The notes beneath the pieces were generated by a model. It was given only the letters and a program-made list of their open reading frames with translations, was not told where the DNA came from and searched no databases. The translations under genes and the position numbers were made by a program. From Malus domestica (taxonomy: Eukaryota; Streptophyta; Magnoliopsida; Rosales; Rosaceae), in assembly GCF_042453785.1 (NCBI RefSeq), contig NC_091670.1, positions 3,488,501-3,552,500 of the forward strand: a DNA stretch of 64,000 bases, in the 5' to 3' direction. This document shows, in pieces, positions 1-64,000 of the stretch. Within the stretch, counting starts at the first letter, position 1, and every line of letters starts with the position of its first letter.

Positions 1-386
1 GGTTTAAATATTCTACTACAAATACATTTGTGGCTTCAATAACTAGTAAAACCACTTTCAAATATCTTAGTATTGGCTTTCAGAACAAAGGGTTTTGGTA
101 GTACAGGTGGAGCCATGTTGTATAGTGTAGCTGGAATTGGGATGATCTCTCTCTTTATTTATTTATTTTTTTCCTTTAATTTGCTTGCTTTGAATGTGAT
201 GCTCAGTTCCAACCTACTATCCTATTTCTAAGAAATTAAGCACAAGCTATCTCAAGTTATGGTCTTTAATTAATATTAATTTCCTCAATCTGTTTCCCAT
301 ATCTTTCATTGATACTAACATGGCTGATCTCATTGGTGTGACGCAAGATTTGTTAAAATAGCTGATCGGATTGATTTTTTCTTTGT
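1..386 (-). pseudogene. Truncated lectin 5' end with promoter, copy 1
   Basis: On the minus strand this repeats the first 13-14 codons (ATG at 116) of the lectin gene at 1107-1604 and about 270 bases of its upstream region. Homology stops abruptly at about base 75, and bases 1-74 are the dispersed AT-rich repeat of this region. The position matching the gene's TATA box reads TATTTCTAAG here (about 224-233), so the TATA motif is lost. The copy can encode only a short stub. Copy 3 near 2.3 kb has the same breakpoint, so one duplication probably gave rise to both. Confidence 0.7.
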
Positions 387-779
387 ACCCGAGAAGAAAT
401 GCAGGAAGGAGGAATTTATAAAGACAATGGATACCTGCTCTTCGCTGCAAAAAACGACACTTAAAGGACAATTTTCCCGAGGTTTTCACCGCCGTTTTTA
501 CCGTTTGCTGCAAAAAACAAATACTCTCCCCTTGCGAGCTCCGTCATCAATTCCCCTCGCGAACTTTGAGTCCCTCTGAAAAAATGATTAAGTGAAATTT
601 GAATTTTTCAAACTTTGTGTTTGGTTATATCTAACGATCCCTAATTCCAAATTTATGGTTTAGATATATAAAAAAGATATCTCGGGTACTTCATTGCTAT
701 CCTTTAAGCTCCCCACTTTCAAACAAAGCAAAAAATTCTAATTGAGTTGGGTTTTGAACATGCAGATTAGTTAGACAAC

Positions 780-1106
780 TTAATTACCAATCCTTATTAT
801 TATTGCAACAAACACACGGATTACACTAAAAGCTAGTGAATCATACACTTGCAGATGACTTATCCAAACACAAAGATAAGACATGAGTTTATTATTATTG
901 CTATAAACACACGGATTACAGCGAAATTCAAAAACTAAAAACACGGAAAAAAGTAGTGATGAAAACCAATGCCACTTTCGCGGGGAACACGATTGCATTC
1001 GCACATGCAACAAGCCTTTTAAACCCATAGGTGACCCAAATGGGACGAGTGAAGTCTCGTGAGGGTTTCCAGAGACGTTACCCACAAACATCATGCATAC
1101 TGATCA
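780..1106 (-). other. Probable 3' flank/UTR of the lectin gene
   Basis: This stretch lies just downstream of the lectin stop codon. It has a pair of imperfect repeats containing ttattattg and aaacacacggatta, at about 797-826 and 889-920. A 104-codon ORF here (780-1094) resembles nothing I know and is mostly hydrophobic low-complexity sequence, so I do not call it a gene. Bases 387-779 hold no recognisable feature. Confidence 0.35.
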
Positions 1107-1604
1107 TCAACATCTGACTTGGGAGACTGAGTAGATATCCACCCCTCCAGCATCAGGTTGTTTTTGGTTGAGGCGTAATTCGAATCTGTTTTCAATGAAC
1201 GGCCTGGTTATGAGATCGCTTTGCAAGTGACGTAATCGGCAGCGCGTGATTAGGTTGTTGCTGTCAGGTGGTCCGACAGGCTCGACCTTGAACAATGTGC
1301 AAGCCCAATTGTCTTTGGTTTCATTTCGGTCAGCAGCTGCGGCCAGGACCAATAGCCTGTTTTGGTCCACCCTTCTCAAGTAGTTGCCATTGTAGGAGCA
1401 TTTGATATGCACGTAATTCTTGTCGGCGTAGTCCTCATTGTTTGGCTTCTCTGTGGTGAACTTTATGAACCTGCTGTTTTCATTGTCCTCAGAAAACTGG
1501 ACAATCTCATTAAGGTCGCTTTCTGCATCAAGTTGATAGCGCAAATACTTGTTGTTGATATCTGCTTTCAGCAGAAAAGGGCTTGGTAGTACAGGTGGAG
1601 CCAT
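1107..1604 (-). CDS. Amaranthin-like lectin (agglutinin domain)
   Basis: A 165-residue uninterrupted protein beginning MAPPVLPSPFLLKAD. It has the layout of one agglutinin (amaranthin-type, beta-trefoil) domain: NNKYLRYQ near residue 17, YVHIKCSYNGNYLRR near 65, DNWACTLFKVEPV near 98, and a C-terminal DIYSVS strand. Such domains bind carbohydrate (T-antigen type in amaranthin itself). Plant members occur alone or fused to other domains, and this one appears to be a stand-alone single domain. No signal peptide is visible, which suggests a cytosolic or nuclear location. The start is the only ATG giving a full domain, and a TATA box lies about 105 bases upstream. It is the only intact copy among four related 5' ends in the window. 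Family identity rests on motif recognition; sugar specificity cannot be told. Confidence 0.72.
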   Translation of the reverse strand: MAPPVLPSPFLLKADINNKYLRYQLDAESDLNEIVQFSEDNENSRFIKFTTEKPNNEDYADKNYVHIKCSYNGNYLRRVDQNRLLVLAAAADRNETKDNWACTLFKVEPVGPPDSNNLITRCRLRHLQSDLITRPFIENRFELRLNQKQPDAGGVDIYSVSQVRC

Positions 1605-2350
1605 GTCGTATAGTGTAGTTGGGATTGGGATGCTCTCTCTTTTTTATTCTCTATTGATGATCTAATTTGCTTGCTGTGAATGTGATGCTTAGTTCAAACC
1701 TGCTATCCTATTTATAAGAAATTAAGCACAAGCTAGCTCAAGTTATGGTCTTTAATTAATATTAATTTCGACAAATCAGTTTCCCATCTCTTTCATTGAT
1801 ATGAACATGGCTGATCTCATTGGTGTGGCGCAATATTTGTTAAATTAGCCGTTCGGGTTGATTTCTTTGTATAACTCATCTGCCAATTCTACAACTTGTA
1901 GACTTAATTCCCTTACAAAATTAAAAATAAAATAAAATCCGAAACTAATGTAAGATAAATAAAGACTTTTTATATCATAAAATAAGACTTTATAACTTGT
2001 ATACAAGACTATAGTGACAAGATCAAACACATTGATGGGTGCGCATTTTCCATCAACATCTGTTATGTGCATTTAAACTGAGCGTGGAGTCTTTTTTAGC
2101 AATTAAAAGTTTTGTATCATGTATTGTCTTGGTTTGATAAGACCTACATCTAGATGAGTTGCTTCTGAAGACTAATGTAAAACTTTATGTGGATATTTCT
2201 TCAGGGTGAAACATCGTTTGAGAAACGTTTTGGACCTCATTACAATTTTTTCATTTATTTTTTAACTTTTGGTTTAAATATTCTACAATAAATACATTTG
2301 TGGCTTTAATAACCAGTAAAACCACTTTCAAATATCTTAGTATCGGCTTT
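1605..2350 (-). promoter_or_regulatory. Upstream region of the lectin gene
   Basis: The 5' UTR, promoter and distal upstream sequence of the intact lectin gene. It is AT-rich and shared with the truncated copies: it includes ttgatatgaacatggctgat near 1795 and acacattgatgggtgcgc near 2028, both found again near 13.15 and 13.38 kb. It ends in the dispersed repeat that joins directly to truncated copy 3. No protein is encoded. Confidence 0.5.
1709..1718 (-). promoter_or_regulatory. TATA box of the lectin gene
   Basis: The minus strand reads CTTATAAATA about 105 bases upstream of the lectin ATG, leaving room for a 5' UTR of about 70 bases. The three truncated copies read TTCTAAG or TTGTAAG at the equivalent site (about 224-233, 2493-2502, 13065-13074), so only the intact gene keeps a canonical TATA box. 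Confidence 0.6.
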
Positions 2351-2822
2351 CAGAACAAAGGGGTTTGGTAGTACAGGTGGAGCCATGTTGTATAGTGTAG
2401 CTGGGATTGGGATGATCTCTCTCTCTTTTTCTTTTCTTTTTTTCCTTTAATTTGCTTGCTTTGAATGTGATGCTCAGTTCAAACCTACTATCCTATTTCT
2501 AAGAAATTAAGCACAAGCTATCTCAAGTTATGGTCTTTAATTAATATTAATTTCCTCAATCAGTTTCCCATATCTTTCATTGATACGAACATGGCTGATC
2601 TCATTGGTGTGACGCAAGATTTGTTAAAATAGCTGATCGGATTGATTTTTTCTTTGTATAACTCTTCTGCCAATTCTGAAATTGTACATATAATTCCCAT
2701 TATAAAATAAATAAATAAAATCCAAAACTCATATAAAATAAATAGAGACTTTTTATAGCATATAAAATAAGACTTTGTAACTTGTACATAGTTACAAGAT
2801 TGAACACATTGATGGGTTTTAT
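2351..2822 (-). pseudogene. Truncated lectin 5' end with promoter, copy 3
   Basis: The ATG is at 2396 on the minus strand, followed by about 14 lectin codons and then the same abrupt junction into dispersed repeat as copy 1. Upstream similarity to the intact gene continues to about 2820. The TATA position reads TATTTCTAAG. A 91-codon ORF here is only promoter sequence read through. Confidence 0.7.
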
Positions 2823-3110
2823 ATTTGGGGCTCACTACAACTTTTTTTCACTTAATTTTAGGTTTTGGCTTAAATATACCATTCAAACTAAATGTGTGGC
2901 TCATTAATTGGTAGAAACCTTTCCAAATGCTTTTTAAATGTTCTCTTAATGCTAACGGAGAATATTTTGAGAAGACAAAATATTTGCATTTCTCACGAAA
3001 ATATGGGTGCTCATTAATTTTAGTTGGTTTTGCAATTTTGTATAAAATCATCATTAAATATAGTAGTTTTCATCTTTGGCTCACCGCTATATTTCTAAAA
3101 GTAGTGTAAG
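2823..3110. repeat. Dispersed AT-rich repeat R, copy
   Basis: A diverged copy of a roughly 330-base unit. Recognisable pieces in order are: cactacaattttt, a run ending in ggtttaaatattcta, aaatacatttgtggct, aataattggtaaaa, a segment on tgctttataaa, ttgcatttctcacaaaaa and aaatcatcattaaat. Other copies lie at 1-74, 2230-2345, 5790-6010 and 13.5-16.5 kb. It carries no protein. Confidence 0.55.
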
Positions 3111-3436
3111 ACTTTCAGCCTTTGTTCACTAGTGAGGATCTTATCAAGATAGAGCAGCCATAAGAAACTCTTAACTTTGGAGGAATATGAAGTTTCCAAA
3201 TGAGAGTCCATCACCAATTAGGAAAAGCACTAGGCTTAATGGCCCAAAAATAAGCAGATTTAACTGAAAACTTACCATCATTTATTCCACTTCAGATACA
3301 CTTGGCAGTCAAAGCATCAAAACTAATTGGAATGCTAAGAATTTGTTCAACCACCTCTTTAGTAAAACGAGTAATAGTGGATCCAAACCATTATTGCAAC
3401 AATAATTAACTATAGTAGCCTTATACATATTGTCGG
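3111..3436. other. Unassigned noncoding sequence
   Basis: Between repeat R and the start of a TGTCACGCC-type element. No open frame, structured repeat or recognisable family is visible. Confidence 0.4.
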
Positions 3437-3532
3437 TGTCACGCCCTGATCCCGATATACGTACAAAATCGACATGTGATGTCATCAAATACCCACATCT
3501 CTAACTTACCCCGCCTTCAGGATATGGCAATG

Positions 3533-4989
3533 TGATGAGTAAATATTTTTACCATATATTTTACCCTAATCTTAGTTTTAATTTGTTGGTAATTTTGGAA
3601 GAATTTTGATACTTTGTTATATATTTCTAATGTAGGATATTCGACTTCCTCTGGAGAAAAAAGTAAACAAACATATGAATTTTGGAGTGATTCCAATTGG
3701 AAGATGTTCGTGAGTCTTTCAAGATGATTGTATCAAAATTCTAGATTTTTCTACCAAGCTGTTTGATCGTGGCGATGAAATTAAGGCCCAGCGCGCGCTT
3801 TCCCAGATTGACGTTTTTGGACGTTTTAGGTATTTTGAAGGTCAAGATGTCATATTTTGAGGAAGATTCCTTCTGAGGATTTGTATGCGACCTCTCCAGC
3901 TTTCAAAAGAGACCTTTTGGGACCAAATCGAAGTTTATTGGTTGGTCAGATGTCTGATTTTCTAAGAATTCCGAATTCTAGTTCAAATAGGAAACCTTTT
4001 ATTTTCTGTTTTATTATTTATTATGTTTCATAGTTTTATTCTAAGACCTTTTAGGGTTTTATTTTGTATTAGTATAAATAAGATATTTAGCCATTAGGGG
4101 AAAAGAGGAGGAGAGAATAGGAGGAGAAAGCACACAGTACTTTGGAGGATTCAAGTTTATTTTCAAGGTGTTTTCTATCCATGTTCTTAATAATATTTTG
4201 TTTTATGGTTGTTAGTAACTAGTTTCGTTTGCTAGGGCAAGGCCACGACCCTTGGCAAGAATATGTAGTTTCTTTTCAACCTACTTATGATATTATGCAT
4301 GCAAGTTTTGAATTATTAATCATTGTGTTTTAAACTATCTAGTTGTGTTGATGGTTGGCCACCATTAGGATATTTAGAAAAGTAATTTAATGCAATTTTG
4401 GCGGAGGGTTGTCCCTAGAATTGGCGCTGGCTTCTTGTGGTTAATATGTGTAACTTCTTAGGATGGACGACATGTCTTAAGGGTTATATGGTTTTTCAGA
4501 AGGATTTCACAAAACTTTATGAGTCTTACATGTTCACATTTGATCTGGACACCACAAACGGGTTGCATGTTAGATATACGTTCTATGTTGGTGGTTCCAA
4601 GAAGGGCATACTTTAGGAAAACCTAACCTTCAAAATATGCATGTGTAATTCATAAGTAATTGGAAGAACTAGGTTGGATTGTTAAGGTGATGGTGAAACC
4701 CTAGTGCTTAAATTTATTTTCAAAACTATTTTCTTTGGTTTTCTTTACTTTCCCAATTTATTTAATTGTTTTCAGTTAAATTCGTTCGTAATATTTTAGG
4801 TCATAAAATCAACCTCTTCTAAACTTTATTTTCAAATAATTAATTAAGATTTGGTTTTAACATAAATTATTCATTCAATCCCTGTGGAAAACGACCCTAC
4901 TTGAGCTGCTATACTACGACAACCTTGTATTCTTGCAAGTATTTTAAGTGTTTTTATCCCTACTTTTGCAAGTGTTAGAATCCCTATCA
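3533..4989 (+). mobile_element. Solo LTR, probably Ty3/Gypsy, 1.46 kb
   Basis: Begins TGATGAGTAAAT and ends CCCTATCA. The flanks are CAATG (3528-3532) and CAAAG (4990-4994), a 5-base TSD with one mismatch. The right part carries ccctgtggaaaacgacccta and gagctgctatactacgac, which I know from long plant Gypsy LTRs. There is no coding sequence. A TATA-like tagtataaataag lies near 4070. Confidence 0.6.
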
Positions 4990-5379
4990 CAAAGCACAAC
5001 TCGAGAATCGAATCGCATAGTAATTTTTCGTATAATTTATGACTGCATCTAACCTGCTCGTTAGACTGCCTATGTACCCTAAACAGAGATCAAGCTTTTC
5101 GTAGTTCACTTCACTCAAACATTCACTGTGTATCTCACTACGTCTCATCATAATACCACAATTCAAGCATGTAGCACCTCAAGGAACATTCTACGAAGCA
5201 CAATAATATTCTCTAGTCATCTTGCCATTCACCCACACATATGCATTCCAACACTATCCAATAATCATACAAATCAATAACACATAGAATACACCCAAAA
5301 TGTAGGGCTAGAGCGACACAGTTCGACCGAAGCCTATATCTCTGAAGCTGAAATTGAAGCCAAGGAACCAACATGTCAA

Positions 5380-5640
5380 CTGATGCGATTTTAGACCACT
5401 CAACGAAATCTATCAACATCGGGTCCCAGACCACTCCACGGAACCAAACACCAAGTGGGATTCCGGACCACTTAACGGAATTTATACCATGATATGATTC
5501 CGGACCACTCAACGGAATCTCAGAGTATAAGGGATTTCGGACCTCTCAACGGAATCCGAGTGGATATGATTCCGGACTACTCAACAGAATCGCGGAGTAC
5601 AATGCATATCGAACCACTCAATGAAATCTAAGCTGGGGAC
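5380..5640. repeat. Imperfect tandem repeat, unit about 44-50 bases
   Basis: About five degenerate units built around gattccggaccactcaacgg, with variants ggacctctcaacggaatcc and ggactactcaacagaatcg. It lies in the distal part of the TGTCACGCC-type fragment; the 99-codon minus ORF over it (5213-5512) is a by-product. Confidence 0.6.
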
Positions 5641-5789
5641 GATTACAGTCATACCTTCCGTCAGTTGTCTATCAATTCCGTCAGTTGTTGCAATGACATT
5701 GAAACTTTTTAAAGACGAGGTATTGTTAATGACCTAATAGTTGAGGTAGTTTTAGGTAATTTACCCTATTTTTTTTACTTATTTTTTTG

Positions 5790-6010
5790 GTTTTTCTACT
5801 TATTTTTTTGGTTTTCTATTAGAAATACATTTGTGGGTCAATAATTGGTAAAAACACTTTGAGATGCCGTATAAAGATTTGCTTAATGCTCACGAAAAAA
5901 TAGAAAATTTTCATTTTCACACAAAAAACGTGGGTTAACACTCACGATTTTTAGGCGATTTTGTAATTTCGTACAAAAATCATTATTAAATCTATTTGTT
6001 TTAACTTTTG
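5790..6010. repeat. Dispersed AT-rich repeat R, copy
   Basis: Shows the shared order ttctattagaaatacatttgtggg, a poor-homology middle, tgcttaatgctcacgaaaaa, ttcattttcacacaaaaa, and atcattattaaatctatttg, and is closest to the copies at 14.5-14.75 kb. Confidence 0.5.
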
Positions 6011-6687
6011 GTTTGCCCAACGAATATAGAAGTGATGGCTGACGAATCGTTATATGTTGGTCTGACAACTTGCACCTCATTCGTCAAGCAAAACTGAAAA
6101 TTTTATTTTTTTTCCCTTATGTTTTTAATTTAATTTCAAATGGTAAATCATCGAATTTGATGATCAAGACAATTCAGTGTGTGGTTTTACTCTAAATTAC
6201 TGTTTTTCAAAAAAATTATGAAAACCAAGGTCCTATATATAGCCTTTAAATCTTGATTTTTCGTTTGTTTTGGATGATTTTTGGTATATGCGGTTTGGAG
6301 TATATACAAACAAGTTTGATAGTTGGATCGTGGAAACTCGTTTCGTAGATTGCGTATGCTGTCAAAACAATAGATTCAACAAACATTTAGAGTTTATTTT
6401 GTACTCGCATTAAGTAGAACGTAAGCTTTTGAGGTATCCAGCAGTGTAAATATTTCGAAGTTGATGATCGGGTTCGTTCTTTATATTCTTCTAGGATTGA
6501 GGAATGTAGTTTAAAAAATTCATCAAAATCAGAGCTAAATGACCGTTAAATTGTGATTTCCATTTCTAACTGTCGATGATTTCGTTTCATTACCTAATCT
6601 TCGAACGTTTACTTTTGATGAATTTTGGCGTCTCTATGTCATGTCACATCAGAACTTACTTTTTGGTTTAAAAATACTGTTTCTATT
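6011..6687. other. Noncoding stretch left of the TR-GAG element
   Basis: AT-rich with no open frame of note. Phrases such as aaattcatcaaaatcagagc look repeat-derived, but I cannot assign them to an element. Confidence 0.3.
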
Positions 6688-7830
6688 TGATAGACACGTA
6701 TTTATTACAATTGTTACCCTATTATGTATATTTGTTAGTGCCTCATTCAAACAATTTTTATTAAATTACTTTAGTTTTTGTAATTTGTAAGGATTAAGAT
6801 GCTTATTGATAAAAGTGGAATTCAACAAGTTTTTGACACATCTTATATGTTTTAGTCTTCCTAATTACATTGGCTTCATCCATTTAATTAAAAGTAGATA
6901 GGGTAGTAGCGGCAGGAAGGATTTGATTTGGTTCTTCTTCTCTAGTTTTATTTTATGCAAAATTTCCTTCTTAGAATTACTATGAATTCTTCGTTCATGG
7001 GGTTCTAAATTCTTAGCTAAGGCTAAGAGGAAGCCCTAATTATGATTATTCTAGTTATTTGATTGTTCAATTTGTGAATTTCGGACTGATGATTAGTTTT
7101 CATTCACTAGTTGGCTTGCAATTTTGATATTGGGTTCTTTGTGCTTGACCATAGCCTACGATTTTGATATTGAAATTATTTGCATATGAATTTATTTATG
7201 ACAATTAATTGGATTCTATTGATGCTTCATGAATGAGAATCATGAACTTATATTTTGATCCGACTGTAGACGAATATTGGTTTGTGTGGCTTCCTAGAAA
7301 ATTAGCTATTTGTTTGACATGACCAAGTTGATAAGTGATTAATTTGTTTCTCACCATACTTAATTGGATTTCTACATGTTTGTGTATACGGGACCAAGGA
7401 TATGTAGACTATAGAAATAGTTGAGTTTAAGCCTGACCACGGTAAAATTCACATCTCTTTGGGAAATTATTGGCATGTGTACCTGACCACGGACATATGC
7501 ACGGAAGTTGTCTTCATTAATTTGATAATTCAGGAGTTGACAATTTGATACTAGGGTATGACAATTAGTGGTGAAATCAAAGCCTTAGTGTTTTCTTACA
7601 TTTGTTCTCAATCATATTTCTATTTAAGCATTGTTAATTTTAATTATTCTTTGATACAAATCCAATCTTTATTTCAATTTGTTAAGTAATAGTTATAGGA
7701 TTAAATTGTAAAATCAACTCCGGTGGATTTGATCTCGTATTTACATATTTCCACTACAACTGATTCGTGCACTTGCGAGTAAATTTGGTTTGAATTAATC
7801 TATTTATTAGGTTAGTTTAAATTCACATCA
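6688..7830 (+). repeat. Left LTR of the TR-GAG element
   Basis: Begins TGATAGACACGTATT and ends AATTCACATCA immediately before the primer-binding site. Compared with the right LTR it lacks about 160 bases after position 6890. Confidence 0.75.
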
Positions 7831-7835
7831 AGTTT

Positions 7836-7853
7836 TTGGCGCCGTTGCCGGGG
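7836..7853 (+). other. Primer-binding site (Athila type)
   Basis: TGGCGCCGTTGCCGGGGA a few bases after the left LTR. This is the standard tRNA-primed minus-strand start region of Athila-like Gypsy elements. Confidence 0.75.
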
Positions 7854-8165
7854 ATTGTTTTTTCCAATTTAAACTTTAATTGTTGCTTATCATAGTTTGT
7901 TTAGAATTTTATTTGTTAGTATTTTTTTTTCTATCCTTTCTTTCTTCCGTTTGTTCTTCTTTCTTATGTTTTGTTTGGTTTTTTTAGGTACTGCTTAGGT
8001 TTGTTCTATTATGGTAGATGCAAGGACATCGATCACTCAATCTAGCACTTATTCCTATTGATCACGAACTTGAGCAGACTTTACGAAACCAGCAACGGAA
8101 ACATTTAACTTAAGGAGAGGTGCTCAAAACTCAAAACTCCACCAATTTCTAAAAAAGAATCAGAG

Positions 8166-10380
8166 ATGGCTGAGCAAGATCAGGAAATTGTGCCGGTTAG
8201 AAGGCCGATGAAGGATTCTTTTAACCCTCAGGATTTGGATCAGCCCTCGTGCATTGCATGCCAACCTAATATTGACGGAACTTGTATGTTATCTCCTCAG
8301 TTGCTCAATATGGTTCCTCACTTCAATGGAGAATCTCTAAAAGAAGATCCTTATGCACGCATTCAAGAGTTCTTTGACATATGTAAAACGCAGCACATTA
8401 GGGGACTTAGTGCCGATGAGATTAAATTGCTTTTATTCCCCTTTTCTTTAAAAGAAGATGCCAAAAAGTGGTTGTGTTCATTACCTACCAATTCCATCAC
8501 TGCTTGGGGACAATTGGCTAAAAAGCTCATAAAGAAGGTAGCTCATAAAGAAGGTTTTCCCTACACAAGAAAAAACAATTGAAAAGGCGACTCATTCCAT
8601 GAGGCGTGGGATCAATTTAATAAGTTGCTTGTCAATTGTCCTAATCATAATCTGCCCGGAGATGAACAGGTACAAGCATTTTATGAGGGATTAAATGATT
8701 TGAAATGATTTGAATAAAGCCATTGTGGATTCCGCTTGTAATGGTATGTTAATGAAGATGAGTGACGAGGAAGCGATTGAAATGTGTGAGGAACTTGCAG
8801 AGAACTCGCAACAATTTTATACAAGAGGATGTCAGGCTAAAAGAGGTGCATATGCAATAAATGCTAATGATGGTATGAAAGCTGAGATGGCTGCCATGAA
8901 CAAAAATATTGCAGCACTAATCAAGACCTTATCGACTCAAAGTTCTCAACAAGCTCTCAAGTCTGATGTATGTGCAATCTGTTCAAAAAATGATCATGCT
9001 ACAAATACTTGTCCGATAACTTCTTTTTCAGATAAAGAGCAAGTCAATTTTGTTGGACAAGGAGGATATTCTTCGAAGCACAATCCATACTCAAATACAT
9101 ATAATTCGGGATGGCAGGATCACCCTAATTTCAGTTATGCAAATCAGCAAAATGTATTAAATCCTTCACAAGGGAACACACAACTTCAAGGGACTGCTCC
9201 AGGATTCTCCGAACTTAAGAAAACGTCTTTGGAGGATAGCATAGTTGTACTTGCACAAAGTCAGCTTGCGTTTCATCAAAGTACCCAAGCTTTCCAGCAA
9301 CAAACACAAGCTACTATTCAAACTACTCAAGCTTCACTTCAGAAATTGGAAATTCAAGTGGGACAGCTTGCTAGTGCAGTAAATGAATGAGAGAAAGACA
9401 AATTTCCAAGTCAACCCATAGCTAATCCGAAAGGTGCATATGAGATCAGCTCTAGTTACCCGTCACATGAGCAAGTCAAGTTTATCACCATACTCAAGAG
9501 TGGCACACAAGTAGATAATAAAGTTCAAATGGCGAATGAGGACCGAGAGACCAACCTGAAAAAGAATGAATCGGTGGATGTAAAGGGTAAAAATGCTCAA
9601 GTAAACAGACCAAAGTCTCTTAATTCATCAAAGTTTGATCCCTTTGCAGCTTATAAGGACAAGCCTCCTTTTTCTCAAGCTTTGATCAGGCCAAAGAAGG
9701 ATAATCATTTCAGTGAGATCATGGAATTGTTCAAAAAGGTCCATATTAGTATTCCACTACTTGAGGCTATCAGGCAAATCCCTTCCTATGCCAAATTTCT
9801 CATGGGTCTTTGTTCACATAAGCGCAAGTTGAATGGTGAAGAAAAGGTTTTTCTTACCAAGAAGTTGAGTGATATCTATCTATGGAAAAATCCATCAAAG
9901 CTCTAGGACCCTGGAATTCCTACATTATCTTGTGTCATTGGGAGTCATAAATTCGAAGAAGTATTGGTTGATCATGGAGCAAGCGTGAATTTAATGCCAT
10001 ATTCAGTTTATGTGGAATTGGGTCTTGGGGAACTGAAACGAAGCCCAATTACATTGGAAATTGCCGATGGATCTGTAAAGAAGTCATGTGGTGTTATTGA
10101 AGATATGTTGATGCAAATTGACAAATGTTATTATTCGATGGACTTTATTGTTCATGATACAAGGCCTGTGCATTATTCATCTACTGAAATTCTGATTATT
10201 CTTGGACGTCCCTTTCTAGCTACTGCAAAGGCTAATATTCAATGTGACACTGGAGTTTTAACTTTGTGTTTTGGGGATATGAAGGCTAAATTCGACTTGT
10301 ATCCTGCTCATGGCCTTCAATCTGGTGATGATCATGTTGAAAGTATTCATCCTGCAGTTCGTGCATACAAGAACGACTAG
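8166..10380 (+). pseudogene. Gag-protease polyprotein of TR-GAG, broken
   Basis: Opens MAEQDQEIVPVRRPM. The retrotransposon gag domain runs through about 8660, with PHFNGESLKEDPYARIQEF near codon 55 and DDEAIEMCEEL-type helices beyond 8760. A zinc-knuckle-like CAICSKNDHATNTC follows at 8971-9012, then a glutamine-rich tail (9240-9390). An aspartic protease fold follows at about 9915-10250, with DHGASVNLMP at the active site and ILGRPFLATA as the flap/second motif. Breaks are: a 16-base tandem duplication at about 8527-8558, a 10-base tandem duplication at about 8695-8715, and in-frame stops at 9388 (TGA) and 9904 (TAG). Both stops fit C-to-T changes. The protease has His where Ser/Thr/Leu usually follows the catalytic Asp. 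It cannot give one protein now. Confidence 0.75.
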
Positions 10381-12459
10381 AACAAAGCAGTGTCTGGCTG
10401 AAGACAGTAAACTTAGCGCTATTAGGAGGCAACCAAATTTCTTTTCCTTAGTTTTCTTTTTTTAAGTTTTATTTTTTGTTAGTTTTTTTATTAGATTGCT
10501 TCGCTGCTGCTACTTATTTGCTCGTTGATGTTTGTTCTGTTTGCAGGTCTGGCTCTCTATTCCAATTTGACAAAGGAAATTCGAACAAAGTGGTGTACTG
10601 CAGCATGTTTGCTTGCAGTTTGGATGAGATTAAGTTGGTCATTGTTGTCATCCCCAAATTTTTCCACAACAGCAAGCATACTTTGAGACCATATCATTTG
10701 TGCACCATTCACATCCATTGGATGATTTGCTAAAAAGAGCTGCATTTACAAACAAGGAAGTTCCCCGACTTTTCTCTTTTTCTTTTGCTTTCTTTGTTTT
10801 ATACTCCCATTCCATATCGCTTTGTGTCCTAATTACATGTTCAATTCCATATTTTTTAACATTAAGGACAATGTTGGATTCAAGTTTGGGGGTAGGATAT
10901 TTTAGTTTGGTGTTTTTAAAAGTTGAAAAGAAAAAAAAAATAACAAAAAAAAATATAAAAAAAAACCTAAAAATATTTCTTTGTATGTTTCTTTCTCTTT
11001 TCCTTTGAGTCACTTTCCAAATTTCCATAACGAAATTGAGTTGATAACTTGTATAACTTGAATGAGAAAAGTGTGGTAACATATGGGGTTTTAGCTTTAT
11101 TCACTTTATAACATGATTCTAGCATGATGTGTTTGATGCACAATAGCCCTTGGTTGATATTATGTAAATTTTATTAAGTTGAGCATGCTTAACTTGAATA
11201 AAACCCGCACCCATGTGAGCTTTTGTGCCTACATATAGTGTGTGCATTTTTCATTCACTTTTGTTCTTTTCATGTGTGCAATCTTTTATGTTATGCATCT
11301 CCAGAACTTGCTTTGAGACCTTTTCAAGACTTTGTGTCATGTATTGCTTCAACTTGGAGACGATAGCAGGCATTAGGACTTTACCATCATTGCCATATAT
11401 GCCAGTGTCCTATACGTTACTCCTACTTAGCCCCTTTGAGCCTTTAATGGAGCCTTTTCTTTGTGAGCCAAACTCCCTACCATTCCTAACCCCTATTTAT
11501 ATATCCTACCCTTAATTGTTCTGAGAAAATGATAGAGCGATTGTTTCGTTGGAGCTTAATTTGTTTGCATAAAAGGGATGTATGGACGAAGGTGATTGAT
11601 TATCAAGGCTAGAAATTTGCGCTTTAATGTTATTCACTAAGAGTTGAAAGCTGGAAGTGGCGACATTAAAAAAAAAAAAAAAACAAGGAATCAATGAAGA
11701 GGATGTGAGATTGTGTCCTGTACTTGCATAAGGGTAATGAAAGCAGCTCGAATGTGTTGGTGATGTCAAGTGCTTATTTTCATACGAATCTGGGGTATGA
11801 GAGAACAACATGTGCTGCTGTCTTTACTCTGGTGATTTACAGAATTTGAATTGTGCATGAAAGAATATCTGATACAAAAGAAGGAAAAGTAGACTGAAGA
11901 TGCTACGCTTGTTGATGCTATTTTTTAGAGTGATTCGTGTTTTGTGCTTATGGTAATTAGAAACACTCTAATATTTTCTCAGAATTTTTGTATTCCCAAT
12001 CCTTTCATTTGTTTAGCCATTCATCGTAAGCCTCTGTTACAACCTTTGATAAAGACCTACTTGATCCAAGGAGAGTCATTTTTGAATTGTGGAGATCAAA
12101 TTGATCTACAAGCTTATGGTAGAGCATTCATGTAATGATCTTTTGAGTGTATACACTTAACCTTAAACACTTTGAGTGCTAATTGAGCGTATATCTTGTG
12201 AGTTTAGGGTTGAAGTTGTGCGAATTGAGCGTATACTTGCATTTGTGTTGTATCAACTTTTGGCTATTTTTACTCGAGCATGTTATGTCTCTAGAATGTG
12301 TTATTTTGTGACTATGGTTTGAGCCTTATGTGTTGTTATACTTTATTATTCTTGGTATGCTTATGTGTAGACTCCCTTAGTTGTTTGGAAAGATCAGTTT
12401 TTTTAATTGTGTCTTTTTGTTTTACTCGAGGACTAGCAAAAGATAAGGTTGGGGGTATT
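10381..12459 (+). other. Noncoding 3' region of TR-GAG with polypurine tract
   Basis: Starts with the conserved gcgctattaggaggcaacc (10417-10435) and includes acattaaggacaatgttgg and caagtttgggggtaggat (10860-10897), phrases typical of this lineage. It ends in agataaggttgggggtatt, the plus-strand primer, directly before the right LTR. The short ORFs here (about 10476-12135) show no family resemblance and I treat them as chance. Confidence 0.55.
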
Positions 12460-12935
12460 TGATAGACACGTATTTATTACAATTGTTACCCTATTATTTA
12501 TAATTGTTAGTGCCTCATTCAGACTATTTTTATTAAATTACTTTAATTTTTGTAATTTATAAGCATTAAGATGCTTATTGATAAAAGTGGAATTTAACAA
12601 GTTTTTGATACCTCTTATATGTTTTAGTCTTCCTAATTACATTGGCTTCATCCATTTAATTAAATGTTATTTTATTCTTAGGTTGAAGACCAATAGGCGG
12701 TGGAGATATCTTAGGAAAGAATTTCAAATTGACTGGAATTCCTATTTTTTAGAAGACTTGGGCGCAGATAAAAGCAGAGAGGATAGCAGCGGAAGAGGGG
12801 GATTTTTCTGCTAGCGTGAAGTAGAGAGGGCAGCAGCGGCAGGGAGGATTTGATTTGGTTCTTCTTCTTTAGTTTTATTTTATGCAGAATTTTCTTCTTA
12901 GAATTACTATGAATTCTTCGTTAATGGGGTTCTAA
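12460..12935 (+). repeat. Right LTR of TR-GAG, truncated
   Basis: Begins TGATAGACACGTATT like the left LTR and is colinear with it up to atggggttctaaa. It then switches to lectin 5' sequence (gggcttggtagtaca). About 760 bases of the LTR are missing. Confidence 0.75.
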
Positions 12936-13640
12936 AGGGCTTGGTAGTACAGGTGGAGCCATATCGTAGTGTAGTTGGGATTGGGATGCTCTCTCTTTTT
13001 TATTCTCTCATGATGATCTAATTTGCTTGCTGTGAATATGATGCTTAGTTCAAACCTGCTATCCTATTTGTAAGAAATTAAGCACAAGCTAGCTCAAGTT
13101 ATGGTCTTTAATTAATATTAAGTTCGACAAATCAGTTTCCCATCTCTTTCATTGATATGAACATGGCTGATCTCATTGGTGTGACGCAATATTTGTTAAA
13201 TTAGCTGATCGGTTTGATTTCTTTGTATAACTCTTCTGCCAGTTCTGCAACTTGTAGATGTAATTCCCATTACAAAATAAAAAAATAAAATCCAAAACTC
13301 ATATAAGATAAATAAAGACTTTTTATATCATAAAATAAGACTTTCTAACTTGTACATGACTATAGTTACAAAATCGAACACATTGATGGGTGCGCATTTT
13401 CCATCAACATCTCTTCTGTGCATGTAAACTGAGGGTGGAGTCTTTTTTTAGCAATTAAAAGTTTTGTATCATTTGATTAACTTGGTTTGATAAGACCTAC
13501 ATCTAGATGACTTGGTTCTGAAGACTAACGTAAAACTTTATGTTGATATTTCTTGAGAGTGAAACATTGTTTGAGAAACGTTTTGGGCCTCATTACAATT
13601 TTTTTCATTTATTTTTTAAGTTTCGGTTTAAATATTCTAC
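12936..13640 (-). pseudogene. Truncated lectin 5' end with promoter, copy 4
   Basis: Minus-strand ATG at 12962 with eight or nine lectin codons before the junction with the truncated LTR. Its upstream sequence is the closest to that of the intact gene, running in parallel to about 13.6 kb. It has TTTGTAAG instead of the TATA box. Deletion or recombination removed both the LTR end and the lectin body. Confidence 0.65.
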
Positions 13641-13950
13641 TATAAATACATTTGTGGCTTTTATAACTTGTAAAACCACTTTCAAATATCTTGTTAAATT
13701 TTTCTTAACGTCATGGAATTTTTTTTACGAAAATGAAACATTTGCATTTTTCACAAAAAAAAAATGTGGTTTGTCAATTTTGTAAATTTGTATAAAAATC
13801 TTCATTAAGTCCATTTGTTTTCGCATTCACCTTACCATCAGGAACTTAAAATTAATTTATAACTTTTCATCGATACTTGAGTATAGACCCTTGTTAAGGC
13901 AGAGAGTTGGGCTTCACTACAATTTTTTTTCATTTATTTTTTAGGTTTCG

Positions 13951-14243
13951 TGTCACATCTTGGCCTGGGCCCCCACCACAACCCGGGCACGACTCCACCG
14001 TAGCACGATATTGTCCGCTTTGGGTCCCGACCACATCCTCACGGTTTTGTTTCTAGGAACTCACACGAGAACTTCCCATGGGTCACCCATCATGGGATTG
14101 CTCTCACGTGAACTCGCTTAACTTCGGAGTTCCAATGGAACCCGAAGCTAGTGAGCTCTCAAAAGGCTTCGTGCTAGATAGAGATGGGAATATACATATA
14201 AGGCTTACATGATCCACTTCTCCGGGCGATGTGGGATGCTACA
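13951..14243 (-). mobile_element. Cassandra-type TRIM solo LTR with 5S-like core
   Basis: Flanked by a perfect TSD, TTTCG (13946-13950 and 14244-14248). It begins TGTCACATC and ends GGGATGCTACA. The minus strand reads through a 5S-rRNA-like internal-promoter segment; on the plus strand this is ggtcacccatcatggga followed by cgcttaacttcggagttcc. A 5S-derived core is the hallmark of Cassandra elements. Only one LTR is present. Confidence 0.8.
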
Positions 14244-15273
14244 TTTCGGCTTAAATATTCTATTAAAACTAAATTTGTGGCTCAATAATTGGTAAAACTC
14301 TTTCCAAATGCTTTATAAATATATTGTCCTAATGCTAACGAAAAATATTTTGTGAAGACTAAGGATTTGCATTTCTCACAAAAAATGTGGTTGCTCACTG
14401 TTTTTCTTCGGTTTTGCAAATTCGTACACAAATCATCATTAAATCTATTAGTTTTCATCTTGGCCTCAGTGTGATGTTTCTAAGATTAATGTAAGAATTT
14501 TTGTTGATATTCTTGAGTATATACCCCGTTTAGGCAATGTTGGACCACACTACTGTTTTTTAATTATTTTTTTGGGTTAGGGTTAAAATATTCTATTAGA
14601 AATACATTTGTAGCTCAATAATTGGTAGAAACACTTATGCCCTATAAAGATTTTCTTAATGCTCTTGAAAAATAGAAAATTTGCATTTTTCACACTAAAA
14701 ATGTGAGCTAACACTCACGATTTTTAGGCTATTTTGCAAATTCGTTAAAAAATATTATCAAATCTTAAGCCTTTTATAATTATTGTTCTAAATGGATTGT
14801 CTGTCAGTCGTACAAGATTATAATTACATGATAAACACACTGATGGGTGTGTAATTTGCTGCAATATCTTCAAAGTGCGATAAAATGAGCGATTGTCGAC
14901 TTTCATAAAATAGTATGGCTATAGGTCTTTTAATATTGCAAGCTTTTATAACTCTTATACTAAAAATTTGTACAAGTTTATAAATGGATTAACAGACTAA
15001 TAGTTTGGGTATAAATGAAGACTAAATGAGGGACTTGATTCTCAACTTGCACACTACATAGGTGTGAAGTCTTTTGGTATAATTATAGACTTAATGTCTA
15101 GTTCATTAAGGTATTGGTCTGTAAAAGAACTGGATTTAGAGAACGAAAGTGCAATTAAATGAGAAATATATTATTCTTTCACAAAGCACATGACTTAATG
15201 TCTCGTTCATTAAGGTATTGTGCCTAACTAATATGTTTTCAGTTAATTTTTAGGTTTCAGCTTAAATAATCTA

Positions 15274-16013
15274 GAGTGATGATAGACCCACCCCATTATC
15301 CTAATTTCACCCACCATAAAAATTAAAAAATTAAAATATTATTTCTCCACCCACCATTATTCCTAAAATAACTAATGTCTAATTTTTTTAAACAATAATA
15401 TTAATATTAAAAAAATAAAAAATAAAAAATAAAAATTTCATGCTTCCTTAATTGCCACTACCCTAAACGCACCAGAACCTCCTCCCACCCCCATCAAAAA
15501 CAAAAACCTTTGACACCTGCTTGGCGGCATCTCCTTTGGAAAGAGAGAGAAACAAAAGGGAAAGGAAGAGAGAAACACAGGGGGAGTTTTCCAATACAGA
15601 GGTAGATTGCTCCAAAGCGATTTATTCCAACTAGAATTGGGTATTCTTTGATTTTAAAATCTAGGTTCTCGTCGTTGTTCGTTTATGAGGAAAAGGAGGA
15701 GATGATGGAGGTGTGGTAGTACCATAATTGAAAGGGAGAGTGGGGTGCTGTTTGTTGCTGGGGAGGGTAATGGATGATTGGGGATTTGATAGTCGTCGGT
15801 CCATCGTGGATGATTTGGGAGGATGATGGATTTATTTTTACTTTTTTTAGTTTTACGTTTTCTTTATTCTTTTTTAGTTTATTTAATTAAAGTTATAACA
15901 AATTTATAAATGTGGATTTAAAAGTCTTTTGCTAAAAGGATAATTATGTGATTAACATTTTGATTAAAAGGTGGGTGGGAAAATAAGACAAGGGGGTGGT
16001 TTTAGTAGCACTC
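15274..16013. mobile_element. 740 bp MITE with 8-base TSD
   Basis: An 8-base TSD ATAATCTA lies at 15266-15273 and 16014-16021. The imperfect terminal inverted repeats are GAGTGATGATAGACCCACC on the left and GAGTGCTACTAAAACCACC as the complement of the right end, 14 of 19 identical. It contains no protein. The TSD length suggests hAT; Mutator-like is the alternative. Confidence 0.7.
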
Positions 16014-16492
16014 ATAATCTATTAGAAATGCATTTGTGGCTCTGTAATTGGTAGAGCAACTTTCAAATGCCTTATAAATATTTAATTAATGTTCAGTAAA
16101 ATATTTTGTGAAAATAAAGAATTGCATTTTAGACAAATAAATATATATATATATGTCACGATTTTTAGACGGTTTTGAAAATTTGTAAAAAAATTATCAT
16201 TTTTTTAATACATCGATGTTTTTACACTAAGGGGAGGAGGAGTTCGGCCATGCCACACAAACGACAACCTAATTTGGTATCAAATTCGTCATCCACGAGA
16301 TTCAAACCTAAGACCTCTCACTTCCAAGTTGAGAGGAATACTACCAAACCATAGTACTGAGTGGCAAAAAATCATCATTAAATCTACTTGTTTTCACCTT
16401 CACCTTTCCATGATGTTTTAAAACTAATGTAAGGCTTTACATTAATATTCTTGAGTGCAAGCCCCAATTTATGTAATGTTTTGGGCTTTACT

Positions 16493-18912
16493 TGACACTT
16501 CCCAACCCCGAAATGCCCACAGACTAGGGTAGGCATGTGCTGGCCGACATCCGAGGGTGACGAAGCCATTTTAAACATGCATACAAAAAAAGAATATGCA
16601 ATTAGAACAAAAAATACCATTGCAAGAACGTGTTCAGAGCATTCAACTACTAAGAATAATATGAAAGAATTACTAAGAAAAGATATGAACAAGGAAATAA
16701 TACCTATACTGAGAAGACTTAAGGATACCTATGCCAAAATGACCTGACGTCGAGATCATGTGCCTCGATCCTAACTCCTAAGGGGGGCGAAAAACAGAAA
16801 AGGTGAGTGGATCAAAGTTTATAATAATAATACTAATAGTAGGAAAACATTTTATTTTTTAATATAATAACCCCCTGTTTTGAAAACACATATATAATAC
16901 TATGTAGTAGGTTTTATAAAAACCCTAGTATGCCATGTAAAACATTCGTAAAACATGTATGTAAAACCAGTGCTGTGAAATGGTAATAACACCCGAAGGC
17001 AAATCCGTAAATCTCATTAGTGAGGTACTCAACTAGGGATATCATACTCGCCCGAAGGTAATACTTGTCCATCACCTAAAGGTGAAGCTAAATAACTTGT
17101 CCATCACCCGAAGGTGAAGTTGTATAACATGTCCATCACTCGAAGGTGAAGTTGCATAAAATAGCAAACATCCACACCAACACTAGCCGTGGCTAGTGAA
17201 GTTGTCCGACACTGCTTTAGGCAATGAAGCTAGGGGTATATAATATATCATATCTCAATCCTTCATCCTCTGTGTCCTATGGCCATACACATCTATACTC
17301 GTGGTGTGCAAATGTGCCGTATAATAACCACTAGGTAAATCGTGGTGTGCCAAAAACATATCTCCAGAACTCGTATCAAAATCCGAAGCTCGCTAGGTCA
17401 AACCTCATCTCATAAATCCAAGATAAATCGTATTCATGAAATCCATAAAATAATTCATGCTTGTAAAACAGTAATATAAATCGTGTTCGAAAATCATAGA
17501 AATCTACATATGCAAATCCAATAATTCAATACCTTTAATCAAACGTAATTTCGATAAATCAAACTATTTCGTAAACCATAATTATAAAAGTCTATAAAGC
17601 ATATTATAAATCATATTCAAATCATGAAATATGGAATTCATGCTAGGCTAATATTTTATAAAAACAAGTTAAGAAGGGGGTCTACTCACTGATTTTATTG
17701 CCTGAGAACCGCTCGAACTAGCAAGGATGACGTTGCTTCCCACCAACGTGCCTAAACACAATTAGGGACCAATTAGTAAAACTATACTAAAACGTTAGAA
17801 TTTAAAACGGATGGCGAATTTGGATCCGGCACGGCAAAAAACCTAAGGAGGGACCTCAAGTTTTCTCCCACACATTGCCGTACGAGCGGCCATGAGGCGA
17901 CGGCGCGGAAGGTCACCCACCACCGCACGAGCCGCTACACGTGGCAATCGGCGGCCTTGACTCGCCGAAAAATTCAACAATTCTAAAAATTCCTAAATTT
18001 TACAGGAATGACGATCTCGATGAAAGGAACAACTTTCATACTTGGGTCGAGGTCCAATTCGACCAGGAAACACCTCAAATTGCCCTCGATCCCGTCGGAA
18101 CCCTAAAAATGGGTGTTTTCCAATTCGTCTTCAAATCAAACCCGACACCCCCAAACTTGTTTGGGCTTTGTGCTTGAGTTCAGGGTGAGTGGTTTGATGG
18201 TTGTGGTGGTCGACGTAGCTTTCACGATCGGTGGATCTCTACCGTGGCACCCCCGGAACACACGGGTTCCATTCTTCATGAATTCAAAGTTAAACGTAGT
18301 GAAATTTGGTTGGAAATGGAAGAGGAGAAGATGATGGTTAGTTTGCAGGTGGTGGCGAGGTTTGGGTAGCCGGAAAATCAGTGGAAACACGTCGGAAAGG
18401 TCACACTACAGGTCGGGTCGGCATGAAGGAACCGACTCAAGGGTGATCCGGTGCTCTTTCACTCTCTCATTTCCCCTCCTTTCTCTCCTCTTTGATTGGT
18501 CACTCTCTCTCTCTCTCCTTTTCTCTTTTTTCTCATTAGGCATCCACCCTCATTTCTCTCATTTCTCTTTTCTCTCCTCCGTCCATCTCTCTCTTTTATA
18601 TTCTTTCTTTTCCATCACAACCACACACATGGCACAGATTGATGGTCCAAAAAAATTTGGAGCCTTCCAAATTTATGGTCAATTGACCATTTTGCCCTCG
18701 ACTTGGTTCGTTAATAACTCATTCGTTATAACTCCAGTTTACGTTCCGTTTGCACCCACGCGTTCGTAGCGATGAGTACTATGAGTATATGCCAAGAAAA
18801 CGAATATTACATGACATGACAAAGTGGTCAACAAAAGTCAACGTATTTGTCTCGAAGGGTATTTTCGTAATTTCACATTTTAAAATACTTCGTTACGATC
18901 AGGTTTGCACCA
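16493..18912 (+). mobile_element. TGACAC-type long LTR copy
   Basis: Begins TGACACTTCCCAACCCCG and shares with the copies at 22069 and 35862 the phrases tgctggccgacatccgagggtgacgaagcc, ggtgagtggatcaaa, ccctgttttgaaaac and ggtctactcactg. The right end is set near cacattttaaaatacttcgttacg by resemblance only. No matching TSD was found. The ORFs at 17941-18769 lie in its GC-richer 3' part and look like chance. Confidence 0.5.
17060..17165. repeat. Short tandem repeat, about 35 bases
   Basis: Three units of cacccgaaggtgaagct/ttg(c)ataa. The same motif recurs in the other TGACAC-type LTRs near 22610 and 23335. Confidence 0.55.
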
Positions 18913-18954
18913 AATATTCCGTTAGCTAAAAATACTTCATATCATTTCCTATAG

Positions 18955-19155
18955 TCTATTTCCAAGTCTTCCTAACTTTTCCTCCACCCCTGTTGCTCTG
19001 AGCCTCCCTTTCATAGTCGCCTCTTCTACCATAGCATTTTTAGATATTCGGTTCATGTACCCAAACCATCTTTACATATTTTCTTTCATCTTATCTTCAA
19101 TGGAGACCACTCCTACTTTACCTCGGATGTCCTCATTGTTAATCCAATCATTTTG
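18955..19155 (-). pseudogene. Old RTE retroelement 3' ORF fragment
   Basis: Minus-strand translation gives NEDIRGKVGVVSIEDKMKEN, RWFGYMNRI and a degenerate GRLRATG stretch. It matches the C-terminal end of the RTE ORF at 61.7-64 kb (NEDIRGKVGVAEIEGKMREN, RWFGHVQRR). It is much more diverged than the other RTE copies, with internal stops. Confidence 0.65.
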
Positions 19156-20963
19156 ACACCCCGACCCCAATAACACAAGTTACGAGGCTGAGATATCATG
19201 GTCGTCACTAAATTGACCATATGGCCCCAGTCAGGGATGACTTGACAAGCCAACTTAATAACGAAATCATAGTAAGATAATTACGATGTGAGTGAATTTG
19301 AATCAAAACATTCATTAATAATAAATCAAAAGTTGCTACAAGTTTCGTAATCATCCTCCCCACTTGGGAACATATATTCAGGGTTTAGATCCCATTATAA
19401 TCACATCACATCAGAGCAGCTAGAAGTTTCATACAACAGTAAACACATAAAAGTGTAGTGCTATGCATAATCAGGAGTGCGATCATGCAAATATTACTGA
19501 CAAAATAAATATGCAGTAGAGGAATCATCACCCAAAATCCAAGGGATGAAACCTCACTGCCAAGCCCACTTGCCACCACCGAGGTTCTCCTGATTCTCGC
19601 CATGTCCTGAGGGGTCAATAAACAAAGTATGAGTGGATCAAGTTTTATCTCCTCAAAAATCAATCAAATAACCTCCGTTTTGAAATCACCTATTGTAGAA
19701 TTATCAAAGAGACGGGCTTAGGGCCCACATTCAACAATATCGATATAGCCCCAACTTGGTAATTACTACCCGCACAATCTGTCAGGTGTGAGGTTTTATT
19801 ACAAAAGATCTCGATGTTAGATGGAGTGGGGATATGATATTTAAATTTTTCTATACTTAGAGATATAGCTGATGTGGGATACATATATATATATATATAT
19901 TAAAAACTACATACAGAATAATAGTACCATAATAGTGGTCACAATCAATTCATCTCACATATCATCAAGGAAAGTAAGTCATTCATAAAATCAAAGTAAT
20001 AGAATATGATTTTATCAATATCGTAGATGGTTCTTATAATCATTTATACGCACGTCGGTGCAACTTCGATTCCAATGATCTATCTCTTTTAACAACTAAA
20101 TATATTTATTTCATAAATGCTATAATTTGTATATATAAAAAATGATTTGATCATATTAATTCTACATATTCCACTCAAGTTGGACAGTAAATGCCATAAA
20201 TCAGGCTTTTTAGTCAAAATGGAGTCCTTGAGATTTGCCTAACTCACTACCTTGGTCTCTGAGATTCAAAATCAATAGAAGTGGTCCATGAAATAGTCCA
20301 CCATCAATCATTTTGTTCCTTCGGTGAAAAATTGTGTTAAATAAGAATTAAAATGATATCATAGTGGACCTGTGGATTCATATAGTTGCTGCTCAGAGAA
20401 ACATATGAAACTGTAGAGATCTTAACGTTTCAATAATTTCAGAATTTGAGACATTCATAGAGAGTATGATTTCCACCAAGATGGGTTGTAGAGAAATGAA
20501 TGACGTGAAATTCCCTTAAAAAGTATTGCTTGCGACCTATACTAGTTATCACATATACAACCATACAACTAAGCTAAAGATATATGGTAGACGATAGTCA
20601 CTCTGCTGCTGCTGTACTTATGTGTGAGCTAGGCATACTCAGAAATCGGTGGCATTTTAAGAAAACACTAGTTATATGTGAGGCATACTTAGAAAACTTA
20701 CTGTGTGGAATGGCCCATTATCCTTGCCCATAACCTGATACAACTCCACATTTATCAAGATTCAGGATTCTTCCACCATTCTTACCAATCATCAGTGTAA
20801 CATTTAGTAATCGAGACGTAACGAATTGGAGCATCAAACAACACGTAGAAAACCTATAAATTGCACACTTGTAACAAGTTTAATAATTAGTTGCAAAAAT
20901 AACGCAACCAAAAGAATCTAACCGTCATTTGCTTTTTTCCTTCCAATTCGCTTATAAAAGCAG
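19154..20963. other. Repeat-derived noncoding region, TGACACCCCGACCCC start
   Basis: Starts TGACACCCCGACCCC, so an LTR of a related family may begin at 19154. It includes a (TA)n run at about 19883-19900 and phrases like tgagtggatcaagttt that also occur in the TGACAC-type LTRs. No right end or gene was found; the 85-codon minus ORF at 19406-19663 has no recognisable features. Confidence 0.35.
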
Positions 20964-21991
20964 CCACCCGCTGCAATTAATTCCAAAAATTCAGTCCTCT
21001 CTCATGAAACCACCGCAGCTCATCTCTCTCTCTCTACTCTCAAACCCACCGCACTGCAGAGGTATCCTCTTCTCCCTCTTTTTCTATCTTCTCTCTCCTC
21101 TCTGCTCTCTCTACACTCTCTATCTCTAACCCTAACACTCTCTGCGGCACTGAACGCCTTCATGACTGCTGACGCTCGCAAATTTGAATCGCTTACGAAT
21201 CTCCACACCGTTCAAGGATCGTAGCAAGCTCTTGCCAAATTGCAGGAACATCTCAACAGAACATTGCTAATGTCAAGTTGTGGACTGATGCATACGTGCA
21301 TACGCCGGAGGATCTCGAACTGGCTATCGAACTTCGCGACAAGCACCGATGGACCGCTTCTTTAAGTATTGGCAAAAGCAATCCAAAAGCCGGTAAGATG
21401 AAAGAAATTCGAGACAGGGCAGATCAGCGAGATCGTAGAGATCAAGATGAAGCAAGCCTCCATTGGACAGCAACAAGAGGTCAAAGGGGAAAGGGCAGCA
21501 AGGTCGAAGCAAATTTGAATTGCAGACCAACACGAGCCCTGTCTAAAATTTCTTTCATCTTTCTGGCTTTTGGATTGCTTTTGCCAGTACTTAAAAAAGC
21601 GGCCCATTGGTGCTTGTTGCGAAGTTCGATAGCCAATTCGAGATCCTCTGGCGTATGCACGTATGCATTAGTCCACAACTTGACATTAGCAATGTTTTTG
21701 TTGAGATGTTCCTGCGATTTGGCAAGAGCTTGCTTCGATCCTTGAACGGTGTGGAGATTCGTGAGCGATTCAAATTTGCGAGCGCCAGCAATCATGAAGG
21801 CGTTCAGTGCCGCAGAGAGTGTTAGGGTTAGAGATAGAGAGTGTAGAGAGAGCAGAAAGGAGAGAGAAGATAGAAAAAGAGGGAGAAGAGGATACCTCTG
21901 CACTGCGGTGGTTTTGAGAGTAGAGAGAGAGATGAGCTGCGGTGGTTTCATGAGAAAGGACTGAATTTTTGGAATTAATTGCAGCGGGTGG
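20964..21991. repeat. Large inverted duplication of a gene fragment
   Basis: Arms 20964-21420 and 21536-21991 are inverted copies about 93% alike by eye, with a 115-base spacer. Each arm carries a C/T-rich leader, an ATG-bearing start and about 85 codons. The right arm (minus strand) stays open and contains RKFESLTNLHTVQGSKQALA and AYVHTPEDLELAIELR. The left arm (plus strand) is broken by a stop after TVQGS. I do not recognise the parent gene. A transcript across both arms would fold into a hairpin of about 450 base pairs. Confidence 0.85.
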
Positions 21992-22074
21992 AGATCCGTG
22001 AATGGTGTGGAGATCTGTGAGCAATTCAAATTTACGGCCAAGGCTCTAAACGACGCACGGAAGGGCAATGACAC
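21481..22074 (-). pseudogene. Unidentified gene fragment in the right hairpin arm
   Basis: An ORF of 197 codons of which about 85 (from MIAGARKFESL to KARKMKEI) mirror the left arm. The preceding leucine/serine-rich stretch is C/T-rich leader read as protein. There are no transmembrane or catalytic motifs I can name. It is probably the 5' exon of a captured host gene, not an independent gene. Confidence 0.4.
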
Positions 22075-22626
22075 GCCCCAACCCCGATATTCTTAAATAC
22101 CAGGATAAGCACGTGCTGGCCGATAGCTGAGGGTGACAAAGCCTTTTTAAACATGCATACAATAAGATAGGTAATTAGAAAGAAATAAGATAGGTAATTA
22201 GAAAGAAATATGTTGATGCGGAAACATGTTCAGAGCATACAACTAATCAAGGAATATATGAAGGTGAAAAGACTCGAAGATACCTACGCAAAGGTGCCCT
22301 GACGCCGGAATCGAACATCTCGCTTCTAACTCCTGAGGGGGAGCAAAAACCAAAGGGTGAGTGGATCATAATTCATACTAATGCTAATAATACGAAAACC
22401 AATTCCTATATTAACATATTAATCCCCTGTTTTGAAAACGTATATTATACCACATATAGGTTTTCTAAAACTCTAGCATGCATGAAATGTTTGTAGCCGT
22501 AAAATCATCTCTAAAAATGATATCAAAACGCCCAAAGGCAAATCCATAAATCATAACAATACTGTACTCTCTAGCGGTATCATAGTCGCCCAAAGGCGGT
22601 ACCTGTCAATCACCCAAAGGTGAAGC

Positions 22627-23283
22627 TGTTGTACTTTTATGCGCAAACGGAAGCAAGTTATAACAAAGTACCCATATCAATGTCGTAGGTGAAAGCCAAA
22701 ACAAACAATCTCAAACTAACACAAGAGATTTAGGTGGTCCGGCGTAAAGTCTACATCCACGAGCGAAGCACGACAAGAAATTTCACTAAACAAACGAAGA
22801 TTACAAAAGTGTTTAAAACTCTCACAACCCAAATCCCACAAATTACAAACCTTAAACCAACGAGTAGAGAATCTAAAACAAACGAAGTGGTGTCTCCCAA
22901 ATTGCTCTCTAACCCTCAAACTCACAAATTGACTCTCACAAAATTGTCACACGAATGAGCCACGAATTTGCCACACTCATGACTCCAAACAGTGACCTCC
23001 ACCCAAAACCAAAATAGAGAAAAGCTCTCTAAACCATGATGAGGCACACAAAATACACTAACCCTAAGGTCCTATTTATAGTGCATAGGACTTAGGTTAC
23101 AATAATAATGCTAATAGGAAGTAAATCCAAATTCTAATCAAATAGGTAATTAACAAAAAATCTCCCCACCAAGGAAACCAACTAAGAAGTCAAAATCCAA
23201 ACTCATATAGGACACCAAAATCAAATAGGTAACACAAATCTAATTTTTTGCATCATCCTAATTTTGAGCCGTAAAACCCAACA
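22627..23283 (-). mobile_element. Nested solo LTR, 657 bp
   Basis: On the minus strand it begins TGTTGGGTTTTACGG and ends AAAAGTACAACA. The flanks are GAAGC and GAAGT (22622-22626, 23284-23288), a 5-base TSD with one change. The host LTR reads continuously when it is removed (ggtgaagttgtacgacac). A minus-strand TATA, CTATAAATAGG, lies near 23078. Confidence 0.72.
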
Positions 23284-23684
23284 GAAGTTGTACGACACTG
23301 GGTTATGCTGGTGAAGAAACATGGTAGGCCCCATGACCCGAAGGTGAAGCTATACGACTCTGGGTTATGCCAGAGAAGAAATATATCTATATATAGCATA
23401 ACACACCAACACTAACCGTGGCTAGTGAAGCTGTCCGACACTGGTTTCGCCAATGAAGTTGGGGTATAACATAAGTACCATCAACTGTGTCCTATGGCCA
23501 TAGACTATACCGATGTTATGTGTATGTGTCGTATGATAACCCACTAGACAATCACTTAAAACATAACTCAGAAACTCATGCCAAAACACCAGAGCTCAAA
23601 AGCTAAATACCTCGTCAAATAAATCCATGTTAATTCATATTCGTAAATCCATCGAATTTCATACGTATAAACCAATAGTTCATA

Positions 23685-23891
23685 GGGAGTTTTAACGAAA
23701 AGTCAGCGATACTATTCACTTTAACGAAAAACCACATTTTTACACTAAAATGTCAAACATAGTACTATTCACTTTAACGAAAAACCACATTTTTACACTA
23801 AAATGTCAAACATAGTACTATTCACTTTACCCTTTATTTTGTCTTTATCGTTAAAACTCAAAGTTTTCAAGTCCTTTTCATTAATTTTCCT
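23685..23891. mobile_element. Mutator-like MITE, 207 bp
   Basis: A perfect 9-base TSD TAGTTCATA (23676-23684, 23892-23900). The ends GGGAGTTTTAACGAAAAG and, inverted, AGGAAAATTAATGAAAAG form degenerate TIRs. It contains a direct duplication of about 60 bases starting atactattcactttaacg. Confidence 0.75.
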
Positions 23892-24116
23892 TAGTTCATA
23901 ACCTTTAGAAAATTGTAATTTCGATAAAGCATAAATAATTCATAAAGCAATTTAAATAAATCATAAATTCTCCGTAAACCAAAAATATGAAAATCCGTAA
24001 AACATACTTTAAAACATGCTCAAATTATGAAATAAGATACGCATGCAATCCTAAGATTTATAAATTATTCATTTGAGTAGGGGTCCACTCACTGGTAATA
24101 CAAGTTTAATCCATAA

Positions 24117-25097
24117 GAGAATCCTAATTTGGGGCTATAAAAAAGAATCTCTCCCAATAAAGGGCTATATGTCTTTCGGGCTCTATATGTTATTATGTAG
24201 TAATTTGATTACACAGTAAATTTATTATCATCTTTTCTTTAAACTTGATTTTTTGATGTGATATCTTAAATTTTAATTTATGAACTTTTTAATCTAAAAA
24301 TATTCAAATTCTAACAACGTTAGATTTCATCACTTATGCACCGTTATAGGTTCTCTTATCTCAATCGCATCAGTTGGTTTGTTTCTATGAAATCAGACAA
24401 GATAAGATTTCGTTTCATAGCAATCATTAATTTTGATTATCTTATCTCAATCTCATATGTTGGCTTGTTTCTATGAAATCAAACAAGATAAAATTTAATT
24501 TGATAACAATTATTGGTTTATTTCTCTGATTGACACATTCTCCTAAATCAAACAAGATTTTCATTTCATAACAATCATTGGATTGGATTATCTTATCACA
24601 ACTTAGTTATGTTATTTGTTTATTTTTTCGGTTTAGGTCTCTAAACTACCAATGTTAAATTTCATCAATTTTTTTTTATAAATTTTTCATTTTAGAATAT
24701 CAAACACGAAGCACAACATTTTTTTCTAATTAATAACACAAAAAATAATCGTTGTTTGTATATGTTTTCTTAATCAAACAAACAGTTGAAAATAAACTCT
24801 TAAAATCCTAAACAGTTGAAAAATAAAACTTTAAAATCATGTTTTGAAATTAAAAATGGGGCTCACCCATTTCTAAACTTAAAAAACAAAATCAAATACT
24901 AAGACTGGGCCCTCAATTTGGTGTGGTCCTCTACTTTTTAGGGCTAGATGTAACCTAACTTCTTGCTACTCAATGATTGAAGTTGCTAGCCGTTGTTGTG
25001 GATGTAGCCCCATTTTCCGGCATTGGGAGTGAAATTTTTAATTAGAGCTACAAATGCGGTAACCTCAAGGAGGGTAAAGCCCCCATTGGGGATGCTC
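24117..25097. mobile_element. PIF/Harbinger-like MITE, 981 bp
   Basis: A 3-base TSD TAA (24114-24116, 25098-25100). The left end GAGAATCCTAATTTGGGGCT resembles the inverted right end GAGCATCCCCAATGGGGGCT. Inside at 24345-24610 are two to three imperfect copies of a roughly 95-base unit around gtttctatgaaatcaaacaag. No transposase. Confidence 0.62.
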
Positions 25098-25863
25098 TAA
25101 CAGGTGCCTCAATCCCAGTTTGTAATCCTTAATATTGCACCTGATTTCCTGAAGATTTGGTGAAGGTTGACGAAAACGGTTGCAGTCGCCCTTAAAGTTA
25201 ACGGTGATCGTCGTACTCCACTGCTGCCATCACCGAAACTGCAGAGAAATACCCAGGAATAAACAGGGCTCAAATGAGCTAATTTTCAATCCAGTTACAT
25301 ATAAATGTTTAGGAATTTTTACCTAAACACCCATACAAGCATCAGTGGGTCAAATCCTCTCGGATTCGCCAGGCAAAGACCATGTAAGGTCACTGGACAT
25401 GAAGAACAGAGGTTAGAAACCCCATTTCACTGGACACGAATTTCTCACAAAGGAGCTCCTGGGTATTACCTAAGTACCAAGTATCGAAAATCTGGGATAG
25501 GTTGACCTATAAACGCTTCGCAGTTCAACGTGATAAACTCGATGTATTCTCGGGAGTTGCACAGAAACTACCCAAGGTTAAAATCTTCAAATTTCAAACT
25601 AAAAATCAAGATTCCAAGTACGAACTCCTTACCTGGAAACCGTTGAAGACGATCATGAGCTCGATTAAGTCTAAATCCCTCAAGATTGAACTCAAATTCG
25701 TCGGAATGCTTCGGTGTGGTGAGCTTGTACTTAACCCAACATAGATCCTCACATACAAGGGCAGCATGTTGCTCACCAAGCTCCACATATTGTGATTTCG
25801 GTAATTTGGGGGACGAATTTGGCTTAGATGATGAAGATGATGGTGATTGGCACTCCGCCTAGG

Positions 25864-25898
<35 letters not shown>

Positions 25899-26289
25899 AG
25901 GCGAGAAGGAAGAGTGATGATCTAGACAGAGATCACGGGAGTGGGAAGAAAAACAATGGGCCGGTTTACAAACACCACACAGTGGTGGGTCCCACACCTG
26001 AATTTTTAAAACGGGTTGTTAATATGTTACAGGCAAAAGGGCAAATAGGTTAAAGGGGAAAGGGAAAAGGGGAAAGGGCAGCAAGGTCAAAGGCAAATAG
26101 ACTAGACACCGAGAGGAGCGAAACCACGTCAATGATATGGGCAAAAAGGGAAAAATCGTAGGCAATGTCTTAAATGCTGATAATATCGGCGATATTTCAT
26201 CGATATTATCGGTTTTTCGCAGGACCGATATTTTAATGGTTATCCAATTGGTTTTCGTCAAATATATCATGATATTATCAATAATATCG

Positions 26290-26400
26290 CAATATTGTCG
26301 ATATTATCGCGAAATTTTGGAACTGTGCAAATCAAATATGAACGCCGGAGCTAATTATCGCGAAATTTCGGAACTGTGCAAATCAAATATGAACGCCGGA
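26290..26400. repeat. Direct duplication of about 48 bases
   Basis: Two tandem copies of atcgcgaaatt(t)cggaactgtgc plus aaatcaaatatgaacgccgg in the left part of the hAT element. Confidence 0.7.
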
Positions 26401-26990
26401 GCTTTTATAGCTCCGGCCGACTGTAAAAGAGCCCCCTAGACTCCGATCTAGGTATCAAAATGAAATAGAAGACGAGATGAACGTTTTTATAACGTCCGTT
26501 TGCTGTGAAACGGTCGGAGGTGTTCGGAAAGTTCGTCGACACCCACGGCCTCTCCGGAGATGGGTGTGCCTATTCCCGAGCCGATTTCATCCCAAAAACC
26601 TTGCAAAAACACGAGATAGAACTTCAATTTCACATCTAAGCTTCGATCTAGAACAAAAAAAAAAGAAAAAACCGAAGCTTACCTAACCGGAGAAATTGAA
26701 GAAACTCGCCGGAGCAGGTGCGATGGTGTGCGTGTGGGTCTCGGTGCAGAGAGAAAGGAGAGAGAGGAGCAGAAGTCCGTGGTGTGTGTGTGGGAGAAGG
26801 GAGAAGAGAGATCGAGAGATCTCTATATGTGTGTGTGGAAGTGGAGAATGGAGAGAATAGAGAAGGATCAAGAGAGAGAGACAGAGGTCTCTGTGTGTCT
26901 GCGTGTGTGATGTTTGTGTGCACGCATTGTGTGCGTGTGTGGTTGCATGCATTGTGTGTGTGTGTGTGGTTCCTCCTGTCAGGACTCAAG
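26400..26990. other. TGACACGCC-family LTR fragment inside the hAT element
   Basis: Contains gccgactgtaaaagagccc and gactccgatctaggtat, matching gccgactgcaaacatggacc and ggtccgatctaggtat at 43420-43460. It continues into GA-rich then TG-rich simple sequence (26745-26970). The ORFs on both strands over it are low-complexity artefacts. Confidence 0.5.
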
Positions 26991-27370
26991 ACTCACTCAT
27001 GAACTTCTGACAACTTTTACAATTATTTTGACAATTTCAGACCAGGGACAAAAATAATGGTGATTTCTTTGAAAAGAATCTAAATAATTCAAAGTGCAGA
27101 CAACTTTTACAATTATAACTTGTACAATTTCAGACCATGGATGGTGGTTTCATTCAAAACCGTGTGCCACTGTGATATTCTTTGAAGATGTGGAGTATCA
27201 GAGCCATTCAGAGCATTTTCGTTTCTTCTTCTTCCCTTACCCCTTTCAAAGCCATTTCAGATCCATTCTAGAGCTTAAACACAAAGGGTTCCATATTTAA
27301 AGTAAGTTTACAAACTTATATTTATATTATTGTAATTTATACAACAACAAAAAAATTGGTGTGGACTCGT

Positions 27371-27612
27371 ATGTTAATTTTTTTAAGTAATTAATATTTG
27401 CATGTTAGTTTTTGTAAGTAATTAAGTAATGTTAACAATTACATGTTAATTTTTTTAAGTAATTAATACTTGCATGTTAGTTTTTGTAAGTAATTAAGTA
27501 ATGTTAGCAATTACATGTTAATTTTTTTAAGTAATTAATACTTGCATGTTAGTTCTTGTAAGTAATTAAGTAATGTTAACAATTACATGTTAATTTTTTT
27601 AAGTAATGAAGT
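27371..27612. repeat. 72-base tandem repeat, about 3.3 copies
   Basis: Units start at 27371, 27443, 27515 and 27587 with atgttaatttttttaagtaa, followed by tgcatgttagtttttgtaag. An AT-rich stretch with repeated attattcattaatattagg follows to about 27850. Confidence 0.8.
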
Positions 27613-28031
27613 AATGTTGTATAATTATTCCCTAGGATAATTTTAATATGTTTAATGTTATTTATTATTTTATTAATATTAGGTTTTATTATCAAATTGG
27701 ATTATTATTCATTAATATTAGGTTTTTTTTTATTATCAAATTGAATTATTATTAAATTAGATTATTATCAAATTGGATTATTATTCATCACTATGTTTTA
27801 TATTAGGATTATTTTTTTATCTTATTATTCATTAATATTAGGTTTTATTATTCCATATTATTTTTATAATTACTTAAATTTTTACAATCATTTTCTTTAC
27901 TTCGTATTTAATTCTTCTGTAGAATAACTTTATTATTTAGGTTCTCTTATATAACCGTCATCACTACTATATTTTTTTGCCAAAAAATAATTGTCTAATT
28001 TTCATGAAAAATAAATATAGGTACGTTTAAG

Positions 28032-31000
28032 ATGTCCAGTGGAGTTACTAAACATGATTCAGCTTGGGAACAGGGAGACCCAATAGACGAAAACAAACAT
28101 GGCACAATTTGCAAATATTGTGGTCGGGTAATGAAGAGTGGCGGAGTGACACGACTTAAGTACCATCTTAGTGGATTAGATCCAGCAAAAAATATCCAAC
28201 GATGCGATAATGTCCCCCCATAAGTGAAGACATTCATCAGCACATTATTAAAAAATAAAAAATAGCAGAAGGAAAAGATAACATATGGAATGGAAAATAT
28301 TCGAGCTGGGCTACGAGGAGAAGTCATTGGCCAAGCGGTTGACAGTGATGATGATGACGATGAGGACGAATGTGATGATGACATGGGACCTGAAGAACGA
28401 CGCAGTTTGAAACAAGCATTACGTGCCTCCAAACAGTTAGCATGGGAAAGAGAACACCTTCATAAAATTCCTAATAGAGCACAAGGTTCCGGGACAAGTG
28501 GTAGTGCACAAATGAGACGGGGAGGCAGTCTTAGAGAATCACAACCAACACCACCAATAGCCCCAAGTTTATATAAGTCATCCAAAGCACGTCAAAAGAG
28601 TGTTTGGAGTTATTTCACTGGAGGTAATGTGAAGGAGGGAATGGGGCGTCTAATTAGCAAGTTCTTTATCTATGAAAATGTCCCTGCTGAGAAAGTATCA
28701 TCACATCATTTCAAAAATATGGTAGTGGGATGTCAACAGGCCGGTGTTGGAGTACAACCTCCCACTCCCTATGAGATAAGAAACAAATATTTGGATATGG
28801 AGTATAAAGACATTGGCGAGTATGTTAACAAGTTGAGGTCAAAATGGGAAACTAATGGTTGCACAATTATGTGTGACAGATAGACTGGCCCGACCAAATT
28901 GTCTATCATAAACTTCATGGTATACTCCAAGGGAAAAACAATTTTTTTTAAGTCTGTTGATGCTTCAGACCATATAAAGAACTACAAATATATTTACAAA
29001 TTATTGAGGGATGTAATCATGGAGGTGGGAGAGCATAATATTGTCCAAGTCGTGACCGACAACGATTCTGCATTTGTCAAAGCTGGAAAAAAGTTAATGA
29101 AGCATCATAATGTGTTTTAGACATCATGTGCGGCACATTGTATTGATCTCATGTTTGAGGCAATGGGGAAGAGAGAGAATGTTGTTACTGTAGTAAAAAG
29201 AGCTAGAACGATCACAAATTATATTTACAATCACAGTTGGTTGTTGGCAAAGATGCGTGAATTTTGCAAAGGAGAAATTATTCATCCAGCTACCACTCGA
29301 TTCGCCACCAATTATATTGCATTAGACATCCTACTTAAGAAGAAAGCATGGTTGAAGCAACTATTCACTAGTGACGATTGAGCCAACCACAATTTTAGCC
29401 GCTCAAATGCAGGTCGTATGGTGGAAAGTATAGTGCTTGATCATGCTTTTTGGACTCAATCAGAACATGTGTGCCAAGTGTTTGAACCTCTTTACAAAGT
29501 TTTACGAATCGTTGACACAAAAGTGTATCCTACTATGGGGGTAATATATGAGTTGATACGTCTAGTGAATGATGAATTGGAAAGAAAAAAAGGTGCAAGG
29601 TGGGCCATAAAGATAATTGAAGACCGATGGTGTAAAACATTATACCACGATTTGCATGCAGTAGGTATAAATTATGTCATAATTTGCAATTCATTTCTTT
29701 AGTTGCATAAGTATTATTTCTCTTATTAGAGTATGTGTTTCTTTGAATAGCATATTGTTTGAATCCTCGGTACCAATACAGACCCGGTATTGGAGACGAT
29801 GGTACCCTTATATGTGTTGTACATAATGTATACTCTAAATTAGACCCTGCATCACCAGCAGTTGGCCAATTTGGAAATGAGGTACACAATTATTTAAATT
29901 ATAATAATTACTTTGTTGGATTAAACTAACACGATTTATTGAATTCAGCTAACATGGTTTAAAGATGCAAGAAGAACTTTTGGAGAACTAACATCAGTTG
30001 CTGCTCGAACAAAAATGTCTCCTAGTGAATGTAAACATATTTCATGATAAATTTATAATAGAATTTGTTGGAGTTATTAGGCTTATCAACATTGTTTTTC
30101 ATTGTAACTAAATGGTGGATCATGTATGGGACCGATGTACCAACTGTGAGAAAGTTAGCAATCAAAGTATTATCACAAACAGCTTCCTCATCTACTTGTG
30201 AAAGAAATTGGAGCACATTTGCACTCATACACACAAAGCAAAGAAATAGGTTGGCTCATAGTAGGTTGGAAAAATTAGTTTATTGCTACTACAACATGAA
30301 GCTTCAAATTCGAGATAAGGAAGCAGAAATAGATCATGTCGACCGTGGTGACCCACTAGATGTGTTTGATATTGTTGCTGAAGATGATGATACAGAGGGT
30401 AACCAACTTTATCAATGGATTAGACCTCTTCATTTAGATGATGATGAAGGCAACCCAGCTCCTAGAGTTGCTGAAGAAGCACGTAATGAAGGGATAAATG
30501 TAGAAAGAATATTAGCGGAGGAGGTGAGATCTAGCAGCGCTGACTCTTTGGAAGAACTTTTGCGCCCAAGACCAAGAAACACTTGAATTCCACCTTCTTC
30601 CAATCCTACACAACCACAACATTGTGCTGATACTAATGATAGCTTTAGTACAAGATCAGGAGGAGACTCACCTACCACCGGAGGTAGGAATGATGAAGGA
30701 TATAGTGGAGCTGGAGGTAAAGGTGGTGGATATGGAAACTATGTTGAACCACCTCCCGGATTTATGAGCCCCTTCACTGGTGAGGCAAACTTCACGCATG
30801 TAACACAGGATGAGGACCATGGCAGTAGGCGAGCAGGACCAGGAATTGGTGCCATAGGTAAGGACTATACTCGTAGAGAAAGAGGTAATGGGATTTTGTC
30901 AAGTCAAAAAGATGACTCGTTATCTATAACTCGGACTCTATTGGATTGGGAAGTAGTAACTATGGTTATACTCATAACCAACCATTTCCCTACCCTTCAT

Positions 31001-31176
31001 ATCTCATTCCTGTTGGGATGGAATCGAGTGACTCATGGAAACAATCCGAGACTCAATCTTCAAATGATTTTGCTTATGGACAAGGTCAACCAATCTCGGA
31101 TCCATATGAGTGGGATGTTAACAATTACATACAAAACTATTTTGGGGATTTATCATTTGATAACTACTCTTCATAA
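28032..31176 (+). pseudogene. hAT transposase (BED finger, DUF659, hAT dimerisation)
   Basis: Starts MSSGVTKHDSAWEQGD. A BED-type zinc finger follows, with CKYCGRVMKSGGVTRLKYH (28110-28166). An acidic run of Asp/Glu sits at 28340-28385. The catalytic-core region reads VVTDNDSAF (29050-29076) and CAAHCIDLMFEAMG (29130-29170). The C-terminal dimerisation motif LAIKVLSQTASSSTCERNW spans 30150-30206. A Gly/Ser/Pro-rich tail ends at a stop at 31176. The frame is broken by stops at 28220, 28881, 29118, 29379 and 29700 and by frame changes near 28265 and 30930. Bases 29690-30060 contain little coding match and may include intron sequence. It is inactive as written. Confidence 0.8.
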
Positions 31177-31642
31177 TACACTCACTATACACATAGAGAT
31201 GATAAAGATAGTGAAAATTTTGAACCTCATAGGAACTCTATGTGGTACTAAGTCACTCATGTATTTTACCATGAAATGTATAAAGTGTAAAATATTGTAC
31301 TAATTCATTATATATAAATGATTATGGTGTGTTTAAACTTCTTTCATTTATTACTACATATTTTCTACACTTACAATGTTTGCCAGCTCGCTATATAATC
31401 AACTTGATAATGTTAAATCCATCATGCAATGCATTTCCTTCCAATTTTTTGTGATAAACTAATAGATAATTGACTAAATAAACATCCTGCAAAGTTTCAA
31501 TAAAAATTTTCAAGTTTTTCTTACAATTTCCGTGGTTTCTATATTATTTTTATCGATATCGATATTATCCCGATATTTCCATCGATATTTCCGTGTTTTC
31601 AGACTACCGATATTTCCGATAGTATCGATATTTAATACCTTG

Positions 31643-32251
31643 GTGGTAGGGGAGGAGATTGGGGACCGAACTGTAAAAATATTTCACCTTCTAATTTCTC
31701 CATGCGTTTACCAACATAATGAAAAGAAAAAGAAAATTGTAAATTTCCTTTAAAATTTATAATCAAATGCCAAAAAAAATAATGTAAATTTCTTCATATT
31801 ATCTAGACAACTTTAATAATATTTTTTCGTCAATAACTTTAATAATTACTCAACTAAAAATAATTAGTGGATATATGAAGGGCCATTTGGGATTGCTGAT
31901 AGAGAATTAGAAGTGCCTTCTGTAACTAAAAGTACTTATGACCATGTACGACTATTAGGAAGTACTTGGATTTGAATGAAAATTCTGACATGTTTATACT
32001 ATAAAAACACTTTTCGCAAAAATGCTTATGACCAGAAATACTTCTTACAAAAGCAGTACCCATTAAACGAATCTTAAGTTACATGGTTATACTTTGAAGT
32101 TGTGGAAGCTTGCATTGCATTGACATGGAAACATCTCATGCAGTTGGTTGTAGATGGAACACAAATATACATCAAATTTGTCCATTGCAGAAAATATATA
32201 CAGAGTGTATATATAAAGCTAGCTAGCACAATATTTCACTTTCACCAAAAA

Positions 32252-32309
<58 letters not shown>

Positions 32310-32342
32310 CACTTCAACAATAGTCATCAGTACTTTTTATAT
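31643..32342. other. Intergenic, with probable small MITE
   Basis: Bases 31880-32080 start with gggccatttgggattgctgat and end agcagtacccattaaacga, which are partly inverted-complementary and look like a degenerate MITE. A (TA)n microsatellite of about 50 bases follows at 32262-32306. No gene. Confidence 0.4.
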
Positions 32343-32737
32343 ATTTTGACGTCTTTCCAACGTGATTCCATGTAGTAGCTTATGTTAGCCGGTGCAGCAT
32401 GAACTCCACATTTGAAGTAAACAAATCTCCTGGCCCTTGATCCTTCACCCAAAATTTCTGGACTCCGTCAATGAAAACAATCACGCTCCCTCCGTCAACG
32501 TCATGGATTATGTTAAGTTTGCATCTCGTGTCGTAAAGATTTGTAGCCACCAAATCTCGACTATAATACCTCATGCCGCCGTTATATATTCTTAGGATTG
32601 TAGCCGTAGCACCCTTAGCTGCTCCATGGAGCTGTGCAACTGTAGCACCAGAGGTTGCATTTGGCACAAATCCATACCCTTCAAATTGCCATATTCCCGA
32701 TGAGTAGTCAAGTCCCTCCATAAAACTTAGCTCTAGC
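32343..32737 (-). pseudogene. Citrate-binding-like pseudogene, exon 2
   Basis: Translation from YSSGIWQFEGYGFVPNATSG to VIVFIDGVQKFWVKDQGPGD parallels exon 2 of the intact gene at 55148-55531. After GDL the frame shifts; the remaining homology (FKCGV, then MESRWKD, to about 32345) lies in another frame. A possible acceptor AG|GGACTTGAC precedes it. Together with the interrupted exon 1 it forms a dead paralogue of the alginate-lyase-2/citrate-binding family. Confidence 0.75.
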
Positions 32738-32872
32738 TGATGATTGCTTTTTCTTCAGACGATATATGGACCTGGACCACCCATTCTAGAAGCGTTTTAC
32801 ATAAAACGTATACAAAGTTTAGCAAAAAGCACAAACAAATTTGTATACGTACTTATACAGAAGCATTTTATA

Positions 32873-32916
<44 letters not shown>

Positions 32917-33268
32917 TGTGGACCATATAAGTCAACCTGATCAATAGTTTATATTCACTGTCTAAATGTAAAATCACACATTTGATAAAATTTAACATGA
33001 TCAATGACTAAGATCCATATTTTGAATAAGTAATTCTTTCTCACGGTATATATAGAGTAATGTTCTCTCTAATCGAATCATCTAACGACGTAAGAGTATT
33101 CATAATACGTCTATAAGACAAGGGTATTCTATTAGACAGTCTGACAACATAAGAGACTTATCCGGTAAACTCTGACCCTGAACAACATATTCAGTGAAAA
33201 ATCATCTTAATAAAATCCATCATATATGAACATAAACATTTATTAGTAGGATTATGGGGCTTGTCATA
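32738..33268. other. Intron/intergenic with (AT)n microsatellite
   Basis: Lies between the two pseudogene exons. It has an (AT)n tract of about 38 bases at 32876-32913. The intact paralogue's intron is only about 96 bases, so this interval has expanded. Confidence 0.45.
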
Positions 33269-34165
33269 TATTGCAGGCTGGGAGGCGTACCCGTATGCGA
33301 ACTTCCGTACGTGGCTGGGTTTGGCTATTAGGGTCATGGGGCTCGTCATCAGCATAGACTAGGGATGGGCAAAATACCCATGGATATGGGTAACCACGGT
33401 TACCCGCCCATTTAAAGTTGATGGTTATGGTTATGGGTAACCGTTTAGACAAATAAACGGTTATGGGTATAACCGTTTATCCATAAAATTTAAATGGCCG
33501 GTTATGGGTATTATCCGCGGTTATAACGGATATCCATCGGTTATGGGTAATATTCATGGTTATAACGGGTATCCATTTACCCATTTAATTTAATATATGA
33601 AAAATTTTAAAAAAATTAAATCGGATATGAAATTTGATTTTACCCCAACGACGACATTCAATTCCATTCAATTCATATAAACTTCTCATATAATGCAGGC
33701 ATATTGTATACAAGTACATTTCGCGACATCATTTAAGTTACTCAAAATTATGTCACTTTATCAAAAGAAATTCTCACTTTATCAAAAAAAATTATGACAA
33801 ATTTTTCTTTTGTAATTTTCAAATTGTTAAAAAAAAATAATGTAGACGGGCGAAAAAAAAGGTAAATGGGTAAAAAAAGGATAAACGGGCGAAAAAATAG
33901 GTAAACGGGTAAATGGTTATGGTTATGGTTAAATGGGTAAATGGTTATTGGTAAATGGGTACACGGTTATGGGTATGAATAATCGTTTATAAACGGTTAT
34001 GGTTATGGGTATAACCATTTATGTAATTACCCAACAGGTAAACGGTTATGCGGGTATGAACATAAACGGTTATGGGTAAAATAACCGCGGTTACCCGCCC
34101 GCATAACCATTGCCCATCCCTAGCATAGACCCACATACGCCTTACTCCGTTGTCCCTTTACTCCA
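33269..34165 (-). pseudogene. Citrate-binding-like pseudogene, exon 1 split by hAT element
   Basis: On the minus strand, NGVRRMW lies just right of 34122 and continues after the insert as VYADDEPHDPNSQTQPRTEV (33300-33359). It aligns with DGVRSFWIYNHDKPFKADST and RPRSELRI of the intact gene. The insertion falls between the Trp and Val-Tyr codons. Upstream of NGVRRMW the sequence is LINE-like, so the rest of exon 1 is missing. Confidence 0.7.
33360..34122. mobile_element. Non-autonomous hAT element, 763 bp
   Basis: A perfect 8-base TSD GCATAGAC (33352-33359, 34123-34130) and perfect 13-base TIRs TAGGGATGGGCAA. The subterminal regions are packed with ggttatgggta-type repeats. No transposase is encoded. 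It disrupts exon 1 of the citrate-binding-like pseudogene. Confidence 0.9.
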
Positions 34166-34247
34166 TTTATCCAACAAAATTTTTATCGTATTACCATTTC
34201 CAATTCGCCATAGTAGCTTATGCAAAAGTTTAGCCCCCTTCAAGAAT
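34150..34247 (-). pseudogene. LINE ORF2 C-terminal fragment, part 2
   Basis: Minus-strand frames give KLLHK, LLWRIGNGNTIKI and DKWSKG. This is the zinc-binding reverse-transcriptase tail common in plant L1-type LINEs. It continues the fragment at 47414-47620 when the Copia element between them is removed. Confidence 0.6.
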
Positions 34248-34637
34248 TGTTGAATTATAAGTCTATAGCTGATTAGGAATAAATCTTAGTATGAATATAT
34301 GTATGCACTTGCGTTAAAATACCAAGTGATAAGTTGTATGGTTGTAAGGCAAGAATTGCCATGTGTTGCAATCCTACCAACTAGCTAGATGAAGGGTCAA
34401 GATTGGTTTGTAATCAGAAGAGCATCCAATGTGGTCCTAACGATTATATTCCTCCTGCACGTTTTGTGTGCTGTATGAGAGACTGAAAACCTTAATGAAA
34501 AATATGATTGCTTCTCTGTGACCTGCAGAGAGCATTAACATTCCTTTTGTGAGCTTTCCATTTTCTAACGTTCTTTTCTTCCTTATCTCATCTTCCATTC
34601 TTCCGCAATGTACCAGAAGAATCTCAGAATCACAATA
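34248..34637 (+). repeat. Copia left LTR
   Basis: 390 bases, TGTTGAATTATAAG to AATCACAATA; the final CA has decayed to TA. It is clearly alignable with the right LTR with scattered substitutions. Confidence 0.88.
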
Positions 34638-34755
34638 TGACCTCAGAGATAGGTTCGATCAATTGAGCTGAATTGAAGCTTGCTCAAAGCTCAGTGAAAG
34701 TCGCGCGGAGACCCATTACCATCTGAGAAGAGAATTCATCTCATTCGGACCAAGG

Positions 34756-35861
34756 ATGTCTGGATCGGGAGGCTCGGAGGTGAGAACTCCAAATTTCTCC
34801 GGTGAGAAGTATAAGTTCTGGAGAATCAAGATGGTAACGATTTTCAAATTGCACGGGTTGTGGAATCTGGTGGAAAAGGGAGTTAAAATCTCTGATTCGA
34901 AGAAGAAGAAGGTTGAAGGATCATCGAAGGATGATGGAGATGAAAAAATGGCAGCTGTGTCGATGAAAGACATAAAGGCTATAGGAATCATTCAGAATGC
35001 AGTCTCAAATCAGATCTTCCCACGAATTGCCAATGCTAAATCCGCAAAGATGGCATGAGATTTGTTTATGGAGAATATCACGGTGATGATTAAGTAAGAT
35101 CTGTAAAATTGCAAAATCTGAGACGAGAGTTCGAATATGCTAGAATGCATGATGATGAAACTCTGTCTGGATATCCTACTCGGCTAAATGACTTGATAAA
35201 TCAAATGAAAATGTTTGGTGAAGTTCTTCCTAATGAGAGATTAGTACATAAGGTCTTAATTAGCCATAGTAAGCCTTATTATTCTATATGTCTAGTTATT
35301 GAGAATACAAATTGTTTGGTGACCGTAGAATTGCATGAGGTAGTTGCCATTTTAAAAAGTCAAGAGCAAAGGTTTGATTTACACAGTGTGGATCAAACTG
35401 AAAGATCTTTTGCCCCACTCTCTATGAATCCAAGGTACCGTTTGGTATGCAGATGGGTCGTTCCAGGGGGAAGAGGTGGAACGAAAAATCAGCCAAATTT
35501 CGTCCCATGGGACAACCCGTTCCACAGTTTTTAGGCGCACCAAACGTGGGACGGAATGACTCGTCCCGTTCCGTCCCGTCCCGTCCCACGTACCAAACGG
35601 TACCCAAAAGAACAAAACAAAAGTGGTGGTACTTATGCTGGTTCATCCAGATTTCAGAGAAACTAGAATCCCAAAGGCAAGAAATGGGAATCAAAACCAA
35701 AGTTTCATAGAAATTTCCTGGAAACAATTATCAGAATATGAATGCATCTCAGTCATTGAGTCAAGAGACCACAAAGCCTTAGTCCAAGGTGTGTTTTAAG
35801 TACCATTTTGGTAAGTGCAGACACAAAGGGAAACCAAAATGCTTCAATTGTGATAAGTTTG
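34756..35861 (+). pseudogene. Copia gag, 5' part
   Basis: Starts MSGSGGSEVRTPNFSGEKYK, with KFWRIKM and HGLWNLVEKG typical of the UBN2-type gag N-terminus. It is followed by LRREFEYARMHDDETLSGY and LNDLINQMKMFGE (35109-35220). Stops occur at 35056 and in 35090-35105. A MITE interrupts it at 35434-35604. The piece ends within the zinc knuckle: CFNCDKF is here and the rest, GHWAREC, resumes at about 43900. Confidence 0.8.
35434..35604. mobile_element. 171 bp MITE in Copia gag
   Basis: Inverted ends GGTACCGTTTGGTA and TACCAAACGGTACC, nearly perfect, with a CAA direct repeat on each side (35431-35433, 35605-35607). The interior is rich in gtcccgttcc-type repeats. The ORFs across it are by-products. 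Confidence 0.7.
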
Positions 35862-36206
35862 TGACACGCCCTGATCCCAATATTCCCTGAATGCCAAGAT
35901 AAGCATGTGTTGGCCGACACCCGAAGGTGACGAAAATCATTTATTGAATGCAAATGCTGATAACAAAGGAATAGATAAGGTTTATAAATGTAAAAGAATA
36001 AAGAATATGCATTTAAGGAACGTGTTCAGCGCACACATCTAATCTAGAACACTAAAAGAATTAATATAAAAATTGGTTGAACAAAGGAGTGGGTCCTACA
36101 CCGAGAGGACTCGAATATGCCGATGCGAAAATACCTGGATGCTAGGATTGTATGCCTCGATTCTAGGTCCTGAAGGGGGCGCAAAACAAACATGAGTGGA
36201 CCAAGT

Positions 36207-36241
<35 letters not shown>

Positions 36242-36245
<4 letters not shown>

Positions 36246-36658
36246 TGTACCATACTTAGGGCCTCCGTATTTAGATCTCGTATAAATACTCGAGGGACTC
36301 AAATGTAATTATGTAATAAATGAAGGGGAAAATATGTAATAAGTAAGGAGCCCTTATTCTATAAAATGACTCCTCACTCTCCTCATTAAGGGGGCCAAGT
36401 TCTTTTTTTTAATGACCAAACAATACATTGAGGAGTCCTTTAGGCATGGGAAGAGAGCACACAGAAAATAGGCTAGAGAGCACACTGCCTCTAGCCTTCT
36501 TGTATATTCACCAATCAGAGTGAAACAATATCAACATCAGTGTGGACGTAGCCCAAACGTTGGGGTGAACCACGATACATCTTGTGTTCTTTACTTTCTT
36601 GCTGATTCACGGTCGAATTTACGTTGTTCCAAGACCCCTCTGGTTTTGTGCATCAACA
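36242..36658 (+). repeat. Left LTR of the gene-carrying element
   Basis: 417 bases; it contains the TATA-like ttattctataaaatgac near 36354. It has about 37 bases (around 36395-36432) missing from the right LTR. Confidence 0.85.
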
Positions 36659-36680
36659 TTTGGTGCCGTCTGTGGGAATC
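36659..36680 (+). other. Primer-binding region of the gene-carrying element
   Basis: tggtgccgtctgtgggaa directly follows the left LTR. This phrase is familiar next to LTRs of plant Gypsy-type and derived non-autonomous elements. Confidence 0.6.
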
Positions 36681-37050
36681 GACACGAAAAACTAAGTCGA
36701 TTCTCTTTCATTTTTTCACCTCCACTGTGAAACTGCAAAATCTACAAAAACCCAACAACCCAAAGCTTTCCTAGAAAACCCACAGAGCCACATCCTTTCT
36801 CACTCAGTCTCTTTCTCTGCAACTGCAAGACAAAATCCCATAACTTCTCTCTCTCTCACCTCTCTCTCTCATTTCTTTCCCTCCCTCCCCAAAAATCGCC
36901 TGGTGCGTAGTTGCCTTTTTCAACTTGGACGAGCAATCAATCGTCTTCCCATCACCAGTCCCCACCCCTACGACTTCTGGATTCTAGAGCGAGAAAGTTT
37001 CAGAGGAGAGAGAGAGACTTGGGGTCTGGAGGATCGTGGACTGAAAAACA

Positions 37051-37536
37051 ATGGCTTTACAGACCAGTATCAGCAGCAATGCCCTGCTCTCGACATCTTT
37101 GTCGGTTCCATCTAGGGCCGCTTCCGTTCGACTCTGAGCCCGAATGGTCGGAGGAAAACGGGAGGGGGAGGAAGGGTTTGTATGATCGCATGGAGAAGCA
37201 GCACCGGTGGTGATGGCGGCGGAAAGAAGGGAGTGCCCAGTTCGAATTATTTGGTGCCCCTTGACAAATCGTTTTCGTATACCAACTCGTCCTGCATCAC
37301 TCGCCCTCTCGCTGAAATCCTCAGAGACCTCAATAAGAGAATCCCTGACAACATCATCCAGACGCCACCTGAAAATCCCTCCTCCACCTTCATCCCCTGG
37401 TACCATGCGAACCGGATGTTGAGCTTCTACGCTCTTGGATGGTGTGGAGATATTTGTGATGTTATATTTCTAACAATGGAAGTGTGACTGTGGTATACCG
37501 TGTCACTGTACGTGGATCTGATGGAGAGATGAAATC
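37051..37536 (+). pseudogene. Captured RAD52-like (organellar DNA-binding) gene fragment
   Basis: Opens MALQTSISSNALLSTSLS, which looks like a plastid transit peptide. It continues in another frame with SSNYLVPLDKSFSYTNSS, CITRPLAEILRDLNKRIPD, IPWYHANRMLSFYALG and, after a one-base loss near 37470, TVVYRVTVRGSDGE. I recognise this as the N-terminal half of plant RAD52-like protein 2, a chloroplast/nuclear single-strand DNA-binding recombination factor. The coding match is continuous with no obvious intron. It stops before the end of the RAD52 fold and runs into DUF569 sequence. Frameshifts near 37120 and 37470 make it non-functional. The family call is from memory of conserved motifs. Confidence 0.6.
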
Positions 37537-38003
37537 CAACAAGTTCCGAATTGGAATGGACTTCTTCCACAAGGCCAAGGCGGTGCACCTCCACAGCCAC
37601 CACGACAAGTACCTCTTAGCGAAGGAGGATGAAGAGTCCGTCACCCTGGAACGAAATGGGTTGTCCACGAAGGCACGGTGGACCGTTGAGGTCGTAACCG
37701 AAACCGACAACATCATCTGACTCAAGAGCTGTTTCGGTAAGTACCTCACCGTCTCCAACCAGCCTTACCTCCTCGGCATGATCGGCCAGAAAGTGCTCCA
37801 GACTCTACCTCAGCGGCTCAACTCCTTCATCCAGTGGGAGCCCGTAAGGGATGGCAAGCAAGTCCGGCTCAAGACCAGGTACAACAACTTCCTCCGAGTT
37901 AAATTGTTGGGTTATGATTATTCGGGTTACGGACAGTCTCTGGTGGGATTTCGTTTCTTGTCATCGTCTACTGGGCATGACTTTTTTTATCATGGCTTTT
38001 AAC
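37537..38003 (+). pseudogene. Captured DUF569/fascin-like domain fragment
   Basis: From MDFFHKAKAVHLHSHHDKYL (37557) through NGLSTKARWTVEVVTETDNI, then a TGA at 37718 where an Arg codon is expected. It continues with GKYLTVSNQPYLLGMIG and FIQWEPVRDGKQVRLKTRY, and degenerates after NFLRV. This is the first beta-trefoil of the plant DUF569 (actin-cross-linking, fascin-like) family, whose function is unclear. It is joined to the RAD52-like piece in the same reading frame over the junction (GSDGEMKSNKFRIGMDFF), so a fusion may once have been translated. Confidence 0.72.
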
Positions 38004-38083
38004 CGACCACCAAATACTTTTATTATTATATCTTCTTCATGACCAAAATAGTGACGATGACAGCTCCCGGCCTTCGTGGCCCA

Positions 38084-38285
38084 TCATCTCAAGATGGGGG
38101 AAACAAAAGCAAAAGCAAGTCTGCAGGTGAGTATGTCTGGAGGTGGAGAGACAGAAAGAGGTGCGGTGGAAAAGAGAAAGTAAAAACAAAAGCAAAAGCA
38201 AGTCTGCAGGTGAGTATGTCTGGAGGTGGAGAGACAGAGAGAGGTGCGGTGGAAAAGAGAAAGTAAAAGCAAAAGCAAAAGCTCA
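38084..38285. repeat. Two-copy direct repeat, about 85 bases
   Basis: Two near-identical copies from caaaagcaagtctgcaggtg to gcggtggaaaagagaaagta, within the gene-carrying LTR element. Confidence 0.85.
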
Positions 38286-38580
38286 AAGTCATTTCAATTG
38301 TGCAGATGTTATCCCACTATCCAACCATCTGCCATACCAACCTTCTGCATGAGCTTTTTTGAATGATGTGATTTACTTTTCTTATCTTTTACAAACATCT
38401 GTATAAACCCACCATAGTGTAATCATAAATAAAGAAAAAAAGGAAGCATGCCAAAAAAAAGGGCAAAATAGTGGGTTGGAATGTTATGTGGAGGGCGAAG
38501 ACACATATGCCCAAAAGAGCCAGGCCATATGGCTTCAAACTCCAACCTCCATCCGTCCGCTTAAAGTTCACCTTCTATTA

Positions 38581-38905
38581 TCACCAACCAGGTGATCAAA
38601 AGTACTTCAAATACTCCAAAATTATTCGGCAGCCTGTCATTATTATCACCAACCAGGTGATCAAAAGTACGTTCAGTACTCCAAAATTATTCAACAACCT
38701 GCCGCTATTATCACCAACCAGGTGATAAAAAGTACATCCAGTACTCCAAAATTATTTGGTAGCCTACCACTATTATCACCAACCAGGTGGTCAAAAGTTC
38801 GTCTAGTACTCCAAAATTATTCGGCAGCCTGCCGCTATTATCACCAACTAGGTGATCAAAAGTACGTCTAGTACTCCAAAATTATACATGAGCATCACTT
38901 ATGTC
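38581..38905. repeat. 65-base tandem array, five copies
   Basis: Units begin tcaccaaccaggtgatcaaa at 38581, 38646, 38711, 38776 and 38841, an exact 65-base step, and each ends near ccaaaattattcggcagcc. Confidence 0.9.
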
Positions 38906-39040
38906 AATCATATATAAACATTCATGAGCATCACTCATGTTAATCATACATAAACATTCATGAGCATCACTCATGTCAACATCCATGAGCATCACTCATA
39001 TCAATCAACATAAACATTCATGAGCATCACTCATGTCAAT
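38887..39040. repeat. 36-base tandem array
   Basis: Repeats of catgagcatcactcatgtca plus atcatacataaacatt at 38887, 38923 and 38959, then shorter or variant units to about 39040. Confidence 0.85.
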
Positions 39041-39044
39041 AAGC

Positions 39045-39230
39045 TTCGAAAGCTTCATTTACAGAGCTCTAGCTTCGAAAGCTTCATTTACAAAGATCCA
39101 GCTTCAAAAGCTTCATTTACAAGAGCTCCAGCTTCGAAAGCTTCATTTACAAAGCTCTAACTTCAAAAGCTTTATTTACAAAAGCTCCAACTTCAAAGCT
39201 TCACTTGCGAAGCTTCACCTACAAAGCTTC
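39045..39230. repeat. 33-base tandem array
   Basis: Five to six imperfect units of agcttcgaaagcttcattta followed by caaagctcc. The 96-codon plus ORF here is this repeat read through. Confidence 0.85.
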
Positions 39231-39319
39231 AGTGCAGGGTATACAAAGACCGCCTCCGAACAACCGCCACTTCAGCCTATACATGGATTGAATTTGAAGT
39301 CTCCAGCTAACAGACTCTA

Positions 39320-39965
39320 TTGACTGAAGACTTGGGGGACTACACTATGTACCATATATTGGGCTTCCGCAATTGGGCCTCATGAAAAATACTTGGGGGA
39401 CTTAGCCCATTATTTATGTACTGAGAAACAAACCCTTATTCTATAAAAGAGACTCCCTCACTTTCATTAGAGAGCACCCATTATTCATGTATTGAGGAGT
39501 GAACCCTTATTTTATAAAAGGGACTCCCTCACTTCATTAGAGAGAGACTCTTAGCCCATCACTTATGTATTGAGGAGCGAGCCCTTATTCTATAAAAGGG
39601 ACTCCCTCACTATCATTAGAAAGCATCGCCGCCTGCTGAGCAACCCCCTCGCTATGAGCATTAACTCTAGCTCATCATTTATGTATCGATGAGCGAGCCT
39701 TTATTCTATAAAGGGACCCCCTCACCATCATTAGAGAGCATCGCTGCCTGCTGAGCAACCGTCTTGCCGCAAGCATCAACTATAGCCCATCATTTATTTA
39801 TTGAGGAGCGAGCCCTTATTCTATAAAATAAACTCCTTCACCATCATTAAAGAGCATCGCCGCCTGCTAAGCTACTGCCTCGCCGTAAGCATCAACTCTA
39901 GCCCATCATTTATGTATTGAGGAGCGAGCCCTTATTCTATAAAAGGGACTCCCTCACCTTCAACG
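39320..39965. repeat. Array of LTR-promoter-like units
   Basis: Six units with spacing 72 to about 121 bases, each carrying attgaggagcgagccc followed by ttattctataaaaggga. The same phrase is the TATA region of the element's own LTRs (36346, 40246). It starts just after gactgaagacttgggggact (39321), a copy of the polypurine/LTR junction at about 40120. Confidence 0.75.
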
Positions 39966-40141
39966 CCACAAGCCGAGCCAACCAAGGCAACATAAGCCAC
40001 AAGCCGAGCAGCCTCACATTGAGCACTGCCTCATATCGAGTATTCAATTCTAGACGACATCTAGTTACTTCTGCCCACACATGAACTGAATTTCAAGTCT
40101 CCAGCCAAAAGACTCTCTTGACTGAAGACTTGGGGGACTAC

Positions 40142-40516
40142 TGTTTGTACCATACTTAGGGCTTCCGTATTTAGATCTCGTATAAATACTCGGGGGACTC
40201 AAATGTAATTATGTAATAAATGAATGAGCAAATATGTAATAAGTGAAGAGCCCTTATTCTATAAAAGGACTTCTCACTTTCCTCATTAAGGGGGCTAAGT
40301 TTTAGGCCATGGGAAGAGAGCACACAGAAAATAGGCTAGAGAGCACACTGCCTCTAGCCTTCTTGTATATTCACCATTCAGAGTGAAACAATATCAACAT
40401 CAGTGTGGACGTAGCCTAAACATTGGGGTGAACCACGATACATCTTGTGTTCTTTACTTTCTTGCAGATTCACGGTCGGATTTATGTTGCTCCAAGACCC
40501 CTCCGGTTTTGTGCAT

Positions 40517-40521
<5 letters not shown>
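40142..40521 (+). repeat. Right LTR of the gene-carrying element
   Basis: 380 bases, same ends as the left LTR, preceded by gactgaagacttgggggact. An (AT)n tract follows at 40522-40552. Confidence 0.85.
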
Positions 40522-40557
<36 letters not shown>

Positions 40558-40644
40558 AAACAGTTATCAACATACTAACCCCGAGGTGTATATAAAGAAC
40601 ACTACTAGCATAATAAGTGATAAGTTTACTGAAAACCCTAGCAT

Positions 40645-42172
40645 TAGACCTGCCATTCGTGTCGTGTTTTCCGTGTTCGTGTCTTTTTCGTGTCATACCT
40701 GATATCTTAACGGGTCGTGTCATGTAACACCCATTAAAATAAACGTGTAAAATGACCCGACCCGAAATCAACCCGATAATATTAACATGTAATATGACCC
40801 GACCCGTTACCCGTTAAAGAAAATATAATTTAAACCAATAAATAATCAAATGAAAAACATAATACTAAATAAGTATATACATACCATATTGTTGCATCCA
40901 AAACATAAAAACACAATTTTCTTTTAAGTATATTTTCACTTACCTAAAGTCTTTAATAGTTTTTTAATTAATGTAGAAATGTAAAAAATATAGAAAAAAT
41001 ATATAAACACTCGTAATGACAAGTTTTACAACTTTTATGAAGAGCTTAACTTCGAAATTCGCTACTATAATAATATAAATCATATATCAAAATTTAAGCG
41101 TTGATTGTTGTTTACATTTATGCTTCATTGTTCTCATCAAATTTTGTTTTTTTTCAGATTTTGTTTTTTGAAAACTTGATCTATTAGAGGATGCAGGAAG
41201 ATGAACGGTTTGGATCGTTGATATTATATTCAGAGCTTTACAGTTAGTGAAAATATTGCTTGATGTTTTTAAAGTTTCTACAAACTATATGATATCGACT
41301 CATATTTTAGTTAATCGTAAATATCGAAACGTGATATCAAAGATCTGAACGTTCATCTTCTTACATCCACCAGATGATCATGTTTTCAAGAAAGAAAATT
41401 TTAAAAATGAAATTCAGTAAGAAGAATAAAGCATAAATGGCAATCGACGGTTAAATATAAATTTAAGGTTTATGTATTATAGTGTTGGATTTCGAAGCTG
41501 ACCCCTTCATGAAAATTGTAAAGTTTGTCACTATGAGTCATTGTATATTTTTTTTTTTTTACATTTTTTACACTTCTACAATAATTATTATTAATTTTGC
41601 CCTCAAATAAAAAACATTATTCATGAAGGTTTGGAGGATTTTAAAATCTAAACTATAATGTAAATGTAACCATTATCTATTCGTGGAGGAATAATGATGA
41701 ATCACAAGTGTTTATATATTCTTTCACATTTTTCTTACTTGCCTATACAAATACTATATTAGTTTATTTTAATTTTGAACAACAACATGTTAAGTAAAAT
41801 TTATCCTAGCAATGATAATAAGGAACTCTCATAATAAAAATAAATAATGACTAAAACTTTTTTTTTTAAACTTATATAGAATAATAATACAAAACTATAT
41901 ATTTAATATAGAATATATTGTATATATTAATATGGCTACTGTATTTTATAATAAATTTTTTAGTAATTAAACTTTAAAATTATCAAAATAAATTTTTTCT
42001 TAACGGGTCGAAACGGGTTACTCACGTGTTACCCACGTGTATACCCGTTAAGAACCCGTTAGTAACGGGTTCTTAACGAGTCACCCGATAATGACCCGAT
42101 AAGTTATTGTGTTAACCCGAAACTTGTTATTTTTGTATCGTTTTCGTGTCGTGTCAGAAATTGCCGGGTCTA
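40645..42172. mobile_element. Non-autonomous hAT element, 1.53 kb
   Basis: A perfect 8-base TSD CCTAGCAT (40637-40644, 42173-42180). The ends TAGACCTGCCATT and, inverted, TAGACCCGGCAATT are imperfect TIRs. The subterminal regions are dense in cgggtcgtgtc and acccgttaa motifs. The interior is AT-rich with no transposase. Confidence 0.85.
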
Positions 42173-42180
42173 CCTAGCAT

Positions 42181-43895
42181 GCCAAAAAAATCTCAAAAGA
42201 CATATCGCGGCAAAACATCACGGAAAACAAAATATCAATCGTCTCACAGATCGTCTTGTAAGCGCGATGTGCTGCCAGTAAGATCACTGAATAAATATAA
42301 CTCCCAGCCCTATGCCAGCACCGTGGTCTCTCCGCCCGTAGCCAGAGATTTCCAACTCCCAGCCCAATGCCTGCTCTGTGTCCTTTAGCCCGTAGCTAGG
42401 GATTATTTCTCCCAGCCTAACTGCCAACACCAGATCCTCGCCCCAGGCGGCATAGTGTCCACTAGGTACGCACAAATAGTTACACCTCTCAAATATAACC
42501 ACTTCATAGTATAAAGTCATCCATCGTCTATACTATAAAGAGGGGTTTTGAAAACATGTTCTAGCATCCTATCGTCGTCCATCAGATAGTCTACCAGTAC
42601 ATGGTTTTTATAGAAAATACGATATATTAAAATATAGCTCAATATAGGCCAATAATTAATTCCTTACAAAATAACAAGACGTTAATCAATATTTCAATAA
42701 ACATGCTTAACATAAAATCAGTTCATAAACTTGTAAGGCATGCATTTCATTTATGCAAATAAACTATAAAATTATGCAAATTTTAGAAGGGGTCCGCTCA
42801 CAGTACTTAGCCGCCGAAAAGTCACGCAGCTAGCAAAGATAGAAACGCCACTATAATTGCCCCTAAGCATATTGCCCATAAGCATATAAAGAGTCCAATT
42901 AATAAAACTATATAATAGCAATTGAATTTGTGAAAACAAACGTTGGAAACAGATTTAGAACGTCGAATTATCCTAAGAAGGGTCCTGGATAAATTTCGTA
43001 AAAAGTCAACAGAATATCCCTAGAATATTCCAAAGAATATTTCCTGACGAAATATTCTTTAATGGAATATTCCCTGACGGAATATTTCCCATAAAAAGTT
43101 ATGGGCCGGTTAGGGTTTAGGGTTTAGCTAATTAGGTGGGCTAGGTTTAGAGGAGAGGGCTTAGGGCCCCGGTTCAAAAGGCCCGAAGGCCTTAAGCCTA
43201 AGGGTTTTGGGTTTTTAGATAAAAAGGTTTAGGGCCTTAGCTAATTTGGCCCAAAGGCCTTCAACTTAAAACAATTAATAATTAAAACAAAACAATTATA
43301 TATATAAAAATAAAAAAAGGTTTTGGGTATTGAAACGAGCCTAAAACCCGATAGTTTTCCAAATGGCCTGAAAGGCCTATCCTGTCGGAGGTGCACGCGG
43401 GAGCTATCCCAACTCCAGCCGACTGCAAACATGGACCTTAGGGTCCGATCTAGGTATAAAACATAGAGGGAGAAGAGGGGAGTGAAGTTATACCTTTTGT
43501 TCGCCTTGGAATGGCCGATGATGTTCGAAAATCAGGTTTGGGTGCCCTCGGTTTGCTTAGGCTTCCCTGGGCTCCGTCGAGCCTCACAGGCCGAGAGAGA
43601 GGGAGAGATAGACAACGAGATAATGATGATGATGTCGAGGAGTGAGTGAGTAAGGGAGTGTGTGTGTGTGTGGATCTGAGAGCGAGAGAGATACGGGAAA
43701 AAGAGTTTGAAAGGGAAGAGCTGGAAGAGAGAATAGAGGGGGTCACGGGGTGGGGGAAAAGGGAAGAAAATAATGGGGAGTTATGGTGCTGCCAAGTGGT
43801 AGCTAGGGAGTGGAGGAGAAAATAAAAATATTTAATTTGAATAAAACTTTGGGAATTTATAAAATTACATATAAATTTGGGGGTGGGGTTTAACA
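42181..43895 (+). other. 3' part of the TGACACGCC-family solo LTR
   Basis: Noncoding. It contains three imperfect copies of cagcccaatgcc/ctgct ... gcccgtagc (42300-42440), a cluster of ggaatattccctgac repeats (43010-43095) and GA-rich sequence (43570-43750). The 163-codon minus ORF at 43450-43941 runs across the LTR end into Copia and is spurious. Confidence 0.6.
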
Positions 43896-46800
43896 GTTTG
43901 GACATTGGGCTAGGGAATGTCCTGCTGGAAAACCAGTGCAAAAGGCAAATAATGCAAATCTGGTGAAGATGACAGGAAACCTATTTTATGCAAATAGCAC
44001 AATCACAAAACCAAAGATGAATGGAAAGTGGTACATTGACAGTGGTTGTAGCAACCACATGACAGGAAATGTGAAATTGCTTATTGATATGAGAACCCAC
44101 ATAGTTGGCAAAGTTCAAATGCCAATTGGAGACCTCGTAAATGTTGCAGGAATGGGTTCATTGGTGATTGATACAAACAAGGGCAGGAAGTATGTTAGAG
44201 AAGTAATGTACCTACCTGGTCTAAAAAATAATTTGCTAAGTGTTGGTCAAATGGATGAGCATGGATATTTCTTGGTGTTTGGTGGTGGAATGTGCAGTGT
44301 GTTTGATGGTCCATCACTGGAATGCTTAGTTTGAAAGTAAAGAAGAAAGTGAATAGGTGTTATCTGTTGTCTATTTTATCTGAAAATCAGGTTGTTTTGA
44401 AAGCTAGTGTCACTCATTCTACTGAGACTTGCACTTACACTTTGGTGGTCTCAAACAATTAAGAGAAAAGGAAATGGTACATGGTTTGCCTCAGCTTGAA
44501 GACTATAATGAAGTCTGTGAAAGTTGCCAATATGGAAAGAGCAAGTGCTCCACTTGAACTTATTCATGTTGAACCCATGAGGCATGACTCAATTGCTGGA
44601 AACAAGTATTTTATGCTCTTGATAGACGATCTCACCAAAATGACTTGGGTTTATTTCCTAAGATACAAGTCTAAAGCATTCAGTTGTTTTAGAAAATTCA
44701 AAGTTATGGCAGAACTGTAAAGTGGACTCAAGGTTAAATGTTTGAAAAATGATAGAGGAGGGGAGTTCAAATCATCGGAATTCGATCTATTCTATGAAAA
44801 AGAAGGAATACAAAGACAGTTCACTCTTGCATATACTCTATAGCAAAATGGAGTAGTGGAGAGAAAGAACATAAAGTGATTGAGATGGCAGAATCAATGT
44901 TGCATAAAAAGAGAATGCCATATCATTTCTGGGTAGAAGCAGTTCATACATCAGTGTACATTCTAAACAGATGCCCTACAAGAGCTTTGAACAATATCAC
45001 ACCTTTTGAAGCTTACTCTGGAAGGAAACCTGGAATTGCACACCTAAGAGTATTTGGTGCAATGTGTTATGTACATGTTCCAAGTGAACACAAACATAAA
45101 CTTGAGCCTAAACATCAAGGGAGTGTTTGTGGGATATGCAACTTGTGAAAAAAAGGATATAGGGTGTTTGATCCAATATCTAAGAAGCTTGTCTTGTCAA
45201 GAGACATAGTTTTTATGAAGAGGCTGCCTGGAATTAGGAAAAGAACTCAAATCATTCTACCCTTACTACTGTAATCTTTGTTTATGGGGACATAAGCACA
45301 TAAATGAATGAAAGGAAGGTGCAGACCCCTGCATCATCAACATCACATTCACCTAGAAGAGTTCTTAGTATTGGAGACTCTACTCAATCTAAGACATTTA
45401 CCTCAGGTGAATCTATGAACATCTTAAGCTTAAATGAGAGGCACACCCAAGCATTTGATCATACACCTCTGAAATAGAGGAATCTGAATGAAGTGTTGGC
45501 TAAATGTAATATATGCATCATGGATCCATAGAAGTATGAGGATGCTAAACAAGATGAGTCTTGGTTAAAGGCAATGAAGGATGAGCTGTTTATAATTGAA
45601 AAGAATGATACCTGGAAGCTTGTTGACAAACCAACTGAGAAACCTATTATAGGGGTTAAATGGGTCTACAAAACCAAGTTAAATCTTGATGGGTCAGTGT
45701 TAAAGAACAAAGCAAGGTTGGTTGCAAAGGGCTATGCACAAAAGCCTGGTTTGGACTACAATGAAACCTACGCACCAATTGCTAGACTGGATACCATTAG
45801 AACTTTAATAGCTTTAGCTGCACAAAAGAGCTGGAAAGTGTATTAGTTGGATGTGAACTTGGGTTTCTTGAATGGAATATTACAAAAAGAGGTCTATGTT
45901 GAACAGCTTGAAGGTTTTGAAGTCAAAATCAAGGAAGAAAAGGTGTACAAGTTTCACAAGGCTCTCTATGGTCTGAAATAGGCACCAAGAGCCTGGTATG
46001 GTGAAATTGACAACTATTTCTCACAGTGTGGTTTTGAGAAGAGCTTAAGTGAAACAACTCTGTACATAAAGGCAAGGGGAGAAGATATTTTGATTGTTTC
46101 CATCTATGTGGATGATATAGTTTACATTGGTAGTTGCAAATCAATGATAAAAGATTTCAAGGAGGACTTGAAAATGAAGTATGAGATGACATACTTGTGC
46201 CTTCTTCATCACTTTCTTGGAATGGGAGTAATTCAAACTAACTCAAGCATTTTCATTCACAAAGAAGTATGCAAGTTCATTGTTGAGTAAGTTTGGCTTA
46301 AATGAAGCAAAGATTGTGACAACTCCTCTTGGAACTACTGAGAAGCTGTCTAAAGATGATGAAAGTGGATATGCAAGTGAGGAAATGTATAAGAGTATTG
46401 TCGGAAGCCTTCTATATCTCACTGCTACAGGGTCGGACATAATGTGTGCAACAAGTTTATTGGCTAGGTTCATGCACTGCCCTACAAATAGACACTATGG
46501 AACTGCAAAGAGGGTACTCAGGTATATCAAGGGAACCTTGGATTATGGTCTGGAGTATGTGAAGAGAAGAACAACTTGCTTAATTGGCTACTGTGATAAT
46601 GATTGAGGTGGTTCATTGGAGGACAGCAAGAGCACATCAGGATATGCATTCTCATTTGGCAGTGGAGTGTTCTATTGGGCTTCAGTCAAGCAAAACTGTG
46701 TTGCACTCCCAATTGCAGAGGCAGAATACATAAGTGCATCAGAAGCAACAACTCAAGCAATATGGCTGAGGTTTGTATTTGAGATTTTGGAGAATTGCAA

Positions 46801-47022
46801 ACTGAAGCAACCCCACTTCACTGTGATAACACTTCTGCCATTGCTATATCAAAGAATTATGTATTTCATCAAAAGACCAAGCACATTGATAGGAGGTACC
46901 ATTTTATCAAGGATGCACTGCAGGAAAGCATCATTGATCTGGTCTATTGTCACACAGAAAAGCAATTGGCAGATATCTTCACAAAGGCTCTTGCAAATGA
47001 TTGGTTTAGACTTAAAGGGGAG
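43896..47022 (+). pseudogene. Copia polyprotein: protease, integrase, RT, RNase H
   Basis: Resumes in the gag zinc knuckle (GHWAREC, about 43901). Protease has WYIDSGCSNHMTG (44029). A pre-integrase piece with VCESCQYGKSKC follows near 44510-44545. The integrase core has YFMLLIDDLTKMTWVYFL (44610) and, after a stop, RGGEFKSSEF and QNGVVERKN (44755-44870). RT has KWVYKTKLN (45659), ARLVAKGYAQKPG (45712), YAPIARLDTIR and the catalytic YVDD (46105). RNase H has SKSTSGYAF (46626) and a final piece with HCDNTSAIAISKN and KHIDRRYHF ending at 47028. At least five stops are TAG where a Gln codon (CAG/CAA) is usual: 44842, 45475, 45529, 45844, 45979. There are also frameshifts. It is inactive. Confidence 0.88.
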
Positions 47023-47413
47023 TGTTGAATTATTAAGTCTATAGCTGATTAGGAATAAATCTTAGTATTAATATGTGTATGCACTTGAGTTAAAATACTA
47101 AGTGATAAGTTGTATGGTTGTAAGGCAAGAATTACCATGTGTTGTAATCCTAGCAACTAGCTAGATGAAGGGTCAAGATTGGTTTGTAATCAGAAAAGCA
47201 TCCAGTGTGGTCCTAACGGTTATATTCCTCCTGCATGTTTTGTGTGCGGTGTGAGAGATTGAAAACCTTAATGAAAAATATGATTGCTCCTCTGTGACTT
47301 GCAGAGAGCAGTAACATTCCTTTTGTGAGCTCTCCATTTTCTAATGTTCTTTTCTTCCTTATCTCATCTTCCATTCTTCCTCAATATACTAGAAGAATCT
47401 CATAATCACAACA
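47023..47413 (+). repeat. Copia right LTR
   Basis: 391 bases, TGTTGAATTATTAAG to ATCACAACA, preceded by the polypurine tract aaaggggag and followed by the TSD AGAAT. Confidence 0.9.
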
Positions 47414-47620
47414 AGAATACCGTTCCAAGTACAAGAAGAGAGTAAAGCAGTTTTTTATTGAGTAACTCACCCATATCACCTTTAATATATTCTGCTGAAA
47501 ACTTTTGCCCAAAGACCAGTATCCCCCTACATCAATTTCCAAGAGTTCTTAACAAGAAGAGCCAAGTACAAAACTTTCAATTTTTTCAAGCCAAGCCCAG
47601 CAAGATGTTGTACTAGGATA
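47414..47620 (-). pseudogene. LINE ORF2 C-terminal fragment, part 1
   Basis: Minus-strand reading gives GLGLKKLKVLYLALLVKNSW, GLWAKVF and TWNGILEGAK in near-adjacent frames, continuing at 34247 downward as LLHK and WRIGNGNTIKI. This is the region after the reverse transcriptase in plant L1-type LINEs. Stops and frameshifts are present. The Copia insertion split it at AGAAT. Confidence 0.65.
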
Positions 47621-47664
47621 GCACCAAACAAGCCTTATGGAACCAACTCAAGCTAACCCACATG

Positions 47665-47682
47665 AAATATATCAAATTGAAT
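47665..47682. repeat. Left 18-base TSD of composite RTE unit 1
   Basis: AAATATATCAAATTGAAT, identical to 52390-52407. It brackets the whole unit 47683-52389. Confidence 0.93.
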
Positions 47683-48300
47683 ACAACAACAACAACAACA
47701 ACAAAGCCTTTTCCCACTAAGTGGGGTCGGCTATATGAATCCTAGAACGCCATTGCGCTCGATTTTGTGTCATGTCCTCCGTTAGATCCAAGTACTCTAA
47801 GTCTTTTCTTAGGGTCTCTTCCAAAGTTTTCCTAGGTCTTCCGCTACCCCTTCGGCTCTGAACCTCTGTCCCGTAGTCACATCTTCGAGCCGGAGTGTCA
47901 GTAGGCCTTCTTTGCACATGTCCAAACCACCGTAACCGATTTTCTCTCATCTTTCCTTCAATTTCGGCTACTCCTACTTTACCTCAGATACCCTCATTCC
48001 CAATCTTATCCTTTCTCATGTGCCCACACATCCCACGAAGCATCTTCATCTCCGCTACACCCATTTTGTGTACGTGTTGATGCTTCACCGCTCAACATTC
48101 TGTGTCATACAGCATCGCTGGCCTTATTGTCGTCCTATAAAATTTTCCCTTGAGCTTCAGTGGCCTACGACGGTCACACAACACACCGGATGCACTCTTT
48201 CACTTCATCCATCCAGCTTGTATTCTATGGTTGAGATCTCCATCTAATTCTCTGTTCTTTTGTAAGATAGATCCTAGGTAGCGAAAACGGTCGCTTTTTG
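47683..48300 (-). pseudogene. RTE 3' end in unit 1 (with (TTG)n tail)
   Basis: The C-terminal RTE region, with SDRFRYLGSILQ and ENRLRWFGHVQRRP, ending at a stop near 47717. Frame breaks occur between 47950 and 48195. A short 3' UTR and (TTG)n tail follow on the minus strand. It shares only the last ~190 codons with the full RTE ORF at 61.7-64 kb. The join to X is at the codons before SDRFRYLG. Confidence 0.82.
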
Positions 48301-49794
48301 TGATCTTCGCTTGATTGCTCTGGTCATTAGTGTGGATAAGTATATAAATGGATAGAGACAGGAAAGCAAACACAAGATGTACGTGGTTCAACCAGGTTGG
48401 CTACGTCCACGGAATATAGGAGTTCTCATTAATTGTGAAGGGTTTACACAAGTACATAGGTTCAATCTCTCCTTTAGTGAGTACAAGTGAATGATTTAGT
48501 ACAAATGACATTAGAAAATATTGTGGGAGAATGATCTTGTAATCACGAAACTTCTAAGTACCGAAGTGTGGTATCGTCTTGACCTGCCTTATTTGTCTCA
48601 TAGGTAGATGTGGCATCTTCTCTGGAAGTACTCTTACTCCATCCAGGGGTGGTATCTTTAACTGGTGGAGATGCACAAGGTAATGTATCAATTTCACTTG
48701 AAGCTTACTTGTAGTTTCAGGCTTGGTTAAGTGCGATACAAACCATGTAGTAGGAGTCCTCCAAGTCGCCGAGCTAGGGGATCTGCTGAAAGAGGTGACA
48801 GACAAGGTAAACAATCAGAGCTCCAAGCAATCAGTCCCAGATCAGAAGTTTGATTTCGAGTTCCGGCTGATTGTTCTCATTCTCCCTATCTTGCAAGCAG
48901 CATGAAGGATAAAGAGAAGAAAAATTAGAAGAGATGATATGAGATACGTTTGCTTTTGAAAAAGTAACTTTCCACAGGCTTATTCTTGAACTGGGCTAGA
49001 AGGTTTTCTGGTTTCCTCCAGAGTATAAGGCCGACTGAAGAATTTGACGGTCAAAACAAGTCCATCAAATCTAGAGTACGTTCGACCCTGCTGATATGGG
49101 ATATTTTTGCTTTTGACAAAGTAGTGGATGTATTGGCACGTGTGCTGTTACGCTTGTCTCCACATGCTTCCTTGTATCCTTCTCACTTGCCCTATATGTT
49201 CCTCACGCAGATGCGGTATCTTCCCTGGAAGCATAAGATGTTGAGGATGAGTACTCGAGAGCAATGCCAGGTAAGTAATCAGGTAAGGGGTTCCAGGCAG
49301 TCAGTTCCTGACTGGAAGCTTGATTCCAAGTGCTGACTGATTGCTCTCTTTCTCCTTGTCTTGCAGGTAAGAACAAGGCCAAAGGAAAAGATAGGGAAAA
49401 AGCATGATATGGGATACTCTTGCTTTTAACCCTGATGATATGAGATATTCTTGCTCTGGTATAGCTTGTTTGCAGAGGTATTATTGGGGGAAAAGAAAGC
49501 TGAATATTTCGAAAGGCTTCGTTGGGAGTGCCCTCTCAGATATGAGGAGGGGTTGAGCATTTTTGCAGGTCTGCCTGTCCGTTGGGGATGGAGGTCGACA
49601 TATATAGGAGTCTTCCTAACAACAAGTAGTAATGCTATTCATTTACCCTGCTTGGTTATAGCACGGTAATGGGAGCTGCCAGCTTCACATGTTTTAACTA
49701 TGTCAGAGCACTTTGAAAAAGTGGTCTGTGGTATCTGGAAAGCTGATGTTGCGTGTGAAGATTACAAACAAGCTTTATCCAAGGAGATCTGGCT

Positions 49795-49985
49795 CTCGAA
49801 GTTGAGAAAGTGGTGCCTCTTCGGTTTTCGAACAAACAATCCTGTCGGGGATCAATCCTGCTGGGGGTCTGGCTCTCGAGATTCGGAGAGCGGTGTCTCT
49901 TCAATTTTTGAGAAAGTAATCATGTTGGGAGTCTAGCTCTCGAGATTCGGAGGGCGGTGCCTCTTCGATTTTGGAGCAAGCAATC
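49795..49985. repeat. 64-base tandem array in X, copy 1
   Basis: Three full units and a remnant around ctggctctcgagattcgg and gcctcttcgatttttgag. One unit is partly deleted compared with copy 2 (59669-59915). Confidence 0.82.
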
Positions 49986-50433
49986 TTGTTGGGAGTGTTT
50001 TCTCGAATGTGAGTAAAGGTTGGGCATGTTTGCTAGTCTACCTTGCCACGGAGCACCGAGGTTGACACACAGGGACTTTCCAATTATCCAGCAGTGGTAC
50101 TGTTCCTTTACCATTGTGGGTAATAATATGGAAGCTAGACCTTTAAAATTTATGTGTCTAAACTTTGTTAGTGCTGGTTCTTTGCTATTCTTTTACCCTT
50201 CTTGGTCAGAGCGATGTAGTGGGAGCTGCAAGCTTCACGTGTCTCAACTTTGTCAGAGAACTTTGGCAAAGTTATCTATGGTACCCATGAGCTATTGTTG
50301 CGTGTGGAAAGTGGGTGATTGAACAGTAAGATTCATGTGCTTTATACTTCACCAGAAATCTTCGACAAAATGCTCGTAATTTCCGCAAAGCTGAGTGTGC
50401 GTGTGACAGGTGCTGACAAGGCTGAAAAGTTGG

Positions 50434-50680
50434 TGCCTCTTCAATTTCTGAGATCCGCCCTCGTGGTCTCTGAGCAGCCCAGCTTTTGAGGAAGTAAGCG
50501 CCTCTTCGATTTCTGAGATCGGCCTTCGTGGTCTTTGAGCAGCCCAGCTTTTGAGAGAGCAAACGCCTCTTCATTTTCTAAGATCGACCCTCGTGGTCTC
50601 TGAGCAGCCCAACTTTTGAGAAAGCAAATGCCTCTTCGATTTCTGAGCAGGCGCCTCTTCGATTTCTGAAGCTTCGTCGA
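50434..50680. repeat. 65-base tandem array in X, copy 1
   Basis: Four units around gcctcttcgatttctgagat and gtggtctctgagcagccc. The reverse strand reads as repeats of SKAGLLKDHEG/SWAAQRPRG, an artefact of the array. Confidence 0.85.
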
Positions 50681-50808
50681 GTGCAGATTTTTATAGAGGC
50701 TGGCATTAAGTTCCAAAGCACACTTAAATCTCCACCAGTAGAAGCTCCATTCTTGCACTTCTAAGATCTTGATTTGTCCGACCTCTTCTCTCTTCAACAC
50801 CTTTGAAA

Positions 50809-51483
50809 ATGTCTGGCCCCTCCGACCGTCGTTTTGACTTGAACCTTGTTGAAGAGACATCCACGGCTTCTCCAGACAACATATGGCGCCCATCCTTCGT
50901 CTCCCCTACTGGTCCTCTTACCGTTGATGATTTCGTGATGAAGAATGATATGACCATTGCGGTGGTGGCCAGGAACCTTCTCACTCCCAAAGATAACAGA
51001 CTACTTTCCAAATGGTCTGATGAGTTGGCTGTTAAGGATTCTCTGGCTCCCACTGTTCAGTGTGCAGGTTCTGTGTCTAATATGGCCCAACGCCTATTTG
51101 CTCGAACCCGCCAAGTTGAATCATTAGCGGCTGAAGTGATGAGTCTCAAACAGGAGATTAGAGCGCTCAAGCATGAGAATAAACAGTTGCACCGACTCGC
51201 ACATGACTATGCTACAAACATGAAGAGGAAGCTTGACCAGATGAAGGAATCTGATGGTCAGGTTTTACTTGATCATCAGAGGTTTGTGGGTTTGTTCCAA
51301 AGGCATTTATTGCCTTCGTCTTTTGGGGTTGTACCGCGTAATGAAGCTCCAAATGATCAACCTCGGATGCCTCCTCCTTCTAGGGTTCTGTTCAGTACTG
51401 AGGCTCCGAATGATCCTTCTCCGGTGCATTCTCTTTCTGGGGCTCTACCGACTGCTGAGACTTCTCCTAAGCAACCTTTGTGA
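50809..51483 (+). CDS. Coiled-coil protein of segment X, copy 1
   Basis: 224 residues, uninterrupted, starting MSGPSDRRFDLNLVEE. The N-terminal third is polar and Pro-rich (FVSPTGPLTVDDFVMKND). A predicted coiled coil spans about residues 98-150, with RQVESLAAEVMSLKQEIRAL and LHRLAHDYATNMKRKLDQMK. The tail is Pro/Ala-rich with two imperfect repeats of EAPNDQP(R)MPPPS. There is no signal peptide, membrane segment, zinc knuckle or enzyme motif. I chose the ATG at 50809 over 50803 because homology to copy 2 and the leader boundary start there. It may be a gag-like protein of a retroelement; I recall similar uncharacterised apple proteins, but the function is unknown. Copy 2 has a stop at codon 26. 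Confidence 0.55.
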   Translation: MSGPSDRRFDLNLVEETSTASPDNIWRPSFVSPTGPLTVDDFVMKNDMTIAVVARNLLTPKDNRLLSKWSDELAVKDSLAPTVQCAGSVSNMAQRLFARTRQVESLAAEVMSLKQEIRALKHENKQLHRLAHDYATNMKRKLDQMKESDGQVLLDHQRFVGLFQRHLLPSSFGVVPRNEAPNDQPRMPPPSRVLFSTEAPNDPSPVHSLSGALPTAETSPKQPL

Positions 51484-51744
51484 AGGCTCCCTGTTGTTTG
51501 TTTATTTTGACTCATGTATATGTACATATTTGTAACTTATCGGCGATATCAATAAATAAGCTTTGCTTCATTTCAACGTATTGTGTTAAATACACCGAAG
51601 CCTTCTTCGCTAAGTTCTTTGAATTTTTCTTTTGTTGAAGCTTGTATGTTGAAGCTTTGTGAGTGGAGGATGTAGGTTGAGGTAGTGTTCCCTTAATTTC
51701 CCGAGTGAGGAAAACTTCTCGGTTGGAGACTTGGAAAATCTAAG

Positions 51745-52389
51745 TCACTGAGTGGGGTCGGCTATATGAATCTTAGAACGCCATTGTGCTCGGTCCTGTG
51801 TCATGTCCTCCGTTAGATCCAAGTACTCTAAGTCTTTTCTTAGAGTCTCTTCCAAAGTTTTCCTAGGTCTTCCTCTACCCCTTCGGCCCTGAACCTCTGT
51901 CCCATAGTCGCATCTTTTAATCGGAGCGTCAGTAGGCCTTCTTTGCACATGTCCAAACCACCGTAACCGATTTTCTCTCATATTTCCTTCAATTTCGGCT
52001 ACTCCTACTTTACCCTGGATATCCTCATTCCTAATCTTATCCTTTCTCGTGTGCCCACACATCCAGCGAAGCATCCTCATCTCTGCTACACCCATTTTGT
52101 GTACGTGTTGATGCTTCACCGCCCAACATTCTGTGCCATACAGCATCGTCGGCGTTATTGCCGTCCTATAAAATTTTCCCTTGAGCTTCAGTGGCATACG
52201 GCGGTCACACAACACGCCGGATGCACTCTTCCACTTCATCCATCCAGCTTGTATTCTATGGTTGAGATCTCCATCTAATTCTTCGTTCTTTTGCAAGATA
52301 GATCATAGGTAACGAAAACGATCGCTCCTTGGTATTTCTTGATCTCCGATCCTCACCCCTAACTCGTTTTGGCCTCCATTTGCACTGAA
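51745..52389 (-). pseudogene. RTE C-terminal region in unit 1, 5' truncated
   Basis: Ends IHIADPTQ at the stop at 51745. It contains MRENRLRWFGHVQRRPTDAP and GRGRPRKTLEETLRKDLEY. A stop interrupts RYL*SILQ near 52303. Homology to the full RTE ends at 52389, exactly at the TSD, so this is the unit's 5' truncation point. At its 3' end it runs into X without the 3' UTR and (TTG)n tail. Confidence 0.85.
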
Positions 52390-52407
52390 AAATATATCAA
52401 ATTGAAT
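52390..52407. repeat. Right 18-base TSD of composite RTE unit 1
   Basis: AAATATATCAAATTGAAT, identical to 47665-47682. Confidence 0.93.
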
Positions 52408-53012
52408 GTAAGAACAATATTAAAGACACCAAGATTGTAACGAGGTTCCTCAACAGTCAGTGTAACTGGAGTACGTCCTCGGAGCATTAGGAGCTCACCC
52501 AATAATCCACTATCATCAAATGGGAGTTTACAAAGTGTTGGCAAGCTCACAACCCAAAAACCCCAATACAACCAATAGCTCTCACACACTAAAGAAACAA
52601 ATAGAGAGAAATATAATGAATAGTTTCCTCTCTATACAAAACTCAAAGCTATTACAACAACAAGTACTTTGGTGGATGATTACTAAGCAAAGAGAGGAGC
52701 CCTCTTCCAATGGGGATGTTGCACCCCTTCTTCTCTACCCTGATACTCTGCTGCTCTCTGTAACTGCAATCAGAAAATGCTCTATATTTTCTCTCAAAAT
52801 GGGCTACCTTAACAAAACCAATTGGTGTACTCACCGAAGCACCCTTATTATCTGCCTTTGAAAGAAGGCCAAATCAAAAGGAATAATCATTCCTCAACAA
52901 ACATAATCATTTGCTTTTCACCAAAGACACATGATTTTGTCCACCATTTTTGTTTATTTTATTAACCGAAAGTTGTTTGCAAGTTGGCCACTAATTTGGC
53001 CACTATCCAACA
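52407..53012 (-). mobile_element. Probable LTR (minus strand)
   Basis: On the minus strand it begins TGTTGGATAGTGGCC and ends TTGTTCTTACA (TG...CA). The plus-strand left end has ttgtaacgaggttcctc and gtacgtcctcggagc, common in plant Copia LTRs. No partner LTR or matching TSD was found. The 113-codon plus ORF over it is not credible. Confidence 0.45.
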
Positions 53013-53860
53013 CAAGAGACTTCTGAAGGCAAACTTGGCTCCATTTAACCAAGTTAACATTAAGCTGTCAAGTTGATCACAAACGGTAACTGGTAATTTC
53101 ACTGCATGCATAGCATAAACTGCATACCATCCAATCTTACAATGAGCTTCTTTGTCTTGTGGAAAAGAGGACCTAAACCCTCTCTATTCGAGGTCAAGAC
53201 TTTTTAATTGATCAAGTTTATGTAACACAAAACCATCGACTGACTGTCAATTATCTTGCGCAAACGTTAAGAAAATTTCATGTTTTAACCACATTTATTC
53301 CAACCTACAAGGCTTCAAGTTCGAACCTGGAATATGGTCACTCTTAAGGCAAAGAGCCCTCCAAGCTTGATTACCAATGGCCCGATCTAATCTTTCTTTG
53401 GTATCTCCCATGACGATTCCTGTAGAACATATGTAAATTGATTGCCAATTGAAATCAATCATACAATGGTTTTGAACTAATTGATTAAGCTTTGGTTGGT
53501 TTATGAAAAACAGCTGGTTGGAAAATAAATTAAGAAAACAATTTTAGGCTTGAGTTAAATCATAGTTGTTTTGTCCCGTTAATGAATGAGCTAACAATGC
53601 ATTAGCTAACAAGTCAGAAAAGTGAAAAAAAATATGATATGGTTAAAGTTTCATGTTTTTATGTTTTTGGTAAACGATTGCAATATTTTATTCTTCCTTC
53701 ACATAGATTTTCCTTTTTATCCAATTTCCCAAGAAATGGTTAAGCTTTCGTCTTTATGCTACCAGTGATGTGGTTACTGCAAAAGTAGTGCAGCAACATA
53801 GCACAACAAGCATTCGTTCTAACCAGGAATTGAACCATCTTAGGTTAAATCTCGAGTACT
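53013..53860. other. Intergenic, no recognisable feature
   Basis: No ORF, repeat array or element ends found. It may contain intron sequence preceding the glucosyltransferase exon. Confidence 0.35.
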
Positions 53861-54047
53861 AGAAATGGCAAAGTTGATAGAGAATGAAGACGGTGTTGCA
53901 GCTGCAGTTAATGCATTTCACCGGCAGTTAGCTCCTGAGTTACCATCGCAACCTGCATCTTCAGAGGAAGATGAGCATCCAAGCCCTATGGTGGTGTGAT
54001 TATTTCTTCAACTTGAGAAGTGGTGCAGCCTGCCTTGTGGTGTATAG
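53861..54047 (+). pseudogene. Sterol 3-beta-glucosyltransferase, last-exon fragment
   Basis: After a possible acceptor (ctag), the frame reads AKLIENEDGVAAAVNAFHRQ, then a Ser/Glu-rich linker PASSEEDEHPSP. After an in-frame TGA at 53997 it continues LFLQLEKWCSLPCGV to a second stop at 54045. This is the C-terminal end of plant sterol glucosyltransferases (UGT80 family). The TGA probably replaces a Trp codon. No upstream exons are visible in the 4 kb to the left, which is transposon. It is either a gene remnant or a shuffled exon. Confidence 0.62.
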
Positions 54048-55147
54048 GATTCTTGCTGTGTCTTGTGCTGTTGTACAGATATGTTTTAATTTTTTTATAT
54101 TATCATATTAATTTAATTTAGCCCTTCATTCATTTGATTCATGGCTTCACTGTGTGCGTTTGATTGATAAATTGTTTACAAGCCAATGTAGGGTTCTCAC
54201 AGCTTGTGGTAGTGTAGTACAATAAATCAAATTTCGTTTCAGTTAGTAAAACTGACAAAGCGAGAATATAACCGTGCCGAACCAACTCAATTATTTATAT
54301 CTATCTTTTCACCATTTGCTTCAGTTTGCATTGTATGATTGTATCCATGTTCGTTGACCTGAGAAATATAAGTACCTGGTTCCGCATAAGATATACTGAA
54401 GTCAAATGATGGTAGTTTTGTCATTTTGATGCTGTACCCGATCTTGGTTTGCAAGCACACTCTTATCTTAGGGACATGGGGTAGGGCCAAGTTTCGGCTT
54501 ACTTTGTTATTAGGTGACACTTATTTTTACATCTCGACGACTACCAGATTCCTTAAGATGGCATGCCAATTATTACCTTATATGTATGTAAGTTTGTATG
54601 TATGTACTTCATCTGTGTGGTTCTTGAGACCTTTCTTGATTCTATTTCTTGAGCCTTTTGTATATTCGTCACAAAAACTATAAAATAAAACCTATTTACG
54701 AATTTGAAAAATCCTGTACGAGATTGAAAAAAAAATGTCATTAGATACAAAGAAATACAAACTTATTTTGCTTGTTTTTGAACTCTGCTTTGATCTGAGA
54801 TGGTTCATTACATTATTTTGGATCCAATGGTTTAAACAGGAGTCCAACAATTCTGCAGAATCTTGAGATAGTTTATTTAGCAGTCCTGGTTGCCATAGAA
54901 TTTCAGCATTTTGGGTATCTTGCTTAGGCAGGTTGATCAATTGGATTTTATGTTTGCTGGATTATGAAAGTTCTAAATCCTGTATGATTTGCACTGGTAG
55001 TCTTACTTAACCGAAATAGAAGGGGGCAAAAGAGTTATACATACGAGTTCTAGTAAAACCATATCTTTGTACTCCAATATATATAGACCGGTAGATATTC
55101 AGTAACAACACACTTAGCTACTTAATACAAATATTCTACTAATCCCG
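54048..55147. other. Intergenic between glucosyltransferase fragment and citrate-binding gene
   Basis: Low-complexity AT-rich sequence with several small ORFs on both strands (for example 54426-54683, 54692-54940). None has recognisable domains. The part nearest 55147 is the 3' flank of the minus-strand gene. Confidence 0.35.
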
Positions 55148-55885
55148 TCATTTTTTGTAAAGTTTGATCTCTTTCCACCTTGATTCCATGAAGTTACTCG
55201 AATTCTCTGGTGCAGCATATACTCCACATTTGAAATACAGATCCCCTGGTCCTTGATCTTTCACCACAAACTTCTTGACAGCATCAATGAAAACTATAAT
55301 CTTCCCTTTGTCAACGTTGTGGATTATGTTTACGCGGAACCACTTGTCGTAAAGATCAGTAGCTACGACGTTGTATTTGTAGTATTTGATATCTCCGTCA
55401 TACATCCTTAGCTGTAGAGATGTCGCTCCCTCAGCTGCACCGTGGATCTGCACTATTGTAACCCCAGAAGTACCACTTGGCACATATGTATAGCCTTCAA
55501 ATTGCCAAATTCCAGAAGAATAGTCATGCCCCTAAAACAAAACCCCCAAGTTCAACAAGTAGTTAGAATTTTAGTGATGTAGGTAGCACTGTGAAAATAT
55601 GGTAGATAGAGGGAAAGATATTTATACCGAAATGCGCAGCTCTGACCGCGGCCTAGTTGTGCTGTCCGCTTTGAAGGGCTTGTCATGGTTGTATATCCAA
55701 AAACTTCGAACTCCATCCTTGTAACTGTAACGATCATCGAGGGGTTCATTATATGGTTTTTGTAACACAAAGTTGTCTTCTGTCAATGGTACAGGGGTGA
55801 ATCCATCAGTAGGATCAGCGGCACAAAGATGGTGGTATTTCAGGATCAACAAGAACAAGCAAAAGAACTTGTAGAAGGAATTCAT
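55148..55885 (-). CDS. Citrate-binding-like protein (alginate lyase 2 family), two exons
   Basis: Exon 1 is 55885-55628 and exon 2 is 55531-55148, with a GT..AG intron of 96 bases (donor after RPRSELRIS, acceptor before GHDYSSGIWQFEG). The spliced product is 213 residues, the usual size for this family. The N-terminus MNSFYKFFCLFLLIL to LCAA is a signal peptide. The mature part has YKDGVRSFWIYNHDKPF, RPRSELRI, VQIHGAA, VFIDAVKKFVVKDQGPGDLY and ends in SRWKEIKLYKK. These form the jelly-roll of the alginate-lyase-2 (PL7-like) fold. Rubber-tree citrate-binding protein, described from vacuolar fractions, is the named relative. Plant members are usually not shown to cleave alginate. An upstream ATG at 55909 is possible but would bury the signal peptide. 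A TATA box lies 75 bases upstream. It appears functional. Confidence 0.85.
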
Positions 55886-55958
55886 TTTCCTGCAGTCTAT
55901 AAACAACATGGGATCTATGGGAGTTTATGCTGTGAGAACTGGATACTCACTTAAGCAT

Positions 55959-55966
55959 ATTTATAG
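55959..55966 (-). promoter_or_regulatory. TATA box of the citrate-binding-like gene
   Basis: The minus strand reads CTATAAAT about 75 bases upstream of the chosen ATG (55885), giving a 5' UTR of roughly 45 bases. Confidence 0.6.
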
Positions 55967-55989
55967 CAACAGCTAACAACATGATAATT

Positions 55990-57210
55990 TCCTTTCATTC
56001 TTTGATTACTTTTCTTTTGTTGTTATTGCTTATTACAAAGTTCAGCAGTTGGAGTTGTACGCATGTCTTTTTTTCTGGTCAATCAAAGTGGTACTTGGAC
56101 CAAGATTGCGGATTACCCGTGTTGCCCAACGTAGCATATCCGTCTCCTTTCACTCAAGTTAGAATTCCCGTCCCCATAAATTATAGTAATATAGGACATT
56201 ATAATATTGGTTGTATCCACTACAAAACTAATATTTGGACCAACAGTCTCTACACTCTTATAAAAAAAATATGGTTACTGCCAAGGTTAAGCACAGTATA
56301 ATGAATTATATAATCCCAACCTTAACGTTTGGTTTGCTTCTAGTATTCTAAAGAATGATGATAGTTAATTGTATATTGAAGTATAATTATTTATTTGGGA
56401 TAATATGATATAGGTCAAATTTATCAGATGAATATTACCTTGTCGGATAAATAAAATCCAGAACTAGCAGCATTCACCATTTCCTCCCTCTTAATGTTCT
56501 TGACCCTTTTGTAATTTGATGGACGGCACAAACTAAGGCACTGGTCAAGGACCCCAAAAGGATGCTGGTCGCGCCAACACAGATCAGCCATCCCTCTGTT
56601 TTTGTTTCACTTTTCTTCGTTTATTTCGTTAAGCATATTTTCCAGCCACTGAAATAAAACAGTTGTTTTCCCACCCAAATTTGGCATATTATTATGTTTT
56701 TGTGTTTTCTTTATACAAATTTGGGCTTAAAACCTCCACGCTTGTTATTTGTTAAACCACAATTGATGCACGTACATTTAGTGTCCAACAAACAAGGGAT
56801 TTTATACTCCAAATAGTTTTGTCATTAATTAATTTATTCCACGCTTGATCATCCTTGTTATGCTCAGGGACATATCAATAGAGTCCTAACATTATCCCAC
56901 TTGAATTATCATTGATCATATCCTTCATCAACATATTGAATCAAATTAATCCCTTAGTGATCACTTTTGGACAACATAACCATTAATCCCTTTGCATATC
57001 TGCCATAAACTATTTCAAAGAAATAAACCTTAGAAAATCTTGTACATCAATACAAGCACCCTAAGACCACATTTCCCAAAATAACTTATGCGTGATGCAA
57101 ATACCGAAAAAAATTTAAAGTTTGTTTCCAAGCTCCCACTGATCAGAGCAGTCCACCATTGTCAAGCTTTTGTTTAGTCTGAATCTTTCATCAGTCCACA
57201 ACATTTCAAT
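55990..57210. other. Upstream intergenic region
   Basis: No credible gene. The 106-codon ORF at 55981-56301 starts with a hydrophobic stretch but has no domain and no homologue I recognise. Confidence 0.35.
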
Positions 57211-57380
57211 TAGGGGTGAGCAAACGGGTATAGAAACCGCGGGTCGGGACGGGTAATGTAGGTTTGGGGCGGGTACGGGCCGATTCTAAATGTTTTAGAA
57301 AATAAACGGGGTGGGCCGGTTCCTAAACCCTAGAAAAACGGTACTCCGGACCGAGCCGTTTCTAATTATAATCAACGGTC
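57211..57380 (+). mobile_element. One end of a hAT-like element
   Basis: Starts TAGGGGTGAGCAAACGGG, followed by cgggtcgggacgggt-type subterminal repeats, as in the hAT elements at 33360 and 40645. No matching right TIR is found before the RTE tail at 57562, so the element is truncated or decayed. Confidence 0.5.
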
Positions 57381-57561
57381 GAGATTGAATGATAACTTAT
57401 CATTCAATCTGAACAGTTAGTTTATACCCTAGTCTCACACTTTCACCACTGTTTCACTCACAGACTCTCTGACTCACTCACTCACTCACTCCCACCTCTC
57501 ATTTACCATCCATCACTCGACTCAGGTATGATTTGGAATTGAGGTGATTTAAAAAAAGGCT

Positions 57562-58182
57562 ACAACAACAACAATAACAACAACAAAGCCTTTTCCCACT
57601 AAGTGGGGTCGGCTATATGAATCCTAGAACGCTATTGCGCTCGGTTTTGTGTCATGTCCTCCGTTAGATTCGAGTACTCTAAGTCTTTTCTTAGGGTCTC
57701 TTCCAAAGTTTTCCTAGGTCTTCCTCTACCCCTTCGACCCTGAACCTCTGTCCCGTAGTCACATCTTCGAACCGGAGCGTCAGTAGGCCTTCTTTGCACA
57801 TGTCCAAACCACCGTAACCGATTTTCTCTCATCTTTCCTTCAATTTCGGCTACTCCTACTTTACCTCGGATATCCTTACTCCCAATCTTATCCTTTCTCG
57901 TGTGCCCACACATCCCACGAAGCATCCTCATCTCCGCTACACCCATTTTGTGTACTTGTTGATGCTTCACCGCCCAACATTCTGTGTCATACAACATCGC
58001 TGGCCTTATTGCCGTCCTATAAAATTTTCCTTTGAGCTTCAGTGGCCTACAACGGTCACACAACACGCCGGATGCACTCTTACACTTCATCCATCCAGCT
58101 TGTATTCTATGGTTGAGATCTCCATCTAATTCTCCGTTCTCTTGCAAGATAGATCCTAGGTAGCGAAAACGGTCGCTTTTTG
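57562..58182 (-). pseudogene. RTE 3' end in unit 2
   Basis: An ORF opens inside X at 58273 (MNHVHLVFAFLSLSIYILIH) and crosses the X-RTE junction in frame (NLAKITKSDRFRYLGSILQE). It continues to a TAG at 57632 where the other copies have Trp (RAQW). Unit 1 has the same in-frame junction but more breaks downstream. The tail is (TTG)n. Confidence 0.8.
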
Positions 58183-59668
58183 TGATCTTCGCTAGATTGC
58201 TCCGGTCATTAGTGTGGATAAGTATATAAATGGATAGAGAGAGGAAAGCAAACACAAGATGTACGTGGTTCACCCAGATTGGCTACGTCCACGAAATAGA
58301 GGAGTTCTCATTAATTGTGAAGGGTTTACACAAGTACATAGGTTCAAGCTCTCCTTTAGTGAGTACAAGTGAATGATTTAGTACAAATGACATTAGGAAA
58401 TATTATGGGAGAATGATCTCGTAATCACGAAACTTCTAAGTACCGGAGTGTGGTATTGTCTTGACTTGCCTTATCTGTCTCATAGGTAGATGTGGCATCT
58501 TCTCTGGAAGTACTCTTCCTCCATCCAGGGGTGGTATCTTTAACTGGTGGAGATGCACAAGGTAATGTATCAATTTCACTTGAAGCTTACTTGTAGTTTC
58601 AGACTTGGTCAAGCGCGATACAAACCATGTAGTAGGAGTCCCCCAAGTCGCCGAGCTAGGGGATCTGCTGAAAGAGGTGACAGACAAGGTAAGCAATCAG
58701 AGCTCCAAGCAATCAGTCCCAGATCAGAACTTTGATTTCGAGTTCCGGCTGATTATTCACATTCTCTCTGTCTTGCAAGCAGCATGAAGGATAAAGAGAA
58801 GAAAAATGAGAAGAGATAATATGGGATACTTTTGCTTTTGAAGAAGTAACTTTCCACAGGCTTATTCTTGAACTGGGCTGGAGGGTTTTCTGGTTTCCTT
58901 CAGATTATAAGGCCGATTGAAGAATTTGACGGTCAAAACAAGTCCATCAAATCTAGAGTACGTTCGACCCTGCTGATATGGGATACTTTTTCTTTTGACA
59001 GAGTAGTGGATGTATCGGCACGTGTGCTGTTACGCTTATCTCCACATGCATCCTTGTATCCTTCTCACTTGCCCTATCTGTTCCTCAGGCAGATGCGGTA
59101 TCTTCCCTGGAAGCATAAGATGTTGAAGATGAGTACTCGAGAGCAATGTCAGGTAAGTAATCAGGTAAGGGGTTCCAGGCAGTCAGTTCCTGACTAGAAG
59201 CTTGATTTCAAGTGTTGACTGATTGCTCTCTTTCTCCTTATCTTGCAGGTAAGAACAAGGCCAAAGGAAAAAGCAGGGAAAAAGCATGATATGGAATACT
59301 CTTGCTTTTAACCCTAATGATATGAGATATTCTTGCTCTAGTATAGCTTGTTTGCAGAGGTATTGTCGGGGGGAAAGAAAGCTGAATATTTCGAAAGGCT
59401 TCGTTGGGAGTGCCCTCTCAGATATGAGGAAGAGTTGAGCATTTTTGCAGGTCTGCCTGTCCGTTGGGGATGGAGGTCGACATATATAGGAGTCTCCCTA
59501 ACAACAAGTAGTAATGCTATTCCTTTACCCTGCTTGGTCATAGCACGGTAGTGGGAGCTGCCAGCTTCACATGTTTTAACTCTGTCAGAGCACTTTGAAA
59601 AAGTAGTTTGGTATCTGGAAAGCTGATGTTGCGTGTGAAGATTACAGACAAGCTTTATCCAAGGAGAT

Positions 59669-59915
59669 CCGGCTCTTGAAGTTGGGAAAATGGTGCCTCT
59701 TCGGTTTTCGAACAAGCAATCCTGTCGGGGATCTGGCTCTCGAGATTCGGATAACGATGCCTCTTCGATTTTTGAGAAAGCAATCCTGCTGGGGCTCTGG
59801 CTCTCGAGATTCAGAGAGCGGTGTCTCTTCGATTTTTGAGAAAGTAATCATGTTGGGAGTCTGGCTCTCGAGATTCGGAGGGCGGTGCCTCTTCGATTTT
59901 GGAGCAAGCAACCTT
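59669..59915. repeat. 64-base tandem array in X, copy 2
   Basis: Four units with starts at 59669, 59733, 59797 and 59861, an exact 64-base step. The unit core is ctggctctcgagattcgg then gcctcttcgatttttgag. Confidence 0.9.
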
Positions 59916-60363
59916 GTTGGGAGTGTTTTCTTGAATGTGAGTAAAGGTTGGGCATGTTTGCTAGTCTACCTTGCCACGAAGCACAGAGGTTGACACACAG
60001 GGACTTTCCAATTATCCAGCAGTGGTACTGTTCCTTTACCCTTGTGGGTAATAATATGGTAGCTAGACCTTCAAAATTTATGTGTCTAAACTTTGTTAGT
60101 GCTGTTTCTTTGCTACTCTTTTACCCTTCTTGGTCAGAGCGATGTAGTGGGAGCTGCAAGCTTCACATGTCTCAACTTTGTCAGAGAACTTTGGCAAAGT
60201 TATCTTTGGTACCCATGAGCTAATGTTGCGTGTAGGAAGTGGGTGATTGAACAGTAAGATTCATGTGCTTTCTACTTCACCAGAAATCTTCGACAGAATG
60301 CCCATAATTTTCGCAAAGCTGAGTGTGCGTGTGACAGGTGCTGACAAGGCTGGAAAAGTAGAT

Positions 60364-60600
60364 GCCTCTTTGATTTCTGAGATCCGCCCTCGTGGTCTCT
60401 GAGCAGCCCAGCTTTTGAGAAAACAAGCGCCTCTTCGATTTCTGAGATCAGCCTTCGTGGTCTTTGAGCAGCCCAGCTTTTGAGAAAGCAAACGCCTCTT
60501 CGATTTCTGAGATCGACCCTCGTGGTCTCTGAGCAGCCCAACTTTTGAGAAAGCAAACGCCTCTTCGATTTCTGAGCAGGCGCCTCTTCGATTTTTGAAG
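60364..60600. repeat. 65-base tandem array in X, copy 2
   Basis: Units start at 60364, 60429, 60494 and 60559, an exact 65-base step, with core gcctcttcgatttctgagat. It shares CCTCTTCGATTT and TGAG with the 64-base array 0.5 kb upstream. Confidence 0.9.
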
Positions 60601-60737
60601 CTCCGTCGAGTGCAGATTTTTATAGAGGCTGGCATTAAGTTCCAAAGCACACTTGAATCTCCACCAGTAGAAGCTCCATTCTTGCACTTCTAAGATCTTG
60701 ATTTGTCCGACCTCTTCTCTCTTCAACACCTTTGAAA

Positions 60738-61412
60738 ATGTCTGGCCCCTCCGACCGTCGTTTTGACTTGAACCTTGTTGAAGAGGCAGCCACGCCTTCT
60801 CCAGACAACATATGACGCCCATCCTTCGTCTCCCCTACTGGTCCTCTTACCGTTGGGGATTCCGTGATGAAGAATGATATGACCGCTGCGGTGGTGGCCA
60901 TGAACCTTCTCACTCCTAAAGATAACAGACAACTTTCCAAATGGTCTGATGAGTTAGCTGTTAAGGATTCTCTGGCTCTCAGTGTTCAGTGTGCAGGTTC
61001 TGTGTCTAATATGGCCCAACGCCTATTTGCTCGAACCCGCCAAGTTGAATCATTGGCGGCTGAAGTGATGAGTCTTAAACAGGAGATTAGAGGGCTCAAG
61101 CATGAAAATAAACAGTTGCACCGGCTCGCACATGACTATGCTACAAACATGAAGAAGAGGCTTGACCAGATGAAGGAATCTGATGGTCAGGTTTTACTTG
61201 ATCATCAGAGATTTGTGATCTTGTTCCAAAGGCATTTATTGCCTTTGTCTTCTGGGGCTGTATCGCTTAATGAAGCTCCAAATGATCAACCTCTGATGCC
61301 TCCTCCTTCTAGTGTTTTGTCCAGTACTGAGGCTCCGAATGATCCCCCTCCGGTGCCTTCTCTTTCTGGGGCTCTACCGACTGCTGAGACTTCTCCTAAG
61401 CAACCTTTGTGA
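60738..61412 (+). pseudogene. Coiled-coil protein of segment X, copy 2
   Basis: Same length and order as copy 1 (50809-51483), but codon 26 (60813-60815) is TGA where copy 1 has TGG (Trp). The rest of the frame is open from 60864. The C-terminal EAPNDQP/EAPNDPP Pro-rich repeats and the coiled coil are conserved. Reinitiation at the ATG in VMKNDMT would give 182 residues. Confidence 0.55.
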
Positions 61413-61673
61413 AGGCTCCCTGTTGTTTGTTTATTTTGACTCATGTATATGTACATATTTGTAACTTATCGGGGATATCGATAAATAAGCTTTGCTTCAT
61501 TTCAACGTATTGTGTTAAATACACCAAAGCCTTATTCTCTAAGTTCTTTGAATTTTTCTTTTGTTGAAGCTTGTATGTTGAAGCTTTGTGAGTGGAGCAT
61601 GTAGGTTGAGGTAGTGTTCCCTTAATTTCCCGAGTGAGGAAAACTTCTCGGTTGGAGACTTGGAAAATCCAAG

Positions 61674-64000
61674 TCACTGAGTGGGATCGGCTATATGAAT
61701 CTTAGAACGCCATTGTGCTCGGTCCTGTGTCATGTCCTCCGTTAGGTCCAAGTACTCTAAGTCTTTTCTTAGAGTCTCTTCCAAAGTTTTCCTAGGTCTT
61801 CCTCTACCCCTTCGGCCCTGAACCTCTGTTCCATAGTCGCATCTTCTAATCGGAGCGTCAGTAGGCCTTCTTTGCACATGTCCAAACCACCGTAACCGAT
61901 TTTCTCTCATTTTTCCTTCAATTTCGGCTACTCCTACTTTACCCCGGATATCCTCATTCCTAATCTTATCCTTTCTCGTGTGCCCACACATCCAATGAAG
62001 CATCCTCATCTCCGCTACACCCATTTTGTGTACGTGTTGATGTTTCACCGCCCAACATTCTGTGCCATACAGCATCGCCGAACTTATTGTCGTCCTATAA
62101 AATTTTCCCTTGAGCTTTAGTGGCATACGGCGGTCACACAACACGCCGGATGCACTCTTCCACTTCATCCATCCAGCTTGTATTCTATGGTTGAGATCTC
62201 CATCTAATTCTCCGTTCTTTTGCAAGATAGATCCTAGGTAACGAAAACGGTCGCTCTTTGGTATTTCTTGATCTCCAATCCTCACCCCTAACTCGTTTTG
62301 GCCTCCATTTTCACTGAACTTGCACTCCATATATTCTGTCTTTGATCAACTTAGGCGAAGACCTTTAGATTCTAACACTTCTCTCCAAAGGTTAAGCTTT
62401 GCATTTACCCCTTCCTGAGTTTCATCTATCAACACTATATCGTCTGCGAAAAGCATACACCAAGGAATATCATCTTGAATATGTCCTGTTAACTCATCCA
62501 TTACCAACGCAAAAAGGTAAGGACTTAAGGATGAGCCTTGATGTAATCCTACAGTTATGGGAAAGCTTTCGGTTTGTCCTTCATGAGTTCTTACGGCAGT
62601 CTTTGCTCCTTCATACATATCCTTTATAGCTTGGATATATGCTACTCGTGCTCCTTTCTTCTCTAAAATCCTCCAAAGAATGTCTCTTGGGACCCTATCA
62701 TACGCTTTTTCCAAATCTATAAAGACCATGTGTAAATCCTTTTTCCCATCTCTATATCTTTCCATCAATCTTCGTAAGAGATAGATTGCCTCCATGGTTG
62801 AGCGCCCTGGCATGAACCCGAATTGGTTGTCCGAAACCCGTGTCTCTTGCCTCAATCTATGCTCAATGACTCTCTCCCAGAGCTTCATTGTATGACTCAT
62901 TAGCTTAATACCCCTATAGTTCATGCAATTTTGTACGTCGCCCTTATTCTTGTAGATAGGCACCAAAGTGCTCGTTCGCCACTCATTTGGCATCTTCTTC
63001 GTTTTCAAAATCCTATTGAAAAGGTCAGTGAGCCATGTTATACCTGTCTCTCCCAAAACTTTCCACACTTCGATTGGTATATCATCTGGGCCTACTGCTT
63101 TTCTATGCTTCATCTTCTTCAAAGCTACAACCACTTCTTCCTTCCGGATTCGACGATAAAAAGAGTAGTTTCTACACTCTTCTGAGTTACTCAACTCCCC
63201 TAAAGAAGCACTCTTTTCATGTCCTTCATTGAAAAGATTATGAAAATAACCTCTCCATCTGTCTTTAACCGCGTTCTCTGTAGCAAAAACCTTTCCATCC
63301 TCATCCTTGATGCACCTCACTTGGTTTAGGTTCCTTGTCTTCTTTTCCCTTGCTCTAGCTAGTTTATAGATATCCAACTCTCCTTCTTTGGTATCTAGTC
63401 GCTTATACATATCGTCATAAGCCGCTAACTTAGCTTCTCTCACAGCTTTCTTCGCCTCTTGCTTTGCTTTTCTATACCTTTCACCATTTTCATCAGTCCT
63501 ATCCTTGTATAAGGCTTTACAACATTCCTTCTTAGCCTTCACCTTCGTTTGTACCTCCTCATTCCACCACCAAGATTCCTTTTGGTGTGGGGCAAAGCCC
63601 TTGGACTCTCCTAATACCTCTTTTGCTACTTTTCGGATACAACTAGCCATGGAATCCCACATTTGGCTAGCTTCCCCCTCTTTATCCCACACACACTGGG
63701 TGATTAATTTCTCTTTGAAAGTGGCTTGTTTTTCTTCTTTTAGATTCCACCATCTAGTCCTTGGGCACTTCCAAGTCTTGTTCTTTTTTCTCACTCTTTT
63801 GATATGTACATCTATCACCAACAAGCGATGTTGATTAGCCACGCTCTCTCGTGGTATAACTTTGCAATCCTTACAAGTTATACGATCCCCTTTCCTCATT
63901 AGAAGAAAATCTATTTGTGTTTTTGACGACCCACTTTTGTAGGTGATCACATGTTCTTCTCTCTTCTTAAAGAAGGTGTTGGCTAAGAAGAGATCATATG
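61674..64000 (-). pseudogene. RTE-clade endonuclease/reverse transcriptase ORF, partial
   Basis: The frame is open from the window edge to 62346 and resumes to the stop at 61674. The upstream end carries the tail of the AP-endonuclease domain ([19 protein letters not shown] near 63945). RT motifs are [19 protein letters not shown] (about 62720), [17 protein letters not shown] (about 62540) and the catalytic FADD in [14 protein letters not shown] (about 62450). The C-terminal region has SDRFRYLGSILQKNGELDG, HMMCGHTRKDK-like Cys/His residues and RLRWFGHVQRRP. Only one defect is seen in 2.3 kb: a TGA at about 62346-62348 (RLS*SKTEYME) where Arg (CGA) is expected. It is otherwise near-intact and therefore young. 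It encodes the enzyme type that copies such elements by target-primed reverse transcription. The rest of the endonuclease lies beyond the window. Confidence 0.85.

What the first reader, a model, noticed from the sequence alone, without database searches (positions are those of the whole stretch)
47665..52407. A LINE-type unit mobilised a 3.4 kb foreign segment: RTE-X-RTE tail bracketed by one 18-base TSD
The 18 bases AAATATATCAAATTGAAT at 47665-47682 recur exactly at 52390-52407. Between them, in minus-strand order, are a 5'-truncated RTE ORF end, 3.44 kb of unrelated sequence X, a second RTE 3' end, and a (TTG)n tail. Truncated 5' end, simple-repeat tail and a long TSD are the marks of RTE target-primed reverse transcription, so the transcript already contained X. 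A simple insertion of X into an RTE does not fit, because about 600 bases of RTE sequence lie on both sides of X. Read-through past a weak RTE end into X and on to a second RTE tail, or template switching, could have built it.
Basis: partly seen in the sequence, partly recalled or inferred. Interest (0 to 1): 0.88.

Follow-up and report, generated by a model that had tools for sequence, protein, structure and literature searches.

The report
Apple LINE carrying LTR-retrotransposon piece
A jumping gene in what appears to be an apple genome has a 3.4-4.5 kb piece of a different kind of jumping gene built into its tail, and copies of this two-in-one element sit at more than two thousand places, showing how one transposon family can absorb part of another and still spread.

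Summary
At 47683-52389 lies an insertion flanked by an exact 18-bp target duplication: RTE end (B arm), 3.4 kb of X, RTE end (A arm), (TTG)n tail. It is one 5'-truncated copy of a large chimeric LINE family; a second, longer copy starts at 57565. Junction patterns count 2,500 (X/A) and 2,364 (X/B) places in the 651-Mb assembly, reversed patterns none. The copies read have different flanks and 5' ends; 5 of 15 show target duplications of at least 12 nt. The longest encode endonuclease plus reverse transcriptase; three differ by 0.1% over 3.3 kb. X is the 3' part (antisense-ORF region plus damaged 3' LTR) of a roughly 12.5-kb Ty3/gypsy retrotransposon, same sense as the RTE. In four sampled copies the X/A junction is the exact LTR terminus inside the RTE ORF, so the LTR element had once inserted into an RTE. 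The X/B junction lies on a 10-nt microhomology; I favour a template switch to a full RTE RNA. In the copies sampled A and B arms form separate clades, as expected from one founding. Not shown: the founding step itself, and any advantage from X.

The parts
47665..47682 (.). target-site duplication, tail side (18 bp)
   Evidence: exact match with 52390-52407
47683..47704 (-). (TTG)n tail of the LINE
   Evidence: sequence; other copies have tails of other lengths
47705..48296 (-). A arm: last ~590 nt of the RTE (ORF end, very short 3' UTR), short form
   Evidence: 92.6% to B arm; the A arms sampled form one clade
48288..48317 (.). X/A junction (short form); edge at a TTTG microhomology 48297-48300
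   Evidence: pattern found 2,500 times in the assembly; longer forms
48297..48536 (-). remnant of the 3' LTR of the Ty3/gypsy parent (outer 50 nt and inner part missing)
   Evidence: alignment to L035/L038; LTR pair in L038/L056
48536..48539 (.). join of a ~290-nt deletion relative to the parent
   Evidence: join pattern found 2,829 times against 6,864 for the X-ORF start
48539..51745 (-). X proper: region between pol and 3' LTR of the Ty3/gypsy parent, same sense as the RTE
50435..50647 (.). 65-bp tandem repeats inside X
50809..51483 (+). 224-aa X-ORF, antisense to the RTE and to the parent's pol
   Evidence: no early stop from codon 2 on in 20 of 30 copies
51746..51755 (.). X/B junction: CACTGAGTGG, the parent's own sequence, against CACTAAGTGG at the RTE end (10-nt microhomology, one mismatch)
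   Evidence: junction pattern 2,364 times; uninterrupted parent sequence 1,815 times
51746..52389 (-). B arm: end of the RTE ORF (..HIADPTQ*), 5'-truncated at 52389 in this copy
   Evidence: other copies continue upstream into the ORF
52390..52407 (.). target-site duplication, 5' side (18 bp)
57565..64000 (-). second copy of the chimera: tail, A arm, X, B arm and RTE ORF (RVT_1 in 62346-63998, one in-frame stop at its lower end) running out of the window

Best explanation
The finding is a 5'-truncated copy of a chimeric, LINE-type retrotransposon family. From its 5' end the family consists of a full RTE-like element (endonuclease-RT ORF), 3.4-4.5 kb from the 3' part of a Ty3/gypsy LTR retrotransposon in the same sense, a second copy of the RTE 3' end, and a (TTG)n tail. 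X acts as a giant 3' UTR: the ORF is kept (one added glutamine before a new stop) and the 3' end from which target-primed reverse transcription starts is kept, so the unit replicates as a LINE. Shown: the anatomy, X's origin, dispersal to new sites, recent activity; single origin is shown for the copies sampled. Inferred founding: (1) the LTR element inserted by its integrase into an RTE copy, in the same orientation; (2) an RNA running through X and the 3' LTR into that RTE's 3' end was reverse transcribed from the RTE tail; (3) at CACTNAGTGG the RT switched to a full RTE mRNA and copied it to the 5' end. Later deletions removed the inner part of the 3' LTR with its TATA-like box and the stretch beside it, and trimmed the A arm.
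For: Dispersal: X/A 2,500 (short) + 165 (long) and X/B 2,364 places, reversed-pattern control 0; 18 of 27 listed C1 X/A places have X/B 3.4-4.5 kb away in the same orientation, against a cut-off X/B list. LINE behaviour: flanks and tails differ; varied 5' ends; target duplications >=12 nt in 5 of 15 copies against 1 of 210 mispaired flanks; one 5' inversion. Coding: Exo_endo_phos and RVT_1; of four full-length or nearly full-length copies whose frames were read, one is uninterrupted over 1,057 codons. Recent: three copies on three contigs differ by 0.1% over about 3.3 kb, with different flanks. Origin: A arms one clade (0.989; 0.969 with further forms and two plain RTEs added), arms not homogenised within copies. 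X: RNase H/integrase ORFs on the matching strand, 516-bp LTRs 99.0% alike, TG..CA, 5-bp duplication AGCAT. Insertion step..CTTAAGGAT|TGTTGATGCAC.., RTE ORF joined to the exact LTR terminus, in 4 of 10 sampled tails. Switch: 10-nt shared word at X/B.
Against: 10 of 15 copies show no target duplication of 12 nt or more (one of them has 11 nt). The template switch itself is not shown: a DNA deletion at the same microhomology gives the same junction. The other side of the primary LTR insertion (LTR followed by AGGATGAGCC) could not be searched; every request was answered 'busy', and so was the count of the LTR-terminus form of X/A. No empty site was found in sequence already held, and no second genome was available. 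RTE clade and gypsy lineage were not placed by phylogeny. Of the four full-length frames read, three are broken.
Confidence: 0.72

Rival explanations
1. Nested insertions and read-through: a complete RTE inserted into the LTR element upstream of X, a second RTE copy bore the LTR element or sat at its 3' end, a DNA deletion at CACTNAGTGG removed the first RTE's tail, and transcription from the first RTE ran to the second tail. Afterwards the family spread exactly as in the best explanation.
For: The junction microhomology also fits an end-joining deletion; deletions at short repeats are common in this family (about 131 nt and 100 nt in the A arm, 133 nt in X, 227 nt at X/A).
Against: Needs two insertions plus a deletion where the template switch needs one insertion plus one jump; no locus with an RTE tail upstream of X was seen, though only a few dozen loci were read.
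Confidence: 0.27
2. Copies spread by segmental duplication or recombination between repeats, not by retrotransposition.
For: Five long-form X/A places on C4 are spaced by about 32 kb, so some copies may ride in a tandem duplication.
Against: The flanks printed differ from one another, truncation points differ, target duplications in 5 of 15.
Confidence: 0.02
3. The two RTE arms act as long terminal repeats and the unit moves as an LTR-like or Penelope-like element.
For: Direct repeats of about 600 nt at both ends of the unit as seen in the window.
Against: Arms within a copy differ by 5-8% while same-side arms of different copies cluster, so they are not renewed at each jump; other copies run on past B into the RTE ORF; target duplications score 16-21 nt rather than 5.
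Confidence: 0.01

Closest known systems
RTE-clade LINEs of plants (clade features recalled)
   Same: one ORF with APE-type endonuclease and RT, very short 3' UTR ending in (TTG)n, 5' truncation, target duplications of varied length
   Different: 3.4-4.5 kb of an LTR retrotransposon sits between ORF and tail, and the last 0.6-1 kb of the RTE is present twice
Tripartite chimeric retropseudogenes made by LINE template switching (Magnaporthe grisea WEIRD/Mg-SINE/MGL; PMC2104539, abstract and section 8 read)
   Same: three parts fused, LINE end at the 3' side, flanking target duplication, ascribed to two template switches
   Different: that abstract reports one tripartite element and 33 bipartite ones; here the 5' part is a coding RTE and the chimera has multiplied to over two thousand places
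Chimeric LINE-1 insertions (PMC13174262, abstract and section 22 read)
   Same: LINE RNA recombining with other RNAs, speculated there to drive 5' UTR turnover
   Different: here the gain is internal and on the 3' side, from an LTR retrotransposon, and an amplified lineage is seen
Retand-type Ty3/gypsy retrotransposons (PMC11963269, passages read, most of the abstract among them)
   Different: no TRP28 domain found in the ORFs scanned; lineage not placed by phylogeny; X is a captured piece, not the element
HODOR, the 9.7-kb high-copy apple repeat (KX869746; passages read in PMC13334179, PMC6901071, PMC8558331, PMC6445120)
   Same: very high copy number in apple, called an LTR element
   Different: sequence not available here; X's parent measures about 12.5 kb (from coordinates) and a full-length chimera 8.4 kb, so identity is untested

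Membership tests
RTE-type LINE | one ORF with APE-like endonuclease and RT | tested here: met
   PF03372 E 1.1e-9 and PF00078 E 1.5e-36 in one open frame, scanned as two pieces
RTE-type LINE | very short 3' UTR ending in short tandem repeats | tested here: met
   stop codon followed by about 16 nt and (TTG)n in A arms (read by eye)
RTE-type LINE | 5' truncation and target duplication typical of TPRT | tested here: met
   varied 5' ends; duplications in 5 of 15, none seen in the rest apart from one of 11 nt
RTE-type LINE | RT falls in the RTE clade by phylogeny | not tested
Ty3/gypsy LTR retrotransposon (parent of X) | LTR pair with TG..CA ends and 5-bp target duplication | tested here: met
   one copy (L038/L056): 516-bp LTRs 99.0% alike, AGCAT on both sides
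Ty3/gypsy LTR retrotransposon (parent of X) | pol with RNase H followed by integrase | tested here: met
   RT_RNaseH, RVT_3, Integrase_H2C2, rve in two copies; in L038 rve is below its curated cut-off, in L039 above it
Retand lineage | long pol-3'LTR region with antisense ORF and tandem repeats | tested here: met
   about 5.4 kb between integrase ORF and LTR in L038 (coordinates); antisense X-ORF; 65-bp repeats
Retand lineage | antisense ORF with TRP28 domain (PF04195) | tested here: not met
   no such match in the X-ORF or two further antisense ORFs; not every ORF was scanned
HODOR | sequence identity to KX869746 | not testable with these tools
   sequence not held
Template-switch chimera | parts joined at microhomology, whole unit within one target duplication | tested here: met
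   10-nt word at X/B, 18-bp duplication
Template-switch chimera | RNA-level rather than DNA-level joining | tested here: inconclusive
   a DNA deletion at the same word gives the same junction

The most novel reading that the evidence does not exclude
An autonomous LINE took over the 3' regulatory module of a gypsy retrotransposon and profited from it: the captured segment, with its antisense ORF and LTR-derived sequence, helped the chimeric lineage outrun the plain RTE, making this a lasting new body plan (LINE with an LTR-element-derived 3' module) rather than a passenger carried along.
Probability: 0.2. Interest if true: 0.8.

Novelty: new variant of a known kind. Interest (0 to 1): 0.62.

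Why it matters
LINE template-switch chimeras are usually read as one-off dead insertions. Here a chimera between the two great retrotransposon classes kept its coding part and spread to more than two thousand places; by separate pattern counts, not matched place by place, X/A junctions (2,665) equal about two thirds of the RTE-tail hits (4,143). Stages of module capture can be read from surviving copies: exact LTR terminus in the RTE, then trims, then repeat expansion. It makes testable whether LINEs can gain function from LTR elements. It may also confuse repeat and gene annotation of apple: the unit has long direct repeats and a LINE RT, and its antisense X-ORF is deposited in large numbers as 'hypothetical protein'.

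Tried and rejected
Selection on the X-ORF: pooled pN/pS 0.53 in 30 copies, but shared variable sites by codon position (9/5/13, 32 rows) are not clearly different from a non-coding X control (8/8/11, 22 rows), while the RTE arm shows 17/11/30 (43 rows, A and B mixed). No claim of selection is made. The script reported 0 of 30 'intact' because its query began one codon after the ATG; 20 of 30 have no stop before the normal one.

Splicing as the cause of the 227-nt trim at X/A or the 290-nt loss in the LTR: the lost stretches show no GT..AG ends by eye; deletions at short repeats fit better.

First script for target duplications stripped the tail wrongly and found none; corrected. still took a wrong tail start for L009; its flanks were checked apart with no shared 8-mer. 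An early search for the duplication of L002 found only a 10-nt word away from the tail.

L064 looked like another chimera but fits an LTR element lying next to a short RTE tail. L036 holds only a fragment of X. The 290-nt join was matched in L060 and L062 but not in L059.

The arm set holds one place twice (L031 is the window's second copy again) and one unlabelled row (L011).

HODOR as identity of X's parent: not decidable without the sequence; lengths differ. Searches of the paper library (listings only, 20 of 168, 15 of 21, 10 of 12, 12 of 64, 10 of 132 and 8 of 113,120 papers shown) listed nothing that by title or abstract start describes this chimera; most subscription journals are not in that library.
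Full report
What was checked. The window is G000:C10:3488501-3552500 of a 651-Mb, 19-contig assembly.

A family, not one event. X (48331-51740) finds eight further near-complete matches, one of them the second copy in the window, and many matches of a longer variant (40 of 8,969 candidates scored, so a lower bound). The second copy (57565 to the window end) has another left flank and runs on past the point where the first copy stops, into an ORF with reverse transcriptase. Of the 29 other loci, 28 continue into RTE sequence at that point and one (L009) stops earlier, inside the B arm, so 52389 is a 5' truncation. Whole-assembly counts with up to 3 mismatches: X/B junction 2,364, X/A short form 2,500, X/A long form 165, RTE tail 4,143, X-ORF start 6,864; each reversed pattern gave 0. 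Of 27 listed X/A places on C1 that fall inside the listed X/B range, 18 have X/B 3.4-4.5 kb away in the same orientation; the X/B list is cut off, so this is a floor.

It moves as a LINE. For 15 copies I could read both ends. Five have a target duplication of at least 12 nt with at most one mismatch (window copy, L004, L013, L014, L030; 16-21 nt as scored, slack included); one (L034) has 11 nt; nine have none that I can see. Mispairing the flanks gave 1 of 210 at 12 nt or more and 5 of 210 at 10 or more. Two copies share one full-length 5' end, others stop at many places, and one ends in a short inversion (L015). Three copies on contigs C2, C11 and C17 differ by 0.1% over about 3.3 kb (two of them by 0.4% over the next 1.8 kb) and have different flanks, so the family was active recently. 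Frames were read in four full-length or nearly full-length copies: one is uninterrupted over 1,057 codons, with endonuclease and RT domains and its stop inside X after ..HIADPTQ; three are broken. A full-length copy measures 8,372 nt.

What X is. Two loci (L035 with L039, and L038) contain X's sequence without RTE arms. There X's left edge lies 50 nt inside the end of an LTR that starts TGTTGATGC, and X's right edge lies inside the element. On the same strand as the RTE, upstream of X, are RNase H and integrase ORFs. In L038 the LTR pair is 516 bp, 99.0% identical, with TG..CA ends and a 5-bp duplication AGCAT; from the coordinates the element is about 12.5 kb. So X is the 3' part of a Ty3/gypsy element: the region between pol and 3' LTR, with an antisense ORF and tandem repeats, plus part of the 3' LTR. 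That layout is the one described for Retand elements (PMC11963269, passages), though the TRP28 domain was not found. X in the chimera lacks about 290 nt that the two parent copies have, from some 70 nt beyond the inner LTR end to just past a TATAAATA box (motif recalled); that join is found 2,829 times, close to the chimera count and far below the 6,864 of the X-ORF start, so it probably belongs to the chimera.

How the junctions arose. X/A has a series of forms. In L057, L059 and L060 (and, partly rearranged, L062) the RTE ORF reads ..ACTTAAGGAT and is joined to TGTTGATGCACAAAATCA.., the exact LTR terminus; two plain RTE copies and the upstream RTE of four chimeras read ..AAGGATGAGCC.. (one ..GATGTGCC..) there. 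That is what insertion of an LTR element into an RTE gives; the 5-bp target would be AGGAT (inferred). The long form (L009, L010, L034) lacks about 100 nt around that point, and the common short form lacks a further 227 nt of RTE, joined at TTTG. That the LTR-terminus form is the oldest is my inference. These four came from ten tails that I picked because no listed perfect X/A match lay near; of the other six, two were plain RTEs, three short tails, one an LTR element next to a tail. X/B has the word CACTGAGTGG in X, which occurs with the parent's own continuation at 1,815 places, against CACTAAGTGG at the RTE 3' end; one parent copy read (L038) even has CACTAAGTGG. L060 has a trimmed X/B, about 133 nt of X being lost between two such words. 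The B arm carries RTE sequence on the 3' side of the LTR insertion point, so it comes from another RTE molecule than A.

One founding. In the copies sampled, A arms group together (11 rows, 0.989; 15 rows, 0.969 after adding further forms and two plain RTEs as outgroup) apart from B arms; within-copy A-B differences are 5-8% (nine copies), same-side differences average 4.5% (A) and 2.7% (B). The arms are therefore inherited separately, as expected from a single origin, and are not renewed at each jump, which speaks against an LTR-like role for them.

Mechanism and its weak step. I favour insertion of the gypsy element into an RTE, then target-primed reverse transcription of an RNA ending in that RTE's tail, with one switch at the 10-nt word to a full RTE mRNA. 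Double template jumps by LINE machinery are in print (PMC2104539, abstract and section 8), and recombination of LINE-1 RNA with other RNAs is speculated to drive LINE-1 evolution (PMC13174262, abstract and section 22). The rival, nested insertions with a DNA deletion and read-through, is not excluded. The direct test, a search for the other side of the LTR insertion, could not be run because the machine did not answer.

What is new. I found no description of this chimera in the listings searched. LINE chimeras and LINEs that change their UTRs are known kinds; a coding LINE with a large LTR-retrotransposon module, duplicated own 3' end and over two thousand places is, to my knowledge, a new variant. 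Whether X helps the element is open: the X-ORF shows no clear selection in the chimeras.

Noticed in passing
G000:C4:7264149, 7296208, 7328267, 7360227, 7392326 (+): Five long-form X/A junctions at spacings of about 32 kb, which looks like a 32-kb tandem segmental duplication carrying one chimera.
   Followed up: no
window 47023-47411 and 34248-34635: A 389-nt repeat, 93.8% alike, next to frames at 46232-47044 that look Ty1/copia-like by eye; possibly an LTR pair or two copies of one element.
   Followed up: no
window 18918-19153: A diverged relative (about 70%) of the RTE 3' end.
   Followed up: no
L015: The 5' end of this chimera copy is a short inverted stretch of the element itself (GGATTTACACATGG), like the 5' inversions of other LINEs.
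   Followed up: partly
window 50809-51483: The antisense X-ORF is deposited in large numbers as 'hypothetical protein' or 'unnamed protein product' in Malus gene sets (one 90% cluster has 2,492 member sequences), i.e. a transposon ORF annotated as host genes.
   Followed up: no
L016, L017, L019, L020, L024-L030, L037: A young subfamily with a longer X (extra repeat units), B arms identical or nearly so on many contigs.
   Followed up: partly
PMC11197308, section 8: That survey reports one LINE clade among LTR-retrotransposon calls of apple 'Gala' (passage read); chimeras with long direct repeats and a LINE RT could produce this.
   Followed up: no
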